A DNA stretch of 64,000 nucleotides from Bacteroidota bacterium (GTDB taxonomy: Bacteria > Bacteroidota > Bacteroidia > Chitinophagales > Chitinophagaceae). The notes under the pieces were generated by a model. That model ran no database searches and was not told the DNA's origin. It saw nothing but the letters and a program-made list of their open reading frames with translations. The stretch covers positions 1 to 64,000 of the forward strand of contig JABDGS010000002.1 of the NCBI GenBank assembly GCA_013285915.1, in the 5' to 3' direction. Below are positions 1 to 64,000 of the stretch, one piece after another. The position numbers and the translations under genes are program-made. Each line of letters opens with the position of its first letter. Position 1 is the stretch's first letter.

Positions 1-715
1 CATTTAATTCTAACGCAGGGTTTTCGCTATCATTTATTTCAGAATTTACTATAAAATTCTTTATGCTCCATAGTCTCTGAAGACCATCAACAACAAGCCA
101 CTTGTTTTCGTCAGCTGCATCAAAATAAAATGCTGGTAATGGTAATCTCAGCAAGATTGATTCAATTAACCGACTTTGGACGTCTGGCTTCCAGAGATTC
201 CCTTTTCTTTGAAATTCAGTATTAAGGTCAATTTCGTTATACCTCAAACGGGTTACAAGGTGGTCTATTGTTTTGGGCTCAACAATGATTTTTATATCCT
301 TTGGATCAAAGGGGCTTATTATATCTTCATTTTCGTCAGAACTTTCTTCATCTACCTCCTCCACTTCAATTATATCGTCTTCGGATTCTTCTGAATAATC
401 GAAGGCTTTTTTGACGACCTTTTTAATTTCTTCTTTATCAATAGCTGTCGCCTGTTCGCCTGCTGGGGTTAACCTCCAGACGCCCCTGTTGACTTTATCT
501 AAAAGCCCAAATCTTTTTAAATAATTGCGCGACCAAGCTAGTCTATATACCAATTTTGTGGTGGTGCCTCGATGGATATCAGATTTGTCCTTTTCTGAAA
601 GTTGCAGAAGTTTTGCGACCTCTTTTTCTATGCTTCTTATATGGGCCTGTCCGCCAAGATTTTTTAAAGCTTGGATAGTCGGATTCATTAGGTCGTCGTA
701 TTGAGGCACACCCAT
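1..715 (-). CDS. Mrr_N winged-helix plus DUF262 (GmrSD-N/ParB-like) protein, partial
   Basis: The gene reads leftwards from ATG at 715 and runs off the window edge, giving 238 codons with no stop. Residues 1-90 resemble the Mrr_N winged-helix DNA-binding domain of restriction systems (start MGVPQYDDLMNP, then a W-S-R-N-Y-L-K-R helix and RGVWRLTPAG wing). An acidic linker rich in E, D and S follows (about residues 105-135). Then comes a DUF262-like start with LRYNEIDLNTEFQRKGNLW and the VVDGLQRLWSI motif, a DGxQR variant of the ParB/Srx-like nuclease core. DUF262 proteins include the GmrS half of GmrSD, which attacks modified phage DNA. Here a defence or restriction role is inferred. The C-terminal effector half lies outside the window. 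Domain assignment is fairly sure, function is not. Confidence 0.72.
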   Translation of the reverse strand, partial: MGVPQYDDLMNPTIQALKNLGGQAHIRSIEKEVAKLLQLSEKDKSDIHRGTTTKLVYRLAWSRNYLKRFGLLDKVNRGVWRLTPAGEQATAIDKEEIKKVVKKAFDYSEESEDDIIEVEEVDEESSDENEDIISPFDPKDIKIIVEPKTIDHLVTRLRYNEIDLNTEFQRKGNLWKPDVQSRLIESILLRLPLPAFYFDAADENKWLVVDGLQRLWSIKNFIVNSEINDSENPALELN

Positions 716-843
716 ATCAGTCAATTTTAATATTAAGCAAGATAAATGCTTATTTTTTATCAGAGAGATATGTCCAAAAAAACGAGTAGAAAAGGTTCCA
801 AAGATCCTATCTGGCCGGTTTGCTAATGTCAAAAATATTTTTC

Positions 844-1340
844 CCCTTTTTAGCGGACAAAACAGCGTTTTGTATATATAGGTATAGAGAGGCGTGTGGT
901 TGAAGGTGTACGGCATAAGGAAAACCAAAACAAGGTGGATGGGTGAAGGTTTAAGGCGTAAGGAAAGCCGGGAGGGCGAGTAAGAAAGTTTCCGGTTTCA
1001 AGTTTCCAGTTATCGAAGCGAAGAAAGGAAGGTTGAAGTGGAAGGAGGTTGAAGGTATAGGGCATAAGGGTTAAGGAAAAGTAAACAGTCGAAGGTTAGC
1101 AGCGTATGAGAATCGTGAAAAATGCAAAAGCTAAAAGTAAAATAGCAATACCGGCTGAATTTGGGCTGGGAAAGGAAGATATTAATAAAATTGCTATATG
1201 TGACATTTTTGGCCATTTTAAAATTCAAATGAAAGATAATCAATTAGTTAGTATAAAATGGGGTGGCGCAGTTTGGCTACGATTTGGCGTCTTTTGTGCT
1301 ACTTTTGGCGGCGTTTGGAGTGGAGTGCTGGGGTGGTGAT
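844..1340 (+). repeat. Dispersed element, copy A (second copy, inverted, at 32190-32575)
   Basis: This region is nearly the reverse complement of 32190-32575. Shared blocks in order are: a stretch at 850-885 with the palindrome ACAAAAC-AGC-GTTTTGT, a 7-bp-period array (988-1015), a 77-codon open frame (1106-1339), and a block around 1265-1302 containing GGCTACGATTTGGCGTCTTT. Three spaced copies of GGTTGAAGGT-like sequence followed by GGCATAAGG occur near 898, 943 and 1049 only in this copy. The open frame keeps recognisable protein similarity to the frame in the other copy (shared NQLVS and WLRFGVFCA), but whether it is translated is unknown. Confidence 0.75.
988..1015. repeat. 7-bp-period array, four units
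   Basis: Four units GTTTCCG, GTTTCAA, GTTTCCA, GTTATCG in a row. It lies inside the dispersed element and matches in type the array at 32491-32525 in the other copy. Confidence 0.8.
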
Positions 1341-1360
1341 TGGGCAGTAGTGGTATTTTG

Positions 1361-1576
1361 AACAGATCCTTCGCTTCGCTCTGGATGACAGCAGGGTTGG
1401 GCAGTAGTGGCTGAGATGGGCAGTCGCGATGCATCGGGGTTCGCTTCGCTCTGGATGACAGCGGAGATGGGCTTTATTGTCATTCAGAGCGAAGCGAAGA
1501 ATCTGCTGAGCGGTAGAGGCACTGTTCAGCAAAGTACTGGTGGCCAGGCAGATCACGCGTAACGCGTGATGACAGC
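1361..1576. repeat. Cluster of palindromic intergenic repeats
   Basis: Two direct copies of TTCGCTTCGCTCTGGATGAC (about 1370-1390 and 1440-1460) are followed by an inverted copy (1478-1507). A fourth relative at 1551-1576 has the same outer ends (GATC ... GATGACAGC) around a different palindromic core (ACGCGTAACGCGT). Read in reverse these give the well-known spurious peptides of the CHPERSEGS and VIQSEAKDL type. With the dispersed element at 844-1340 they fill most of the gap between the gene at 1-715 and fumC. Apart from these repeats I see nothing in 716-1662. Confidence 0.8.
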
Positions 1577-1662
1577 ACAGATGGGCAATTTGCAATTATT
1601 GAGTTTTGATAGGTTTTTACAACGGGCGTATCGTAGATTTGCGCTTCTAAAAATTAGCCATA

Positions 1663-3060
1663 ATGGATTACAGGATTGAAAAAGACACGATGGGCGAGGT
1701 AAAAGTACCTTCACACGTTTACTGGGGCGCACAAACCCAGCGCAGTATTGAGAACTTTAAAATTGCGCAGGATATTAATAAAATGCCCCGGCCTGTAATA
1801 CAGGCGTTTGCTTATCTTAAAAAGGCGGCCGCATTGGCTAATAACCAATTGGGTGTGCTGCCTGCTGAGAAAAAAGATGCCATTGCACAGGTGTGCGACG
1901 AAATATTAGAGGGTAGGCTTGACGACCAGTTTCCGCTGGTAGTTTGGCAAACTGGCAGCGGCACGCAAAGCAATATGAATGTTAACGAGGTGGTGGCTTA
2001 CCGTGCGCATGTAATACAGGGCGGCGCCTTAACCGATAAGGATAAATTTTTGCACCCCAATGATGATGTAAATAAGTCGCAGTCGTCAAACGATACTTTC
2101 CCAACGGCCATGCACATTGCAGCTTATAAAATATTAGTTGAAAATACGCTGCCCGGTATTGAAAAACTGCATAACACGCTGGCTGCAAAAAGCAAGGCAT
2201 TTATGCAGGTGGTTAAAATTGGCCGCACCCATTTTATGGATGCCACGCCATTAACGCTGGGGCAGGAATTTAGCGGTTATGTTGCCCAATTGGGCTGGGG
2301 TATAAAGGCTATAAAAAATAGCCTTCCACATTTGGCACAGCTTGCGCTGGGCGGTACGGCTGTGGGTACGGGTATTAACACCCCTGATGATTACGCAGAA
2401 CTGGTGGCTGAGAAAATTGCTGAGTTAACGGGTTTGCCGTTTGTTACCGCTGAAAACAAATTTGAAGCTTTGGCCGCGCATGACGCTATTGTAGAAGCGC
2501 ATGGGGCATTAAAAACGGTGGCTGTAAGCCTGATGAAAATAGCGAATGATATACGCATGCTGTCGTCTGGCCCGCGCAGTGGTATTGGGGAGATACATAT
2601 TCCGGATAATGAGCCGGGTTCATCAATTATGCCTGGTAAGGTAAACCCTACGCAGTGCGAGGCGCTTACCATGATAGCAGCGCAGGTAATGGGCAATGAC
2701 GTAGCTATAAATATTGGCGGCGCTACGGGCCATTTTGAGCTGAATGTGTTTAAGCCGGTAATGATCTATAACTTTTTGCACAGCGCCCGCCTTATTGGCG
2801 ATGGCTGTGTAAGCTTTAACAACAAGTGCGCCGAGGGCATTGAGCCGATTGAAGCCAATATTAAAAAGCATGTTGATAACAGCCTGATGCTGGTAACAGC
2901 CTTAAACACAAAAATTGGTTATTATAAAGCGGCTGAGATAGCACAGAAGGCGCATAAAGAAGGCACCACACTTAAAGAAATGGCGGTGAAACTTGGGTAT
3001 GTTACGCCTGAAGAATTTGATGCCTGGGTTGACCCAAAAAATATGGTGGGAAAAATATAG
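1663..3060 (+). CDS. fumC: Fumarate hydratase class II
   Basis: The 465-residue product matches the usual length of class II fumarase, the iron-independent enzyme that interconverts fumarate and L-malate in the TCA cycle as a cytosolic homotetramer. The family signature [11 protein letters not shown] is at residues 319-329, the catalytic-site stretch [10 protein letters not shown] starts at 187, and the [10 protein letters not shown] motif is at 97-106. The start ATG at 1663 gives the canonical [14 protein letters not shown]-terminus. It is transcribed alone, with a repeat-rich gap upstream and a lipoprotein gene 131 bp downstream. Another TCA gene, icd, lies 1.2 kb away on the other strand. 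Nothing unusual in sequence. Confidence 0.97.
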
Positions 3061-3191
3061 TTTACACCGAAAGTTGCAGTAAATGAGCGGCTGCTTTTAG
3101 CCGTTCAGGCGATTTATAAGTATCTTACAGGCTTAAACAATTTATTGTTAACGAAAACGTTTCTGCAATTATCTGCTGCGGGCAAAAAAGA

Positions 3192-4094
3192 ATGCACATG
3201 CTAAAAAAAAGTATTATGAAGCAAAAACCTATGATACCCCTGCTTGGTTTATTGGCTTGCGCCTGTTTAGTTTTGTCGGCATGCCAAAAAGAACTTAGCA
3301 TTGAAACCAACCAAAACCTTGCAGCAGCGGGGAGCCTGCAGGATACCGCCGGTAATTGCATGCCTGAAACAGTTGTAGGTACATTTTATGATGGGGTAGA
3401 GCCAGGCCGTGATACAGCATACGTGGTAGTAAATGTAAACGTAACAAACCCGGGTTCCTATTCAATTTATACAAATACGCAAAACGGGTTTTATTTTTCT
3501 GACTCAGGCTACTTTACAAACACAGGTTTGCAAACGGTTAAATTAAGGCCGGTTGGCGTACCTATAATACCTGACTCAACACTGTTTAATGTAACGTTCG
3601 ATTCAAGCATTTGCAGTTTTACGGTGTACGTAAAAGACAGCACGGGTACCGGCCTTGGCGGCGGTGGTATTACCAACCCTAACCAAAGCGACAGTGCATG
3701 GAAATTTAACGGGCCATCAGGATCATATCACGGCCCTGTAGACACAGCCTATACAAAAGATACACTTGGTGAGCTGTTTTTGTATGTAACAGGGTTTACC
3801 AGCGCTACCGGTGATACTGCTTTTCAAGCTGGTGTGGCGTTCTCGGGAGGTGCAATTGCCCCGGGTTCATATAGCTCACAATCCAGTGCATTGTTCAGGT
3901 TTACTGACCTTGTGGCGGGCACTGTTATTTACTCGGCCGACCCAACGGTAACAGGGGCCAATACTATTGTAAATATCAATAGCTACGACCCCAATTCAAA
4001 AATAGTTACGGGTACGTTTAGCGGTTCGGTCAAAGATTCGGGGGGAAATATAGTCAATATCAATTCCGGTACGTTTACTGCAAAAGTGCAGTGA
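3192..4094 (+). CDS. Secreted lipoprotein, unknown function
   Basis: I do not recognise the family. The N-terminus has a basic start, a hydrophobic core (PLLGLLACACLVL) and a lipobox LSAC, so it should be a lipid-anchored envelope protein. ATG codons at 3192, 3198 and 3216 are in frame; 3216 (MKQKPMIPLL) gives the most typical signal peptide. The rest is rich in T, S, G and D and looks like beta-sandwich sequence: a segment with repeated YTNTQNGFYF/TGLQTVKL patterns, a glycine linker (GTGLGGGG) near residue 155, then a C-terminal domain with FSGSVKDSGGN-like strands typical of Bacteroidota DUF-type lipoproteins. No catalytic motif is visible. The gene appears monocistronic. Confidence 0.8.
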   Translation: MHMLKKSIMKQKPMIPLLGLLACACLVLSACQKELSIETNQNLAAAGSLQDTAGNCMPETVVGTFYDGVEPGRDTAYVVVNVNVTNPGSYSIYTNTQNGFYFSDSGYFTNTGLQTVKLRPVGVPIIPDSTLFNVTFDSSICSFTVYVKDSTGTGLGGGGITNPNQSDSAWKFNGPSGSYHGPVDTAYTKDTLGELFLYVTGFTSATGDTAFQAGVAFSGGAIAPGSYSSQSSALFRFTDLVAGTVIYSADPTVTGANTIVNINSYDPNSKIVTGTFSGSVKDSGGNIVNINSGTFTAKVQ

Positions 4095-4103
4095 CTTTTC
4101 GCC

Positions 4104-4168
4104 TCATCCCCTAACCCCTTCTCCTTCCCGAAAAATCGGGACGGGCGACGGAGAAGGGCCCGACGAGA
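4104..4168. repeat. GC-rich palindromic intergenic repeat
   Basis: A C-rich run (CCCCTAACCCCTTCTCC) is followed by the small palindrome CCCGAAAAATCGGG and a G-rich complement (CGGAGAAGGGCC), so the whole can fold back. It lies directly behind the lipoprotein stop codon and may act as its terminator. The CCGAAAaTCGG core recalls the CCCGAAACTTCGGG cores at 32110-32155. Confidence 0.6.
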
Positions 4169-4224
4169 TTACAGAGGAGAGTTTATATTCTTAAAGTATA
4201 ATATCGAAATTAACATAATTGAAA

Positions 4225-4256
4225 AAGCCCGGCATATTGGTAGGTGCACCGGGCTT
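4225..4256 (-). terminator. Intrinsic terminator of icd
   Basis: AAGCCCGG and CCGGGCTT form an 8-bp perfect stem around a 16-base loop. On the minus strand it is followed by TTTTTC. It sits 21 bp past the icd stop codon. Confidence 0.8.
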
Positions 4257-4277
4257 GCATAAAAATGGAATGTATTA

Positions 4278-5732
4278 CTATTGGCCCTGTGCCAAACTGT
4301 AAGCTTTTTTGTCGCCCAGCATAAGCAATAATTCGGATGAGCAGATCTTATAATTGCCACTAAGGCTTATGTATAACCCCAGCACATCCTGCTGCGTAAG
4401 CGGGAAATCGTCAATGCTTTCAAAGCGCACGTTGTACTGGTTTACCAGGTTGGTGTAAACGCTGCCCGTTGGCCATACCTGCGTACCACGGTTGCTTATG
4501 CTAACCAGCTTAAACTTAACACCCGCATGACGAAGGCATTTGTTGGCGATTATTATTGGTTGTTCGTTGCTCTCGATAAAAAAATCAACACCGCAAATTT
4601 TTTCGCTGGCTTCACCGTCACTTTCCATCATGGCGTTCTTCTCCAGCTTAAAATGCGTTTGGGTGGTGTACATATCTGCCTGTGCAGGTTTTGCACCCAG
4701 CAGTGGCACTTGCCCAAAATTGTTGATTATGGATTGAGCAAAATCAGTAGTGTTTACAGATGGTTTGCTTTTATCGCCAAAGTCGCCGGTATGTATGCCC
4801 TGTTCTAATGTGTAGAGCAAGGCGTTTTCAATGGTAACAGCTTTCTCCATCATACCAAGGTGGCGCAGCATGGCGATACCACTTAGTAAAAGCGCAGTAG
4901 GGTTGGCAATGTTTTTACCTGCTATATCAGGGGCGGTGCCGTGTACGGCCTCAAATATGCAGATATAGTCGCCTATGTTGGCACTGGGGGCAAAGCCAAG
5001 ACCGCCTACAAGACCGGCACACAAATCACTTACTATATCGCCCTGCAGGTTGGTTAACACCACCACATCAAACAGGTCGGGCCGGGTAACAAGCTTCATG
5101 CACAGGTCGTCAACAATAACATCGTCGGCTTTTAACTCGGGGTACTCTTTGGCAACCTCGTAAAACACCTGCAGAAAAAGGCCATCGGTAAGCTTCATAA
5201 TGTTTGCCTTGTGGCCGCAGGTAATGCGGCGGGCGTTCTTTTTCTTGGCCATTTCAAAAGCGTACTTAATAACCTGCAGGCTGCCGGGGCGGGTTATAAA
5301 GCGGCGGCTTAGCGCAACATCATGTGTAAGCATGTGCTCAATGCCGCCATAGGTATCTTCAATGTTTTCGCGCACTATGGTTATATCAACGGGTATGCCG
5401 GCCTTGCTGAAAACGGTATCAACACCGCTAAGCGTTTGAAAAACCCTCTTGTTGGCGTAGGTGTTCCAGGTTTTGCGGGCGGTAACATTTACGCTTTTAA
5501 CGCCTTTGCCTTTGGGTGTTTCCATGGGGCCTTTAAACAAAATGCCCAGGGTTTCAATAGCTTGTTGTGCATCGGGTGTCATACCATTGCTGTAGCCTTT
5601 ATCAAACACCCATTTGCCCATATCAACAAACTGGTATTCCAGCGGAACACCGGCAGATTTGAAAATGGTAAGCACAGCATCCATAATTTCCGGGCCTATG
5701 CCATCGCCTTTTGCCACAGCAATTTTTGTCAT
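4278..5732 (-). CDS. icd: Isocitrate dehydrogenase, long form with C-terminal extra domain
   Basis: The 484-residue protein is an isocitrate/isopropylmalate dehydrogenase family member. It starts with KIAVAKGDGIGPEIMDAV (nucleotide/substrate fold), has the substrate-binding arginine region VRENIEDTYGGIEH, the metal-binding NLQGDIVSDLCAGLVGG stretch, and the cofactor loop EAVHGTAPDIAGKNIANPTA. About 130 extra C-terminal residues (from near 350) set it apart from E. coli-type Icd and match the longer enzymes of Thermus and many Bacteroidota. It would oxidise isocitrate to 2-oxoglutarate in the TCA cycle, probably with NADP. Divergent from apaG across a 200-bp gap and followed by a clear terminator. 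Confidence 0.93.
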   Translation of the reverse strand: MTKIAVAKGDGIGPEIMDAVLTIFKSAGVPLEYQFVDMGKWVFDKGYSNGMTPDAQQAIETLGILFKGPMETPKGKGVKSVNVTARKTWNTYANKRVFQTLSGVDTVFSKAGIPVDITIVRENIEDTYGGIEHMLTHDVALSRRFITRPGSLQVIKYAFEMAKKKNARRITCGHKANIMKLTDGLFLQVFYEVAKEYPELKADDVIVDDLCMKLVTRPDLFDVVVLTNLQGDIVSDLCAGLVGGLGFAPSANIGDYICIFEAVHGTAPDIAGKNIANPTALLLSGIAMLRHLGMMEKAVTIENALLYTLEQGIHTGDFGDKSKPSVNTTDFAQSIINNFGQVPLLGAKPAQADMYTTQTHFKLEKNAMMESDGEASEKICGVDFFIESNEQPIIIANKCLRHAGVKFKLVSISNRGTQVWPTGSVYTNLVNQYNVRFESIDDFPLTQQDVLGLYISLSGNYKICSSELLLMLGDKKAYSLAQGQ

Positions 5733-5932
5733 ATAAAATTTTTGTATGAGTAATACCGAAAGTGCTGCAAATTTAAGGGCTGACGGCTGTGAAACATAAA
5801 AAACTTAAATGTTAACAACTATGGGACGATCACATTTTTTTTGTAAATTTTTACACAGGCTGTTACCATTGCCCTATTCCATCCGTATAATATATTGATA
5901 ATTCGTAACTTCATCCGGCAAACACGTATAAC

Positions 5933-6319
5933 ATGGTATCCAAAATTTCTGAAGGCGTTCAAATAAGTGTTGAGACTTACTATCAGCCAGATTACAGTAA
6001 CCCCGCTAACAGCGAGTTTATGTTTGCGTACCGTATTACCCTTGAAAACCATAATGATTTCAGCGTTAAACTTCTGCGGCGCCACTGGTTTATTTTTGAC
6101 AGTAACGGCCAAAACCGCGAGGTTGAAGGTGAGGGCGTTGTAGGCGCACAGCCAGTTATGCAGCCGGGTAAACAGTACCAATATGTAAGCGGGTGTAACC
6201 TGCGTACCGAGATGGGCCGCATGCATGGAACTTACACCATGGAGAACCAAAATACCAAAACCACGTTTACTGTAAAGATCCCACCTTTTGAAATGGTTGC
6301 GCCGGTAAAGATGAATTGA
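5933..6319 (+). CDS. apaG: ApaG family protein
   Basis: The 128-residue product is a single ApaG/DUF525 immunoglobulin-like domain, the usual length. Recognisable features are VSKISEGVQISVETYYQPDY at the start, the ENHNDFSVKLLRRHWFIFD strand pair, and the glycine-rich GEGVVGAQPVMQPGK loop followed by YVSGCNLRTEMGRMHGTY. ApaG proteins have been linked to divalent-metal efflux and diadenosine tetraphosphate levels in enterobacteria, but the biochemical role is unsettled. It shares its stop region with the next gene, which suggests one transcript. Divergent from icd. Confidence 0.93.
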   Translation: MVSKISEGVQISVETYYQPDYSNPANSEFMFAYRITLENHNDFSVKLLRRHWFIFDSNGQNREVEGEGVVGAQPVMQPGKQYQYVSGCNLRTEMGRMHGTYTMENQNTKTTFTVKIPPFEMVAPVKMN

Positions 6320-6990
6320 GTGATTTGAGAATAGTGCCCCTCATATTGACATTGCTAATAATTATCACCTCATCCTGCAATTTTGTTGGTGGCTCAAATG
6401 GTAATGCCATTGAGTTTGACACTCTTCGTCCTCCAAAAGATAGCTTAACCGTCTATTTCAAGGCGAAAAGCAACGAGCAAGACAAGACAGCCGATGGGTT
6501 AAGCGACTTTGCAAATAGGTGGTATTCACAAATGTTATTTGCTTTAAAAGAGCCGGTTTTAAAAGATTATAAAGGAAGCAAAGAAATATATCGTTTTACA
6601 TGGCTGAGAACATTTAATCACCCGATTTCTATAAGGCTTGAATGCCAGGATGGCAATGTATTGTTGTTTAGCAAGGTTTGTGATGGGAAAGGCGGCTACC
6701 AGCCAGGAAAAATTATGTTTGATAAGTACCTCACTCTTACAACTGGCGCAATTGATATTTGTCGCAAAAAAGTAGAGGAAGCGGCCTTTTGGTCACAACC
6801 AACCGAAATAAAAAGTGAAGGCCTGGATGGCTCAGAATGGATTATTGAAGCGGTTAAAAATGGTAAATATCACATGGTTGTGCGGTGGTCACCAGATGAA
6901 GATCAATCTGAGAAATTTAGAGCAATTGGGAAATATTTAATTTCTTTATCACGAATAGAAAATGAAACAGCCGGTGACAATTATTACTAG
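6316..6990 (+). CDS. Putative lipoprotein, unknown function
   Basis: I do not recognise this family. The frame opens with TTG at 6316, overlapping the apaG stop codon by four bases; an in-frame GTG at 6334 is the other option, and there is no ATG before the signal sequence. A hydrophobic segment (LILTLLIIIT) ends in a lipobox-like TSSC, so the protein is probably lipid-anchored. The mature part of about 200 residues is charged, with KAKSNEQDKTADGLSDFANRW and repeated aromatic strands; no catalytic motif is evident. Overlap with apaG points to translational coupling. It is somewhat AT-richer than apaG. Start codon choice is uncertain. Confidence 0.72.
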   Translation: MSDLRIVPLILTLLIIITSSCNFVGGSNGNAIEFDTLRPPKDSLTVYFKAKSNEQDKTADGLSDFANRWYSQMLFALKEPVLKDYKGSKEIYRFTWLRTFNHPISIRLECQDGNVLLFSKVCDGKGGYQPGKIMFDKYLTLTTGAIDICRKKVEEAAFWSQPTEIKSEGLDGSEWIIEAVKNGKYHMVVRWSPDEDQSEKFRAIGKYLISLSRIENETAGDNYY

Positions 6991-7068
6991 GTAACCATAG
7001 CCGGTTAGCGGTGTTTGAAAGAATATTTAATAGTTGACGGGGAAATGGTTAAAAATCGAAAAACGACA

Positions 7069-9993
7069 TCACACCAGCGCCTCCCACAACACTTCCACCG
7101 GGTGAAGCGCTTTTTTGCCTGTACCATCTTTTACCTGGTGGCGGCAACTGGTGCCGGGGGCGGCGATGATAACGTTATCGGCAGCATTACGCACAGCAGG
7201 AAATAACACAAGCTCACCTATTTGCATGGATAGATCATAATGCTCTTTCTCATACCCAAAACTGCCCGCCATGCCGCAACAACCGGATGGGATAGTTTCC
7301 ACCTTATAGTTCTCCGGCAGCGACATCATTTTTACACTGCCCGCAGTTGAAATAAGTGCTTTTTGCTGGCAGTGGCCATGCAGTTTTATAAGCCTGCTTT
7401 CTTTGGTAAACTGCGCAGCGGTTATATTGCCTTTATCAATTTCGCGGGCTATAAAATCATCAATTAAAAACGTATTTGCTGCGAGGTTTTTGGCGGTGTC
7501 TAAATCATTATCATCAGCAAGATCAATGTACTCATCCCTGAAGGTTAATATCGCGGATGGCTCGATACCTATCAATGGCGTTTCATCTGTTATTAAACCG
7601 CGTAACAAAGCTACATTTTTCTGTGCAATTTTTTTTGCATCGCGCAGCAAGCCTTTGCTAAGCCATGCACGGCCGCTTTCTTCATGCTCGGGTATTACAA
7701 CATCGTAACCAAGCTTCTCTAATAATTCGACAGCCTTAATACCAATATGCGTATCGTTATAATTAGTAAACTCATCACAAAAAAGATAAACTCTTTTCCC
7801 GGTTGACGATTGACGATTGGCGATTGACGATTCATGTTTCTTCCACCACCCTCTCAACGTCGTTTTTTGCAATGTGGGCATACTTCGTTTTTCTGCAAAG
7901 CCCGCGAAACGTTTTACCATTTTGCTCACTAAGCCGTTGGTCATCGCAAAATTATACATGCCGGGTACTATTGCTCCCAATTTAGCGCTGCTGTTAAACG
8001 TTGCAATAAGCTTTGCCCGCATAGGCACACCATTGGCATCGTAATAATGCTGTAAAAACTCTGCTTTTAGTTTTGCCATATCAACGTTGCTGGGGCATTC
8101 TGATTTGCAACCTTTGCAACTCAAACACAAATCCATCACTTCGTAAATCTCTTTATGGTCAAAGCGGTTTAGCTTATCTGAGTTGGTAAGAAATTCGCGT
8201 AAAATATTTGCCCTTGCGCGGGTGGTATCTTTCTCATTACGTGTTGCCATGAATGAAGGGCACATCGTGCCGCCGGACAATTGTGATTTCCTGCAATCTC
8301 CCGAGCCATTGCATTGCTCCGCATGCTGCAAAATATCCTGGTTGTTGAATCGAAAAACGGTTTTAAATGCAGGCGTTTGCTGCCCCGGCGCATAACGCAG
8401 CATACTGTTCATGCTGGGAGTATCAACAATTTTATTTGGATTGAAAATATTGTTGGGATCCCACGTATGTTTTATTTGCTTTAACAGCTGGTAGTTTTTT
8501 TCACCCACCATTTGCCTGATAAATTCACCGCGCAACCTTCCGTCACCATGCTCCCCGCTGAGGCTACCATTATATTTTTTTACCAGCGTTGCAATTTCTT
8601 CCGCAATGGCGCGGAATAGCTGATTGCCTTCTTTTGTTTTAAGGTTAATGATAGGCCTTAAATGTATTTCGCCACTGCCTGCATGCGCATAATGCACGGA
8701 ATACAGGCCATACTTTTTTAGTATCTCATTAAAGTCGCGTATATAGGCCGGAAGATCATTTACATCAACGGCAGTATCTTCTATAACAGGCACTGCTTTT
8801 TCATCACCCGGAAGATTGCTTAGCAAACCCAAACCAGCTTTGCGTAGTGACCAGATCTTTTTGCTGTCTTCACCAAATAATAATGGGAAATGATAACCCA
8901 GTCCCGCAGTCCTCATATCATCTTCTACCTGTTTTGCCAGGGCGATAATTTCTTCGCGGTTGGTGCGCGCAAATTCAATCACCAGTATAGCGCCGGGGTC
9001 GCCCTGTACAAAAAACCGGTTCTTGCTTTGTTCAATATTGCCTTTTGTGCATTCAAGTATGTAGTGGTCAATAAGCTCGCTTGCACTGGGTTTATATTTT
9101 AACGCAATAAGGTTTGCGCGCAGACTTTCATCAATGCTGTTAAAATGCACACATAGCAGGCCAACTTCTTTTGGCGGCAGCGGTACAACATTCAACTTTA
9201 TCTCTGTAATAAACGCAAGGGTGCCTTCGCTACCGGCAATAAGTTTGCAAAAATTAAAATCCTCTGTGCCGGCTGTAAAAGGTGCAGACTCAAGTAATAC
9301 ATCAACTGCATAACCCGTGTTTCTTCTCTCAACGCTCTTTTTAGGGAACTCCTTTCTTATTTCTACCTGTGCATCATAGTTGCTTAAAAGGCTGCGCGTG
9401 GTTTTATAAATATTAGCTTCTAAACTATTGCCTTCGCATTTGGTATGAAACTCATCAATAGTCAGACTATTAAACACCACCTCGCTGCCATCGCTTAGCA
9501 ATGCCTTTACTTCCAGTAAATGTTCACGCGTGCTTCTGTAAACTACCGAGTTTGAGCCGCATGAATTATTGCCCACCATCCCACCGATCATCGCGCGGTT
9601 GGCTGTTGAAGTTTCAGGCCCAAAAAACAGTCCATACGGTTTTAAAAACATGTTCAGCTCATCCCGCACCACGCCCGGCTGCACACGCACCCAGCCTTCT
9701 TCTTTATTCAGTTCAATAATTTTTGTAAAGTATTTTGAAACATCTGCAATTATGCCGTTGCCTACAACCTGCCCTGCCAGTGAAGTACCCGCAGTGCGCG
9801 GAATAAGTGAAGTTTTTTCGGCTGCTGCAAAAGAAATAAGCTTTTTTATATCATCAATTGTTTTTGGCACAGCGACGGCCAGCGGCATTTCACGGTATGC
9901 TGAAGCATCCGTAGCATACAACGTGCGCATGGTATCATCAAAATAAAACTCACCTTCCAGTTCAGTAGCTAATTGCTGCAACTTATCCTTCAT
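7069..9993 (-). CDS. FAD-linked oxidase with Fe-S and cysteine-rich (CCG) domains
   Basis: A 974-residue oxidoreductase, joined in one chain like YdiJ and D-lactate/2-hydroxyglutarate dehydrogenases. The N-terminal part is a FAD_binding_4 domain (PRTAGTSLAGQVVGNGI, then GGMVGNNSCGSNSVVY), followed by the FAD-oxidase C domain (GEHGDGRLRGEF). Iron-sulfur motifs come next (CNGSGDCRKSQLSGGTMCPS; CLSCKGCKSECPSNVDMAK). The C-terminus has CCG-type repeats (HGHCQQKAL, IPSGCCGMAGSFGYE). Start 9993 (MKDKLQQLATELEG) is chosen over the longer frame because the extra 29 residues look like untranslated leader. Residues about 721-730 (SSIANRQSST) are encoded by a 7-bp-period repeat. The LacI regulator gene lies 91 bp upstream on the same strand. 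The substrate is unknown, probably a 2-hydroxy acid. Confidence 0.88.
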   Translation of the reverse strand: MKDKLQQLATELEGEFYFDDTMRTLYATDASAYREMPLAVAVPKTIDDIKKLISFAAAEKTSLIPRTAGTSLAGQVVGNGIIADVSKYFTKIIELNKEEGWVRVQPGVVRDELNMFLKPYGLFFGPETSTANRAMIGGMVGNNSCGSNSVVYRSTREHLLEVKALLSDGSEVVFNSLTIDEFHTKCEGNSLEANIYKTTRSLLSNYDAQVEIRKEFPKKSVERRNTGYAVDVLLESAPFTAGTEDFNFCKLIAGSEGTLAFITEIKLNVVPLPPKEVGLLCVHFNSIDESLRANLIALKYKPSASELIDHYILECTKGNIEQSKNRFFVQGDPGAILVIEFARTNREEIIALAKQVEDDMRTAGLGYHFPLLFGEDSKKIWSLRKAGLGLLSNLPGDEKAVPVIEDTAVDVNDLPAYIRDFNEILKKYGLYSVHYAHAGSGEIHLRPIINLKTKEGNQLFRAIAEEIATLVKKYNGSLSGEHGDGRLRGEFIRQMVGEKNYQLLKQIKHTWDPNNIFNPNKIVDTPSMNSMLRYAPGQQTPAFKTVFRFNNQDILQHAEQCNGSGDCRKSQLSGGTMCPSFMATRNEKDTTRARANILREFLTNSDKLNRFDHKEIYEVMDLCLSCKGCKSECPSNVDMAKLKAEFLQHYYDANGVPMRAKLIATFNSSAKLGAIVPGMYNFAMTNGLVSKMVKRFAGFAEKRSMPTLQKTTLRGWWKKHESSIANRQSSTGKRVYLFCDEFTNYNDTHIGIKAVELLEKLGYDVVIPEHEESGRAWLSKGLLRDAKKIAQKNVALLRGLITDETPLIGIEPSAILTFRDEYIDLADDNDLDTAKNLAANTFLIDDFIAREIDKGNITAAQFTKESRLIKLHGHCQQKALISTAGSVKMMSLPENYKVETIPSGCCGMAGSFGYEKEHYDLSMQIGELVLFPAVRNAADNVIIAAPGTSCRHQVKDGTGKKALHPVEVLWEALV
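7803..7830. repeat. 7-bp-period array inside the FAD/Fe-S oxidoreductase gene
   Basis: Units TTGACGA, TTGACGA, TTGGCGA, TTGACGA on the plus strand, 28 bp in all. It lies in the linker between the Fe-S region and the CCG domain, and the reading frame stays open through it. Confidence 0.85.
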
Positions 9994-10084
9994 TATGTGT
10001 TGCCATTTAAAAAGGGCGTGCAAAAATAATTGATTTAGGGGAGATGGGCTGGGCAGTTTAAGGTTGTAACGAAGCAGCATGAAA

Positions 10085-11122
10085 CTAAAGCGCGTCGGGC
10101 CTCCTCATTGAGCTCTCCCTCACCAGCAACTCGCTGTGTATATAGATCGTCTCGTTATTTTTCGCAGATACACCTTCCTTCATTTGCTCAAGCAAACATT
10201 TTGCAGCCACTTCACCTATTTCAATACCGGGGTAGTTAATAGTGGTCAATGATGGTTCTACAATTTTACTAATAGCATCGTTGTTAAACCCAACAACGGC
10301 AATATCGGCGGGAATGTTCAAGCCCATTTCTTTCCATGTTTTAATGCATACTGCCGCGCAAAAATCGTTGGTAATAAAAACGCCGTCAGGCATGGGGCGG
10401 ATTGAAGCTATTTTTTTGGCAGCTAAAACGCTGGCCTCTTCACCAAGGTCGTTTATAATAATGTTTTCTTTTTTTGCAGGCAGCTTATTTTGCGCAAGCG
10501 CCTGTTTATAACCTTTCAACCTGTCTGCATATACGTTCCTTGTTGTATTGCCCGTAATATGTGCTATGTTTTTGCAGCCCTGCTGTATAAGGTGCTGCGT
10601 AGCATCAAAACCCGCCTTCAGGTTATTTATCACCACCTTGGTGCCATAGCTGTTGGCCTCTACACGGTCAAAAAATACCACAGGTATGCCCTTTTTTGTA
10701 AAGGGGTCAAAATGAGAAATGTTTTTGGTATCATAAGCCAACGATGCAATAAGTCCGTCAACCCTCTTGTGAAAAAGGTTGTTTGCATTAGCGATTTCTT
10801 TTTCAGCAGACTCAGACGAGTGGCCGATAATTAGGTCAAACCCGGAACCAGCCGTAACTTTTTCTATCCCGGCCAGTACTGATGTTATAAACTGGCTGTT
10901 AAGCTCGTGTATAATTATGCCGATAGTGTTTGTTTTTTGCCTGCGCAGGTTACTGGCAAAATTATTACTGCGGTACCCCATTTTTTTGGCGGTATCCTGA
11001 ATCTTCTTTTTGGTTTTTTCGCTTATGGCGGGGTGGTTGTTCAGTCCCCGGCTTACCGTGGCACCCGAAATATCAAGCTTCCTGGCAATATCGTATATGG
11101 TTACTTCTTTCGGTATGCTCAT
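10085..11122 (-). CDS. LacI family transcriptional regulator, probable xylose-gene repressor
   Basis: The 345-residue protein has the standard LacI layout. A helix-turn-helix occupies residues 8-27 (TIYDIARKLDISGATVSR), the hinge helix is near 50-58, and a periplasmic-binding-protein-like sugar-binding domain follows (TIGIIIHELNSQF; GVFITNDFCAAVC; AVVGFNNDAISKIVEPSLTT). It is divergent from xylulokinase and xylose isomerase, with a LacI-type palindrome between them. Regulation of the xyl genes, probably with self-regulation, is therefore likely. The inducer is not evident; D-xylose or D-xylulose are the obvious candidates. The FAD/Fe-S oxidoreductase follows on the same strand and may be co-transcribed. 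Confidence 0.92.
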   Translation of the reverse strand: MSIPKEVTIYDIARKLDISGATVSRGLNNHPAISEKTKKKIQDTAKKMGYRSNNFASNLRRQKTNTIGIIIHELNSQFITSVLAGIEKVTAGSGFDLIIGHSSESAEKEIANANNLFHKRVDGLIASLAYDTKNISHFDPFTKKGIPVVFFDRVEANSYGTKVVINNLKAGFDATQHLIQQGCKNIAHITGNTTRNVYADRLKGYKQALAQNKLPAKKENIIINDLGEEASVLAAKKIASIRPMPDGVFITNDFCAAVCIKTWKEMGLNIPADIAVVGFNNDAISKIVEPSLTTINYPGIEIGEVAAKCLLEQMKEGVSAKNNETIYIHSELLVRESSMRRPDAL

Positions 11123-11174
11123 TAATCTAAATTAGTAAAAGCCCCGCTTTTTCAGCAAATAAAAATAAAACTAA

Positions 11175-11188
11175 TGCAATCGGTTGCA
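11175..11188. promoter_or_regulatory. LacI-type operator between regulator and xylB
   Basis: TGCAATCGGTTGCA is a near-perfect palindrome centred on CG and fits the general LacI-family operator pattern TGnAAnCGnTTnCA. It lies 53 bp upstream of the regulator start and 64 bp upstream of xylB, so one site could control both directions. Confidence 0.75.
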
Positions 11189-11252
11189 CTTTTTAAAAAA
11201 ATGTCTCTATATTTATTGCCCATAAACAACTTTTACAGTTTAAAATCTTGCC

Positions 11253-12728
11253 ATGCTGTTATTAGGTATAGATGTTGGCACCTCGTCCATAAAAGTATCA
11301 GTGGTAGATGCAGCCACGCAGCAGTGCTTAGCATCTGCGCAATATCCCGAAGTGGAAGCCACTATTATCTCCTACCAAATGGGCTGGGCCGAGCAATCAC
11401 CGGCAAGCTGGTGGCTGTATACTCAACAGGCTATTTTAATGGCACATGCCGCCGGCAAATACAAACCAGAAGATATTGCAGCCATTGGTATTGCCTACCA
11501 AATGCATGGCCTGGTTACAGTTGATAAAAACCAGCACGTACTGCGCGACAGCATTATTTGGTGCGATAGCCGTGCCGTGCCCTACGGCGATGCGGCCTTT
11601 AATGCTATTGGTGGCGGGAAGTGCTTAAGCCATTTATTAAATTCGCCAGGAAACTTTACCGCGGCAAAACTGGCATGGGTAAAAGAGAACGAGCCTGGAG
11701 CCTATGCGCAAATTGATAAAATAATGCTGCCCGGCGATTATATTGCCATGCAGCTAACCGGCAGCATTACAACAAGCATTTCTTCGCTCTCCGAAGGTGT
11801 TTTTTGGGATTTTAAAAGCGATAGCCTCTCGGCAGATGTGATGCAATATTTTGGGTTTGATGAAAGCATTATCCCCGCAATTAAAGATGTATTTAGCGAA
11901 CATGGTTATGTAAGCGCAACTGTTGCAAACGCATTATTGATAAAACCCGGCATACCTGTTAGCTATAAAGCCGGCGATCAGCCCAACAATGCGTTATCAC
12001 TAAATGTGCTTGAGCCTGGCGAAGTTGCTGCAACCGCAGGTACATCCGGGGTAATATATGGCGTGAGTGATACGTTGGGGTATGATCCGCAAAGCCGCGT
12101 TAATACATTTGCACATGTTAACTATACCAAGGCCCAAAAAAGGCTGGGCATTTTGTTATGTATAAACGGCACGGGTATTTTAAACAAATGGATAAAGAAC
12201 CTTGGGGATAGGAATACAAACTATAGCGCGCTTAATGCGGAAGCCAGTGCTATAAGCAAAGGTAGCGACGGCCTGTACATTTTGCCTTTTGGTAACGGTG
12301 CAGAGCGTATGCTTAATAACAAATTAGTAGGGGCGCACATACACAATATAGATTTGAACAAACACACAGCTGCACATTTGTACAGGGCAGGGCAGGAGGG
12401 TATTGCATTTGCATTTAAATACGGGCTTGATATTATGCGTGGCAACGGTATGAACCCCGGAGTTATACGGGCAGGTAAAACAAACATGTTTTTAAGCGAT
12501 GTATTTACGCATGCTTTTGTAAACGCAACAAATGTTCCTGTTGAATTGTATGAAAGCGATGGCAGTGTTGGCGCAGCCTTGGGTGCTGGTATTGGGGCAA
12601 AAATATTTAGCAATGCTAAAGAAGCTTTTGCAGGAATGAAACGGTTAGGAACGATAGAGCCCGACGGGAAAGAAGGCTACAACGAACATTATGAAAAATG
12701 GAAAGGGTATTTGGAAAGGGAGGTGTAA
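11253..12728 (+). CDS. xylB: Xylulokinase (FGGY carbohydrate kinase)
   Basis: The 491-residue protein has the two-lobed FGGY kinase fold. Visible motifs are the N-terminal phosphate loop LLGIDVGTSSIKVSVVD, the substrate region AYQMHGLVTVD with IIWCDSRA, the LPGDYIAMQLTG motif typical of xylulokinases, and the C-terminal ATP-binding stretch ESDGSVGAALGAGIGA. The enzyme phosphorylates D-xylulose to D-xylulose 5-phosphate for the pentose phosphate pathway. It is followed by xylose isomerase after 111 bp, the normal pairing for D-xylose use, and is divergent from a LacI-type regulator. No transporter is in the window. Confidence 0.95.
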   Translation: MLLLGIDVGTSSIKVSVVDAATQQCLASAQYPEVEATIISYQMGWAEQSPASWWLYTQQAILMAHAAGKYKPEDIAAIGIAYQMHGLVTVDKNQHVLRDSIIWCDSRAVPYGDAAFNAIGGGKCLSHLLNSPGNFTAAKLAWVKENEPGAYAQIDKIMLPGDYIAMQLTGSITTSISSLSEGVFWDFKSDSLSADVMQYFGFDESIIPAIKDVFSEHGYVSATVANALLIKPGIPVSYKAGDQPNNALSLNVLEPGEVAATAGTSGVIYGVSDTLGYDPQSRVNTFAHVNYTKAQKRLGILLCINGTGILNKWIKNLGDRNTNYSALNAEASAISKGSDGLYILPFGNGAERMLNNKLVGAHIHNIDLNKHTAAHLYRAGQEGIAFAFKYGLDIMRGNGMNPGVIRAGKTNMFLSDVFTHAFVNATNVPVELYESDGSVGAALGAGIGAKIFSNAKEAFAGMKRLGTIEPDGKEGYNEHYEKWKGYLEREV

Positions 12729-12764
12729 AAAAGAAAGGCGTTAACTGCACCGTCCTGAGCATGC

Positions 12765-12816
12765 AAACTCTATGAAACTCCGTGAAAAACTCTGTGGCAC
12801 TCTGTGTCCTGCATTA
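12765..12816. repeat. Dispersed repeat of the ACTCCGTGAAAAACTCTGTG type
   Basis: The motif ACTCCGTGAAAAACTCTGTG followed by CCTGCAT occurs here in the xylB-xylA gap. Close relatives lie at 19556-19598 and 56106-56148, and a diverged one at 39067-39120. Confidence 0.75.
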
Positions 12817-12839
12817 TTATAAACTTTAAACTTATAACC

Positions 12840-14168
12840 ATGTCAATCATTACAGGCGACAAAGAATTTTTTAAAGGCATCGGCCAAATAAAATACGAAG
12901 GGCCGCAAACCGACAACCCGCTTGCATTTCGCTGGTACGACGAAAGCAAGGTAGTGGCGGGCAAAACTATGAAAAACCATTTGCGCTTTGCTTGCGCCTA
13001 CTGGCACTCATTTGTGGGCAGCGGTGGCGACCCCTTTGGTGAGCCCACACATATTTATTCCTGGAATGAAAATGCAGACGCTGTTGGCAGGGCAAAAGAT
13101 AAAATGGATGCTGCATTTGAATTTATCACCAAGCTTAGTATTCCATACTATTGTTTTCATGATGTGGATGTAGTGGATTATACCAATGATGTGGTTGATA
13201 ACGAAAAAAGGCTTGCAAGCCTGGTTGATTACGCGCAGCAAAAACAGGAAGCATCAGGGGTAAAACTATTATGGGGTACAGCCAACCTTTTCAGTAACAG
13301 GCGTTATATGAATGGCGCCTCCACCAACCCCGATTTTCATGTGCTGGCACATGCCGGTGCGCAGGTAAAAGCAGCGCTTGATGCTACTATTGCCCTGGGC
13401 GGTGAAAACTATGTGTTCTGGGGTGGCCGCGAAGGGTACATGACCTTATTGAATACAAACATGAAGCGTGAGCAGGAACATTTAGCACGCTTTCTGCATA
13501 CTGCAAAAGACTATGCAAGGTCAAACGGGTTTAACGGTACATTTTTTATTGAGCCTAAGCCTTGTGAGCCAACCAAGCATCAGTATGATTATGACTGCGC
13601 TACAGTTATAAGCTTTTTACGCCAGTACAACCTGATGGAAGACTTTAAGCTGAATATTGAAGTAAACCACGCAACACTTGCCGGCCATACCTTTACCCAC
13701 GAACTGCAGGTGGCGGCTGATGCAGGCCTTTTAGGCAGTATGGATGCAAACAGGGGCGATTACCAAAACGGCTGGGATACAGACCAGTTTCCTAATGATA
13801 TCAACGAATTGGTTGAAGCGATGCTTATTATTTTAGAAGCGGGCGGTTTTGCAGGAGGCGGCATAAATTTTGATGCAAAAAGGCGTAGAAACTCAACTGA
13901 CGCTGCAGACTTGTTTTATGCACACATTGGCGGCATGGACAATTTTGCAAGGGCACTAACTGTTGCAGATAAGATTTTACAGCATGGAGAATACAGCAAA
14001 ATAAGAAAAGATCGTTACTCAAGTTTTGATACAGGTTCAGGCCTGGAATATGAGAGTGGTGGCTTAACTTTGGAAGACCTGCGCAGGTATGCTATACAAA
14101 ATGGTGAGCCGGTGGTAACAAGCGGAAGACAGGAATATCTTGAAAATTTAATAAACAGGTTTATTTAA
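12840..14168 (+). CDS. xylA: Xylose isomerase
   Basis: The 442-residue product is a class II xylose isomerase, a cytosolic TIM-barrel enzyme that converts D-xylose to D-xylulose with two divalent metals. Motifs seen include [11 protein letters not shown], the catalytic histidine in [12 protein letters not shown], the metal/substrate residues in [29 protein letters not shown], and the metal loop [20 protein letters not shown]. Start 12840 ([13 protein letters not shown]) is preferred over the longer frame at 12804, whose extra residues do not look like family sequence. It forms a xylose operon with xylB upstream and is followed by a strong terminator. Confidence 0.96.
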
Positions 14169-14196
14169 GAGTGTTTTCTTGATCATAGGTATAAGA

Positions 14197-14236
14197 AAGA
14201 GGCTGCCGTGTTTCCCCGCGCAGCCTCTTCGTTTTT
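14197..14236 (+). terminator. Intrinsic terminator after xylA
   Basis: AAGAGGCTGC and GCAGCCTCTT make a perfect 10-bp stem, followed by CGTTTTTT. It lies between the convergent xylA and etfA genes and may work for both, though the T-run favours the plus strand. Confidence 0.85.
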
Positions 14237-14244
14237 TGGTCAAT

Positions 14245-15204
14245 TTAACTATTGTGCAACTTCTTAATTTCCTCTGTTAATTTAGGCACAATCTCAAATG
14301 CATCCCCTACAATGCCATAGTCGGCCGCCTTAAAAAATGGCGCTTCGGGGTCTTTATTAATTACAACAATATGTTTGCTGCGGTTAACGCCTGCAAGGTG
14401 CTGAATAGCGCCTGATATACCAATCGCGATGTACAGGTTTGGTGCTATTTGCACCCCTGTTTGGCCAACATGCTCATGGTGTGGCCGCCAGCCACTGTCA
14501 GCAACAGGGCGGCTGCAGGCCGTTGCGGCATGCAACACATGCGCAAGGTCTTCAACAATGCCCCAGTTTTCAGGGCCTTTTAAACCACGGCCACCGCTTA
14601 CAACAACTTCGGCCTCGGTTAGTGGCACTTCTCCGCTTACTTTGTTCACTGCTGTAACTTTTATTTTTGGCGCGTCAACCGCAATATTTAATTGTACTAC
14701 TTCTGCAGAGCCTTCCGCAGAAACAATTTTATAGCTATTGGGGTTAAGCGAAATTATTTTTACATCAGTTTTTATCTCCACATTGGCAAATGCCTTGCCG
14801 CTGAACACTGCTTTTTTTACTACAAATCCACCATCCGTTTTTGGCAGCGATACCACGCCTGTAACAAGCCCAGCCTTAAGCTTTGCAGAAACCATAGAGG
14901 CTACTGCCTTGCCCGTTTGGCTATGGCTGAATACAATAACTTTTGCACCAAGTGTGGTTGCAGCTTCAGCTATTGTTTTGGCGTACACCAGGGCATCAAC
15001 ATTATTCAGCGCTTCATTACTTACCTGGTTTACTTTGGTAACGCCATATTTGCCAAGTTCAGTAATATTGGCAGTTACTGTGCCAAGCAACAAACCCTCA
15101 GCAGTTGTGCCAAGCTGCTTAGCAACGTCTGCACCATATGTTAGCGCTTCATAAGAAGCCTTTTTTATTTGACCATCAGCATGGTCTATTAAAATAAGTA
15201 CCAT
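14245..15204 (-). CDS. etfA: Electron transfer flavoprotein, alpha subunit
   Basis: The 319-residue protein is ETF-alpha, which binds FAD and carries electrons from acyl-CoA and related dehydrogenases to the quinone pool with ETF-beta. The C-terminal FAD-binding domain is clear: VVSGGRGLKGPENW, then ACSRPVADSGWRPHHEHVGQTG, then IAIGISGAIQHLAGV and the conserved IVVINKDPEAPFF. The N-terminal half is the variable ETF domain. It lies downstream of etfB on the same strand; the 189-bp gap between them is larger than usual and holds two opposed repeat copies. Confidence 0.95.
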   Translation of the reverse strand: MVLILIDHADGQIKKASYEALTYGADVAKQLGTTAEGLLLGTVTANITELGKYGVTKVNQVSNEALNNVDALVYAKTIAEAATTLGAKVIVFSHSQTGKAVASMVSAKLKAGLVTGVVSLPKTDGGFVVKKAVFSGKAFANVEIKTDVKIISLNPNSYKIVSAEGSAEVVQLNIAVDAPKIKVTAVNKVSGEVPLTEAEVVVSGGRGLKGPENWGIVEDLAHVLHAATACSRPVADSGWRPHHEHVGQTGVQIAPNLYIAIGISGAIQHLAGVNRSKHIVVINKDPEAPFFKAADYGIVGDAFEIVPKLTEEIKKLHNS

Positions 15205-15207
15205 AAA

Positions 15208-15392
15208 AAACCCTCTGGCTCCCCTAAAGGGGAGAACTTTTAAGAGCGTTATTAATTTAGATTGCCCTGATAATATAAAGAACTAAAAGTAAACCGCGTT
15301 ACACTCCTTTAAGGCGGTCAAACATCTTAAAAAAACAAAGTTTGTCCTAACCTCCCTTCTTTCACTCCCCTTTAGGGGAGATGGAGGGGTTT
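15208..15392. repeat. Two opposed copies of a GC-rich hairpin repeat in the etfB-etfA gap
   Basis: CTCCCCTAAAGGGGAG at about 15219-15234 and CTCCCCTTTAGGGGAG at 15365-15380 are hairpins whose neighbouring bases (GGAGGGGTTT at 15383-15392, and its relative in reverse at 15208-15217) show that the copies face opposite ways. A short related hairpin (CCCCTAAAGGGG) lies at 16793-16804. The same repeat occurs inside rarA at 41969-42004. If transcribed across the gap, the two copies could pair with each other. Confidence 0.75.
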
Positions 15393-15393
15393 C

Positions 15394-16137
15394 CTATATC
15401 GCCTTCGCTTCTTCGTGCAACAGCCTTACCAATTCAGCAACATTATCCGCAGCTACTAATTTAACGCCCGCTTTAGCAGGCGGCAACTCATAGCTTACAA
15501 TATGCGTAAGTGCATCAACAGCGGCTGGTTCCACCACTTTTAAGGGCTTGGTACGTGCAGCCATTATACCACGCATGTTTGGTATACGCTGCTCGGCTAC
15601 GCCTTTTGCGCAGCTAACAACCACGGGCAGGCTAACTTCCTCCGTTTCTTCACCGCCCTCAAGCTCACGGGTAATGGTTGCGACTGTACCGTTAAGGTCA
15701 AACTTTGTGGCCAACGATACAAAAGGCAGATCAAGCAAGCCTGCAATAGCACCGCCAATGGCCGAACTGTTATAATCAATAGTTTCCTTGCCCGTTAGTA
15801 TTAAATCATAGCCGCCTTGTTTTGCTACATCAGCAATCTGGCTGGCTATATAAAAGCTGTCATCGCCCGTAGTGTTCACGCGTATAGCTTCGTCACCACC
15901 AAGGGCAAGGGCCTTGCGTATAATTGGGTCTGCATCCGCACCGCCAACGGTAACAAGGTGTATCGTAATAGATGCATCTTTTTCCTTCAATTCAATGGCG
16001 CGCACAAGTGCATACCATTCATCGTAAGGGTTTATTATCCATTGTACCCCTGCCTCTTCAAACTGGGTATTATTGTTCTTAAAAGCAATTTTTGATGTAG
16101 TGTCGGGTGTTTTACTGATGCATACTAATACTTTCAT
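15394..16137 (-). CDS. etfB: Electron transfer flavoprotein, beta subunit
   Basis: The 247-residue protein is ETF-beta, which binds AMP and forms the heterodimer with ETF-alpha. It begins MKVLVCISKTPDTTSKI and shows the conserved INPYDEWYALVRAIELKE, the DLILTGKETIDYNSSAIGG motif, and the ETF-beta signature region around VVSCAKGVAEQRIPNMRGIM with AART-type residues after it. Start 16137 is chosen because it gives the family N-terminus; the frame extends 11 codons upstream without support. It is the first gene of the pair; the TPR gene lies on the other side of a 218-bp divergent gap. Confidence 0.95.
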   Translation of the reverse strand: MKVLVCISKTPDTTSKIAFKNNNTQFEEAGVQWIINPYDEWYALVRAIELKEKDASITIHLVTVGGADADPIIRKALALGGDEAIRVNTTGDDSFYIASQIADVAKQGGYDLILTGKETIDYNSSAIGGAIAGLLDLPFVSLATKFDLNGTVATITRELEGGEETEEVSLPVVVSCAKGVAEQRIPNMRGIMAARTKPLKVVEPAAVDALTHIVSYELPPAKAGVKLVAADNVAELVRLLHEEAKAI

Positions 16138-16355
16138 ATTTGCGGTTTGGCGTGGCAAATGTAATAACAAGTGTTAGTATAAAAAAGTTGTTTATGCAAC
16201 TATTTTGTGGAAAAATATTTTATGCGTTTGGTGTAACTTTTACAGCAATGGTAAGTTTTAATATATATGCACCTGGTTTTTTATTTTTCAGTTTTGGTAA
16301 AGTGCACCGGGTATAATATTTTAAACATACTATAATGTGCATATCATTCTTAAAA

Positions 16356-16667
16356 ATGAGCAGAATTGACAAGCTAAAGGAAATGCTGGATTTTTCCCCA
16401 CGGGATAATTTTTTGCGCCACGCGCTTGCTCTTGAACTGGTAAAGGCAGGTGACGATGCAGGCGCACGCAGACTGTTTGAAGCAGTACTGAACGAATGCC
16501 CTGAATACGTGGGCAGTTACTACCACCTGGGTAAACTGCTGGAGCGCAATAACGAAATACCATTAGCAATAAAGTGGTATGAGAAAGGTATGGCCGCAGC
16601 CAAAGAAGCGGATGAACGCCACGCATATAACGAGCTGCAAACAGCTTACGAAGATTTGGTGTTTTAA
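16356..16667 (+). CDS. Small TPR protein
   Basis: About 103 residues from MSRIDKLKEMLDFSP, made of two to three tetratricopeptide-like helix pairs: FLRHALALELVKAGDDAGARRLFEAVL, then GSYYHLGKLLERNNEIPLAIKW (given here in pieces of the helices), and a last helix ending AYEDLVF. TPR repeats bind other proteins; no enzymatic function is expected. The frame also contains an ATG at 16335, but the downstream start fits the helix pattern better. It ends 33 bp before a tRNA gene. Confidence 0.8.
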   Translation: MSRIDKLKEMLDFSPRDNFLRHALALELVKAGDDAGARRLFEAVLNECPEYVGSYYHLGKLLERNNEIPLAIKWYEKGMAAAKEADERHAYNELQTAYEDLVF

Positions 16668-16700
16668 TGTAAAATTGTTTTGTATTTTAGCCGCCCACAA

Positions 16701-16773
16701 GCGGAAGTAGCTCAGCTGGTAGAGCATTAGTTTCCCAAACTAAAGGCCGCGGGTCCGAGTCCCGTCTTCCGCT
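16701..16773 (+). tRNA. tRNA-Gly (anticodon CCC)
   Basis: A 73-base cloverleaf can be drawn: acceptor GCGGAAG/CTTCCGC, D-stem GCTC/GAGC, anticodon stem TTAGT/ACTAA with loop TTCCCAA (anticodon CCC at 16734-16736), and T-stem GCGGG/CCCGT with loop TCCGAGT. CCA is not encoded. The T-loop lacks the usual TTCGA start (TCCGA instead), but all stems pair. Confidence 0.93.
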
Positions 16774-16892
16774 CAAACCAGTTAACCCCAAAACCCCTAA
16801 AGGGGCTTTATAAACAACGTGAGTTTACTCAGCGCCAGCTTCTTTTACAGACAATCCTAAGCCGGCATTAAATCAACGCAACTGCTTCAAAA

Positions 16893-16927
16893 CAATCCGC
16901 AATCTGCAATCGTCAATCTGCAATCCT
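16893..16927. repeat. 7-bp-period array, five units
   Basis: Units CAATCCG, CAATCTG, CAATCGT, CAATCTG, CAATCCT in a row. It lies between the tRNA and the YbjQ gene, ending just past that gene's stop codon. Confidence 0.85.
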
Positions 16928-16929
16928 CT

Positions 16930-17250
16930 TTATCCTTCCGCCACTACCACAGCAGTACCATACGCAAGCACTTCGGTAACACCTTCCATCACTTCGTTGG
17001 CATCGTAACGCATACTTATAATGGCATTGGCGCCGGCTTGCTGAGCATGCTGTATAAGCAGTTGAAAAGCTTCTTCCCGGGCGGTTTCGCATAACTCGGT
17101 GTATACGGATATATTGCCACCCATTAATGTTTGAAAAGCGCCACGCAGGTTACCCAATGCTCCCCGGCTGCGTACGGTAATACCCCGCACTATGCCAAGC
17201 TGTTTGGTTATTTTGTAGCCCTCTAAACTGTTGCTGGTAGTAACTAACAT
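16930..17250 (-). CDS. YbjQ/UPF0145 family protein
   Basis: The 106-residue protein matches the YbjQ (UPF0145) family in length and pattern: MLVTTSNSLEGYKI at the start, GIVRGITVRSRGALGN, a helix TELCETAREEAFQLLIQHA, then GANAIISMRYDANEV and a final strand EVLAYGTAVVV. The family forms pentamers and was once called a heavy-metal-binding domain; its role is not established. It stands alone, convergent with the TPR/tRNA side and divergent from the GDSL esterase gene. Confidence 0.9.
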   Translation of the reverse strand: MLVTTSNSLEGYKITKQLGIVRGITVRSRGALGNLRGAFQTLMGGNISVYTELCETAREEAFQLLIQHAQQAGANAIISMRYDANEVMEGVTEVLAYGTAVVVAEG

Positions 17251-17351
17251 AAAAAGCGTTTATTTTTTTGGTGAGTTGATACCAAATGTAGGCAAGTAAT
17301 TGCTATCATTCTGCCACCTTGTTTTATATTTAGCCCACAAATAACATTGTT

Positions 17352-18038
17352 ATGAAAAATATGCTTACCCTGTTTATTGCGTGTACTTTATTTTGTGCGG
17401 CACATACCCAGCTAACCAACCAGCGTTTGTTTGATACAATAGGCTTTATACCTGAACATTATGCACCGCGTGTGGCACAATTTAAAAGTGAACCTATTGT
17501 TACGGGGCGTATAATATTTTTGGGCAACAGTATTACCGAAATAGGCAACTGGAAAGCCCTTACTGGTGATACTACCGTTATAAACCGGGGCATTGGTGGT
17601 GACATAACGTTTGGCGTACTAAAACGGCTTGATGATGTGGTAGCACGCCAGCCATCAAAGGTCTTTTTGCTTATTGGCATCAACGATATTGGCAAGGATA
17701 TACCCGACACCGTGATTGCTGATAATATTCGCAAAATTGTAACGATCATAAACCAGGGCAGTCCAGCAACCAAAGTATTTGTGCAAAGCATATTGCCTGT
17801 TAACCGGGATTTTAAGAACTTTCCGCAGCACTACGACAAAATGGAGCATATTTTACATGTTAATGCCATTTTGCCTAAGGTAATAGCCGGTACCAACAGC
17901 AGTTTTGTTAATATTTTCCCTTTGTTTCTTGATAGCCAACAGCGTCTTGACGCCTCAATAGCGCTGGATGGGCTGCACATTAACACAAAGGGGTACGGAA
18001 TTTGGGTTAATTACCTCAAGAAAAATGGTTATTTGTGA
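17352..18038 (+). CDS. Secreted SGNH/GDSL hydrolase
   Basis: The 228-residue protein has a signal peptide (MLTLFIACTLFCAAHTQ) and an SGNH hydrolase core. Block I is IIFLGNSITEIGNW (nucleophile serine in GNSIT), block II is NRGIGGDITFGV, block III is LLIGINDIGKD (oxyanion asparagine), and block V is ALDGLHINTKGY with the catalytic Asp and His. Such enzymes deacylate esters in carbohydrates or lipids; related Bacteroidota proteins resemble platelet-activating-factor acetylhydrolase and sialate or acetyl-xylan esterases. The substrate here cannot be told. It is probably periplasmic or exported. Confidence 0.9.
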   Translation: MKNMLTLFIACTLFCAAHTQLTNQRLFDTIGFIPEHYAPRVAQFKSEPIVTGRIIFLGNSITEIGNWKALTGDTTVINRGIGGDITFGVLKRLDDVVARQPSKVFLLIGINDIGKDIPDTVIADNIRKIVTIINQGSPATKVFVQSILPVNRDFKNFPQHYDKMEHILHVNAILPKVIAGTNSSFVNIFPLFLDSQQRLDASIALDGLHINTKGYGIWVNYLKKNGYL

Positions 18039-18136
18039 TTGACGCCTGCTACAAAAAATAATTAACAATTTTTAATGTGCTGCCGTTAATCTTTTTAATC
18101 ATTTGCAAGTCTTATTTACACTTAATGAATTTTGAT

Positions 18137-19420
18137 ATGAAAACGAGTATAAAAAATTGGTTAATTGGTGCGGCTGTTTTGGCATGTGCGTCACTTACCA
18201 CTCTAAGTGCTGATGCGCAGCGCCACGGTGGCGGTGGCGGAGGTAGCCGCGGCGGTGGTGGTGGCGGAAGCTATCATGGCGGCGGAGGAGGTGGTAGCTA
18301 TCACAGCGGCAGCAGTTTTGGCGGCGGTAGCCGTGGCGGGTATAGCAATGGCTATAACGGCGGCGGTGGCAGAACATATTCTGCAAGGCCGTCTGCCCCG
18401 GCTTCAAACTTTCGTCCCGGTGGCGGGTATGCAGGCAACGGCCGTGGTTATACACCGGGTCGTGGTACTGCACCTTCACAAAATTTTATTCCTAACCGCG
18501 GAGGTTATGCTGGTAATGGGCGTGGCTACGCACCTGGTGGTGGCAATGCTGGTAACGGGCGTGGTTTCGAACCTGGTCGTGGTTATGCCGGTAATGGGCG
18601 TGGTTACGCACCTGGCGGTGGCAATGCCGGCAATGGCCGTGGTTTCGCACCTGGTCGTGGTTACGCCGGCAATGGTCGTGGTTTTGCTCCTGGTCCGGGC
18701 CGCGGTGGTTACACATACGCTGGCCGCGGCGGTTCACGCTATGGTGGCGGCTATGGCCGTTACTCGTCAGTAAATTTCCGCGGCGTAGGGTATCATTATT
18801 ATAATGGTTATTTCTACCGTTCTTACGGCTGGGGTTTTGGCCTTGCCTACCCGCCATTCGGTATACATATTGGGTTGCTGCCTTACGGGTACTACCCGTT
18901 TTATATAGGCCCCAATCCTTACTACTACTACGGTGGTATATTTTACCAGCCATACAATGGCGGCGGATACCAGGTAGTTGCACCACCATTAAACTCGCTG
19001 GTGCCTGAATTGCCACAGGGCGCCCAGTTACAGGATATTGACGGACAGGAATACTACGAATACAATGGCACCTATTACCGCCAGGAAACAAGGGATAACG
19101 GTGAAGTTTGGTTTAGGGTGGTAGGCACGAACGGCCACCTGCAAACTGGAGGCGGACAATACAACGACAACGATGACCAGTACCAGCCTGCACCACGTAC
19201 ACAGGACCAGGAACAGGAAACACCTCCCTCATCACAGGCGACACCACACATAGGTGATATGGTGTACCAGTTACCGCAGGACTGCAAGGAGTTAACCATT
19301 AGCGGCGAAAAGTTTTATCTTTCACCCGATGGTTTATACTACCAGCAGGTGGTTGGCGACGATAATAAGGTAATGTACCAGATTGTTGAAAAACCAAGAG
19401 ACGAAGCACAACAGCCATAA
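18137..19420 (+). CDS. Glycine/arginine-rich DUF6515-type envelope protein
   Basis: Starts considered are 18125 and 18137; the latter gives MKTSIKNWLIGAAVLACASL, a good signal peptide ending near ADAQ. Residues about 30-90 are RGGGGGS-rich. Residues 123-187 hold five tandem 13-residue units of the pattern GYAGNGRGYAPGG. An aromatic segment rich in YYNGYFYRSYGWG, YYPFY and YYYYGG follows. The C-terminal half has two DUF6515-like pieces (LPQGAQLQDIDGQEYYEYNG with TYYRQE, and LPQDCKELTISGEKFYLSPD with LYYQQV). Function unknown; probably an exported envelope protein. A strong terminator follows. Confidence 0.82.
   Translation: MKTSIKNWLIGAAVLACASLTTLSADAQRHGGGGGGSRGGGGGGSYHGGGGGGSYHSGSSFGGGSRGGYSNGYNGGGGRTYSARPSAPASNFRPGGGYAGNGRGYTPGRGTAPSQNFIPNRGGYAGNGRGYAPGGGNAGNGRGFEPGRGYAGNGRGYAPGGGNAGNGRGFAPGRGYAGNGRGFAPGPGRGGYTYAGRGGSRYGGGYGRYSSVNFRGVGYHYYNGYFYRSYGWGFGLAYPPFGIHIGLLPYGYYPFYIGPNPYYYYGGIFYQPYNGGGYQVVAPPLNSLVPELPQGAQLQDIDGQEYYEYNGTYYRQETRDNGEVWFRVVGTNGHLQTGGGQYNDNDDQYQPAPRTQDQEQETPPSSQATPHIGDMVYQLPQDCKELTISGEKFYLSPDGLYYQQVVGDDNKVMYQIVEKPRDEAQQP
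18503..18697 (+). repeat. Five tandem 39-bp coding repeats
   Basis: Five in-frame 39-bp units encode G-[YN]-AGNGRG-[YF]-[AE]-PG-[GRP]. Units alternate between GYAGNGRG and GNAGNGRG types, as if a 78-bp pair had been duplicated. Unit number could vary between strains by slippage. Confidence 0.85.
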
Positions 19421-19454
19421 ACATAGATTTGCATAAACGAGCAATAGTAATAAG

Positions 19455-19480
19455 TCCCGCCACTGGCGGGATTTTTTTTG
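19455..19480 (+). terminator. Intrinsic terminator after the DUF6515 gene
   Basis: TCCCGCC-ACT-GGCGGGA makes a perfect 7-bp stem with a 3-base loop, followed by eight T. It lies 34 bp past the stop codon. Confidence 0.9.
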
Positions 19481-19509
19481 CGGCCATTATTAACGCAGCG
19501 TAGTTGAGG

Positions 19510-19598
19510 CTTTACCACAAAGGGCATGCGTTGAAGAAGCAAAGAAAGCACAAAGGGAAAAACTCCATGCAACTCCGTGAAAAACTCTGTGACCTGCA
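19510..19598. repeat. Dispersed repeat of the ACTCCGTGAAAAACTCTGTG type
   Basis: Contains ACCACAAAGGGCATGCG and AAAGCACAAAGGGAAAAACT, then ACTCCGTGAAAAACTCTGTG and ACCTGCATTTATTGAAC. The second half matches 12765-12816 and 56106-56148. Confidence 0.75.
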
Positions 19599-19681
19599 TT
19601 TATTGAACACAAAAGGTGATGCCTTTAAATTTTTCTTAAACCCACCATTCCCCACTGTTTAATGTTATTTTTGATACATCC

Positions 19682-20092
19682 ATGGAAGACCAAAAACTAC
19701 ATATCCTGCTAATCGACGACGACCGCTTCCAGGTTGCTGCGCTGAAAAAAATAATTGACGGCACCGCGCTGGCTGGCACCGTAAGCATTTTTGAAGATGG
19801 CAAACAGGCCATAGACCATATTACTCAACTTACCCTGCTGGGTGAAGGCCTGCCCCATGTAATTTTCCTCGACATTAATATGCCGGTGATGAACGCCTGG
19901 AAATTTCTTGAAGCATATACCCGCCTTAAGCGCAAACTGTACCGCCCCATTGCCGTGTACGTGGTAACTTCCTCTACCGAAGGTGTGGACATGGCCCAAA
20001 GCCGCCATTTTGAAACTGTAAAAGGCTATGTTGTAAAACCCGTTACCAAAGAAAAAATTTACCAGATATTGAAGGGGGTTGTGGTGGAGTGA
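19682..20092 (+). CDS. Single-domain response regulator (CheY-like receiver)
   Basis: The 136-residue protein is one receiver domain with no output domain. The acidic pocket is in LLIDDDRF, the phospho-acceptor aspartate is in VIFLDINMPVMNAW, the switch Thr/Ser is in YVVTSSTEG, and the conserved lysine is in GYVVKPVTKEK. Bacteroidota often carry such stand-alone receivers beside or far from PAS-type kinases. No kinase gene is adjacent; the PAS sensor at 48663-51062 is far away. Partner and output are unknown. Confidence 0.93.
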   Translation: MEDQKLHILLIDDDRFQVAALKKIIDGTALAGTVSIFEDGKQAIDHITQLTLLGEGLPHVIFLDINMPVMNAWKFLEAYTRLKRKLYRPIAVYVVTSSTEGVDMAQSRHFETVKGYVVKPVTKEKIYQILKGVVVE

Positions 20093-20155
20093 GGGAGTAT
20101 CGAAATTTTCGATGATGATATGCTACTTAGTTAGCAATGACGTTGCGCAAAGCTG

Positions 20156-20608
20156 TCATTCTATGGTAGCAATTGCCTCCTCCACGCGTTTGGTTTTTTC
20201 GGTGAGTGTTAAATTCTCAAAATTATGCCACGTTACAAAATTTAATTCTCGTTTATTTGTCCTAATGTTATCGTTAAAATGCCTTGGTGTTTTTTTGCAG
20301 ATTGGACAAATGGGATAATCAAGAGCAAACCCTTGGTTATGCAATTTGTCAGCAATGAATATTAAAATTTTTTTTGCGTCAACTCGGTTGAATACTAACT
20401 GTTTGTCTTTCTCTAAAGCTTCTATGATAAAATCAAAAGTTAAGTTGTTAACAAGCGAAGCAATACAAAAATCTTGTGCGTCTAAGGTTTGAAAAATTAA
20501 TTGTCCTTCGGTAAAATCCCCTAACAGGGGAAATTCAATGTCGTTAAAGCAATTATCGCAAGTATTTTTAAAATTATAAACTGTCTGTGTCCTTTTAAAT
20601 GTTTGCAT
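20156..20608 (-). CDS. Uncharacterised protein with two CxxC pairs
   Basis: I do not recognise this 150-residue protein. It has CDNC near residue 17 and CPIC near residue 110, which together could form a zinc ribbon that brings the two ends of the chain together. The middle is hydrophobic and acidic (SLVNNLTFDFIIEALEKDKQ), and the end is a charged helix. No signal peptide is present, so it is probably cytosolic. It is AT-richer than its neighbours and stands alone, convergent with the response regulator, so it may be accessory. Confidence 0.65.
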   Translation of the reverse strand: MQTFKRTQTVYNFKNTCDNCFNDIEFPLLGDFTEGQLIFQTLDAQDFCIASLVNNLTFDFIIEALEKDKQLVFNRVDAKKILIFIADKLHNQGFALDYPICPICKKTPRHFNDNIRTNKRELNFVTWHNFENLTLTEKTKRVEEAIATIE

Positions 20609-20805
20609 AAATTATCGGGCTCTTTTTCCGCTGCTTCGGTATTGAACCTTATTTCGTCTGATTGTTGAAGATAAGATTTGTTGTTCAATTATGGATGCAT
20701 AGTGCGAACAAAGCTGATTAAGGGTCCCTGCCGATTGCGTTTCTGTCAATCTTGTTACTTCAAATATGCATCAATACTGCAATGTGTCCATTTTCTCTAT
20801 CCTCA

Positions 20806-20845
20806 CAATCCCTAAAATCTACCCAAATCGTGGTTCAAACAATCA
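20806..20845. repeat. Dispersed repeat, CCCAAATCGTGGTTCA family
   Basis: AAAATCTACCCAAATCGTGG followed by TTCAAAC recurs at 29202-29248 and 31023-31070, with a shortened relative at about 31510-31560. This copy lies in the gap 20609-20906 upstream of the M13 peptidase gene; I see nothing else there. Confidence 0.8.
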
Positions 20846-20906
20846 CCCCTCCACATTCTCTCCCAAACAATAAAAAGATCATTATCTTTAAAAAAATACC
20901 CTGTTT

Positions 20907-22925
20907 ATGAATAAATTGTTTTGCCTGTGTTTAGTATCATTCTTTTTGAGTGCATGCAATAATGCAGATACCGATAAAAAAAATTCTGCTGATATAACCG
21001 GTATTGATTCCACCATAAAACCCGGCGATAATTTCTTTCGTTATGTTAACGGGCATTGGTACGATACCGCAAAAATAGCTGACGACCAGGCAGGCGTAGG
21101 TTCTTACAGCTTCCTCAACATTCCGCAAAAACAATTGCTCCAAAATATACTGGATAGTGTTTCAAAAACCACCAACCCTGCCGGAAGCATCGACCAGAAA
21201 GTAGGCGACTTTTATGCTTCCGGTATGGACACTACTACCATCAACCAGCGCGGCTACCAGCCTATTCAGCCATTACTCACACCCATTGATTCTATAAACG
21301 ATATACCAGCGGTGATGAAGTATGTGGCAAAGGAAATGAAAGCCGGGGACCAATCCATTATTGGTTTTAGTATTTCGCCTGATAACAAAAACAGCAGTAT
21401 TAACATAGCCCATGTTTACCAGGCGGGTATCGGCTTGCCCGACAGGGATTATTATTTTAAAACAGATTCAGCTACGCTCCGCATTCAGCAGGCTTATAAA
21501 ACATACATCATCACCCTGTTTCAATTAACCGGCAGCGACCGGAATACCGCAGCAAAAAATGCTGATATTGTTTACGGTATAGAAAAGCAAAATGCAGCAT
21601 CGCACAAAACGAATATTGAGCTTAGGGATGTTAATGCCAATTACCATAAAACAGCGGTAACGGCCATGAATAAAACACAACCCAATATAGGCTGGGATGC
21701 GCTGCTTGCAAACCTGGGTGCAAAAACCGATTCAATTGATGTGGCCCAGCCTGCCTATTATGACAAGCTGAATGCGCTGCTTAAAACTGTTTCTATAAAT
21801 GATTGGAGGGTTTATTTAAAGGCAAGCACGCTTGAGGGGTATGCCGATGCATTGAGCAAACCTTTTGTGGATGCCTCATTTGAGTTTAGCAAAGTATTAT
21901 CCGGGCAGGCCACGCAGAAAAGCCGCAGGCAAATAATGACACAGAACGTTGATGCCCTTTTGGGTCAGGCTTTGGGGCAACTATATGTAAAAAGATATTT
22001 TAACGAGGATGCAAAAAAACGTGTGCTTGACCTGGTAAATAACCTGCAAAAATCTTTTGAGAACAGGATAAACCATCTTGACTGGATGAGTGACAGCACA
22101 AAGCAAAAAGCAAAAGAAAAGCTATACGCCATCACAAAAAAAATAGGCTATCCTGATAAATGGCGCGACTACGATAAAGTACAGATTGACAGAACCAAAT
22201 ACTTTGAAAACCTGCAGTCGCTTAACCAAAATAACTATCAATTTCAATTAGCAAAGCTTAACAAACCGGTTGACAGAACGGAGTGGGGTACAACACCTTC
22301 AACGGTTACCGCCTACTATAACCCATCTTTTAATGAGATCGTTTTCCCGGCGGGTATTTTGCAATTTCCTTATTTTGATTTTTCAGCGGATGATGCCTTA
22401 AACTATGGGGGAATAGGGATGGTTATTGGCCACGAGATGACGCATGCCTTTGACGACCAGGGCGCGCAGTTTGATAAGGATGGTAACGTAAAAAATTGGT
22501 GGACAAAAGAGGATTACGAAAAGTTTAAAGCAAAAACAAAACGGGTAGTTGACCTGTACAGTTCATTTACGGTGTTAGACACTATGCATATAAAGGGAGG
22601 GTTGACAGTGGGTGAAAATGCTGCCGATAATGGCGGCATTGCAATTGCCTATGATGCATTTAAAATGACCGCCGAAGGGAAGGATACCACAAAAATAGGC
22701 GGCTTTACACCAGACCAGCGCTTTTGCCTTTCAATCGCCAGGATATGGAGGGTGAAGACAAGAGATGCGTTCTTGCGCAATTATGTTAACACCAACCCGC
22801 ATTCACCAGCCATGTGGCGTGTAAATGGCCCGCTGATGAGTTTTGCGCCGTTCTATAAAGCATTCAACGTGCAGCCGGGGGATAAAAATTATTTGCCTGA
22901 AGACCAGAGAGTAAAGATCTGGTAG
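20907..22925 (+). CDS. M13 family metallopeptidase (PepO/neprilysin-like), lipoprotein
   Basis: The 672-residue protein starts with a lipoprotein signal (CLCLVSFFLSACNN) and is otherwise a full-length M13 peptidase. The N-terminal domain starts with KPGDNFFRYVNGHWYDT. The zinc site HEMTH is near residue 508 in VIGHEMTHAFDDQGAQFD, with the third ligand in VGENAADNGG about 60 residues later, and the substrate-binding NPHSPAMWRVNGP lies near the C-terminus, ending in a short KIW tail. It would cleave oligopeptides in the periplasm or at the cell surface, anchored by lipid. Stand-alone gene. Confidence 0.95.
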   Translation: MNKLFCLCLVSFFLSACNNADTDKKNSADITGIDSTIKPGDNFFRYVNGHWYDTAKIADDQAGVGSYSFLNIPQKQLLQNILDSVSKTTNPAGSIDQKVGDFYASGMDTTTINQRGYQPIQPLLTPIDSINDIPAVMKYVAKEMKAGDQSIIGFSISPDNKNSSINIAHVYQAGIGLPDRDYYFKTDSATLRIQQAYKTYIITLFQLTGSDRNTAAKNADIVYGIEKQNAASHKTNIELRDVNANYHKTAVTAMNKTQPNIGWDALLANLGAKTDSIDVAQPAYYDKLNALLKTVSINDWRVYLKASTLEGYADALSKPFVDASFEFSKVLSGQATQKSRRQIMTQNVDALLGQALGQLYVKRYFNEDAKKRVLDLVNNLQKSFENRINHLDWMSDSTKQKAKEKLYAITKKIGYPDKWRDYDKVQIDRTKYFENLQSLNQNNYQFQLAKLNKPVDRTEWGTTPSTVTAYYNPSFNEIVFPAGILQFPYFDFSADDALNYGGIGMVIGHEMTHAFDDQGAQFDKDGNVKNWWTKEDYEKFKAKTKRVVDLYSSFTVLDTMHIKGGLTVGENAADNGGIAIAYDAFKMTAEGKDTTKIGGFTPDQRFCLSIARIWRVKTRDAFLRNYVNTNPHSPAMWRVNGPLMSFAPFYKAFNVQPGDKNYLPEDQRVKIW

Positions 22926-22967
22926 GTATTTTTTTCGCGGTTGACAAGAAAATGGGTTACCGTGATA

Positions 22968-23417
22968 TTATCTGTTTTCAATCCAGTCAACCAATAATTT
23001 TCGTTCAGCAAAAAGCCATTTCCCGTTTTGTTTTACAAAGCTGTCATGGTATTTAATATTGGCAATCATCAGTTTTTGAGTTCCATCCGCGATGGTTTGA
23101 TGATGGGCAATGCAGTACGTAATGCCTGTTGCTGTGTCATCATTCAGTTGCAGCACTGTACTTTGCCCGTTGAAATGCATCGTGGCGCGATAAGTATTAA
23201 GGTTATCAAAAACCGGAAAAAGATCAGCTCTTTTATTGATGACCTGCGTTGGTTCAGGTGATTTAGCATCCATAAAAACAATGAAACGGGTATCTTCAGT
23301 AAAAAGGGCCATGTGCCCCTGCACGTCACGGGTGTCGGCACAGTAAGCGTATTGATCTACCAGGTTGCGGATGGTCAGCCTGTCGGCTGCCTGTTGTAAT
23401 TGTTGTTCGGTGTTCAT
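22968..23417 (-). CDS. SnoaL-like/NTF2-fold protein
   Basis: The 149-residue protein has the SnoaL_4 pattern: a first helix ADRLTIRNLVDQYAYCADTRD, then GHMALFTEDTRFIVF, a conserved central strand set with STVLQLNDDTATGITYCIAHH, and a last strand pair GKWLFAERKLLVDWIE. Proteins of this fold act as small-molecule cyclases, dehydratases or binding proteins; the role here cannot be assigned. It lies in a row of minus-strand genes with an AraC regulator just upstream (27 bp), so the two may be co-transcribed. Confidence 0.85.
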   Translation of the reverse strand: MNTEQQLQQAADRLTIRNLVDQYAYCADTRDVQGHMALFTEDTRFIVFMDAKSPEPTQVINKRADLFPVFDNLNTYRATMHFNGQSTVLQLNDDTATGITYCIAHHQTIADGTQKLMIANIKYHDSFVKQNGKWLFAERKLLVDWIENR

Positions 23418-23443
23418 TGTGCTTTTATTTTAAGTTATATTGT

Positions 23444-24262
23444 TTACTCAATGCCAGAGGGTGTTACTCCAAATTTTTGCCTGAAAGAGGTATAAAAATG
23501 AGATATATTTTCAAATCCCAACTCAAGATAAATGTCGGCAGGCTTTCGATTTTTTTCATGGATAAGATGGTATGCTTCTATCAATCTTTTTTCCTGCAGC
23601 CACTTACGTGGTGAGGTTTGAAAGACGTTTTTAAAATCTCTTTTAAATGCAGCTAAACTTCTTCCTGTAAGTTTTGCAAAGTGTTCAATTGGTACATTGT
23701 AATGATAATTTTGCAACATAAATTTCTCCAGGTCAATTTTGTAAGACCCAGAAAAATCAAACAGAAAAGATTTCAAAGAAGGTTTTAAATGCAGCAGCAA
23801 TTCCATGGCCTCGTTGGTTTTAATAGCTGCCAGTTTTTTGCTTATTTTTTCAGATTGCTCTACGTAAGGCAGTAATGATTGAAAATAACTTTTCAGCAAT
23901 GCACCCGGTTTTAACAAAAGGTTTTTTTCTCCTGTATAATGTTTGTTTTCGTGTATCGAATTGTTCAGCGCATATTGCCGCAAAGTTGCATCCGCTATTA
24001 TAACAGACATGCTTTTATATACTTTATCTGCAGCCGGAATTTTTATTGATTTTGCCAATTGATTTTTCTGGGCCAACAGGACTTGGTTTTTCTTCAATAC
24101 CAGCTTGCCGGTTTGATGCTGGATATGCGTTTCACCAGAGAACTGGAATGCCAGGACATGGAAGGGTACAAATTGTTCGTGGCTGTATTGCTGGCCAAAA
24201 GTGCAGGAATACACAAAGCTGTCCTCCAAAACCCTTGTTACAGGTATTACCTTTTCTTTCAT
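23444..24262 (-). CDS. AraC family transcriptional regulator
   Basis: About 272 residues from MKEKVIPVTRVLEDSF. The C-terminal 100 residues hold the two AraC helix-turn-helix motifs (IEHFAKLTGRSLAAFKRDFK; PADIYLELGFENISHFYTSF) and the family ending RQKFGVTPSGIE. The N-terminal part is an AraC_N-like sensing domain without a recognised ligand. Start 24262 is chosen because the upstream extension lacks family character. Gene order suggests control of the SnoaL-like gene downstream. Confidence 0.9.
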   Translation of the reverse strand: MKEKVIPVTRVLEDSFVYSCTFGQQYSHEQFVPFHVLAFQFSGETHIQHQTGKLVLKKNQVLLAQKNQLAKSIKIPAADKVYKSMSVIIADATLRQYALNNSIHENKHYTGEKNLLLKPGALLKSYFQSLLPYVEQSEKISKKLAAIKTNEAMELLLHLKPSLKSFLFDFSGSYKIDLEKFMLQNYHYNVPIEHFAKLTGRSLAAFKRDFKNVFQTSPRKWLQEKRLIEAYHLIHEKNRKPADIYLELGFENISHFYTSFRQKFGVTPSGIE

Positions 24263-24469
24263 TGTTTTCCGGCTAATAATGAATTTCCGTTTTGCAAAGA
24301 TGAACATTTTGCAAGGGAATGTATTTGTTGTATAGCTCAATCATTACTTGGTGTGTGGCTTTTTTGCAGGGTAGCGGGCTGTTCTCCTGCATTTAGCCAA
24401 AAGGGGGTAACGCGGCACCTGTCCCCGGAACCAGTTTCGTACCCGGCGTTTTTATTTGTTAGATAGGGC

Positions 24470-24495
24470 ATGCTTAGTTCTACGGGGCTAAGCAT
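24470..24495. other. Perfect inverted repeat downstream of the YceI gene
   Basis: ATGCTTAG and CTAAGCAT make an 8-bp stem with a 10-base loop, 31 bp past the YceI stop codon. There is no T-run, so a terminator role is only possible, not shown. Confidence 0.45.
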
Positions 24496-24526
24496 AGCCT
24501 TCACTATATATTTTATCCGGCCGCAT

Positions 24527-25054
24527 TTACAGTTTTATCAACTCGGCATCTATCTGAAATTTTATGTCTTCACCAACCACCAGGTTACCTGCACCGGCCA
24601 CCAGGTTAATATCAAGTCCGAAATCCTTCCTGTTGATTTTGCCACTTACTTCGAAGCCTGCCCTGGTATCGTTAAACCTTCCTGGGCCAGTGCCCGTATG
24701 TTCCGCTTCCAGTGAAATGGTTTTTGTAGTTCCGCGTATAGTAAGGCCGCCCTGCAGCAGGTAGCCATCGCCTGCTTTTGAGAATGAACCGGTGAAAGTA
24801 ATTTTCGGGTATTGGGCCACATCAAAAAAAAGAGCTGACCTCAGGTGGTTGTCGCGCTCTGTGTTATTCGTGTCCACGCTGGCTGCATCCATTTCAAAGT
24901 AAACTTTTGCCCCCTCAAAGGTTTCATCGTATGTTTCAGCCCCGCCACTGAATGAACGGAAGGTGCCGGTAACGTTGGCTATCGCCAAATGTTTCACCTT
25001 AAACTGAATGGTAGAGTGCCCCGGGTCTATAACCCATGTTGATTTTGTTGCCAT
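24527..25054 (-). CDS. YceI family protein, cytosolic form
   Basis: The 175-residue protein is a YceI-like lipocalin-fold protein: WVIDPGHSTIQFKVKHLAIANVTGTF at the start (in parts), VDTNNTERDNHLRSALFFDVAQYPKI in the middle, then LTIRGTTKTISLEAEHTG and the conserved RAGFEVSGKINRKDFGL. Such proteins bind amphiphilic isoprenoid-type molecules in a barrel. No signal peptide is present here, unlike the periplasmic YceI of E. coli. The Crp/Fnr-type regulator gene lies 32 bp upstream on the same strand. Confidence 0.93.
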   Translation of the reverse strand: MATKSTWVIDPGHSTIQFKVKHLAIANVTGTFRSFSGGAETYDETFEGAKVYFEMDAASVDTNNTERDNHLRSALFFDVAQYPKITFTGSFSKAGDGYLLQGGLTIRGTTKTISLEAEHTGTGPGRFNDTRAGFEVSGKINRKDFGLDINLVAGAGNLVVGEDIKFQIDAELIKL

Positions 25055-25086
25055 GTTTTACTGCTTTCACCCAAAAGTAAATAAGG

Positions 25087-25683
25087 CTACAGGTTGTTTT
25101 TTTTACCATAGGTTAAATAATGGGCCGATGCCCGGATGCGGCTAAGCGATTGCTGCGTAATACCAAGGTAGTTTGCAATATCACCCAGGCTTATGCGCTG
25201 CATAACCGCTTCATTCTCGTGTACAAACTGCTGGTACCGTTCTGTGCTGCTGTCCTCCAGCATTTCGCTTATCCTTTTTGTCATTTTTGTAGTTGCCACC
25301 GACAAGACATTTCTGAAAAGCGTTTCCACGCAATGGTGCCTTTTGCACAGGCTTTCCAAATCGCCATAGCCTATGCGGGTAACATTGGTGTTTTCGAGTG
25401 CAGTAAGCGTAAACCGTGAAGGTGTTTGCGTCAAATAGCTGTCAAACACCGAAAACAGGGTATTTTCCGCAAAAAACCGCATCACAAATTGTTTGTTGCC
25501 GCGGGTCAGGGATAATTTCAGAAGGCCCTCGTTGATGAAAAAAATATAGCTGCAGACCTGGCTTTTCCTGAGAAGGCTGCCGCCTTTTTTACAAGTTTTA
25601 GTAGTGGTACAGGCAAGCAGTTCGTCGGCCGCCTCACCAGTCAGAGGGGAAAATTTCGCACAGTATGTAAGCAGGCTGTCCAT
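25087..25683 (-). CDS. Crp/Fnr family transcriptional regulator
   Basis: About 198 residues from MDSLLTYCAKFSPL. The cyclic-nucleotide-binding-like beta roll covers roughly residues 15-125 (KGGSLLRKSQVCSYIFFINEG; ENTLFSVFDSYLTQTPS), and the C-terminal helix-turn-helix is RISLGDIANYLGITQQSLSRIR. The consensus cAMP phosphate-binding cassette is not evident, and no Fnr-type cysteines are seen, so the ligand is unknown. This is a common small Bacteroidota subfamily, often next to the enzymes it controls; the YceI gene 32 bp downstream is the natural candidate. Confidence 0.92.
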   Translation of the reverse strand: MDSLLTYCAKFSPLTGEAADELLACTTTKTCKKGGSLLRKSQVCSYIFFINEGLLKLSLTRGNKQFVMRFFAENTLFSVFDSYLTQTPSRFTLTALENTNVTRIGYGDLESLCKRHHCVETLFRNVLSVATTKMTKRISEMLEDSSTERYQQFVHENEAVMQRISLGDIANYLGITQQSLSRIRASAHYLTYGKKNNL

Positions 25684-25860
25684 AAATAATGAATGGTGCA
25701 AAACTATCTATAATTCATTTAACTGTTATAGGGCAGAAAATGGTTATCTCAAGTATTACCCCATCCATATGGTAATGTTAACAGGGCGTGCTGGAATGCC
25801 AAAACCGCACCCGTAGAGGTATGCGGCCCGGCTTATTTAGTGAAAGGCATTGCAGGTGCA

Positions 25861-26547
25861 CTACGCATTTTCGGCTGCTTCAATAATTACTTCTGCAACT
25901 TTTTCCGGCTGAGACATGAATACCACGTGACTGCCTTTTACCTCGGTGAATTTGGTATTACTCCTGGTGTACATGGTGCGCTGTATCTCAGGGGCAATGC
26001 TTTTATCATCTGTTGCAACAATGCCATAGGCGGGTTTGTTTTTCCACGCAGGCTCAGTAATGTTGGTAACAAAACCTTTGGCATAAAATGCCCCTTGCGA
26101 TGCGTACATAAAATCAGCTTCTTCTTCGCTTATATCTGCACAAAAACCAGCATGGTATTTATCTTTCGCATAATATACTATGCCCTTATCATCGGGTGCC
26201 AGCACGCCGTTTTCAGGGGCAGGTGGCGCTGTTTGCAGCCAGTAAAGGGCGGATTCGCCTTTGCCCGGCTGAAAGGCTGCGATATATACAAGGGCTGCAA
26301 CATTGGGATGGTTACCGGCTTCGGTAATTACAGCGCCGCCCCATGAATGGCCTGCCAGTATAGCCGGGCCATCAAGCTTGTCAAGGGCAACATGCACAGC
26401 TTTAACATCATCTTCCAGCGAGGTAAGCGGGTTTTGCACAACAGTTACTGTAAAACCTTTTGCAGTAAGCACATTGTAAAGGGCCTTATAACCTGACCCA
26501 TCGGCGAATGCACCATGAACGAGTACTACATTTTTTACCTGTTTCAT
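25861..26547 (-). CDS. Alpha/beta hydrolase
   Basis: The 228-residue protein has the alpha/beta-hydrolase fold in its compact plant-esterase-like form. The oxyanion loop is VVLVHGAFADGSGY, the nucleophile elbow is ILAGHSWGGAVI, the acid is probably in IVATDDKSI, and the catalytic His is in EVKGSHVVFMSQPEKV. No signal peptide. Relatives are often annotated as esterases or salicylate-type hydrolases, but the substrate cannot be named. An AraC-type regulator gene lies 96 bp upstream on the same strand. Confidence 0.92.
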   Translation of the reverse strand: MKQVKNVVLVHGAFADGSGYKALYNVLTAKGFTVTVVQNPLTSLEDDVKAVHVALDKLDGPAILAGHSWGGAVITEAGNHPNVAALVYIAAFQPGKGESALYWLQTAPPAPENGVLAPDDKGIVYYAKDKYHAGFCADISEEEADFMYASQGAFYAKGFVTNITEPAWKNKPAYGIVATDDKSIAPEIQRTMYTRSNTKFTEVKGSHVVFMSQPEKVAEVIIEAAENA

Positions 26548-26643
26548 ATTATTTGTTGTTGATGTTTTTTGTTTGTATCAACAGTACAAAGGTGGCCCGC
26601 AAAAGGCCGCAGGAAAATGCGAGTACTTCCCGTGCACATGCAA

Positions 26644-27504
26644 TTAATTCCCTTTCTCAGAAATTTTTCGCTTGTTACGGAAATCAGCAGGAGATAAGGA
26701 AGTGTGTTTTTTGAAAAAGTTGGAGAAATGGGGTGGTTCTTCAAAGCCAAGCTGGAAAGTTATTTGCTTAATGGACTGATCAGTATGGTGCAGCAGCCTT
26801 TTGGCCTCTATCAGTATGCGTTCCTGAATTATTTGCACAGGTGTTTTTTGGTTGTACAAGGCAAACAGGTTGGCCAGGGTTTTTGGTGACTTGTTGAGGC
26901 AGGCAGCATAGTAGCTAACAGAATGTTCCCGGCAATATTCACCTTCTACCAGCAGGTTAAATTTGCGTATGGTATCAAACCGGTCATCACGCAGCGCTTC
27001 AGCAGGTACATATTCATGTCGTGCCAGCCGGGTAATAAAAATTATCAGCCTTTTCAGCAATGCCAGCAGCAGTTCATGCTGTACAATATCTTTGGTCCGC
27101 AGCTCATGCGTAAACATCTCTGCCAGCAACACCATTTTTTGTACATCTTCCCCGTCCAGGTTAACGAAAAGGTGCTCCGTTGTGCCGAAAAGGAAGCCAA
27201 CACAGCTTACTTCAGTATCATGATCAATAATACAATAAAACTCCCGGTTAAACTGCCAGGCGGTAATTTGTGCAGCGTCCGTAAAACTGAACGATTGATT
27301 AAATAAAAGCGTTAGTAATGTGTTTGGTGGAAAGTCATGATCTGTACCGTCTATAGTTACCGTTTGCTTGTCACCACGGTTCCAGGCAATTGTAAAATAT
27401 TTAGGTGCACTGCTGCGGCTGTCGTAAAGGCGGCAAAACCCGGCCTCGCCAGTTACCAGGCAAAGGTCTGCGCCCGTTTTTGTGTCCTTCAGTGATAATT
27501 TCAT
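26644..27504 (-). CDS. AraC family transcriptional regulator
   Basis: The 286-residue protein ends in a typical AraC DNA-binding domain (VSYYAACLNKSPKTLANLF; IKQITFQLGFEEPPHFSNFF; KKHTSLSPADFRNKR). The N-terminal part has a short cupin-like pattern (NTLLTLLFNQSFSF) followed by a helical linker. This resembles the regulators found beside small detoxification or alpha/beta-hydrolase genes in Bacteroidota, and the hydrolase gene lies 96 bp downstream on the same strand. Confidence 0.9.
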   Translation of the reverse strand: MKLSLKDTKTGADLCLVTGEAGFCRLYDSRSSAPKYFTIAWNRGDKQTVTIDGTDHDFPPNTLLTLLFNQSFSFTDAAQITAWQFNREFYCIIDHDTEVSCVGFLFGTTEHLFVNLDGEDVQKMVLLAEMFTHELRTKDIVQHELLLALLKRLIIFITRLARHEYVPAEALRDDRFDTIRKFNLLVEGEYCREHSVSYYAACLNKSPKTLANLFALYNQKTPVQIIQERILIEAKRLLHHTDQSIKQITFQLGFEEPPHFSNFFKKHTSLSPADFRNKRKISEKGN

Positions 27505-27612
27505 GGGCCGCTAAGATAACTCTTTTGACAGGATGAGCATGACAGCTATCGCAGGTTGAATATCAACCGAATTTTTGAGTAGTGATGCACGCGAATTACT
27601 TAAATTCGCCTT

Positions 27613-29178
27613 ATGAGAATGAGAAACCTAATCGTCATCTCCATTGTAATGGCGATGATCTCGCCGACAGCCTTTGCACAACAGGCACAGAAAGATTCAA
27701 CAGTAGTAGCATCAATCCTCCAGGAGGAGAAGAGCAACTCCCAGTTACAATTATTGGCACATCAGCTTTTTGATAGTATCGGCCCACGGCTGGTGGGAAC
27801 GCCGCAGATGGAAGCCGCGCGCGATTGGGCGCTGTCTAAATACAAAGGCTGGAACATTCCCGCTGAGGCACAGAACTGGGGTGTATGGAGAGGATGGGAA
27901 CGAGGTATATCGCATATTGATATGGTGTCACCCCGCGTGCGTACACTGGAAGCTACGCAATTAGCATGGTGCCCGTCAATGGGCAACAAGACGATAACGG
28001 CCGGCCTGGTAATTCTGCCTGACCTTGCTGATTCTGCGGCCTATGCGGCATGGATGCCATCAGTAAAAGGCAAGTTTGTTATGGTGTCTGTATTACAGCC
28101 AACAGGTCGCCCTGATGATAATTGGGACCAGTTTGGTACGGCGGAATCCATCAAAAAAATGAAGGACCTGCGAAAGGAAATGACTGATAATTGGAATAAC
28201 CGTATAAAAAAAGCAGGCTACAACACGCGCACCCTGCCCATTGCGTTAGAAAAAGCTGGTGCAGTAGGAATAGTAAGCTCCCTTTGGTCTGCGGGTTTTG
28301 GGGTAGATAAAATTTTTGGCGCATATACAAAGAGCATTCCGTCAATAGACATTATGCAGGAAGATTACGGCCTGCTGTACCGACTTGTGGAGTCGGGCGC
28401 CGACCCAAAGATCAGCGTACATGTTGAATCAAAAGAGCGCGGGCCGGTACCAACCTTTAATGTGGTTGCAGGTATAAGGGGTACCGAAAAGCCGGACGAA
28501 TATGTAATGCTGTCTGCCCACTTTGATTCGTGGGATGGAGGTTCGGGTGCTACCGATAACGGCACCGGTACATTGATGATGATGGAAGCAATGCGCATTT
28601 TGCAAAAAGTATATCCTCATCCAAAACGCACCATCCTTGTTGGGCATTGGGGCAGCGAGGAAGAAGGCCTGAATGGTTCAAGGGCATTTGTAGAGGACCA
28701 CCCGGATACGGTAAGCCACCTGCAGGCACTTTTTAACCAGGACAATGGTACAGGGCGGGTGATAAGTATGTCTGGCCAGGGGTACCTGCATGCCTATGAA
28801 TACCTTACCCGCTGGCTGAGCAGAACACCATCTTATATCCGCGATTCCATCAAAACAACATTTCCGGGTTCACCGGGCGGTGGCGGCTCTGATTTTGCCT
28901 CTTTCGACGCAGTAGGTGCCCCGGGCTTTTCGCTGGGTGCTTTAAACTGGTCTTACTTCAATTATACCTGGCATACCAACCGTGATACTTATGATAAAAT
29001 TGTATTTGACGACTTAAGCAACAACGTTATGCTGGTGGCTATTTTGGCTTATATGGCAAGTGAAGACCCCAACAAGGCGTCAATAGAAAAAGCCGTGCTG
29101 CCAATAAACCCCAATACCGGCGAGCGCGCAAAATGGCCGGCCCAGGTAAAAGCAATACGCAGGGGTGGGTTGGATTAG
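27613..29178 (+). CDS. Secreted M28 family aminopeptidase
   Basis: The 521-residue protein has a signal peptide (LIVISIVMAMISPTAFAQ) and an M28 zinc peptidase domain in its second half. Metal and catalytic residues are seen in VMLSAHFDSWDGGSGATDNG (His, Asp, and the shared Asp), in GHWGSEEEGLNGSRAF (catalytic Glu and metal Glu), in ALFNQDNGTGR (Asp) and in NYTWHTNRDTYD (last His). The middle part is a PA-like inserted domain (VKGKFVMVSV). It would trim N-terminal residues from peptides outside the cytoplasm. Single gene, divergent from the AraC regulator. Confidence 0.93.
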   Translation: MRMRNLIVISIVMAMISPTAFAQQAQKDSTVVASILQEEKSNSQLQLLAHQLFDSIGPRLVGTPQMEAARDWALSKYKGWNIPAEAQNWGVWRGWERGISHIDMVSPRVRTLEATQLAWCPSMGNKTITAGLVILPDLADSAAYAAWMPSVKGKFVMVSVLQPTGRPDDNWDQFGTAESIKKMKDLRKEMTDNWNNRIKKAGYNTRTLPIALEKAGAVGIVSSLWSAGFGVDKIFGAYTKSIPSIDIMQEDYGLLYRLVESGADPKISVHVESKERGPVPTFNVVAGIRGTEKPDEYVMLSAHFDSWDGGSGATDNGTGTLMMMEAMRILQKVYPHPKRTILVGHWGSEEEGLNGSRAFVEDHPDTVSHLQALFNQDNGTGRVISMSGQGYLHAYEYLTRWLSRTPSYIRDSIKTTFPGSPGGGGSDFASFDAVGAPGFSLGALNWSYFNYTWHTNRDTYDKIVFDDLSNNVMLVAILAYMASEDPNKASIEKAVLPINPNTGERAKWPAQVKAIRRGGLD

Positions 29179-29201
29179 TAAACAGCGTCTAAATTTAGGT
29201 C

Positions 29202-29248
29202 ATCTTACTAATCTTTAAAATCTACCCAAATCGTGGTTCAGACATCAT
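29202..29248. repeat. Dispersed repeat, CCCAAATCGTGGTTCA family
   Basis: Second clear copy of the family also at 20806-20845 and 31023-31070. It fills the gap between the convergent M28 peptidase gene and the gene at 29256. Confidence 0.8.
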
Positions 29249-29255
29249 TATGTGG

Positions 29256-29996
29256 TTAATTAGCCCAATGCCATTCACCAAATTGGCGCAGGTTAAAAAA
29301 GCCCTCTTTTAATGGGGTGCCAACCTTACAGTTAAACACCGTTTCCTTAAACAAAAGTTCTCCATTGCCGTAAGAGTAGGTAGTGGTTGCCTTCCATGCT
29401 TTACCAAGCGGTATATAATTGTCAAAGCGGTATTCATCATTTTGGTTGTCGCTGTATAACAGCAGCCGTACAGGCACCAGCTTTTGCTTATCTATCCAAA
29501 GCTGGTTGGCCTTTTCACCGTCACTGCTGGCGCCAATTACATAAACGGGTGCGCCCTGCCATGTTGTTTGATAAAACTTCTGCAGGTTAATACCAAGCGC
29601 CTGCACCTGGCTGGTAAGGGTGTCAAACGGGTTAAAATAGGCCACGCCGTCTAAAAAGGCTACTGGGTCACCTTCCGCTTTGCGCGACCTGAACAGCTTG
29701 CCCCGCCTGAACGAAAATGATGAATCACTCCTGGCTATCTCGGCATTGCCCCTTGCTATGCTGCCATAATCAACCCTTGAAAGATCAGGAAAAACAGTTG
29801 TGCAATAAGCACTGTCAACTCGTGTTAAACTGTCGTGGTGGTAACGCTCAATTACATCCTGGTAAGTAAGCACTTTATACCATTTGCCTTTATAAGCGCT
29901 ATACATTTTTTGCAGCACGCCGGTGGCGCTTGCCTGGCTAAAACAGGTGCCGGTTATCATGATTGCCGCGAGGGCAAGTAAAAATATTTTCATCAT
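29256..29996 (-). CDS. Secreted protein of LolA-like type, unknown function
   Basis: About 246 residues from MMKIFLLALAAIMITGTCFSQ, a clear signal peptide; the longer frame up to 30077 overlaps the neighbouring gene and is not supported. The mature protein reads as a long beta-sheet lipoprotein-carrier-like fold (LQKMYSAYKGKWYKVLTYQD; YVIGASSDGEKANQLWIDKQ, LVPVRLLLYSD; GKAWKATTTYSYGNGE), as in outer-membrane lipoprotein-sorting proteins of Bacteroidota. Role not established. It probably shares a transcript with the gene 40 bp upstream. Confidence 0.8.
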   Translation of the reverse strand: MMKIFLLALAAIMITGTCFSQASATGVLQKMYSAYKGKWYKVLTYQDVIERYHHDSLTRVDSAYCTTVFPDLSRVDYGSIARGNAEIARSDSSFSFRRGKLFRSRKAEGDPVAFLDGVAYFNPFDTLTSQVQALGINLQKFYQTTWQGAPVYVIGASSDGEKANQLWIDKQKLVPVRLLLYSDNQNDEYRFDNYIPLGKAWKATTTYSYGNGELLFKETVFNCKVGTPLKEGFFNLRQFGEWHWAN

Positions 29997-30036
29997 AATT
30001 AAGCTTTGCAGGTGAGCATAACAGCGATGTAAAAAA

Positions 30037-30696
30037 TTAATCATTTTGTATGGTAAGGTTGGCAAAGGTTCCACCACTCCTGTCAGCAGTGTAAACGCCT
30101 ATCATGCCCTTGTTTGGTACGCTTAACAGGCTTACTTTAAGGCAAGGAGTAGCAGCATTATTTACGTACACCAGCGCCTCGGTTGCAGTAATAACAAACT
30201 TTGCATGAAACCAATTATCCGGGTCAGGCACGGGGCTAATAATGCTTTCATAAAGGCCACTTTGCTCTTTCCGCAAGCGCTGCCAGGGGTATGCCGGCAG
30301 GCTTATATACTGCACGCCATGCGACAAACGTGCAGAATCTGTAGTGCGGAAATTAAACGGCCGGAAATAAATAGATTCAAATGTTGAATCGTTCGCGCCA
30401 TGAAAAGCAATCCCTACAAAACTGTGTTGATTTACATCCTGCCCCTTAATATCTACTTCAACCGTACCCATGGTAAAAGCAACACCGTTAAGCCATACAA
30501 TGCCTTCGTCAAAATCTTCTTTTTGTATAATAGCATTTTTGCCCGCATCAACTGATACATCGCGGTTTACAGCAGTAAGTTTATGCTCATTAAAAAGCTG
30601 TGCAAGATTGTACTGCGTTTTCGTTTGGCTGTGCGCCGCAACACCAATAATAGCAAAGCATGCAATTGACAGACAGTTTTTTGCTGAAATATTCAT
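30037..30696 (-). CDS. Secreted lectin/LamG-like (DUF1080-type) protein
   Basis: About 219 residues with a signal peptide (AKNCLSIACFAIIGVAAHSQ). The mature part looks like a concanavalin-type beta sandwich: AIIQKEDFDEGIVWLNGVAF, then VDIKGQDVNQHSFVGIAFHG, SIYFRPFNF, and VYVNNAATPCLKVSLL followed by GMIGVYTADRSGGTFANLTI. This resembles the DUF1080/LamG family seen in Bacteroidota carbohydrate-related proteins. No catalytic pair is recognisable, so binding of a polymer is as likely as hydrolysis. Start 30696 is preferred over 30741. Confidence 0.78.
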   Translation of the reverse strand: MNISAKNCLSIACFAIIGVAAHSQTKTQYNLAQLFNEHKLTAVNRDVSVDAGKNAIIQKEDFDEGIVWLNGVAFTMGTVEVDIKGQDVNQHSFVGIAFHGANDSTFESIYFRPFNFRTTDSARLSHGVQYISLPAYPWQRLRKEQSGLYESIISPVPDPDNWFHAKFVITATEALVYVNNAATPCLKVSLLSVPNKGMIGVYTADRSGGTFANLTIQND

Positions 30697-31079
30697 GGTG
30701 TGTGTTTTAAGCCCCTGAACAAATGTGCATGGGTTGAGCAAATAATAAAACCGAAGGGGCTGTACATGCTAAATTAGGCCGTTAGTAAACGCAGTTTTTT
30801 ACCACTTATCTAAATACCGCCTTTGGGGGGATATTGAGGCGCTAATGTAGAATACCTAAGTGGCGCATTGTTGAAACTCATGGTGTAAAATTATTGATAA
30901 CTATATAGCCAACTGGCTGTAGTAATGCTCCTCAACTAAGCACATTTTCTCAACAGATTTCTTCCCGTTATACAGGACGGGGTCTATTGTTGAATTGACA
31001 TCTCCTCTCAACTCGTTTAATTATCTTCCTAATCCTTAAAATCTCCCCAAATCGTGGTTCAGATAATCCCCGTTCAGAA
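30697..31079. repeat. Intergenic stretch with a CCCAAATCGTGGTTCA-family repeat at 31023-31070
   Basis: The end of this gap carries AATCCTTAAAATCTCCCCAA then ATCGTGGTTCAGA, the third copy of the family. The rest (30697-31022) is AT-rich and holds the upstream region of the 30037-30696 gene; I see no gene or clear signal in it. Confidence 0.7.
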
Positions 31080-31442
31080 CTACCACTCCTGTACAATAAT
31101 ACCAATCTGCCCATCCATCAGCGCAAATTCTTTTGCGTTCCATGGACGCAGGGTAATTTTTCTAAGGTTGGGGTGCAGCAACTCGGGAAATTTTGACGAC
31201 ACCCTTTCATAAACTTCTTCAATATTATGGGTAACCAGCCTGAATTCAGGATGGTCTTTTTCAGCATACGCTGCGTTTTGAAAAATGTTTACACGCAGGC
31301 CGTCCTTTTCAACAACGCAAAAAGGGTTAGCGGTATTTATTTCATTATGGCCAATAGTAAATTCAAGGCAATCAACAAACATGGTAAGGCCATCTTTAAT
31401 ATCAGCGTAAAAAACATTCGGCACCAGTTTAGTAAAATGCAT
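31080..31442 (-). CDS. VOC-fold (glyoxalase-like) protein
   Basis: The 120-residue protein fits one vicinal-oxygen-chelate domain: KLVPNVFYADIKDGLTMFVDCLEFTIG (in parts), then NPFCVVEKDGLRVNIFQNAAY and a last strand MDGQIGIIVQEW. The family includes glyoxalases, dioxygenases and antibiotic-binding proteins; no specific metal triad is convincing here, so the function is open. Stand-alone gene between two repeats. Confidence 0.8.
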   Translation of the reverse strand: MHFTKLVPNVFYADIKDGLTMFVDCLEFTIGHNEINTANPFCVVEKDGLRVNIFQNAAYAEKDHPEFRLVTHNIEEVYERVSSKFPELLHPNLRKITLRPWNAKEFALMDGQIGIIVQEW

Positions 31443-31581
31443 AGGTGTTTTTTTAAGTGAACAAATTTATTAACAAAAGCCATTCTAAATTTCGCTATCA
31501 TCCTCATCTTATAAATCTACCCAAACCTGCCTGCAGGTAGGCAAGGTGCCCGTTCAAACATCGTACTCATTCGCTCCAATC

Positions 31582-31616
31582 AACTTTAAACTTTAAACTG
31601 GAAACTTTAAACTACC
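31582..31616. repeat. 7-bp-period array, five units
   Basis: Units AACTTTA, AACTTTA, AACTGGA, AACTTTA, AACTACC. Just before it lies TTCGCTCCAATCAA. The same pair in reverse orientation (AGTTTAA units then TTGATTGGAGCGAA) is at 38708-38750. Confidence 0.85.
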
Positions 31617-31723
31617 TATCCCCCATACGCCTCACTCCTCATTTTGTCCACCCCGCATACAAAAATTAACGTTTACAAGCCGCTTGCAGTAATTTACGCA
31701 CGTATAATAAAAAACCAGCAACC

Positions 31724-32089
31724 ATGCAGCACAAAGGCATATCCATAAGGCCGTTCATAGGCTCAGAAAACTTTACTATATCCCGCAGCTTTTACCGCGA
31801 CCTCGGCTTTACCGAAGTAGTACTGTTTCACAACATGAGCTACTTTAAAACAGAAGGCCTCGGCTTTTACCTGCAGGACGCCTACGTAAAAGACTGGATA
31901 GACAACACCATGGTTTTTTTGGAAGTTGATGATGTTAACCGTTATTTCAAAGAGCTGCAGGCCCTTAACCTGCCCGCCAAATACGCCCGCGTAAAGCTTT
32001 CACCCGTAGTAGTAAACGCCTGGGGCAGCGAATGTTTTCTCCACGACCCCAGTGGAATACTCTGGCACTTTGGGCAGTTTAACAGGTAG
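31724..32089 (+). CDS. VOC-fold (glyoxalase/bleomycin-resistance-like) protein
   Basis: The 121-residue protein is one VOC domain: GISIRPFIGSENFTISRSFY, RDLGFTEVVLFHNMSYFKTE, VFLEVDDVNRYFKEL, and a last strand FLHDPSGILWHFGQF with the usual D-P-x-G-x-x-W/F ending. This end is typical of bleomycin-resistance/glyoxalase-like proteins. No partner gene is adjacent. Transcribed alone, followed by a repeat cluster. Confidence 0.85.
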   Translation: MQHKGISIRPFIGSENFTISRSFYRDLGFTEVVLFHNMSYFKTEGLGFYLQDAYVKDWIDNTMVFLEVDDVNRYFKELQALNLPAKYARVKLSPVVVNAWGSECFLHDPSGILWHFGQFNR

Positions 32090-32097
32090 GGTAGTAG

Positions 32098-32158
32098 CGC
32101 TGTCACCCAGGTCCCGAAACTTCGGGAGAAGCGAACCCCCGAAACTTCGGGGCGGCCC
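32098..32158. repeat. Palindromic repeat with CCCGAAACTTCGGG cores
   Basis: Two nearby cores, CCCGAAACTTCGGG and CCCCGAAACTTCGGGG, sit between GCTGTCACCCAGG and GCGGCCCATT. A related single unit with GCGAAGCGAACCCCGAAAC and ATCGGGGCTGCCC is at about 32610-32650. Sense and position match the GATGACAGC-type repeats near 1361-1576. Confidence 0.75.
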
Positions 32159-32189
32159 ATTTCACCAACTGCAGCTCAATTACCAACCG

Positions 32190-32575
32190 AACCTAGCCCC
32201 CAACTCACGCCAAAACCAGCACAAAAGACGCCAAATCGTAGCCAATCTGCGCCACCTGTTTTTTTACTAACTAATTGATTATCTTGTGTTTGCGGTTTAA
32301 AAATGCCAAAAATACCACATATTGTAATTTTTTTAATATCATCCAATCCCGGCCCAAATGTTGCCAAAATTGCTGGTTTAATTTTCACTTTTGTCTTTTC
32401 ACTTTTCACGCTTTTCATATTCGACTGACTTTTGACATTTCACTTTTCATTCTTCAAACTTCAAACTGGAAACACCCTCTCCTTCGCTTCAATAACCGGA
32501 AACTTGAAACCGGAAACTGGTAACTTTCTCCTCCCTACTACTATATATACAAAACACTGTTTTGTCCGCTAAAAG
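32190..32575 (-). repeat. Dispersed element, copy B (inverted relative to 844-1340)
   Basis: Read on the minus strand this copy starts with TAGCGGACAAAACAG and the palindrome ACAAAAC-AGT-GTTTTGT (32550-32566), continues through a 7-bp-period array (32491-32525) and an 80-codon frame (32418-32176), and shares GGCTACGATTTGGCGTCTTT with copy A. It is about 75 bp shorter than copy A because it lacks the three spaced GGTTGAAGGT units. It occupies most of the gap 32090-32766, together with the palindromic repeats on either side. Confidence 0.75.
32491..32525. repeat. 7-bp-period array, five units
   Basis: Units AATAACC, GGAAACT, TGAAACC, GGAAACT, GGTAACT. It sits inside dispersed element copy B and corresponds in reverse to the array at 988-1015. 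A weaker TTTTCAC-like heptamer pattern precedes it at about 32388-32425. Confidence 0.8.
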
Positions 32576-32766
32576 CAGGAATTATTTTTTTTAAAAGTTG
32601 AAAAAACTGTCATCCAGGCGAAGCGAACCCCGAAACATCGGGGCTGCCCAACCACACCACTACCGCCCCCAAAGCGCCACAGCCCAACAAATCCCTCGCC
32701 CACGAAACGTCAGGTTAAGTATGGCAGCCAGCCACGTAGGCAATTTATGTGTCGAATATTTAAATA

Positions 32767-33189
32767 TCAATCATGGCTGGTTAGCCTTGTTATGATTGTT
32801 GCTGCAGCCATTAGCCCTATACTGGCAAGCCACAAAAAGTATCCTCTGCCGTAGCCTGTAATGTCACCCATGGTGCCAGCTTCATTTATAACAATTTCAC
32901 GGTAAAAGGTAAACGATATGGCCACTAGCAATGCACCCATGCTGGTATACAATGCGGCTTTCTTTTTTCTCATATAAAATATCCAGCTAAGTAACAGCAA
33001 AGGGTTTGCCAGCCACGCTAATTGGCCGCCAATGCCCAGGCCAACCCAGCCAGTTAGCAGCGCCAAAAATGCCGGGCACTCGCCATCATTCGCGTTGCTA
33101 ACATAATACGCTGTTTGTGTAAGCGATGCAATAAACAGCAGTATGCTAGCCAGCATCACATACAATCTCACCCGGCCTGTTTTATGCAT
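32767..33189 (-). CDS. Four-helix membrane protein, unknown function
   Basis: The 140-residue protein has four predicted membrane helices: VMLASILLFIASLTQTAYYV (first), LTGWVGLGIGGQLAWLANPL with LLLLSWIFY (second, after a short loop with NANDGECP), SMGALLVAISFTFY (third), and YFLWLASIGLMAAATIIT (fourth). One cysteine in the first loop is followed by two prolines, as in other small Bacteroidota membrane proteins of unknown role. No partner is adjacent. It lies 391 bp from the HD-GHKL gene on the opposite strand, so a link to that gene is not supported. Confidence 0.72.
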   Translation of the reverse strand: MHKTGRVRLYVMLASILLFIASLTQTAYYVSNANDGECPAFLALLTGWVGLGIGGQLAWLANPLLLLSWIFYMRKKKAALYTSMGALLVAISFTFYREIVINEAGTMGDITGYGRGYFLWLASIGLMAAATIITRLTSHD

Positions 33190-33349
33190 TCAATTCCTGT
33201 TTTAGCTAAAATATGTCAATTAGAACTACATGCGCAAATAAAACAAAACCTGCGGTAAACTGCTGTATATGCCTAGACCAAAGGACGGCATTTTTACTTG
33301 CAAAGAGGGTTTAGTGCGGGGTGAGTAGTTAACAGGATGGAGGCTAGCT

Positions 33350-33392
33350 CTTATTAAAAATCCTGAGAGCGCTTCGCTAACTCCCAGGATAG
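33350..33392. repeat. Left copy of a hairpin repeat bracketing the HD-GHKL gene
   Basis: TTATTAAAAATCCTGAGAGC followed by GCTTCGCTAACTCCCAGGAT matches the reverse complement of 36891-36936 at 39 of 46 aligned bases by hand count. The unit forms an imperfect hairpin (ATCCTGAGAG with CTCCCAGGAT). The non-palindromic TTATTA end fixes the orientation, and the two copies point toward opposite sides of the gene. The rest of the gap 33190-33580 shows nothing I can name. Confidence 0.8.
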
Positions 33393-33580
33393 CGTGGGAT
33401 GGGTAGGTTAAGTTTTTTTGGATATTGTAAATTAAAAGCCAGTTTCGAGAATGGTTTTACTAGCAGTCTTAAAAGTTATTTGATAATCTTGGGATAATGC
33501 GACGAAGAAAAGAAAGGTAATGCTTTGATTTTTAATTTTTAGTTCTTATATTGATGTGATATTAACGCAAAATTTAATAA

Positions 33581-36500
33581 ATGTATTCCATGGAAACTCT
33601 AAACAGTCTTGCCGAAAAAAATGCTTTAAAATGTACTGATCTAACCAATTTCAGAAATTTTAGTTTGCCGGGTTTCAAAGATGAAATAAAGGAAATGCTT
33701 GATTTGATTGGAAGAAATTCAGCCGGTATTTTCCTTACCTATACTAAGCATGACATTTCGCATATAAATGCCATGCTTGATATTGCAGAATGGCTTATTC
33801 CTGATAAAACAAAAAGCAAATTGACAAGTGTTGATTGGCTGATGTTGGTACTTGCATGTTACGTTCATGATCTTGGCATGCTGACTACTGACTTAGAATT
33901 TGCGAAAAGAAATGATAATGAAGAATACAAAACTTTTAAAAATATTATTTTTTCAGATCCGAAAAGTGAGGATTATCGCAAACGAATTTCATCCTCTGAC
34001 GTTGATCAAGAAAAGTTTTATTTTCAAGAATTTGTAAGAAGTACGCATGCAAGGAGAATAAGAGAATGGATTAAAGGTGAAAATATAAATAAATGGAATA
34101 ATGGCATTGGTATTATTGCCCAACAAATAAATGAATCATTAAAAAAACTGCCACCGAGATTTGTTCACAGCCTTGCGATGGTTTGCGAAAGCCATCACTT
34201 AAACGATCTTAATGACGAGGCTAAGTATCCTTTGTATGAGACATACGGCAGTTCTAAAGAAGAATCCGCTAATGTACAATATAATGCAATTATATTGAGA
34301 ACACTAGATCTGTTACACATCACAAAAGACAGAACTCCTTCAATTACGTTTAAAGCACTGAATATTACAGATCCGGTAGGTATTTTGGAATGGGAAAAGC
34401 AGCTTGGTACATATTCAGTTCTTCCTATATCAAGGTTGCTTAAAGATGATGATCCAGATACTCAAATAATCTCAGTAACAGCAGATTTTATAGAAGAAAG
34501 GCCTTTTTTTACGCTAAGTGAATATCTTGCCTATGCTGATTCCCAAATTAAACAATCAAAAGGGTGGATTGAAAAAAGTTCTCAAAGTGCAGATGGTGAA
34601 GGATTCAATTTTCCCTGGCATTCTGTTAAAGGAAATATTAAGGTTGAAGGGAATGACCCAATCCCACTGCGATTTGAGTTAGACAGAGGAAAGCTTTTGG
34701 ATCTATTAGTTGGACATACCATATACAATGATCCAACAGTAGTAATACGGGAATTATTGCAAAATTCTATAGATGCTATAAGATACCGTTCTTATCTTGA
34801 AAAAGGCAATTATTCAATTTCAAAAATAGAAGTTGAATGGAATAGTAGCACAAGGGAGTTAGTAATCAGAGATAATGGAGTTGGTATGGATAAATTCGTC
34901 ATTGTTAACCATTTAATGAAGGTAGGGTCTTCATTTTACAGCACCAACGAGTTTATTACAAAGAATGTTGATTTTTCGCCCATTTCAAAATTTGGAATAG
35001 GCATTTTGACTTGTTTTATGGTCTCTGATGATGTTGAAATACTGACAAAAAAAGGCGAAAAGGGATACAGAATTAGAATGACTTCAGTTCACTCCAACTA
35101 TTTATTGAAAGAATTGTCTAGCGAGCATCAAGATCTAGATACACTTAAACGGGCTGGGACTTCTGTCAAACTTAAACTTAGACCATCAGTGGATCTATCT
35201 AAGAGAAGCATTGAACAGATTTTGAGGTATTGGATTATTTTCCCGGCTTGCCAGGTTCTATACACTGAAAACAAAACAATTCAAAAGGAAATAGGATTTA
35301 AAAATACCAAAGACGCTTTTGAGTATTTCTACTTACAGGATAATGCTAAAAATGATATTTTCAAAGATATAAAGATTATATCCGACAAGAAGACGTCATC
35401 GACGAAAGAAAATTATGAGATGTCTTTTGCTACATACACGTTATTTTCGAATATCCCCAATTTTTTTCTTCGTAGAAATACGGCCCCCGTTGTTTGTTTA
35501 GAAGGCATAAGAGTTTTAGATAATTTCCCCGTATTAACAAAATATGCTCAAAGTTATTCTAATTATCAAGGCAGAAATGAGAGAACTATAGCTGCTATTA
35601 TTTCAATTCGCAATAATTCAAAAATTAGAACTACTGTTTCCAGAGATGGCCTCGAATTTGATGAAGAATATATCAAAGTTGGCTTAACATGTATGGATTT
35701 TTTATTCGAACATATTTACAAAGAAATTAGTCTTATCCAGGAGTCTGAAGGTAATCCCTATTCTCGAGCTTCAACGGCTGCGGAATGGTTATTTGATACG
35801 ATTGATAACACTTTTAAGGGAGAAGTAGCTAAACAACAGATACAAAAAAAACAGAATGAAATACCGTCTATTGTTGTTGAAGAGATTGCTCAATCTAAAG
35901 TGTTTAGAAAAATTTTGCCTTTAAATGATTTCATAAAAAATAAATTTTTTTGGACGATTGAATCAAGATTGCTAAATTATTTAGGTACGCTATCAAAAGA
36001 TTTAGGGAGGGAGCTAGGCTTCAATACATTCATTGAAAAATTAGCTCCTGACTTATTGAACAACGACATATCACCTTTAATTATTGAGTATACATCTTAT
36101 GATATAATATTATTTGAAAACTATTGCCCTGAAAAATGTTTATACAGTCAAAAGCATCAACAAATAAGTGTTAAATGGATACAAAAAAATGAAACAAGTT
36201 CACTCTCGAAAGAAATCTTATCCATAGTTGAGAGCTTTGAGATGGATAGACAAATAAATCAAAGATTTGATACCCCTATACCTATAATAGATAATTCAGA
36301 ATATTATGGTGATGGCAAAGACTTATTGAATAACACACTAGGCAAGATTTACATATGTGATGTTATAGGGGATAGAAATGACATAAAGGCTGTGGTAAAC
36401 GAGAAAAATATTTTACTGGACAAAAGATCTCAAGCCTACAAAGGTTGGTCGCTTTTCAATGGTGCGTTAAAGTCAGCAATAAATGATAAAAGTATAGAAG

Positions 36501-36769
36501 ATATTTATATCTTGATCGGAGGAGTTTATTTATTTTATAGGGCATGTCAAGGTAAAGTAGTGAATAGGAGAAGGGTCAGCGAAAATAAAGATTTGCTTTG
36601 GAATGTTGTATCTCCAAAACTGGGTCACATACTAGAACAACGCAGTTTATCAAATGAATTTAAGGGAGAAACACTTTCGGCAATAACCGGTGATCTTAAC
36701 GAATGGTTTAACCCTGCAAAATATTGGTTTGAATATAAGGATGGAGATTCTGATTGGTATCTTGATTAA
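33581..36769 (+). CDS. HD-domain plus GHKL (Hsp90-like) ATPase protein, candidate conflict/defence gene
   Basis: A 1062-residue single gene. The N-terminal third resembles an HD phosphohydrolase: TYTKHDISHINAMLDIAEWL carries H57, D58 and H61, CYVHDLGMLT carries H96 and D97, and H156, HH at 205-206 and D243 fit the later ligand positions. Residues about 365-580 are a GHKL/Hsp90-type ATPase: IRELLQNSIDAIRY (E391, N395), VIRDNGVGMDKF (D431-x-G-x-G) and SKFGIGILTC. This part has an Hsp90-like order rather than a histidine-kinase one, and no HisKA motif is seen. The C-terminal 450 residues are unassigned. HD fused to GHKL resembles the HD-CE conflict-effector class as I recall it. It is AT-rich, stands alone and is bracketed by inverted repeats. 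A phage-defence role is inferred. Confidence 0.78.
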   Translation: MYSMETLNSLAEKNALKCTDLTNFRNFSLPGFKDEIKEMLDLIGRNSAGIFLTYTKHDISHINAMLDIAEWLIPDKTKSKLTSVDWLMLVLACYVHDLGMLTTDLEFAKRNDNEEYKTFKNIIFSDPKSEDYRKRISSSDVDQEKFYFQEFVRSTHARRIREWIKGENINKWNNGIGIIAQQINESLKKLPPRFVHSLAMVCESHHLNDLNDEAKYPLYETYGSSKEESANVQYNAIILRTLDLLHITKDRTPSITFKALNITDPVGILEWEKQLGTYSVLPISRLLKDDDPDTQIISVTADFIEERPFFTLSEYLAYADSQIKQSKGWIEKSSQSADGEGFNFPWHSVKGNIKVEGNDPIPLRFELDRGKLLDLLVGHTIYNDPTVVIRELLQNSIDAIRYRSYLEKGNYSISKIEVEWNSSTRELVIRDNGVGMDKFVIVNHLMKVGSSFYSTNEFITKNVDFSPISKFGIGILTCFMVSDDVEILTKKGEKGYRIRMTSVHSNYLLKELSSEHQDLDTLKRAGTSVKLKLRPSVDLSKRSIEQILRYWIIFPACQVLYTENKTIQKEIGFKNTKDAFEYFYLQDNAKNDIFKDIKIISDKKTSSTKENYEMSFATYTLFSNIPNFFLRRNTAPVVCLEGIRVLDNFPVLTKYAQSYSNYQGRNERTIAAIISIRNNSKIRTTVSRDGLEFDEEYIKVGLTCMDFLFEHIYKEISLIQESEGNPYSRASTAAEWLFDTIDNTFKGEVAKQQIQKKQNEIPSIVVEEIAQSKVFRKILPLNDFIKNKFFWTIESRLLNYLGTLSKDLGRELGFNTFIEKLAPDLLNNDISPLIIEYTSYDIILFENYCPEKCLYSQKHQQISVKWIQKNETSSLSKEILSIVESFEMDRQINQRFDTPIPIIDNSEYYGDGKDLLNNTLGKIYICDVIGDRNDIKAVVNEKNILLDKRSQAYKGWSLFNGALKSAINDKSIEDIYILIGGVYLFYRACQGKVVNRRRVSENKDLLWNVVSPKLGHILEQRSLSNEFKGETLSAITGDLNEWFNPAKYWFEYKDGDSDWYLD

Positions 36770-36833
36770 TTCTTTGGATTTACAAAAGTTTCGCCAACCA
36801 AACTTAGAGTTACCTCTGCGAAGAATTTCCAAA

Positions 36834-36952
36834 AGCCAGTCTCCCGACTGGCTCCGCATAGCCGCCCCCAACCAACCGCTAAAGTGCCCCCTATCCTTAG
36901 AGTTAGCGCAGCGCTCTAAGGATTTCTAATAAAAGACAGTCTTTGACTGTCT
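36834..36952. repeat. Three tandem perfect hairpins between the HD-GHKL gene and glnS
   Basis: Hairpin 1 is AGCCAGTC-TCCC-GACTGGCT (36834-36853). Hairpin 2 is ATCCTTAGAG with CTCTAAGGAT (36893-36923, inner GCGCAGCGC), the right copy of the bracketing repeat. Hairpin 3 is AGACAGTC-TTT-GACTGTCT (36934-36952). Hairpins 1 and 3 are each followed by a C-rich tail (about GCATAGCCGCC and AACCACAGCCGCC). They could insulate glnS from upstream transcription, but no T-runs are present. Confidence 0.8.
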
Positions 36953-37034
36953 AACCACAGCCGCCACAAAACACCACTGCTATCCTCAACAATCCCCAAT
37001 CCCCTATCTTTGTAACCATCGAAATATTACTAGG

Positions 37035-38699
37035 ATGGCTGAAGAAAGATCGCTTAACTTTTTAGAGGAAATAATAGAGGAAGATCTAAAGGCTGGCAAG
37101 TACACCAGCATACTCACCAGGTTTCCGCCGGAGCCTAATGGCTACCTGCATATTGGCCATGCCAAAAGCATTTGCCTAAACTTTGGGCTGGGCATAAAGT
37201 ATGGCGGCAAAACCAACCTTCGCTTTGATGATACCAACCCCGTTACCGAAGACACGGAATATGTTGACAGCATAAAACAGGATATTCAATGGCTGGGCTT
37301 TAACTGGGCGCAGGAGCTATACGCAAGCGACTATTTTGAGCAGCTCTACACCTTTGCCACGCAGTTGATACAAAAGGGTCTTGCATATGTAGACGATAGC
37401 AGCGCTGAGCAAATTGCTATTGAAAAAGGCACCCCCACGCAGCCGGGTGTTGAAAACGTTTACCGCAGCCGCAGCGTGCAGGAAAACCTCGCGCTGTTTG
37501 CCGAAATGCGCGCAGGCAAATATGCCGATGGCGAAAAAGTGCTGCGTGCCAAAATTGATATGGCCAGCCCCAACATGCACATGCGCGACCCTATTATTTA
37601 TCGCATAAAGCATGCGCACCACCACCGCACGGGTGATGCATGGTGTATATACCCCATGTACGACTTTGCGCATGGCCAAAGCGACAGCATAGAGAACATT
37701 ACGCACAGCATTTGCACGCTGGAGTTTATTCCGCACAGGCCGCTGTACGACTGGTGCATTGAAAAGCTGGAGATATTCCCCAGCCGCCAGTACGAGTTTG
37801 CGCGCCTAAACCTTACCTACACGGTAATGAGCAAGCGCCGCCTGCTGCAATTAGTAAACGAAAAACACGTAACCGGCTGGGACGACCCGCGTATGCCCAC
37901 CATAAGCGGTATGCGCCGCAGGGGCTATACACCCGAAAGCCTTCGCGACTTTTGCGACCGCGTGGGCATTGCCAAGCGCGAAAACCTGATAGACGTGGGC
38001 CTGCTGGAGTTTTGCGTGCGCGAACACCTTAACAAGATCGCCGTGCGCCGTATGGTGGTGATGGACCCCATAAAAGTAGTAATCACCACCCTGGCAGAAG
38101 GTTTTACCGAACTGGTGCAGAGCGAAAACAACCCCGAAGAAGCTGAGGTTACCTACCGCGATATTCACTTTAGCCGTGAGGTGTATATTGAGCAGGAAGA
38201 TTTTATGGAAACACCTGCCAAAAAATTCTTTCGCCTGGCACCGGGGCAAATGGTGCGTTTAAAAAGTGCATACATAATTAAGTGTGAGGAAGTAGTAAAA
38301 GATGCCGCAGGCAACATTACCGAAGTGCGCTGCAGCCACGTGCCCGAAAGTAAAACGGGTGGTGCAAACGCAGGCATGCAGGTAAAGGCTACTATACATT
38401 GGGTAAGCGCCGCGCATGCCGTACCTGTTGAACTTCGCCTGTACGACCGCCTGTTTAAGGTAGAAAACGTAGGCGCCGCCGAAGGCGATTTTAAAGATTA
38501 TATAAACCACGATTCATTACATATTATTCCCAACGCATACGCCGAGCCCGCGCTTAAAACCGGCACCACAAGCGACCATTACCAGTTTCTGCGCAAGGGC
38601 TATTTCTGCGTTGATAAAGACAGTACGGATGATACACTCATCTTCAACCGCACCGTTACCCTGCGCGATACCTGGGCAAAGGAGCAGAAGAAGGGGTAA
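37035..38699 (+). CDS. glnS: Glutaminyl-tRNA synthetase
   Basis: The 554-residue protein, the same length as the E. coli enzyme, is a class I synthetase that charges tRNA-Gln with glutamine. The HIGH motif lies in RFPPEPNGYLHIGHAKSICL, followed by FDDTNPVTEDTEYVDSI. The KMSKS equivalent is VMSKRRLLQLV, and DPRMPTISGMRRRGYTPES follows. The C-terminal anticodon-binding beta barrels come after about residue 335. Base composition is markedly richer in GC than the HD-GHKL gene just upstream: one 60-base row of glnS has 36 G or C (37861-37920), and one row of that gene has 18 (34261-34320). Confidence 0.97.
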   Translation: MAEERSLNFLEEIIEEDLKAGKYTSILTRFPPEPNGYLHIGHAKSICLNFGLGIKYGGKTNLRFDDTNPVTEDTEYVDSIKQDIQWLGFNWAQELYASDYFEQLYTFATQLIQKGLAYVDDSSAEQIAIEKGTPTQPGVENVYRSRSVQENLALFAEMRAGKYADGEKVLRAKIDMASPNMHMRDPIIYRIKHAHHHRTGDAWCIYPMYDFAHGQSDSIENITHSICTLEFIPHRPLYDWCIEKLEIFPSRQYEFARLNLTYTVMSKRRLLQLVNEKHVTGWDDPRMPTISGMRRRGYTPESLRDFCDRVGIAKRENLIDVGLLEFCVREHLNKIAVRRMVVMDPIKVVITTLAEGFTELVQSENNPEEAEVTYRDIHFSREVYIEQEDFMETPAKKFFRLAPGQMVRLKSAYIIKCEEVVKDAAGNITEVRCSHVPESKTGGANAGMQVKATIHWVSAAHAVPVELRLYDRLFKVENVGAAEGDFKDYINHDSLHIIPNAYAEPALKTGTTSDHYQFLRKGYFCVDKDSTDDTLIFNRTVTLRDTWAKEQKKG

Positions 38700-38707
38700 G
38701 AACCCCC

Positions 38708-39120
38708 AGTTTAAAGTTTAAAGTTTAAAGTTTATAGTTGATTGGAGCGAAGTGGCAGAAGCTGAATAGCGCTGTCATCACGCGAAACGCGTGATCTGTT
38801 GAAGAATAGCATTATGTCCAATAGCATTACTACAGCAAATGCAATAAAAACTATTTGCCCGGCTGCACACCATTATTCACCGTCCCTTGTGTCACTCAGT
38901 TGTACTGCGGTACCCTCGTCGGCTGTTCCTTGGCAGCTTTGCATGTAATACAATGGAACGCAGATAACCAGGATTGTTAGGATTTATAGGATTGCAAGGC
39001 ATCTGCGTTCATCCTGAACATCCTTTTCATCTGCGTTCAATTAATTTCAGCCGAAGGCTATGAAAAAAACTCCTTTACTCTGTGTTTCTTCAACTCCTGC
39101 CTTTCCTCTGTGGTTAAAGT
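38708..39120. repeat. Repeat-filled gap between glnS and tilS
   Basis: It begins with a 7-bp-period array of AGTTTAA units (38708-38740) followed by TTGATTGGAGCGAA, the reverse of the pair at 31561-31616. A GATGACAGC-type palindrome (CACGCGAAACGCGTG) lies at about 38770-38790. The end has a diverged copy of the CTCTGTG-type repeat (39067-39120) and a TTAGGATTTATAGGATTG-like piece. I find no gene here. Confidence 0.7.
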
Positions 39121-39144
39121 CTTCCCCGCCGTATCTTCGCAGCC

Positions 39145-40569
39145 ATGGCCGGATTACTTCAACAGTTTCAGCAGCACCTGCAAAAGCAGTTTCCTTTCCT
39201 GCACCCATCGCACAGTAAGCTAATATTGGCGGTAAGTGGGGGAGTGGATAGTATTGTATTAACTGACCTGTTTTACAAGGCCGGTTATGACTTCATCATC
39301 GCCCATTGCAACTTTCAATTAAGAGGCGAGGAGAGCAACAGAGATGAAGCCTTTGTAAAAAGCCTTGAAAACAAATATGGCAAACCTGTATTGGTAAAAC
39401 ATTTTGATACCGGAGCATTCGCGCAACAGCACAAACTATCTATCCAGGAAGCAGCAAGAAAATTGCGCTATGAGTGGTTTGAAAGCGTGAAACGTGAAAC
39501 GTCAAACGTGAATAAAGAAGAGAAAAAACTAAACGCGCCTGGAGAAAACACATCATCATTCACGATTGACGATTCACGATTCCCGTCTCACATCACCACC
39601 GCCCACCACGCCAACGACAACATTGAAACGCTGCTGATAAATTTTTTCCGCGGTACCGGTATCAGCGGCCTGCATGGCATACCGGCAAAACAAAGCGATA
39701 TTATACGCCCCTTACTGTTTGCAAAACGCGGGGAGATATTGGCGTACGCAAAAGAAAATAATTTGGATTGGGTAGAAGATTCAAGCAATGCTTCTGATAA
39801 ATATACGCGCAACTTTATCCGGCTGCAAATGTTGCCCGCGGCAAAAGAAATATTTGCAAATGCTGAAGATAACCTGTTGCAAAATATTGAACGGTTTAAA
39901 GAAGCAGAAACGCTGTATACGCAGGCTGTTGAGTTGCACAAAAAAAAGCTGCTTGAACAAAAAGGGAGCGAGTGGCACATACCTGTACTAAAACTGCAAA
40001 AAGCTGAGCCGCTGCAAACGCTTGTGTGGGAGATAATAAAACCATTCGGCTTTACCGCTGCCCAAACGCAGGAAGTAATAAAGCTTTTGCAGTCCGGCAA
40101 CGGCAGTTATATTTCATCATTAACACACCGCATTATAAAAAACCGCGCGTGGCTTATAATTGCTCCAAGTAAATCGCGGGAAGCCAATCATATTTTAATT
40201 GAAGAAGGTGAGAAGAAAATAATATTTGAAGAAGGCTCTCTCGCGCTTAACATTGTTGCAAACAATAATTCATCCATATCTTCCGATGCATGCATAGCCA
40301 TGCTTGATGCAGCAAATATTCAGTTCCCTTTATTGCTGCGTAAATGGAAGACCGGCGATTATTTTTACCCGCTCGGTATGCAAAAAAAGAAAAAGCTAAA
40401 CCGCTTTTTTATTGATCAAAAATTATCAGCTACCGGTAAAGAAAAAACCTGGGTGCTGGAGATGGATAAAAAAATAATTTGGATAATAGGCCTGCGTATT
40501 GATAACAGGTTTAAAATCACGCCTTCAACTAAACAAATATTGAAGATTGAGTTTACTAAAAACTCTTAA
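39145..40569 (+). CDS. tilS: tRNA(Ile)-lysidine synthetase
   Basis: The 474-residue protein is TilS, which changes C34 of tRNA-Ile(CAU) to lysidine and so lets it read AUA. The PP-loop ATP motif is LAVSGGVDSIVLTDLF, the next conserved block is HCNFQLRGEESNRDEAFV, then AARKLRYEWF and ITTAHHANDNIETLLINFFRGTGISGL. The C-terminal TilS_C domain is KWKTGDYFYPLGMQKKKKLNRFFID. Between RYEWF and the ITTAHH block, about 40 residues replace the roughly dozen expected. This insert is encoded by two 7-bp-period arrays. Essential in most bacteria, so the insert is presumably tolerated. The 3' end overlaps the convergent rhomboid gene by 14 bp. Confidence 0.95.
   Translation: MAGLLQQFQQHLQKQFPFLHPSHSKLILAVSGGVDSIVLTDLFYKAGYDFIIAHCNFQLRGEESNRDEAFVKSLENKYGKPVLVKHFDTGAFAQQHKLSIQEAARKLRYEWFESVKRETSNVNKEEKKLNAPGENTSSFTIDDSRFPSHITTAHHANDNIETLLINFFRGTGISGLHGIPAKQSDIIRPLLFAKRGEILAYAKENNLDWVEDSSNASDKYTRNFIRLQMLPAAKEIFANAEDNLLQNIERFKEAETLYTQAVELHKKKLLEQKGSEWHIPVLKLQKAEPLQTLVWEIIKPFGFTAAQTQEVIKLLQSGNGSYISSLTHRIIKNRAWLIIAPSKSREANHILIEEGEKKIIFEEGSLALNIVANNNSSISSDACIAMLDAANIQFPLLLRKWKTGDYFYPLGMQKKKKLNRFFIDQKLSATGKEKTWVLEMDKKIIWIIGLRIDNRFKITPSTKQILKIEFTKNS
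39486..39513. repeat. 7-bp-period array inside tilS, first
   Basis: Units CGTGAAA, CGTGAAA, CGTCAAA, CGTGAAT, 28 bp, read in frame as part of VKRETSNVN. Confidence 0.85.
39559..39586. repeat. 7-bp-period array inside tilS, second
   Basis: Units TTCACGA, TTGACGA, TTCACGA, TTCCCGT, 28 bp, read in frame as part of FTIDDSRFPS. The unit resembles the one in the array at 7803-7830. Confidence 0.85.
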
Positions 40570-41221
40570 ACCACATAGTTATTTGATCAGTAAAATTGGT
40601 TAATGGATTTATGTTAGTTATTAAAAAGCACATAACGATAAAGTAAACTAAACCGTACAACGCGCCCCACAAATGTGCAGAGTGGTTTATGTTTCCGCCA
40701 CCACGCTTAGCCAGGTATCCCGAGATAACGAGATATATAGGGGCGAAAATAAATCCTGGTATTATGGGGGGAATAATAAAAAGCCCAATCTTATTTAAGG
40801 GCGCAATAAATATTCCCACAAATATAATAGCCGATACGGCGCCGGACGCACCCAGGCTTTTGTAGTGGTAGTCGTTTTTGTGTTTTATATAAGTTGGCAA
40901 CAGGCAAACAACCAGTGTACTAAAATATAGCAGCACATACAACATTTCTCCTTTGCTGTTAAAGGCAGCAATAAAATTATCTTCAACACCCGTTATGCCC
41001 TGTTGCGTTTGCCCAAAAAAATAAAATGAAAGCATGTTAAACAGCAGGTGGCCTGTATCAGCATGTATAAACCCGCAGGTAATAAAACGGTACCATTGGT
41101 TTTTTTGGGTTATAGCGGGTGGGTAAAAAATAAGGTCGTCAATAACTTTTTGGTTTGAAAAACCAATTAATGAAGTAATAACTGTAATAGCAATAAGAAT
41201 GTACGTGAGCGAAAGGGTCAT
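40556..41221 (-). CDS. Rhomboid family intramembrane serine protease
   Basis: The 221-residue protein has about six membrane helices and the rhomboid catalytic pair: serine in LGASGAVSAIIFV and histidine in INHSAHLWGALYGLV. The helix-1 region QWYRFITCGFIHADTGHLLFNM (in parts) carries the family W-R and H-x-x-H-L-x-x-N features. It would cleave membrane-spanning segments of other proteins. Its 3' end overlaps tilS by 14 bp in a convergent layout. Upstream lies rarA, divergent. Confidence 0.92.
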   Translation of the reverse strand: MTLSLTYILIAITVITSLIGFSNQKVIDDLIFYPPAITQKNQWYRFITCGFIHADTGHLLFNMLSFYFFGQTQQGITGVEDNFIAAFNSKGEMLYVLLYFSTLVVCLLPTYIKHKNDYHYKSLGASGAVSAIIFVGIFIAPLNKIGLFIIPPIIPGFIFAPIYLVISGYLAKRGGGNINHSAHLWGALYGLVYFIVMCFLITNINPLTNFTDQITMWFKSF

Positions 41222-41326
41222 TGGCTAAATTTAATTGCGGTAAAAATAGAGTAATACGGGTTATCAATAAAATCCGCATAAAAATTGTATTGATAAAATA
41301 ATTAGCAAAAACATTTACTTTGTAGC

Positions 41327-42640
41327 ATGAATTCACAGGCGCCGCTGGCAGAAAGAATGCGTCCAAACACACTTGACGACCTGGTAGGGCAACAGCACCT
41401 TACCGGCAAGGGCAGTATTCTGCGCACCGCTATTGAAAAGGGAAATATACCCAGCATGATATTGTGGGGGCCACCGGGCACAGGCAAAACAACCATTGCA
41501 AATATTATTGCCCATACACTGCAAATGCCGTTTTATCAGTTAAGTGCTATAAGCAGCGGTGTAAAAGATGTGCGGGAGATTATTGAAACTGCAAAACAGC
41601 AGTCAAAATCAATTTTGTTTATTGATGAGATACACCGGTTTAACAAAGGCCAGCAGGATGCTTTGCTGGGTGCTGTGGAAAAAGGCATTATCATACTAAT
41701 TGGTGCTACTACTGAAAACCCTTCTTTCGAAGTTAATTCGGCGTTATTAAGCCGGTGCCAGGTTTATGTGCTAAAGCCGCTGGATGATCAGGGTATGGTA
41801 AGCCTGCTAAAGCATGCGCTTGAAACCGACGAGGTATTAAAGCAATACCATGTACAGTTAAAAGAAACCTCTGCACTAATAAATATTTCCGGCGGCGATG
41901 CCAGGAAGCTTTTAAACTTACTTGAACTTGTTGTTACAAGTAGCTTTCAAATCTCCGCTGGTTTTCAAGTCTCCCCTTTGGGGGGAGATTTAGAGGGGGC
42001 CGGGGCCGCCATCACCGACAACCTCGTAATGGATGTTGCCCAAAAACGCATTGCCATTTATGATAAACAGGGTGAACAGCATTACGACATTATTTCGGCT
42101 TTTATAAAAAGCATGCGCGGCAGCGATCCCAATGCTGCTGTGTACTGGCTGGCCCGGATGATTGAAGGCGGCGAAGACGTGAAATTTATAGCAAGGCGTA
42201 TGTTGATATTAGCCAGTGAGGATATTGGCAATGCGAACCCCAATGCACTGTTATTGGCAAACGCTACTTTTGACGCCGTTAATAAAATTGGCTATCCTGA
42301 ATCAAATCTTATTTTATCGCAGTGTGCTATATATCTTGCATCAAGCGCCAAAAGTAACAGCGCAACGGCTGCAATAGGTGCCGCAATGACCGCAGTAAAA
42401 GAACACGGCGACCTGCCCGTTCCTTTACACATTCGCAATGCACCAACCCGCTTAATGAAAGACCTTGATTACGGCAAAGGCTACCAATATAGCCACAGCT
42501 ATGAAGGCAATTTTTCAGAGCAGGAGTATTTGCCGGATAAAATTTCAGGTACGCCCTTTTATGAGCCCGGCGCCAACGCCCGCGAAGAAGAACTGAGGAA
42601 GTTTTTAAAGTCGAGGTGGAAGGGAAAATATAAGTATTAA
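41327..42640 (+). CDS. rarA: Replication-associated recombination protein A (RarA/MgsA AAA ATPase)
   Basis: The 437-residue protein is a RarA-type AAA+ ATPase that acts at stalled replication forks. The Walker A is ILWGPPGTGKTTIANI, Walker B is SILFIDEIHRFNKGQQDALL, sensor 1 is LIGATTENPSFEVNSALLSR, and the C-terminal part shows YDIISAFIKSMRGSDPNAAV and KFIARRMLILASEDIG. Between NLLELVV and ITDNLVMDVAQKR lie about 25 residues where I recall about 10-15; part of this stretch is a GC-rich hairpin repeat read in frame. Divergent from the rhomboid gene, followed by lnt. Confidence 0.95.
   Translation: MNSQAPLAERMRPNTLDDLVGQQHLTGKGSILRTAIEKGNIPSMILWGPPGTGKTTIANIIAHTLQMPFYQLSAISSGVKDVREIIETAKQQSKSILFIDEIHRFNKGQQDALLGAVEKGIIILIGATTENPSFEVNSALLSRCQVYVLKPLDDQGMVSLLKHALETDEVLKQYHVQLKETSALINISGGDARKLLNLLELVVTSSFQISAGFQVSPLGGDLEGAGAAITDNLVMDVAQKRIAIYDKQGEQHYDIISAFIKSMRGSDPNAAVYWLARMIEGGEDVKFIARRMLILASEDIGNANPNALLLANATFDAVNKIGYPESNLILSQCAIYLASSAKSNSATAAIGAAMTAVKEHGDLPVPLHIRNAPTRLMKDLDYGKGYQYSHSYEGNFSEQEYLPDKISGTPFYEPGANAREEELRKFLKSRWKGKYKY
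41969..42004. repeat. GC-rich hairpin repeat inside rarA
   Basis: TCTCCCC-TTTGG-GGGGAGA forms a 7-bp stem, then TTTAGAGGGGG. This is the same family as the copies at 15218-15237 and 15365-15389 between etfB and etfA. In frame it reads SPLGGDLEGAG. Confidence 0.8.
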
Positions 42641-42727
42641 TAACCATCTTTTCACCATTTCTTATTATTCAAAATCCGTCATCACATCATAATATTTCCG
42701 ACCTTACGCCCCTGAAAATCTTACTGC

Positions 42728-44302
42728 TTGAAAAAGTTATCTGCCTTTGGCCTTAGTTTTTTATCCGGCTTATTGTTATGGGCGGCATGGCCTGTTTCAC
42801 CCTTAACTTTTTTAATATTTTTTGCTTTTATACCCCTGCTTTACCTCGCGGATAATATCAGCAATAAAAGGCTATTCTTCCTCCTCTCATATCTGTCAAT
42901 GCTTACATGGAATGTTTGCGCTACGTGGTGGATATGGAACTCAACCGATGTTGGCTCAGTAGCCGCTTTTATAGCTAACAGTTTTATTATGTGCCTGCCG
43001 TGGTGGGGTTACAGGGTATTTAAAAGAAGGTTTGGCAGGCGTACCGGGTATGTATCGCTTATATTGTTCTGGATGGCCTTTGAGTATATACATCTTAACT
43101 GGCAACTAAGCTGGCCCTGGTTAACTGTGGGTAATGTATTTGCATCAAACCCCAATTGGGTGCAATGGTATGAGTTCACAGGCACAAGCGGGGGCACGCT
43201 TTGGGTGCTGGTGATGAATATTTTGTTGTTTGATGTATTCAAAAATATACTTGCCCGCAAATTTGCCGCGAAGCAGTTAATTGTGCCTGCCGCTGTATTG
43301 GTTGTTCCATTGCTGTTGTCTATTTTGCTTATCCCGTCTGTTCACCCAAAATCGCAAACTTCAAATGTTGTTATCGCTCAGCCTAATATTGACCCATACA
43401 GCAAGTTTGCCAACGATGCCGCAGGGCCGCAGGTTCAATTGTTGCTTTCGCTGACTGCGAACGCAGTGGACTCTAACACGAGACTTGTACTTTGGCCCGA
43501 AACGGCAATGACGCAGAGAGGCGCGTATGAAGATAAGTTATTGCGATATGCTGATTACCAGCCAATTTTCAGTTTTCTTCAAAGCCATCCTAATATCACG
43601 TTGCTATCCGGCGTGGAAATACTAAAAAATTACGGGCCTGAAAAGGTGACACGCACCTCATTTTTATATGATGGCGGTTATGCAGATGAGTTTAATGCTG
43701 CCGTAGCTTTAAAAAACGGCGTACCGGTTGAATATTACCATAAAAGCCGGTTGGTGCCTGGCGTGGAAACTTTGCCTTCATTCCTCGACTTTATGGCCCC
43801 TGTTTTTGAAAAATTTGGTGGTACAACAGGCGGCTATGGCCGGCAGGATTCTTCGTCCGTGTTGCAACAACCTGGCCAACCTTATATTGCGGCACCAATT
43901 ATATGCTATGAGAGTATTTATGGAGAATATGTAAGCACCTACGTACAAAAAGGCGCCAATATTTTAACTATTATAACCAATGATGGCTGGTGGGGTAATA
44001 CTCCGGGACATAAGCAGCATTTGCAATACGCCCGCCTGCGCGCTATTGAAACAAGGCGTTGGGTGGCCCGTAGCGCCAATACTGGCATAAGCGCAGTAAT
44101 CAACGAGCGGGGTGACATTGTTGAAACACAGCCCTGGAACAAACCTGCCGTATTGAAATACAATATACCTGCGTTAACAGGCCAAACCTTTTATGTAAAG
44201 TATGGTGATATTCTTTCAAAAATTGCGCTTGTGGTTGCCTGCCTGTTCTTTGTTTGGAACCTGGTGATGATAGTTAAAAAAAGATTTGCCCCAGTAAAAT
44301 AA
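42728..44302 (+). CDS. lnt: Apolipoprotein N-acyltransferase
   Basis: The 524-residue protein is Lnt, which adds the third acyl chain to lipoproteins at the inner membrane. About six or seven membrane helices fill the first 200 residues (SFLSGLLLWAAWPVSPLTFL and on), followed by a nitrilase domain: TRLVLWPETAMTQ (catalytic Glu), HKSRLVPGVETLP (catalytic Lys), and IICYESIYGEYV (nucleophile Cys). The C-terminus has one more helix. The frame starts with TTG at 42728; no upstream ATG is in frame, so this is the likely start. The next gene follows after 5 bp. Confidence 0.94.
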   Translation: MKKLSAFGLSFLSGLLLWAAWPVSPLTFLIFFAFIPLLYLADNISNKRLFFLLSYLSMLTWNVCATWWIWNSTDVGSVAAFIANSFIMCLPWWGYRVFKRRFGRRTGYVSLILFWMAFEYIHLNWQLSWPWLTVGNVFASNPNWVQWYEFTGTSGGTLWVLVMNILLFDVFKNILARKFAAKQLIVPAAVLVVPLLLSILLIPSVHPKSQTSNVVIAQPNIDPYSKFANDAAGPQVQLLLSLTANAVDSNTRLVLWPETAMTQRGAYEDKLLRYADYQPIFSFLQSHPNITLLSGVEILKNYGPEKVTRTSFLYDGGYADEFNAAVALKNGVPVEYYHKSRLVPGVETLPSFLDFMAPVFEKFGGTTGGYGRQDSSSVLQQPGQPYIAAPIICYESIYGEYVSTYVQKGANILTIITNDGWWGNTPGHKQHLQYARLRAIETRRWVARSANTGISAVINERGDIVETQPWNKPAVLKYNIPALTGQTFYVKYGDILSKIALVVACLFFVWNLVMIVKKRFAPVK

Positions 44303-44307
44303 AAGGC

Positions 44308-45105
44308 ATGCAAAAAGCATTTGAATATAAGGGCGGCAACGTCAGTTATTCTGTTAGTGGCAGTGGTAGGCCGGTAATATTGGTGCACGGCTTCGCCGAG
44401 GACAGCCGCATTTGGGATTGCCAGGTTGATTTTTTAAAGCAGCACTGCCTGGTAATAGTGCCCGATCTGCCGGGAAGCGGGCTTTCTGCATATAGCCCGG
44501 GGTTGCAGTCTTTTGACGATTTTGCTGATTGTTTGCTTGCACTGTCGCAAAAGGAGGGGATAAACACATGTATAATGCTCGGTCACAGTATGGGGGGGTA
44601 TATAACACTGGCTTTTGCCGAAAAACATCCCGGTTGCCTCGTGGCTTTTGGCTTTGTACACTCAACCGCCTTTGCTGACAGCGAAGAAAAAAAGCAAAAC
44701 CGGCTGAAAGGTATAAAGATGATGGATGAGTATGGTGGATATGCTTTTATAAAAAGCACAACGCCCAACCTTTTTTCGGTCGCCTATAAGCAGCGGTTTG
44801 CCGATAAAGTAAATGATTTGATTGAAAACGGTATTAATTTTAAAAAAGAAGCACTGCAGCAATATTACAGGGCAATGATGGGGCGACCAGACAGGACAAT
44901 TGTATTACGTAACAGTAAAACACCGGTTCTGTTTATAGCCGGTACAGAAGATGTTGCAGCCCCGCTGAATGACGTTTTACAGCAGGTTCATCTGCCAGAA
45001 ACATGCTATATTCACATTTTGCAAAATACAGGGCATATGGGTATGTGGGAGGCAACCGATGCCGTAAACAAATACGTTTTGCAATTTATTGAGGATACTG
45101 AGTGA
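44308..45105 (+). CDS. Alpha/beta hydrolase
   Basis: The 265-residue protein has the canonical alpha/beta-hydrolase motifs: HG oxyanion motif in VILVHGFAEDSRIW, nucleophile in IMLGHSMGGYITLAF, acid probably in LFIAGTEDVAAPL, and His in LQNTGHMGMWEA. No signal peptide. Substrate not deducible; similar proteins are called esterases or haloperoxidase-like. The start lies 5 bp after lnt and the stop overlaps the next start by one base, so the three genes are probably one operon, although the functional link to lipoprotein acylation is not evident. Confidence 0.9.
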   Translation: MQKAFEYKGGNVSYSVSGSGRPVILVHGFAEDSRIWDCQVDFLKQHCLVIVPDLPGSGLSAYSPGLQSFDDFADCLLALSQKEGINTCIMLGHSMGGYITLAFAEKHPGCLVAFGFVHSTAFADSEEKKQNRLKGIKMMDEYGGYAFIKSTTPNLFSVAYKQRFADKVNDLIENGINFKKEALQQYYRAMMGRPDRTIVLRNSKTPVLFIAGTEDVAAPLNDVLQQVHLPETCYIHILQNTGHMGMWEATDAVNKYVLQFIEDTE

Positions 45106-47783
45106 TGAAAAAATACAGTGTACTTGTAATACTGATTTTTGTTTATATACCATCTTTTGCATTACACATAGCTGGGGGGGAGATGTTTTACAGGTACGTT
45201 GGGCCGGGCCTTACACCTAATACTGACCATTATTCCGTAACACTACGGCTGTTTAGGGAGTGTAACCCTGTGGCGCCGCCCGGGCAATCAGCCGCGCCTA
45301 TGCCCCTTGAAGTTGAAATCGGCGTTTTTACTAATACTGGAACCACGGGTTCTCTTTTCACAACGCGGATAGTTGAAAGAACCGGGTATGATGAAATCAA
45401 GCTTCAATCGCCACTCACGTGTATTCAAAATCCCCCAAGCATTTGCTACCAGATAGGATATTTTAATTTTGGTATTGATCTGCCAAAGCAACCTGACGGC
45501 TATACAATTGCTTATCAAACCTGCTGCCGCTCATTCACTATACTTAATGTGCATTTTTATCAGCTGCCAGGCCAGGGTAACCCGGGTGAGGGCGCTACTT
45601 ATGCGTGCAGCATACCCGGCACCAATGTTTTGGGTAACACAGGCACTAATTCAAGCGCAATATTTGATGTAAAAGATACGGTGCTTGTTTGCCAGCAAAA
45701 AAGGGTACGGCTTGATTTTAGCGCTACTGATCCAGATAGTGACAACCCCGCCTATGGAGATTCACTGTCCTATTCCTTTTGTGATGCATATAACAGGGGT
45801 GATGCGTTAAGTTCAGGTAACGTTGCGCCTTCTGCCCCTCCTTATGAAAGCGTTACGTACAATGGCGGTTACACCGGCGAAAGCCCTTTGGGTGACAATG
45901 TTGTAATAGATCCCAAAACCGGTATTATTACAGGTAATATCGGGGCAGCGGGTGGCTATGTTGTTAATGTATGCGTAACGGAATGGCGGCATGGGGTGCC
46001 TATAAGCGTGCACCGTAAAGATTTTTTGCTGCGTGTTGCAGCTTGCGACTTTGCCGCTGCCGACCTGCAGCCAACTTATGTAAACTGCGACAGTTTGGCG
46101 ATGCCGTTTAAGAATGAATCAACTTCATCCGCGATCAAATCCTATTTCTGGGATTTTGGTGATAAGCACGCCAACCCCGATACCACCAATAACCCCACAC
46201 CCACACATCTTTATAGTGATACTGGTACATACCTCGTAAAGCTGGTTGTAAATAAAGGACAGCAATGCTCTGATTCTGCTACCACGCTGGCACTAATTTA
46301 CCCCGGCTTTGTGGCCAACTTTGGTGTTAAGGGTAGTTGTCTTCAAACGCCCTATCAATTTACTGATTCCTCTGTATCAAAGTATGGAACTGTTAATAGC
46401 TGGTTGTGGTCGTTTGGGGATGGTGCAACCTCCGATACCACAGATCCGCTGCATAGTTATTCGGTCTCAGGTATAACGAACATATCACTCACTGTCACTA
46501 ACACAAAAGGGTGCACGGAAAATCTTACAAAAGCATTTGATGTAAGAGACAGGCCCTTTATTATGATGCCTTTCAGGGATACGTTGGTATGCAACTCAGA
46601 TACGCTGCAGCTTGCGGCAAATACGGGTATTGCGGGCTCATATACATGGTCGCCCGGCAATAATATTACAGGCATTAACAGCCAAACGCCTTTAGTATAT
46701 CCTGTTGATACTGCTAAATATTATGTTGCTTTTGATGACGGCAGGGGCTGCACCAACACAGACTCGGTTACCGTAAATGTTGTTGACAGTGCTTTTGTTC
46801 ACCTGGGTAATGATACTATTATTTGTCTTGGCGATACTATACAACTTATACCAAACACAAATGCCTTGTATTTTTCATGGCAACCGGCCATTAATTTAAG
46901 CAGCAGTACTGCAGACAGCCCGTATGCTTCGCCGGTAAATACTACCGATTACCATGTAATAGCTAAAATAAGCAAGCACTGTATTGCCGCCAGCGATATT
47001 GTTATAAGTGAGATACCATACCCGACGGCTTATACGGGGCCGGATGTAAGCCTGTGCTACGGTAAAACAGTGCAGTTATCTGCAGTCATTAAAGGTAGTT
47101 CATTCGCGTGGTCACCTGTAAACTCCTTGTACCGTGCAAATACCCTAACGCCTGTGGCGGGCCCAGAAAGTACAACCACGTATCAAATTGTAGTATACGA
47201 CACAGCAAGCAAACCCAATTGCCCCAAGCCAACCACAAGCACTGTTACAGTAAAGGTTATTCCGCCCGTGAATGCCTTTGCCGGGCACGATACCAGCATT
47301 GTTGCAGGTCAACCGCTACAGCTTAATGCCACAGGCGGCACTACATATCAATGGCAACCGGTAACAGGGCTTGACAACCCCGCCATAGCCAGCCCTGTTG
47401 CAACATTTGCGCCTGGCATAACAACTATAACTTATACGGTTAAGGTTGGTACCACTGATAACTGCTATGGGTATAGCAATGTGATGGTTAAGATATACCA
47501 AACCGGCCCTGAAATTTTTGTACCTACTGCATTCTCGCCAAATGGCGATGGCCTTAACGATGTATTAAAGCCCATTGTAGCCGGGCTAAAGCAGTTTAAC
47601 TATTTCCGAGTGTACAACCGCTGGGGAAACCTTGTGTTCAGCGGTGCAGACCCATCAAGCGGGTGGGATGGAACATTTGCAGGTTCAAAACAGCCCAGCG
47701 GGACCTATGTATTTATGGCCCGCGGGATTGATTATAATGATCATGTGGTTAACCGCAAAGGCACTGTTGTTTTGCTTAGGTAG
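45105..47783 (+). CDS. Large PKD-domain surface protein with T9SS type B sorting domain
   Basis: The 892-residue protein has a signal peptide (MKKYSVLVILIFVYIPSFA) and then an N-terminal region found in gliding-associated proteins (LHIAGGEMFYRYVGPG; YQTCCRSF). At least two PKD-like repeats follow (SYFWDFGDKHANPDTTNNPT; SWLWSFGDGATSDTTDPLHS), and further Ig-like repeats come after. The last 90 residues are the gliding-motility-type C-terminal domain (FVPTAFSPNGDGLNDVL; NRWGNLVFSG; GTYVFMARG), a type B sorting signal for the type IX secretion system. ATG at 45105 overlaps the previous stop (TGATG). Probably an adhesin or surface-layer protein. Confidence 0.93.
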   Translation: MKKYSVLVILIFVYIPSFALHIAGGEMFYRYVGPGLTPNTDHYSVTLRLFRECNPVAPPGQSAAPMPLEVEIGVFTNTGTTGSLFTTRIVERTGYDEIKLQSPLTCIQNPPSICYQIGYFNFGIDLPKQPDGYTIAYQTCCRSFTILNVHFYQLPGQGNPGEGATYACSIPGTNVLGNTGTNSSAIFDVKDTVLVCQQKRVRLDFSATDPDSDNPAYGDSLSYSFCDAYNRGDALSSGNVAPSAPPYESVTYNGGYTGESPLGDNVVIDPKTGIITGNIGAAGGYVVNVCVTEWRHGVPISVHRKDFLLRVAACDFAAADLQPTYVNCDSLAMPFKNESTSSAIKSYFWDFGDKHANPDTTNNPTPTHLYSDTGTYLVKLVVNKGQQCSDSATTLALIYPGFVANFGVKGSCLQTPYQFTDSSVSKYGTVNSWLWSFGDGATSDTTDPLHSYSVSGITNISLTVTNTKGCTENLTKAFDVRDRPFIMMPFRDTLVCNSDTLQLAANTGIAGSYTWSPGNNITGINSQTPLVYPVDTAKYYVAFDDGRGCTNTDSVTVNVVDSAFVHLGNDTIICLGDTIQLIPNTNALYFSWQPAINLSSSTADSPYASPVNTTDYHVIAKISKHCIAASDIVISEIPYPTAYTGPDVSLCYGKTVQLSAVIKGSSFAWSPVNSLYRANTLTPVAGPESTTTYQIVVYDTASKPNCPKPTTSTVTVKVIPPVNAFAGHDTSIVAGQPLQLNATGGTTYQWQPVTGLDNPAIASPVATFAPGITTITYTVKVGTTDNCYGYSNVMVKIYQTGPEIFVPTAFSPNGDGLNDVLKPIVAGLKQFNYFRVYNRWGNLVFSGADPSSGWDGTFAGSKQPSGTYVFMARGIDYNDHVVNRKGTVVLLR

Positions 47784-47872
47784 AACGCTGCCGCAGTACT
47801 GCATACTTCCTATAAAATAATTTCATTATAAAAGCGCGTGCAGGCCATTAGCTTATTAATTATTTTCGCTGC

Positions 47873-48631
47873 ATGAACAACATAATACTTGTTACCGGGG
47901 CTACGTCGGGCTTTGGAAAGGCTATAGCTGAAAAATTCGCATCTCATGGGTGGAACTGCATTATTACCGGCAGAAGAAAAGAGAGGCTTGATGAGCTTTC
48001 CCAACAATTAACAGCCAAATACAATATAAAAATATTACCACTGCATTTTGATGTACAAGTAAAAGAAGATGTTTTCAACCAAATACAAAGTATTCCCGAA
48101 GAATGGCAGGCAATTGATGTGCTTGTAAACAATGCCGGCCTTGCTGCAGGGCGCGACAGCTTTGAAGTAGGCTCAATTGACGACTGGGACCAGATGATAG
48201 ACACAAATGTTAAAGGGCTGCTGTATATGTCAAAAGCAGTGCTGCCATTTTTTATAGCGAAGCGCAAAGGGCATATTATAAACCTTGGCTCAACTGCCGG
48301 TAAGGAGGTGTATACCAACGGCAACGTGTACTGTGCCACCAAGTTTGCGGTAGATGCTATAAGCAAGGCGCAGCGTATTGACCTGCTGCCGCATAAAATA
48401 AAAGTAACTGCTATACACCCCGGTGCCGCCGAAACAGAATTTTCGCTCGTACGTTTTAAAGGAGATGAAGCAAAAGCAAAAGCGGTATATGATGGCTTTG
48501 AGCCGTTGCATGATGCTGATATTGCTGATACTGTATACTATTGCGCTACGCTGCCCGAACATGTTTGTGTTAACGATCTTGTTATTACCTGTACCGCGCA
48601 GGCAAACTCATATTATACATTCAAGGGATAG
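47873..48631 (+). CDS. SDR family NAD(P)-dependent oxidoreductase (YdfG-like)
   Basis: The 252-residue protein is a classical short-chain dehydrogenase. The cofactor motif is ILVTGATSGFGKAIAEKF, followed by the basic GRRKERL favouring NADP, NNAG is in VLVNNAGLAAGRD, the catalytic Ser is in INLGSTAGKE, and the Y-x-x-x-K pair is in VYCATKFAVD. It is closest to the YdfG type that oxidises 3-hydroxy acids or serine-like substrates. The substrate is not certain. Single gene, separated by 89 bp from the preceding surface-protein gene. Confidence 0.95.
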   Translation: MNNIILVTGATSGFGKAIAEKFASHGWNCIITGRRKERLDELSQQLTAKYNIKILPLHFDVQVKEDVFNQIQSIPEEWQAIDVLVNNAGLAAGRDSFEVGSIDDWDQMIDTNVKGLLYMSKAVLPFFIAKRKGHIINLGSTAGKEVYTNGNVYCATKFAVDAISKAQRIDLLPHKIKVTAIHPGAAETEFSLVRFKGDEAKAKAVYDGFEPLHDADIADTVYYCATLPEHVCVNDLVITCTAQANSYYTFKG

Positions 48632-48662
48632 GACATTACAGGCAGGTTTTTTTTCGGCCAGC

Positions 48663-51062
48663 TTAGAGCACCTTCATTTTTACTTCGTTGGCTTTAGCCG
48701 TTATATCTTTAATAATAGTGTCCAATTCGTCAGCGGAAGTTGAAAGGTGCTGCAAAAATTCTTTGTTTTCTTCAATATCCAAATCGTTATCCTTAATCAA
48801 ATTTGCTATGCCCATCATACGCGCAAGCGGCGCCCTGACGATGTGAGATTGCAGCCATGCAATTTCCTTAAACATTTTATTTTGCTCCTCAATGGCATTG
48901 GTATATTTTTTTATTTCTGTTATATCACTTACTTCAACAAGCATCCCAAATATTTCATTTTCTGCATTTTTTATCGGGAACATCCTCACGCTAAAAAAGC
49001 CAATAGAGCTATCTGCCAGTAGGTAATTAACCTCATAGCTTATGTTCTTACCTTTTAATACATCTTCAGAATACCTGCGAAACTGCGGCAACCGCTCGGG
49101 AGGTATTAGATCAACAATACTTCCTCCTTCCTTAGGAAAATTGCTGAGCTGAACGTTTAAAAGTCTAACCGCTACATAATTAAACGTAACTACATTAAGC
49201 TGGGTGTCAAGTAGTACATAAGCTGTGTCAGTAGTATCCATTATCGCCCTGAGATTGGCCTCTGACTTTTGGAGGTTCTCCTGTGCTTTAAGCCTTTCGG
49301 TAACATCTGTTGTTAAGGAAAGCCTTACTTTTCGGCCCTCAAAAACTATATCGTGTGCAATAATATGCACATACATAATTGACCCATCCTTTTTCACTTG
49401 TTTTATGAACCCAACATCGTGCGAATCAGTGAAATCCTTATCAAATATAGCAGGCAATTGGTCCCTGTCTTCCGCAGGCCTCAGTATTGTGATATTCTTA
49501 TATAAAAGTTCCTCTTTTGTATAACCGTAGAGTTTAGCCGCGGCTTCGTTAATTGAAATAATAGTAAAATCGTCTTTTGCAATCATCCACAGCGCCTGTG
49601 GGTTGCTGTCAAAAAGCAGCTTATATTTCTGTTCCGATGATCTTAGCTCTTCTTCAGCCTTCCTGCGTTCTGTAATGTCAATCATTGTACCTATAATAGA
49701 TGGCTCGCCGTTAGTTATAACCCTGCTGCCAAAAAATTCTACATAATTATGGCTGCCATCTTTCCTCATGCCTTTTACATCATAATGTGCATTATCAGAT
49801 ACTCCGCGGTACCTGTTATATATTTTCTCACGCACTGTTGCCTGCTCTTCTTTGCTGATAATTATATCAATGGCGCTGCCCGGCGCGTCTATAATTTCTT
49901 CGGGCTTATAACCAAATATTTCAGCAAACCGCGGGTTAACATAAGTGAACTTTTCCTTTTGACTGATATAAATACCAACCATCGATTTTTCGGCAAGCGT
50001 CCTGAATTTCAATTCGGCTTCCCTAAGGTCAGCTTCCATTCGTTTTCTACCGGTAATGTCACGCGCAATTACCATATTTTTTTTCTCTGCAAACCTCTTC
50101 ACATTAATTTCAACATCAAATACCTCCCCATCTTTGCGCACCAGCCGCCGTTCTCTTATTACTGGCTTGTCGGGGTCAAGGTAGCCATGTATAACCGGGT
50201 CAGTCTTCAGTTGCTCAGGGTCTACAAGCTGTTCTATATTTAATTTAAGTAATTCTTCTCTCGAATAACCGGTCATTCCGCACATACTTTCATTCACCTC
50301 GGCAAAATTGCCTTTATCATCCACCAGGTATATAGCGTCTGATGCATTTTCAAGCAGCGACCGGTAACGCTCTTCGCTTTCCTTATATATATTGCGGCTT
50401 TGTAAAATATCGTTAATCAGATCTTTAATATTTTTGATGATATAAAATGAAAGAAGAAGCAAGATTGTTAGTGAAAGCAGGATTAATAGAAAGAAATTTT
50501 TTGAGGACTGCTGGTAAATGCGTTGGCTGTTATTTGACACCTCACTGCCTACTTTCACCTGCAAATCCATTAATTGAGTGATTTTTGTAACAAATGGCGG
50601 CACGATTGAAGGGGGTTGTTTTTTGATCAGCGTATCCAGGGCACCCATGTCTTTTTTTGATAATGCCGTTTCGAGACTTTCAATTGTGTTGTCAGCCTGC
50701 TTTTTCAGTATGTCTGTTTCGTCTACCAAAAGCTTTTCTTCGCCAGTCAGGTAACTTAGCTTATAGTTATTCCAGTTAATATCAATGGCTGCTTTCGCAT
50801 CCCTAACCCTTTTTCTTGCTTCGTCAAATATCACCAGCTTGTTTTTTGCATTTAGCGCCATTGGGAGCACTTCGCCCAGGTATTCAAAACGTACGTTAGC
50901 CAATTGCCGCATACACAATACCCTGTCTGCATAAAGTGTGCGGGTATCATCATTCATTTTGCCCATGTCTTTAATACCATAAAGGCCCAGGCCAATTAAA
51001 CTGGCGACTGCAGTAAATGTAAGTATGTACAACTTGGCGGAAGCAGTAACTTTAGTTATCAT
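48663..51062 (-). CDS. Multi-PAS sensor protein, HisKA-like end without ATPase domain
   Basis: The 799-residue protein begins with a membrane helix, a four-helix-bundle periplasmic sensor like that of chemoreceptors (residues 30-180), and a second helix (FFLLILLSLTILLLLSFYII). Four PAS domains follow (about 240-350, 360-470, 480-600, 610-715), each with S-box or PAC motifs such as ITGRKRMEADLREAE. The C-terminal 75 residues resemble a HisKA dimerisation helix pair with a histidine in LQSHIVRAPLARMMG, but the protein stops there and no GHKL ATPase domain is present. It may be a signalling scaffold or need a partner kinase. No such partner is adjacent. Confidence 0.9.
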   Translation of the reverse strand: MITKVTASAKLYILTFTAVASLIGLGLYGIKDMGKMNDDTRTLYADRVLCMRQLANVRFEYLGEVLPMALNAKNKLVIFDEARKRVRDAKAAIDINWNNYKLSYLTGEEKLLVDETDILKKQADNTIESLETALSKKDMGALDTLIKKQPPSIVPPFVTKITQLMDLQVKVGSEVSNNSQRIYQQSSKNFFLLILLSLTILLLLSFYIIKNIKDLINDILQSRNIYKESEERYRSLLENASDAIYLVDDKGNFAEVNESMCGMTGYSREELLKLNIEQLVDPEQLKTDPVIHGYLDPDKPVIRERRLVRKDGEVFDVEINVKRFAEKKNMVIARDITGRKRMEADLREAELKFRTLAEKSMVGIYISQKEKFTYVNPRFAEIFGYKPEEIIDAPGSAIDIIISKEEQATVREKIYNRYRGVSDNAHYDVKGMRKDGSHNYVEFFGSRVITNGEPSIIGTMIDITERRKAEEELRSSEQKYKLLFDSNPQALWMIAKDDFTIISINEAAAKLYGYTKEELLYKNITILRPAEDRDQLPAIFDKDFTDSHDVGFIKQVKKDGSIMYVHIIAHDIVFEGRKVRLSLTTDVTERLKAQENLQKSEANLRAIMDTTDTAYVLLDTQLNVVTFNYVAVRLLNVQLSNFPKEGGSIVDLIPPERLPQFRRYSEDVLKGKNISYEVNYLLADSSIGFFSVRMFPIKNAENEIFGMLVEVSDITEIKKYTNAIEEQNKMFKEIAWLQSHIVRAPLARMMGIANLIKDNDLDIEENKEFLQHLSTSADELDTIIKDITAKANEVKMKVL

Positions 51063-51337
51063 AGCATTTTCCTTCTGCGCTAAGTGTCATTAATAAACCA
51101 TGTACTAATATAAGCGCACCATTGTATGGTGCAGGGCAAGCAGATGCATGGTTTGTGCCACAACCAAATTACTAATAAATGGGGGTAATTCCGCTTAAAT
51201 TTATCTTGTCGTTACAATAAAAAACCGGGTTTCATTTTTGCCCGGCATTTTTATCCAGCCCAGGCACGCTCTCTAAAATCGTCCGTGGGGTTAGTACTTA
51301 TTTTAAAATTTTTTAAAAAATATCAAGAAAAATTTGG
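51063..51337. other. Divergent promoter region between the PAS sensor and the SRPBCC operon
   Basis: The gap holds the upstream regions of both genes. CCGGG and CCCGG (51225-51245) form a short stem facing neither gene as a usual terminator. No other signal is seen up to the palindromes at 51338. Confidence 0.5.
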
Positions 51338-51381
51338 GTAACTCAAAAGTTACATATAAGTTTGCGTAACTTTAAAGTTAC
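51338..51381. promoter_or_regulatory. Two tandem palindromes at the start of the SRPBCC-ArsR operon
   Basis: GTAACT-CAAA-AGTTAC (51338-51353) and GTAACT-TTAA-AGTTAC (51366-51381) are perfect 6-4-6 inverted repeats whose starts are 28 bp apart. Each continues with ATAT on its right side. The second ends five bases before the ATG at 51387, so a bound protein would block transcription or initiation. The ArsR-type repressor of the same operon is the natural candidate binder. Confidence 0.78.
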
Positions 51382-51386
51382 ATATT

Positions 51387-51839
51387 ATGACAAAAAGTAT
51401 CAATCATACCTTTTTCTTTACCCATCCGCCCAGGGTGGTTTGGGAATATTTAACCAACGCTGAACTTATGGCGCAATGGCTTATGCCCAACGATTTTTTA
51501 CCGTTGGTGGGCTACGATTTTCAATTTAAGGTAAACCCCGTTCCGGCGCTTGAATTTGACGGCATCGTATATTGTAAGGTGCTGGAGGTTAAGCCGTTTA
51601 CAAAACTGTCTTATTCATGGAAATGTGGCCCTGGCAACATGCAGATTACCGTTGATTCGCTAGTGGAGTGGACGTTGCAGGAAAAAGAAAATGGTACTGA
51701 GCTACGGTTAAACCATTCTGGCTTTAAAGAAGGTATACATGTGCCCTTGTATACTGCTATGCATGATGGTTGGGCTAAGAACATTGCAAAAATTAATAAC
51801 CTTTTAAATACTGCAACACATGGCACAGCAAACGCTTGA
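51387..51839 (+). CDS. SRPBCC (AHSA1-like) protein
   Basis: The 150-residue protein fits the AHSA1/START-like SRPBCC fold: FFFTHPPRVVWEYLTNAELMAQWLMPNDF (in parts), then VLEVKPFTKLSYSWK and TELRLNHSGFKE with a last helix WAKNIAKINNLLNT. Such proteins often bind hydrophobic small molecules. It is first in a three-gene operon and overlaps the ArsR-type gene by 20 bp. The association of SRPBCC and ArsR genes is common and is thought to form a ligand-responsive unit. Confidence 0.9.
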   Translation: MTKSINHTFFFTHPPRVVWEYLTNAELMAQWLMPNDFLPLVGYDFQFKVNPVPALEFDGIVYCKVLEVKPFTKLSYSWKCGPGNMQITVDSLVEWTLQEKENGTELRLNHSGFKEGIHVPLYTAMHDGWAKNIAKINNLLNTATHGTANA

Positions 51840-52143
51840 TGCATTCCAGGTAGTGGGCGATGCCAGCAGGCGCGAGATACTGCAGATGCTCTCAAAAGAC
51901 AGCCTGACGATAAACAGCATAGCCGACAATTTTGATATGAGCAGGCCTGCTGTATCAAAGCACATAAAAATACTGTATAACGCAGGCTTTATTTCTATAC
52001 AGGATGTTGGCCGGGAAAGGTATTGTACTTTGAAGGAGGACGGCTTTAATAAACTGCAGGAATGGATAAACTACTTTGATAAATTCTGGGCATCAAAACT
52101 GCAAAAACTTGAAACGATTTTGAACAATAAAACAAAAAACTAA
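51820..52143 (+). CDS. ArsR family transcriptional regulator
   Basis: The 107-residue protein is a winged helix-turn-helix repressor: FQVVGDASRREILQML, then SINSIADNFDMSRPAVSKHI (as SLTINSIADNFDMSRPAVSK in the sequence) as recognition part, and the wing RERYCTLKEDG. No metal-binding ELCVCDL motif is present, so it likely senses something other than arsenite. It overlaps the upstream SRPBCC gene by 20 bp and ends 6 bp before the next one. The two GTAACT palindromes ahead of the operon are plausible operators. Confidence 0.93.
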   Translation: MAQQTLDAFQVVGDASRREILQMLSKDSLTINSIADNFDMSRPAVSKHIKILYNAGFISIQDVGRERYCTLKEDGFNKLQEWINYFDKFWASKLQKLETILNNKTKN

Positions 52144-52149
52144 AACAAA

Positions 52150-52608
52150 ATGAAAAAGCAAGATTACACTGCTGCCATAGCAGCAAACATTACAGCCGAT
52201 GCGGCATTTAAGGGTATTACTTATGTTTCAGCCTGGTGGTCTGAAAATTTCGAGGGCAGCAGCGAAAAAGAAGGCGACGTTTTTACCATAGCTTTTAACG
52301 AAACAACATTTGTTGACTTTAAAGTTATTGAAGCAGTGGCCGGTAAAAAAATGGCATGGCTTGTAACAGACTGCAACCTGCCCTGGCTTGCAGACAAAAA
52401 AGAGTGGAACGGCACTAAAATGATTTTTGAAATTATACCTGGCCACAACGAAACACAAATAAACTTTACACACATTGGTTTAGTGCCGGAAGTTGAGTGT
52501 TATGATGGCTGTGTAAAAGGCTGGGACCAGTATATAAAAGACAGTTTGTTTAAGCTGCTGACAGAGGGCAAAGGCCAGCCGCAAAAAAGGAAACTGGAAA
52601 CTGCTTAA
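52150..52608 (+). CDS. SRPBCC-fold protein
   Basis: The 152-residue protein is a second SRPBCC-type protein, of the kind with a long ligand pocket: AAIAANITADAAFKGITYVS, a central strand NETTFVDFKVIEAVAGKK, then TQINFTHIGLVPEVECYDGC and the last helix GWDQYIKDSLFKLLTEGKG. It is the last gene of the SRPBCC-ArsR-SRPBCC operon. The two SRPBCC proteins differ clearly, so this is not a recent duplication. Confidence 0.88.
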   Translation: MKKQDYTAAIAANITADAAFKGITYVSAWWSENFEGSSEKEGDVFTIAFNETTFVDFKVIEAVAGKKMAWLVTDCNLPWLADKKEWNGTKMIFEIIPGHNETQINFTHIGLVPEVECYDGCVKGWDQYIKDSLFKLLTEGKGQPQKRKLETA

Positions 52609-52712
52609 TAACAGGTATAGTTATTTCTGCTGTGCAGCAGCGGTGCAAAGCAGGGGGCGCCCCCAATTGCAAAGCAAACTGTTGCATAGCAAAAAGCACA
52701 AACTTTAATTAA

Positions 52713-53639
52713 TTCAAGTTGCTAGTTAATTGGTGAGTTTATTAAGTGTAAAAGCCAAAATAAACATTGCCAGTTTAAGCAGGAACCCTTTAAAAGTTAC
52801 TGCATGTATCTTTCGTAAGAACAATGCTTTAATTTCACTAAAGGATGTTTCAATTCCTTTTCTCATATATTCTTTTATAAACCTTATCCAGGGTTCATCT
52901 TTCCTTTTGGCATTACTTTTCCGCTGTATCATCAGCTCTATTAATTCAGTTTCTTTCATGTCATCTTCTACCTGGTAATCAGTATAGGCTGAGTCGCCAT
53001 ATATTTTACTTTCGGGCGCTACCGCCAGGGGTAATTTTTTGAGTGCCTGCACATCACTTTCACATCCCGGAACAAAACCAAATTCAACAGGGATGCCGGT
53101 TGCACTGACCAGGACCTGCACCTTTACACCGTAAAAGTACCTTCTCATACTACACTGCTTCCCCCGCCACTGCTTCCCTTTCACTATCCTGCACCTGCTT
53201 ATCCTTATATTGTCACATACTGCTACAGGGAAGGAATCTATCACATATTCCGATGCACCTGCAAGGCTTTTGAGTTCATGGCCTATCTGACAGAACATAG
53301 AAAAAATTATTTCCGACAATTTATGGAGCCTCCGGTTAAACCGGCTTTTATCAACCATGCCAGGAACAAGCCCTGTCATTTTCATAAAGCCTCGCCCATT
53401 GTCTATATGGCCACCAAAATAAAGCGCTGATACTAATGCCGTCGTTATTACTTCACTGTCACTTATCTTTCTGCGCCTATCTTCTTTATGGCCTACTGCC
53501 TTTAAAATATCATCTACAATACAGTAAATCCCTATAATTTTATCCTCTGTGAGCATTGATAATTGAGTTTTGTGTGTGGTAACTCAAAATTATCTTTTAT
53601 TAATGCTCTCTTTTTATCTATTCTAACTAGCAACTTGGG
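52713..53639. mobile_element. IS982-type insertion sequence with 8-bp TTAATTAA flank repeats
   Basis: The ends are TTCAAGTTGCTAGTTA (left) and, in reverse, CCCAAGTTGCTAGTTA (right), 14 identical bases plus two that differ. Both are bordered by TTAATTAA (52705-52712 and 53640-53647), consistent with an 8-bp target duplication. The element is 927 bp and carries one transposase gene on the minus strand, whose stop codon lies in the left inverted repeat. It sits between the SRPBCC operon and an AraC gene and does not visibly break a gene. Confidence 0.85.
52726..53556 (-). CDS. IS982 family transposase
   Basis: The 276-residue protein has an IS982-type arrangement: a helical N-terminus (KISDSEVITTALVSALYFGGH), then VIDSFPVAVCDNIRISRCRI as the first catalytic aspartate block, YGVKVQVLVSATGIPVEFGF, IYGDSAYTDYQVE as the second, and MRKGIETSFSEIKALF with the catalytic Glu near the end. 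The frame appears complete and intact, so the element may still be active. Confidence 0.9.
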   Translation of the reverse strand: MLTEDKIIGIYCIVDDILKAVGHKEDRRRKISDSEVITTALVSALYFGGHIDNGRGFMKMTGLVPGMVDKSRFNRRLHKLSEIIFSMFCQIGHELKSLAGASEYVIDSFPVAVCDNIRISRCRIVKGKQWRGKQCSMRRYFYGVKVQVLVSATGIPVEFGFVPGCESDVQALKKLPLAVAPESKIYGDSAYTDYQVEDDMKETELIELMIQRKSNAKRKDEPWIRFIKEYMRKGIETSFSEIKALFLRKIHAVTFKGFLLKLAMFILAFTLNKLTN

Positions 53640-53729
53640 TTAATTAATTGTTACAGTTTATGCTGTAAAACCATCCAGGCAAAAATTACTTAGGTATATT
53701 CTTGGTAATTTAGCAGCTTAATGTGAGCG

Positions 53730-54539
53730 ATGGTTGAGATATTCGAAAACATAAGGAAAATATACCAGTTTAGCCAACCGTGTGAAGAGTTAAAGGATTT
53801 TGTTGAGTTCTTTTCTGAATCTTCCCGCGTTACTACACAACAATATTTTGGCAACAAAGGGTTCTCAGTAAAAATGTTCCCCAGCTTTACGCCAACCTTC
53901 TGGATCAATCTTGGCCCTGCATACCACCTTTTAATTGGTAATACGCAGCGTTTTATAAAAGCCGGCGAAGATATTGCGGTGGTCAGGGACATTGTCACTG
54001 AAAGGATCAATCATCCGGCAGATCATATCTTTACAGTTAAATTTTTTCCCGGTGGGCTGAAAGCAGTCTTCAATATTAACCAGCCTCAAATGGCTGGTGA
54101 TGTAGTTGAGTTGCGAACAATACTGCCGTCGGCCTTGCTGATAAATATAAAACTGCAGGATAATTTTGAAGCACGCGTGAAATTGTTGCAGGATTATATG
54201 CTGCTGAAGTTAGGCCGCAAAAGAGGTGCTGATCATTATACCAATATCGTAATGCAATCAATCGCCTTTTATCAGCACGGTAACCTTCAATATAATGTAA
54301 ATGAGGTGGCAGCCCGCTCATTCATCAGCTCTAAAAGCATCAACCGTTATTTTAACAGGGTTATAGGCACGCACCCCAAAAACTATTTCTCTATTACCAG
54401 GGCAAGAACTGCATTAACAGCTTACGTTAACGATAGGTCTTCCTTCGACCCCTGTAGTTATGGGTACTACGATACAAGCCACTTTTACAAGGATGTAATA
54501 AACTTTACAGGGCATAAACTGGTTGATCACAGCATATAA
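53730..54539 (+). CDS. AraC family transcriptional regulator (DUF6597-type N-terminus)
   Basis: The 269-residue protein has an N-terminal domain seen in Bacteroidota AraC regulators (QFSQPCEELKDFVEFF; FFPGGLKAVFNINQPQMAGD) and a C-terminal helix-turn-helix part (VNEVAARSFISSKSINRYFN; NYFSITRARTALTAY). The second helix-turn-helix is shorter than usual. Its target is unknown. It lies just after the IS element, 82 bp from its right flank repeat, and 62 bp before the next gene, which it may control. Confidence 0.87.
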   Translation: MVEIFENIRKIYQFSQPCEELKDFVEFFSESSRVTTQQYFGNKGFSVKMFPSFTPTFWINLGPAYHLLIGNTQRFIKAGEDIAVVRDIVTERINHPADHIFTVKFFPGGLKAVFNINQPQMAGDVVELRTILPSALLINIKLQDNFEARVKLLQDYMLLKLGRKRGADHYTNIVMQSIAFYQHGNLQYNVNEVAARSFISSKSINRYFNRVIGTHPKNYFSITRARTALTAYVNDRSSFDPCSYGYYDTSHFYKDVINFTGHKLVDHSI

Positions 54540-54601
54540 ATGTCCGTTTTTTACAAAATGATTTTTTGCCGGCATGGTTATTTTTGCATGAAACAAGTGA
54601 A

Positions 54602-56041
54602 ATGAAATTAGTTTGGTTGCCTATTGTTATTATACTTATTACACCGGCGATTGTAAAAGCTCAAAGCAGTCCGGCGCAAATACGCGCAATTGAACCGTGT
54701 GCATGCCCCGTTGCCATTGACAGCAGTTTTAAAACTCAATGCGCTTATTTAATTGTACCTGAGAACAGGACGAAGAACAATGGCAAAACAATTAAGCTGC
54801 CTTTTATTGTTGTTAAAAGTAAAAACCCAAACAAAAAAAACGATCCGTTGCTTTTTACAACCGGTGGCCCTGGCGGCAGTTCGCTCAGGTGGGCGCGGGG
54901 CGCCGCGGGGCGCGCAATTATTAATGACAGGGACTGCATTGCATTCGAGCAGCGTGGTACATGGTTCGCGCAGCCAAGACTTGAAGGTGATGAACTGAGT
55001 GATGCAATAAAACAGGCATACCGGATGAACCTGAATAAAGACAGCATGATGGTGGAAGGCACCAAAAGGTATTATAAGGCATTGCTTGATAAAGGGATCG
55101 ATCTGTCAGGTTATAATACGGATGAATCGGTTGCGGATATTGACGATCTGTTAGCCACATTGCATATTGATTCTGTTAATCTTACGGGTGGTTCATACAG
55201 CGGAGGACTAATGCTTGCAGTTTTGCAAAAAGATCCTTCGCGTGTAAGATCCCTGGTGCTGGATTCGCCACTGCCCACATTTGTACCCATTGATGAAGAT
55301 GAGCCGGCCAACCTGAATGAAGCGCTGCATGTATTGTTTCAAAGAGTGGAACAAGACTCGACCGATAAAACCTTATACGCAAATCTTGAAGAGAGGTTTA
55401 AACAATATTTTTCCTCAATTGGTGGCAAGACTTTCAGCATACGGTATTTAGAAAAAGGAACCACAGATACACTAACCATCGAGTATACCCGAAATGATCT
55501 GCTGGATATAATTGACAACAGTTTTGGAAGAATGAAAGATTTACCGGCAATGATAACCAAAATGATTGCCGGCGACCATACCCAATTGATCAAGGAGCGA
55601 TTAGATGGTATTTTTAGAGGTACTGATGGGCCATCAGGAATGCGCTTGTCAGTTTATTGCGCGGATCAAACTGCCTATCACCACGAGGCAGTATTAAATG
55701 AAGTAGCTAATGCATATCCTTATATGGCGGGCTACCACATAAATGATGTATACAAGGCTTTGTGCGATTGCTGGCAGGTACCACCGATAAAGAAAGAAAC
55801 CAAGCAACCGTTTTATTCAGATAAACCGATATTATTAGCCGACGGCGAAATGGATTACGCCTGCAGGCCCGGTTATATTGACAGAATCCATCATTACATG
55901 CCAAACAGCATACGGTTGCTGTATACCAATGGTGCACACATGGTAATGAGTGGTAACGACTGGGACAGTTTTGTACGGGAGTTTATCAATAACCCCTACG
56001 GCAAAATTGAAACAGGCCGAAAAGATGTAGTTGTTTATTGA
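54602..56041 (+). CDS. Secreted alpha/beta hydrolase (S33 peptidase-like)
   Basis: The protein begins MKLVWLPIVIILITPAIVKAQ, a signal peptide; the longer frame from 54566 starts with TTG and has no extra support. The alpha/beta-hydrolase core is seen in LLFTTGGPGGSSLRWARG (oxyanion), VNLTGGSYSGGLMLAVL (nucleophile Ser), LADGEMDYACRPGY (Asp) and YTNGAHMVMSGND (His). The early CACPVAIDSSFKTQCAYL segment contains a cysteine set that is typical of exported forms. Relatives are proline iminopeptidases and tripeptidyl aminopeptidases (TAP-like C-terminal part). Exact activity is uncertain. Confidence 0.9.
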   Translation: MKLVWLPIVIILITPAIVKAQSSPAQIRAIEPCACPVAIDSSFKTQCAYLIVPENRTKNNGKTIKLPFIVVKSKNPNKKNDPLLFTTGGPGGSSLRWARGAAGRAIINDRDCIAFEQRGTWFAQPRLEGDELSDAIKQAYRMNLNKDSMMVEGTKRYYKALLDKGIDLSGYNTDESVADIDDLLATLHIDSVNLTGGSYSGGLMLAVLQKDPSRVRSLVLDSPLPTFVPIDEDEPANLNEALHVLFQRVEQDSTDKTLYANLEERFKQYFSSIGGKTFSIRYLEKGTTDTLTIEYTRNDLLDIIDNSFGRMKDLPAMITKMIAGDHTQLIKERLDGIFRGTDGPSGMRLSVYCADQTAYHHEAVLNEVANAYPYMAGYHINDVYKALCDCWQVPPIKKETKQPFYSDKPILLADGEMDYACRPGYIDRIHHYMPNSIRLLYTNGAHMVMSGNDWDSFVREFINNPYGKIETGRKDVVVY

Positions 56042-56105
56042 TCTTCATAAACAAGATTCAACTATAGGTGAATATTATGTTGAAGAGGCGCAAGGGTTAT
56101 AAAGT

Positions 56106-56148
56106 AAACTCTGTGAAACTCCTGTGCAAAACTCTGTGCCCTGCGTTT
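56106..56148. repeat. Dispersed repeat of the ACTCTGTGAAACTCC type
   Basis: AAACTCTGTGAAACTCCTGT and GCAAAACTCTGTGCCCTGCG belong to the family at 12765-12816 and 19556-19598. Here it fills the gap between convergent genes. Confidence 0.72.
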
Positions 56149-56178
56149 AAAGGGTACTATTTGCTTCCTTCAGCGCAT

Positions 56179-57138
56179 CTAAATCAATTCATCAGCACTA
56201 AGGCTGCCTTGTAAATAATGCTGTACCTGTGTACACGCAATTTGCGCAAATTCTTCAAACACCTCCTTAACCGTCCAGCCGATATGCGGTGTAATAATAA
56301 CATTAGGCAAAGACCTCAACGGAGAATCAACAGGCAGCGGCTCGTGCACAAACACATCAAGCCCCGCTGCTGACAGCGGGCCATTAACAAGTACACCGGC
56401 AAGTGCCACCTCGTCAATTATAGCACCGCGTGCAGTATTAATAAGCACTGCACCGGGTTTCATTTTTTTCAAATTACCCTCATTCATTAAACCGGTAGAT
56501 TCGGGCGAAAGCTTTAAATGAATGCTTACTATATCGCTGGTGGTTAAAAGTTCGTCCAATGACACTCTTGGTATATCACTATTATTATTGCTCACTGCTT
56601 CTGTGCGCTGCCATGCTACTACATCCATATCAAAAGCGTCCCGTGCAATACGTGCTACACGGGCGCCATGCCTGCCAAGCCCGAGTATGCCCATGCGTTT
56701 TTTTGCAAGCACTCGGCCTGTTACCAAAGGCCATTTGCCTGCATGCATAGCTGCATTTGCAGGTGGCACTTTATGCATAATACCAAGCGCCATTGCAAAC
56801 GTAAGCTCCGGTACTGACGCCAGCGGTGCTTTTACATGTCGGCCAAGTGCAATTTTTACGCCGCGCTCACGGGCTGCATTTATATCAACATGGTAGGCAT
56901 GCCCGCCGGTTTGCAACACAAGTTCCAGCCTGGGCAGCCTTGCAAACACCTTTTCTGTTAGGGGTGTCCGCTCGCGAATTGCCATCAAAAAATTAGCGGC
57001 GGCAATGTCGGCGTTGTTAGCCTCACTTATTGGCCCCTGCAGGTATTTTATGTCAACAATATTCTCTATTTCTTTCCAGCAGGGTGAGGCTGCAATCAGG
57101 CCTTCCCAATCATCCAGCACAAGCAATAAAGGTTTCAT
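56179..57138 (-). CDS. D-isomer specific 2-hydroxyacid dehydrogenase
   Basis: The 319-residue protein has the two-domain hydroxyacid dehydrogenase layout. The NAD-binding motif is MGILGLGRHGARVARIA, the catalytic arginine is in LINTARGAIIDE, the glutamate is in GLDVFVHEPLPVDSPL, and the histidine is in VIITPHIGWTVKE. Relatives act on phosphoglycerate, glyoxylate, lactate or formate. No serine-pathway ACT domain is seen, so this is a short form. It shares a strand with the cyclase-family gene 36 bp upstream and is probably co-transcribed with it. Confidence 0.93.
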   Translation of the reverse strand: MKPLLLVLDDWEGLIAASPCWKEIENIVDIKYLQGPISEANNADIAAANFLMAIRERTPLTEKVFARLPRLELVLQTGGHAYHVDINAARERGVKIALGRHVKAPLASVPELTFAMALGIMHKVPPANAAMHAGKWPLVTGRVLAKKRMGILGLGRHGARVARIARDAFDMDVVAWQRTEAVSNNNSDIPRVSLDELLTTSDIVSIHLKLSPESTGLMNEGNLKKMKPGAVLINTARGAIIDEVALAGVLVNGPLSAAGLDVFVHEPLPVDSPLRSLPNVIITPHIGWTVKEVFEEFAQIACTQVQHYLQGSLSADELI

Positions 57139-57173
57139 AAAAAATGGTTTCGGTATGGTTTTTATAGCACAAT

Positions 57174-57857
57174 TTATTGCAATGCCACTTTTGCGAAAGC
57201 CCTTACGGGAAAAGTGCCTGCGCCCTTAAATTTTGGCGGAACTGCGCTAAATATTGCACCTGTTTGCGGCAGTGCAGCTAAATTACAAAGATGCTCAACA
57301 ATTAATATTCCTGCACCTAAAAGAGTTGAGTGCACAGGCCTGCTTTTTGTACGAGTATCGTCAATATTGTGGCTGTCGATACCAACAAGTTTTACATTGC
57401 AGCTAAGTAAATATTCTGCGGCATCCTTTGTCAAAAAGGGGTGATTTTCATAATACAATTCCGTGTTCCAATGTGCATCCCACCCCGTATGCACCAGCAC
57501 AGCGCGACCGTTTAATTCAAGGCCATTAAAATATGTTGCATCAACAGCAAGCGCTGTTGTATGGGGCACATGTATAACAATGGCGGGCAACTCTGCAATC
57601 GCGTCCAGCGTAACCTCTGATAAATCTTTGCCGTCGCTGTACCGGTGAAAAGGGCAATCAATATAAGTGCCGGTGTTGGTAACCATATCTATTTTGCCTA
57701 TTTGAAAAGAAGTACCTTCCTCATAAAACTTCTTTGAATCCTCGCGGCTTAGGTAATCACAAATAACGGGCGCGGGCAGGCCCTTATAAGTTACCAACCC
57801 GTTATGTATAGTATGGCTTAGATCAATAAGGCTGTATTGCTGTTTATTTTCCTGCAT
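57174..57857 (-). CDS. Cyclase family (kynurenine formamidase-like) protein
   Basis: The 227-residue protein belongs to the cyclase superfamily (PF04199) seen in kynurenine formamidase and isatin hydrolase. The start has IDLSHTIHNGLVTYKGLPAP, and VTNTGTYIDCPFHRYSDG is the metal-site stretch where the classical family has H-x-G-T-H-x-D-x-P-x-H. Two of the histidines are replaced here by N and Y. Other conserved parts are RAVLVHTGWDAHW and KLVGIDSHNIDDTR. It would hydrolyse a cyclic amide or formamide; the altered metal site makes activity uncertain. Confidence 0.88.
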   Translation of the reverse strand: MQENKQQYSLIDLSHTIHNGLVTYKGLPAPVICDYLSREDSKKFYEEGTSFQIGKIDMVTNTGTYIDCPFHRYSDGKDLSEVTLDAIAELPAIVIHVPHTTALAVDATYFNGLELNGRAVLVHTGWDAHWNTELYYENHPFLTKDAAEYLLSCNVKLVGIDSHNIDDTRTKSRPVHSTLLGAGILIVEHLCNLAALPQTGAIFSAVPPKFKGAGTFPVRAFAKVALQ

Positions 57858-58174
57858 ATTTTTGGTTTAAATAAAGGCAAATCAAATGTAAAGCTTTCTC
57901 AAAACGTCAGCCAATAAAAACTCCGGCTCACCCACCCCGGAATACTGTAGCGGGATATTTTATTGTTTAAATTTTTAGCCCGTAACTGCTTAATCATATA
58001 TCAGGTGCTGTAATAAATTGCGTGCTGGTTGTTATTTAGAAAACCTGTCGGTATAATACGCCTGTCCGCAAATGCGGCCGTTAAAAACTGAAGCTGTTTT
58101 CTTTAATTTTTTAGCAACACCTTTGTATAGGTGGTTTTACCTATTGGCAGAAACTCGTAATTAAATTTGAAGTT
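57858..58174. other. Intergenic stretch, no feature seen
   Basis: This gap between two divergent genes (cyclase and ketopantoate-reductase-like) holds both upstream regions. I see no palindrome, repeat or coding frame that I can support. Confidence 0.5.
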
Positions 58175-59107
58175 ATGACGCAGGAATATAAAATAGCAGT
58201 TATCGGTATTGGAGGCGTGGGTGGTTACGTTGGCGCAAAACTGGCTGCTCACTACCATGGGACTGATAACGTTAAAATTATTTTTTTTGCCCGGGGCGAA
58301 AATGAAGCTGCAATAAAAAATAATGGACTGAAGTTAATTACAGGTAATGAAGAAATAATATGCCAGCCCAGTGTTGTAACGTCTGTAGTGGAGGAAATTG
58401 GACAAGCAGACCTGATTATTTGTTGTGTGAAAAATTATAACCTTGATGAAAGCATAAGATTACTAAAACCGGCGGTTAAACAAAGCACAATTTTTTTGCC
58501 CTTGCTTAATGGGTTGGATGCCCCACAAAAAATAAAAAAGATATATCCTTACGCAACCGTTGCCGATGGCTGCATCTATCTTGTTGCACGCTTAATAGCG
58601 CCGGGCATTGTGCAGCAATTCGGCAATACGAACCAACTATGGTTTGGTATGAGCGGCAAGCGAAATGCCGATTTTGAGATGATTGAAAGTGTGATTTCAG
58701 CGGCGGGTATAAACGTAGCATACACACAGGAAATTGAGCAGGTTTGCTGGGAAAAGTATTTTCTTATTTCAACAATTGCCACGCTTACGTCATACCTTGA
58801 TGCTTCTATCGGAGACGTTCTTAATAACGGCAATTATAAGGAGATGCTTCTTGGGCTGATGGGCGAATTGCTGCAAACGGCAATAGCTAATGGTGTAACC
58901 TTACCAGTAGATATTGTTGAAAAAACTATCAGCAAATTATCCGCAATGCCGTACGCATCAATTACTTCTATGCACGCAGATTTTAAAAAAGGTAATTTTA
59001 CTGAACTAAGTTCACTTACGGGTTATGTTGTATCACTTGCCCGGCAATATCATATTTCGGCACCTTACTATACAAAAATGTTCGCAACCCTCTCACAAAA
59101 AAATTAA
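58175..59107 (+). CDS. Ketopantoate reductase family protein
   Basis: The 310-residue protein starts with the NADP-binding motif IAVIGIGGVGGYVGAKLA. Further ketopantoate-reductase features are CCVKNYNLDESIRLLKPAV, then FLPLLNGLDAPQKI and VEKYFLISTIATLTSYLD-like (as WEKYFLISTIATLTSYLDAS) with the conserved catalytic Lys region, and ADFKKGNFTELSSLTGYVV near the C-terminus. In E. coli PanE makes pantoate from ketopantoate for coenzyme A. Many relatives act on other substrates. No panB or panC is nearby, so this is only a family call. Confidence 0.9.
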   Translation: MTQEYKIAVIGIGGVGGYVGAKLAAHYHGTDNVKIIFFARGENEAAIKNNGLKLITGNEEIICQPSVVTSVVEEIGQADLIICCVKNYNLDESIRLLKPAVKQSTIFLPLLNGLDAPQKIKKIYPYATVADGCIYLVARLIAPGIVQQFGNTNQLWFGMSGKRNADFEMIESVISAAGINVAYTQEIEQVCWEKYFLISTIATLTSYLDASIGDVLNNGNYKEMLLGLMGELLQTAIANGVTLPVDIVEKTISKLSAMPYASITSMHADFKKGNFTELSSLTGYVVSLARQYHISAPYYTKMFATLSQKN

Positions 59108-59185
59108 TGCATGCAGGCACTGGAACAGCCGCGGTTTAAGCCGGGCAAACCTTTAATTTATTTCCCAAAGCGTTCAGCCACAAAA

Positions 59186-59213
59186 AAGCGGGCATACAAT
59201 GATATGCCGGCTT
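59186..59213 (-). terminator. Intrinsic terminator of the DUF5117-type metalloprotease
   Basis: AAGCGGGCATA with TATGCCGGCTT gives an 11-bp stem with one G-G mismatch and a 6-base loop. On the minus strand it is followed by TTTTTTG, 22 bp past the stop codon. Confidence 0.8.
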
Positions 59214-59234
59214 GTAAAATCTTAACCAAATAAT

Positions 59235-61757
59235 TTATTTTGGGTCAAGTGCCCTTTTTATTCTTTCTGCAACGTCCTGTAAATGATACTTGCTCAATTT
59301 ATCTATAGTGCCGGGTATTGCTGCGAGTATCTCATTTCTCAGTGTTGTTAAATGTGCCCGTACAATGGATGGAATATCGGTATTTTTTACATTGGTACCA
59401 AGCAGTGCAATAACCTGCGCTGGCAGGCCTTGCGTATTGGCAACCTGCGGAGGGTTAATAATGTTTATTAAATCCTCTGTATACGCTTTTTGCAGGTTAC
59501 GCCTGCAAACATCAATTGGTTTTTTTGTGGCCAACTCACTCCAAACGCCTTTTTTAATATCATCCAGCATATCGTCTGGTTGGTAAGTTATAGTTGTACC
59601 AAACCGGGTACTGCTTATAGCAAGGCGGTTTAACCTGGCTGCGCTTAATAGGCTGTTTACTACACCTGTTTGCATGTTTGCAACAGCATCGTTGCTAACT
59701 GGGTTATTAAATTTATCGAGTATGTTTTTATCAATAAGCCAGTAAGGCGTTTCAAATAACTGCTTATTTAAAAAGGCAACCGCATCTTTTTGCAGATTTT
59801 TTGGTGTAGGTTCATACACATCGCCTGTTTGTTCAACGCTTTTCGGGGTTTCATAAATGCCGCCTACATTTCTTAACACGTGCGACATATACAGGCTAAA
59901 CTGCCCTATCACCTCGTTATACATGTCTTTCAGGTTGTCATACTTATCCGCTTCTTCGCTTGTCCAGGCTGGCAATTGCAGCATTATTCTCTTTAAATTC
60001 CTTATCCCATATTCACTTGCCTTCATAGCATTATCACCAAGATCTTCTGTTTGTGAGCGTGGATCGTAGGGATTTAACTCCGTGCCAAACCATAAGCGCG
60101 GGTTAGCGGCAAGGCTGTCAATAACCCATTTGTTTATAATCTTTTCATCCTCTTTTTCATCTTTTGCGCCCGTTGGCATATAGCCCCATTTAATTGCCCA
60201 CTTATCATATTCCCCAATCCTGGGAAAGAGCCCGGCTTCAGTAATGCTGTCTTCTGGCTGTGCCACATAGTTAAATCGTGCATAATCCATTATGCTTGCC
60301 GTGTGGCCGTGTGCCTCAACCCATGCCTTATTACGCAATAGTTCTACGGGCGTGCGGCTGCTGCTGCCCATGTTGTGGCGCAGGCCGAGCGTATGTCCCA
60401 CTTCATGCGATGATACAAAACGTATCAACTGGCCCATTAGAGTATCGTCAAATTTCATTTTCCGCGCTTTAGGGTCAACCGCCGCGGTTTGTATCATAAA
60501 CCAGTCGTGCACAAGCTTCATTACATTATGATACCATTGAATATGACTTTCCAGTATTTCACCGCTGCGGGGGTCGTGAATATTTGGGCCATACGCATTT
60601 TCAATATCAGATGCAAAATATCGTATCACCGAAAAACGGGCATCTTCTGTACTCATCGTGGTATCGCCTTCCGGCCATTCCTTAGCCATAATAGCGTTTT
60701 TAAACCCCGCTTTTTCAAAAGCCCTTTGCCAGTCATTAACACCTGCAATAAGGTAGGGGCGCCACTGTTTGGGGGTTGCAGGGTCAATGTAATATATTAT
60801 AGGTTTTTTAGGTTCCACAAGTTCCCCTTTCTTCCATTTCTCAAAGTCTTCGTCTTTAAGTTCAAGTCTCCAGCGTGTTATAAATGTATTTTCTTCCACT
60901 TTTTGCTCATCATCACTGTATACCTGGTATTGATCTGCAAAAAAGCCAACACGGGGGTCGTATGCCCTTTTTGCCATAGGCTCATGCGGCAAAATAATAA
61001 ATGATGTGTTCATTTCAACAGTTACTGCACCAGCTGCCTCTGCCGCGGGCAATGAAGCTGAGCCAGGCGCGCCCGGACCAAACCCACCCGATGAAATATA
61101 TGTTTTTACTGTTTTGACCTCTGTATTAACCGGAAACGTATGAATGGTTTGAATATATGACCTGTCTGGTGACAGCCCGGTCAGGTTAAGCCTTCGTTTT
61201 GCAGCAGGGCTTATACTCACCACCTGGTTATCGCCCCTGAAAAAATCAGTAACATCAATAATTACGCTTGCCGAATCTTTGCCAAGCGCTTTTATATCAA
61301 ATGCGGCAGCAATAGGGTTTACGTATGAATTATTAACTGCTTTATATATTGCGTTGGTGGAATCCGCAACACTTATGGTAGTTACAACCCTTAGAAAAAC
61401 ATTGTTTGAAGGCCCTTTTTGCCACAATATTGTTTGCTGGTTGGCCAACTCGCCGCCATACACGCCACCGCCACCAGCCACCTTACTAAAACGGGTAATG
61501 GCCATTATTTCCCTGTTTAAAATTGAATCGGGTATCTCAAAATACCATTTCTCATCAACCTTGTGTACCGTAAACAGGCCATGCTTTGTTACCGCCTTAT
61601 CTGTTATTACATCCGTATATTTTTTTGGGCCTTGTTCCGGTTCGTGCCTGTTGTTTGGTACAGGTTGCTGTTGAGCGGATGGTACCACCACAGGTGTTTT
61701 TTGGGCAAACAAGCCTCCGCATACAAACAGGGCCGTTATTGTTAACAATTTTTTCAT
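59235..61757 (-). CDS. Secreted zinc-dependent metalloprotease (DUF5117/DUF5118 type)
   Basis: The 840-residue protein has a signal peptide (LLTITALFVCGGLFAQ) and the layout of large Bacteroidota zincins. The N-terminal DUF5118-like part includes HGLFTVHKVDEKWYFEIPDS, the DUF5117-like middle part includes FITRWRLELKDEDFEKW with KPIIYYIDPATPKQWRPYL, and the zinc site HEVGHTLGLRHNMG is near residue 450 (H-E-x-x-H-x-x-G-x-x-H). DARFSVIRYFASDIENAYGP precedes it. Substrate unknown; probably extracellular proteins or peptides. A terminator follows. Confidence 0.93.
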   Translation of the reverse strand: MKKLLTITALFVCGGLFAQKTPVVVPSAQQQPVPNNRHEPEQGPKKYTDVITDKAVTKHGLFTVHKVDEKWYFEIPDSILNREIMAITRFSKVAGGGGVYGGELANQQTILWQKGPSNNVFLRVVTTISVADSTNAIYKAVNNSYVNPIAAAFDIKALGKDSASVIIDVTDFFRGDNQVVSISPAAKRRLNLTGLSPDRSYIQTIHTFPVNTEVKTVKTYISSGGFGPGAPGSASLPAAEAAGAVTVEMNTSFIILPHEPMAKRAYDPRVGFFADQYQVYSDDEQKVEENTFITRWRLELKDEDFEKWKKGELVEPKKPIIYYIDPATPKQWRPYLIAGVNDWQRAFEKAGFKNAIMAKEWPEGDTTMSTEDARFSVIRYFASDIENAYGPNIHDPRSGEILESHIQWYHNVMKLVHDWFMIQTAAVDPKARKMKFDDTLMGQLIRFVSSHEVGHTLGLRHNMGSSSRTPVELLRNKAWVEAHGHTASIMDYARFNYVAQPEDSITEAGLFPRIGEYDKWAIKWGYMPTGAKDEKEDEKIINKWVIDSLAANPRLWFGTELNPYDPRSQTEDLGDNAMKASEYGIRNLKRIMLQLPAWTSEEADKYDNLKDMYNEVIGQFSLYMSHVLRNVGGIYETPKSVEQTGDVYEPTPKNLQKDAVAFLNKQLFETPYWLIDKNILDKFNNPVSNDAVANMQTGVVNSLLSAARLNRLAISSTRFGTTITYQPDDMLDDIKKGVWSELATKKPIDVCRRNLQKAYTEDLINIINPPQVANTQGLPAQVIALLGTNVKNTDIPSIVRAHLTTLRNEILAAIPGTIDKLSKYHLQDVAERIKRALDPK

Positions 61758-62071
61758 GAAGAATTTTTAGCGATAAATAATAAACTTGCTTTAAAAGAAT
61801 GGCAATGCTAACAAAGAAATGATAATTGTCAAAATGCCTGCTGCCAAAGGTCTTTAAATACCCATGTTTTCGGTAAAACAGGCAAAAAACATTATTGAAT
61901 TAATAAAAAAAAATAAAAACCAATTTGATTTTTAAAAAAAAAATTTAATTTGTGCACCCCTTCCGTTAGAATTTTAGAAAATACTTTTTATTTGAAGTGA
62001 ATTTTCGTTAGAATTGCTAAATCAAATTTTTTTGAATACTAGTTTTAAAAACCTAAAAAATCAATTGCGTC
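61758..62071. promoter_or_regulatory. AT-rich divergent upstream region of metalloprotease and exbB
   Basis: The section 61860-62071 is very AT-rich, with long A and T runs (for example 61906-61950), and has a partly repeated pair CGTTAGAATT(tt/gc) at about 61966 and 62007. No palindrome is evident. Promoters of both genes must lie here, but I cannot place -33/-7 elements with confidence. Confidence 0.5.
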
Positions 62072-62938
62072 ATGGCTGAAACTAAACCAACTGCCACAGT
62101 AGCAGCAACTAAGAGCACAACATCTGTACAACCTAAAAAATCAGGTAACTCCGTTTCATGGTTAGCACCGTTAGTTTGTATAATTATCGGTTATACCGTT
62201 TGGCGTTTTCTATTGGGAGACCCCAAAAATTTCGATCACCCTGATATGACAGGCGGTTTCTGGCCATCACACGAAGGCCCTAAGGGCAACTGGAGCCGTA
62301 TGTATACCGGCGGTATAATAGTACCTATTTTGATAGGCACTTTGTTAACGGTTTTAACATTTGTTGTTGAGCGTTTTTTAACTGTTACAAAAGCACAGGG
62401 TACAGGCAGCATTGCTGAATTTATCCGTAAAGTGCAGTATAACCTTGCCAACAAAGATGTTGATAAGGCGATTGCTGAATGCGACAAACAAAAAGGCTCA
62501 GTAGGTAATGTAATGAAAGCCGGTTTGCGCAAATACAAAGAAATGATCACCAACACTGAACTTGACACCGAACAAAAAGTGCTTAATATTCAGAAAGAAG
62601 TTGAAGAAGCTACAGCGCTTGAGCTGCCAATGCTGGAGAAAAACCTCGTGTTCCTTTCTACCATCGCATCAATAGCAACCTTACTTGGTCTGTTGGGTAC
62701 GGTAATGGGTATGATACGTTCATTCTCATCTTTGGGCGAAGCGGGCGGTGCAGATGCATCAGCAAAGCTGTCAGTAGGTATCTCTGAAGCCCTGTATAAC
62801 ACAGCGCTTGGTATCGGTACTTCAGCCATTTCAATCATTATGTATAACGTGTTTACTACAAGGATTGATGCCATTACTTACGGTATAGATGAGTCAGGCT
62901 TTACTTTAACACAAAGCTTCGCAGCCAATTACAAATAA
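62072..62938 (+). CDS. exbB: MotA/TolQ/ExbB proton channel family protein
   Basis: The 288-residue protein has three membrane helices: WLAPLVCIIIGYTVWRFL, GIIVPILIGTLLTVLTFVVE and the pair ASIATLLGLLGTVMGMIRSF with LSVGISEALYNTALGIGTSA, which are the conserved ExbB helices. The N-terminal TPTATVAATKSTTSV-like linker is longer than in E. coli ExbB and is a common Bacteroidota form. ExbB with ExbD uses the proton gradient to energise outer-membrane transport. It is first in an operon with two ExbD genes. Confidence 0.94.
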   Translation: MAETKPTATVAATKSTTSVQPKKSGNSVSWLAPLVCIIIGYTVWRFLLGDPKNFDHPDMTGGFWPSHEGPKGNWSRMYTGGIIVPILIGTLLTVLTFVVERFLTVTKAQGTGSIAEFIRKVQYNLANKDVDKAIAECDKQKGSVGNVMKAGLRKYKEMITNTELDTEQKVLNIQKEVEEATALELPMLEKNLVFLSTIASIATLLGLLGTVMGMIRSFSSLGEAGGADASAKLSVGISEALYNTALGIGTSAISIIMYNVFTTRIDAITYGIDESGFTLTQSFAANYK

Positions 62939-63007
62939 TTTTGTAAATTGGCTATGGAAATTCGTTTTAAATGCATCTTATATTGTACGTAGTAAAAAAT
63001 TTAAACA

Positions 63008-63679
63008 ATGGCCAGACCGAAAATACCGCGAAAAAGTACTAACGTTGATATGACGGCTATGTGTGATGTGGCTTTTTTGCTGTTATCATTTTTCATTCTC
63101 ACAACCAAGCCCAAGCCATCAACGGCTGTGCCTATTGATACACCTTCTTCGGTAGTAACCAAAAAAGCGCCCGAAAAGGACCTTGTATTAATATCGCTGA
63201 ACAAAGACAATAAGATATTCCTTTCAACAGGTGATAGCAAAGCAGACAAGGATAGCAAGCAGGCAATTATAGAAAGCGTTAACACAAACAAAAACCTTGG
63301 TTTAACACCCACGGAAATAGCGCTTTTAACAAAAGCCCCTTTTATTGGTGTGCCGCTTGCCCAACTAAAGCAACAGGCAAAAATGTCGCCGGACGACATG
63401 AATGCTACAACTTTAAGCGGTATACTTGTTAAAGATTCAACCGATAATGAAATGGTTGACTGGTTGCGTGGTGTTAAAGATGCTTACGCAGGCAGGCAGG
63501 TTAATATTTTGCTTAAAGGCGATAACGTGGCTAAATACCCGGGCTTTAAGTACATTTTAGCCGCTTTAAAAAAGAACGACCTTCTTAAATTCCAGATGAT
63601 CACCAACCCGTCAGCTATTCCTGCTGGCAGCGTACTTTATGTGGGTATTAAGAATGGAACAATTAAATCAGCAGATTAG
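63008..63679 (+). CDS. ExbD/TolR family protein, first copy
   Basis: The 223-residue protein begins MARPKIPRKSTNVDMTAMCD, with the proton-path aspartate in MTAMCDVAFLLLSFFILTT. The periplasmic part continues to KNGTIKSAD. It is longer than E. coli ExbD (141) because of an inserted part around residues 60-150, which is usual in this phylum. It is followed 33 bp later by a second ExbD-like gene. Confidence 0.92.
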   Translation: MARPKIPRKSTNVDMTAMCDVAFLLLSFFILTTKPKPSTAVPIDTPSSVVTKKAPEKDLVLISLNKDNKIFLSTGDSKADKDSKQAIIESVNTNKNLGLTPTEIALLTKAPFIGVPLAQLKQQAKMSPDDMNATTLSGILVKDSTDNEMVDWLRGVKDAYAGRQVNILLKGDNVAKYPGFKYILAALKKNDLLKFQMITNPSAIPAGSVLYVGIKNGTIKSAD

Positions 63680-63711
63680 CAAACAATATTACTTAGTAAA
63701 AAACTTTTGTT

Positions 63712-64000
63712 ATGGCAGAAATGGATACCTCCAGTGGTGGGGGACATAAAAAAGGGCCAGGCGTCAAAAAAGGAAAGAAAATGTCTACCAGGGTTGATTT
63801 AACCCCAATGGTGGACCTTGGCTTCCTGCTTATTACCTTTTTTATCTTCACCACTACCATGAGTAAGCCAACAGCGTTAAAGCTTAACCTTCCGGCAGAT
63901 ACAAAAGACCCCAACCAGCAAAACAAGCTGAACGACAAATCAGCCTTGACCATTTTGCTGGGTAAGGAAAATAATGTATTCTATTACGAAGGGCAGCTTT
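63712..64000 (+). CDS. ExbD/TolR family protein, second copy, partial
   Basis: The frame starts at ATG 63712 and runs off the window after 96 codons. It reads MAEMDTSSGGGHKKGPGVKK at the start, then MSTRVDLTPMVDLGFLLITFF with the conserved aspartate and FIFTTTMSKPTALKLNLPAD. It forms an ExbB-ExbD-ExbD cluster with the two genes upstream. In Bacteroidota such clusters are often followed by TonB, but that part lies outside the window. Confidence 0.9.
   Translation, partial: MAEMDTSSGGGHKKGPGVKKGKKMSTRVDLTPMVDLGFLLITFFIFTTTMSKPTALKLNLPADTKDPNQQNKLNDKSALTILLGKENNVFYYEGQL

Follow-up and report, generated by a model that had tools for sequence, protein, structure and literature searches.

In Chitinophagaceae, heptamer arrays form a genome-wide population, and the long loop of the tRNA(Ile)-lysidine synthase gene (tilS) analyzed here is one of its members that lies inside a gene; the heptamers of the loop are drawn from a vocabulary typical of the genome. 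The same loop is a recurrent target of such arrays in related species. In the two array-rich genomes sampled, the arrays hug the edges of genes and point inward, away from the coding block that they adjoin, whichever way the gene is transcribed.

The tilS gene and its product

The window, i.e., the whole stretch of 64,000 nucleotides that was analyzed, contains one intact tilS gene with two arrays inside its coding sequence:

39145-40569, + strand: tilS, tRNA(Ile)-lysidine synthase, 474 amino acids, intact (open reading frame, Pfam, PDB sequence and fold matches to TilS)
39486-39513, + strand: left array of about four heptamers (CGTGAAA CGTGAAA CGTCAAA CGTGAAT) encoding approximately residues 114-123; it reads away from the left coding block and holds two exact matches of the dispersed motif described below
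39514-39557, + strand: spacer between the arrays, rich in lysine, glutamate, and asparagine, approximately residues 124-138 (sequence, pLDDT)
39558-39586, - strand: right array (ATTCACG ATTGACG ATTCACG ATTC), which is of the CGTGAAT type on the minus strand and encodes approximately residues 139-148 (sequence, repeat scan, inverted-repeat comparison, dispersed motif)

Tandem Repeats Finder placed period-7 arrays at 39480-39512 and 39558-39582, close to the two 28-bp arrays (39486-39513 and 39559-39586) to which a preliminary description of this DNA had attributed the additional part of the protein, and the lysine- and asparagine-rich middle that it had noted between them is present in the sequence. 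That description recorded neither the mutual inversion of the two arrays nor their membership in a dispersed, oriented population of the genome. The inverted arms are 33 nt long, 82% complementary, and 34 nt apart, with CGTGAAA-type units on the left and TTCACGA-type units on the right, and hairpin folding of the loop strand beats that of shuffled sequences (z -3.9). As the unit of 7 nt is not a multiple of three, an array passes through all three reading frames and has to be free of stop codons in each of them.

TilS is normally an essential enzyme. The product encoded here exceeds the Pfam cut-offs for both ATP_bind_3 and TilS_C, and thus combines the PP-loop ATPase with the TilS C-terminal domain; its SGGVDS sequence (SGGxDS motif) is invariant across the TilS alignment. 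Outside the loop, comparison with the same-genus genome G001 yielded 184 nonsynonymous differences per 1032 sites and 210 synonymous differences per 276 sites, the latter being saturated. Judged by these differences and by the open frame, the gene looks functional, as had been supposed. It is the single tilS match in the genome, the assembly of which is only 63% complete. Rfam gave no matches between 38600 and 40700.

A structure prediction, suggested earlier as a check on the loop, agrees with this picture. The AlphaFold2 model, built from 47 sequences, has a mean pLDDT of 89.9, and its best fold matches in the PDB are TilS structures (3a2k, 2e21, 1wy5, and 1ni5). Residues 134-143, within the long loop, form the sole segment with a pLDDT below 50. 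Outside this loop, which is predicted to be disordered, the modeled fold is of high confidence and resembles TilS. When compared with solved TilS proteins, the Aquifex alignment falls into two pieces, the first ending at query residue 115 and the second restarting at residue 149, so that the loop stays uncovered.

The tilS loop among relatives

Searching 59 relatives and scanning named genomes (80 loci from Chitinophagaceae and unclassified relatives) yielded 110 tilS loci, in 94 of which the loop (LRYxWF to AHH) was readable by pattern; the other 16 were dropped, and L007 belongs to the same genome as L123. The commonest loop length is 14 residues (32 of 94 readable loci) versus 40 residues from RYEWF to AHH in the window, which bears out the claim that the loop exceeds the short one of the family. 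Period-7 arrays with a score of at least 10 were found in 18 of the 94 readable loops and in 15 of the 44 that are at least 20 residues long, and none of 8800 codon-shuffled loops reached this score. Since the remaining 29 of the 44 long loops carry no array, arrays are either not the sole route of loop growth or have decayed. One long loop (L149) has CAGACGCCCTCGTCGGACG and CGTCCGACGAGGGCGTCTG as a heptamer-free inverted pair, which may be a further palindromic element.

Close relatives with the same loop devoid of repeats would have spoken against the preliminary description, but the loops of two same-genus relatives, 44 and 71 residues long, each carry heptamer arrays of their own. The heptamers are mostly species-specific, e.g., AGTTAAA/AGTGAAA in L002, GGTCAAT and ATTCACC in L117, GGGCAAT and CTCACCA in L009, GAAGTCT and CTGCCGT in L111, with others elsewhere; the right array of L006, a same-genus locus, is of the ATTCACG type, as in the window. 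At loci with both arrays, these begin 5-12 nt after and stop 7-19 nt before the limits of the loop. A second, C-terminal tilS loop also bears arrays in some species (L006, L003, L140, L155, L170, and L173).

Across the named loci (1.51 Mb), tilS accounts for 19 of the 23 genic arrays (15 of 80 tilS genes), versus four in three of about 838 other genes (Fisher p = 2e-14), where the number of other genes assumes one predicted tilS per locus and the neighbors constitute a non-random gene set.

A dispersed population of heptamer arrays

A period scan of the window (score at least 12) found six arrays of period 7, four of them beyond the tilS pair, and none of periods 5, 6, 8, 9, 10, or 11. Five mononucleotide shuffles of the window contained no period-7 array at this score, so tandem heptanucleotides occur beyond chance. 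The arrays outside tilS are as follows:

7803-7832, - strand: TTGACGA array within the gene of an FAD-oxidase/4Fe-4S protein (7069-10080, - strand; Tandem Repeats Finder, gene finder)
16893-16925, - strand: CAATCTG array, 4 nt from the stop of a minus-strand gene (Tandem Repeats Finder, gene finder)
31582-31613, no strand assigned: AACTTTA array between two divergent genes (Tandem Repeats Finder, gene finder)
32426-32467, no strand assigned: degenerate array of heptamers within a long stretch between genes (period scan, gene finder)
38708-38739, + strand: AGTTTAA array, 8 nt past the stop of the upstream gene (Tandem Repeats Finder, gene finder)

A glycine-rich coding-type repeat of period 39/78 at 18503-18695 (ATGCCGGTAATGGGCGTGG...) is unrelated to the heptamers.

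In the genome of the window (G000), the pattern CGTSAAWCGTSAAWCGTSAA with at most two mismatches has 102 + 80 = 182 matches, versus 0 + 1 for the reversed control; arrays are fewer than matches because matches overlap. Other Chitinophagaceae contain 620 (G005), 329 (G002), 97 (G027), or 88 (G017) matches, and many have none. Among 118 sampled genomes of the phylum, any match was found in 12, and outside the family there were never more than 13. A second motif, GGTSAAT, occurs 439 times in G005 and 250 times in G027 and is absent from the genome of the window; in G029, which has 55 matches, the control scores as well, with 30.

Variation between units falls mainly at certain positions. GTNAA-type units, selected on positions 2, 3, 5, and 6 and not on position 4, have only G (137) or C (76) at position 4 in G005 (n = 213), with position 1 free to vary; in G000 (n = 92), position 4 is G or C in 84 units and position 7 is T or A in 86. 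In G000, G005, and G002, units preferentially exchange G with C and A with T; G028 and the named loci do not show this. As separate observations, 400 kb of G005 (L241-L260) also contain 17 arrays of period 8, compared with 80 of period 7, whose cores resemble heptamers (e.g., AGTGAATA), and a strong/weak pattern, SSWSWWW, is common to several classes and inward in 26 vs. 0 cases in G000 and 20 vs. 2 in G005, with few independent classes.

Besides tilS, arrays are borne by genes predicted to encode an NAD-dependent DNA ligase, an Lhr-type and a UvrD/PcrA-type helicase, LpxB, a GltD-like oxidoreductase, cysteinyl-tRNA synthetase, an amidohydrolase, two GHMP kinases, the FAD-oxidase/Fe-S protein, and an M13 peptidase. 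Three cases may be singled out. The coding sequence of the ligase (L188:9446-9531) contains an inverted AGATGAC / TCATCTG pair with a hairpin z of -7.1. The Lhr-type helicase gene (L221:5297-5371 and 6578-6604) has a third array in addition to an inward pair (GTCAATG / ATTCACC). Heptamer arrays in GHMP-kinase genes of two species (L113:6711-6744 and L139:6498-6590; IspE-like by our reading) possibly mark a second recurrent target.

Arrays at gene edges and their orientation

Genes were called by a simple codon-usage finder; their edges, above all the starts, are therefore approximate, and some arrays counted as genic are possibly mis-called. Of the intergenic arrays, 17 of 56 in G000 (864 kb) and 22 of 72 in G005 (400 kb) are no more than 5 nt from a gene edge, where random placement gives 6% in either genome; the figures are 3 of 15 in G001 (2.5% at random) and 11 of 55 at the named loci (9% at random). 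As to whether arrays hug edges by supplying stop codons, some stops are in array register and others clearly are not.

Orientation was compared between pairs of arrays of the same class, i.e., the same cyclic heptamer with at most one mismatch, at an array score threshold of 10. Within 30 nt of an edge, 134 of 140 such pairs in G000 (37 arrays) and 241 of 246 in G005 (46 arrays; 205 of 210 at a threshold of 11) agreed with an inward rule. None of 20,000 runs of random flips matched these values in either genome, even when 62% of arrays were set inward. Stops and starts on both strands all obey the rule in G000 and G005; the orientation thus depends on which flank of the block an array occupies, whichever way the gene is transcribed. 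The opposite ends of one gap in G005 often have different heptamer classes, both of them inward. An earlier class-wise clustering of G000 had merged unlike classes, with only 29 of 36 agreeing, and was replaced by the pairwise comparison.

Within tilS loops of at least 20 residues, GTSAA/GGSAA words and their reverse complements stand at 40:5 in left halves and 14:24 in right halves (Fisher p = 7e-7, although the words are non-independent and L124 alone supplies 15 of the 54 sense words). By the GT/AC measure, left tilS arrays are mixed (7:5) and right arrays are 11:2 with two ties. The tilS loop has this layout too and looks as if a gap of the kind found between genes had opened within one.

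The inward rule stands on G000 and G005, the two array-rich genomes sampled. The samples from G001, G002, G028, and G030 contain too few arrays to prove it. At the named loci the GT/AC measure gave 15 inward, 7 outward, and 5 ties (p = 0.067), which is not significant, and same-genome class pairs agreed with the rule in 2 of 2 cases within 30 nt and in 4 of 7 within 60 nt. The GT-versus-AC comparison was abandoned as a universal test of orientation: beyond G000 and G005 it did not reach significance, and a background bias appeared in its control. Gene edges without arrays have a mild inward excess of GT over AC, 277:185 in G000, 89:54 in G005, and 385:224 at the named loci, or about 60-63% of non-tied edges. 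Because these edges lean inward too, the orientation may partly reflect something older or more general; their bias possibly stems from decayed arrays or from a general bias.

Comparison with known repeat systems

Rickettsia palindromic elements insert in frame into genes at tolerated sites and have a palindromic layout. The arrays described here resemble them in these respects but have no common element sequence, their arms being taken from a genome-wide vocabulary. Of the likeness to these elements proposed earlier, the inverted pair and its hairpin thus hold, and a shared element does not, the heptamers of other species being different. Cyanobacterial STRR heptanucleotide repeats, or long simple sequence repeats, likewise have a period of 7 and genome-specific sequences. 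Both properties recur here; the orientation of STRR relative to coding edges is not mentioned in the available text of PMC4679880.

The TAACTGA repeats of Beggiatoaceae, Cyanobacteria, and five Bacteroidetes are, as far as the available text goes, dispersed 7-base direct repeats that are mostly intergenic and often beside start codons (MacGregor, 2015; PMC4679880), as here, and some heptamer arrays in Bacteroidetes appear in that study as well. That system, as presented there, consists of one heptamer with related ones rare in the main genome, whereas many classes per genome are found here; the inward orientation, seen at both starts and stops, and the repeated insertion into loops of housekeeping enzymes also set the present arrays apart from it. 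The tandem repeats of Borgs are described as fast-evolving, both intergenic and genic, and giving rise to disordered stretches of protein (PMC9879509, as far as available), in which they resemble the arrays here, but their in-ORF units are given as all divisible by three, unlike the unit of 7. DRT10, a telomerase-like reverse transcriptase described in the available text of PMC12632851, makes tandem-repeat DNA, and addition to 3' ends would give the orientation seen here; it is presented there as a defence system, however, and 8 of 11 array-rich genomes gave no match to the reverse transcriptase family RVT_1. Heptamer repeats are of a known kind. Neither the inward rule nor a tilS hotspot turned up in the literature searched, in which subscription journals are thinly covered.

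Origin of the arrays

The explanation that we prefer, tentatively and at a confidence short of even, is that heptamers are added or copied at free 3' ends flanking dispensable DNA while selection holds the coding edges. A break or gap in dispensable DNA would expose free 3' ends on both flanks, and a polymerase slipping on heptamer sequence, or copying from it, would extend each of them. The two extended ends would then be joined with some filler in between, and repeated trimming and re-extension would shift the junctions outward until selection on the coding blocks halted them. Extension of 3' ends on both flanks would give inward orientation on either side irrespective of gene direction, as in fused telomeres. 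In tilS the tolerated gap would be a surface loop, so that only stop-free, frame-keeping events would survive. In its favor are the dispersed family, the placement at edges, the inward orientation with different classes at the two ends of a gap, the distribution of words in the tilS loops, the non-identical arms of L001 and L117, and the greater frequency of Ku in array-rich genomes (see below). Against it are the array-rich genomes in which Ku or RVT_1 was not found, the non-significant orientation at the named loci, the mixed left arrays of tilS, the inward lean of array-less edges, and the position-specific variation of units, which plain slippage does not predict.

Three candidate causes or routes were considered and set aside. 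Firstly, Ku was found, in our own tally of same-family genomes at least 90% complete, in 9 of 11 array-rich versus 8 of 22 array-poor ones; it was not found in array-rich G002 and G022, and its commonness may simply follow genome size. Secondly, a reverse transcriptase is not a consistent companion of the arrays: a search for RVT_1 (E 1e-5), which a very divergent enzyme could escape, found none in G002, G005, G017, G022, G027, G028, G029, and G030. Thirdly, templating of one arm from the other does not fit L001 and L117, whose arms show a consistent difference at one position of each heptamer and so were not copied from one another.

Ordinary replication slippage, with arrays turning over by strand slippage (7 bases being a favored polymerase length) and persisting under weak selection in gaps and in the tilS loop alike, could by itself account for the dominance of period 7 and for array content that varies between relatives. 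A survey summarized in the available text of PMC4679880, in which heptamers outnumber other long simple repeats in many bacteria, also counts for it. We nevertheless regard slippage alone as rather unlikely, since it explains neither the inward orientation, nor the one vocabulary shared across a genome, nor variation confined to certain positions, such as the strict G or C at position 4 of all 213 units in G005.

Unlikely, too, is a selected function in DNA or RNA, in which arrays would bind a protein or form hairpins in RNA where genes end, the copy in tilS being either stray or regulatory. The conserved core with one or two variable positions per heptamer (1 and 4 in G005, 4 and 7 in G000) is motif-like, the arrays lie close to stops and starts, and translational control was proposed for the TAACTGA repeats in the part of the study available (MacGregor, 2015; PMC4679880). 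Against this, several unrelated classes share the same positions and orientation in one genome, vocabularies differ between genomes, starts and stops bear arrays alike, and no regulatory use suggests itself for arrays inside the genes of housekeeping enzymes.

A bolder variant of end extension, which we consider decidedly unlikely, would have an end-adding activity write heptamers onto broken chromosome ends before joining, in a manner resembling telomere addition, using several templates or copied arrays. The inward pairs, tilS included, would then be scars, and the loops of essential enzymes a record of repeated rounds.

A mobile palindromic element, similar to a MITE or a Rickettsia palindromic element, with heptamer arrays as its terminal inverted repeats in gaps and in tilS, appears very unlikely. 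Inverted pairs in tilS, ligA, and the Lhr-type helicase gene speak for it, with inverted terminal arms present at the tilS locus, as do strong hairpins (z -3.9, -5.4, and -7.1). Yet copies share no one element sequence, the ends of one gap are often of different heptamer classes, single arrays are common, and the same tilS site carries other heptamers in other species; moreover, no target-site duplication was visible by eye at the tilS locus, where no empty site is close enough for comparison. Finally, the recurrent lengthening of one loop could suggest a selected functional innovation of TilS, but this is highly improbable given that the loop sequence is unconserved even within the genus, its center is predicted to be disordered, and the second, C-terminal loop has been hit as well. 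For the enzyme the long loop is probably neutral ballast.

Implications

Heptamer repeats in bacterial genomes are usually ascribed to slippage. Arrays whose orientation is set by the flank of the coding block, irrespective of gene direction, point to a directional process at DNA ends. For such a process tilS offers a ready record, in which one loop in many species holds different heptamers between fixed coding edges. It also illustrates that repeat units which are out of frame, 7 not being a multiple of three, can still build protein sequence of a housekeeping enzyme.
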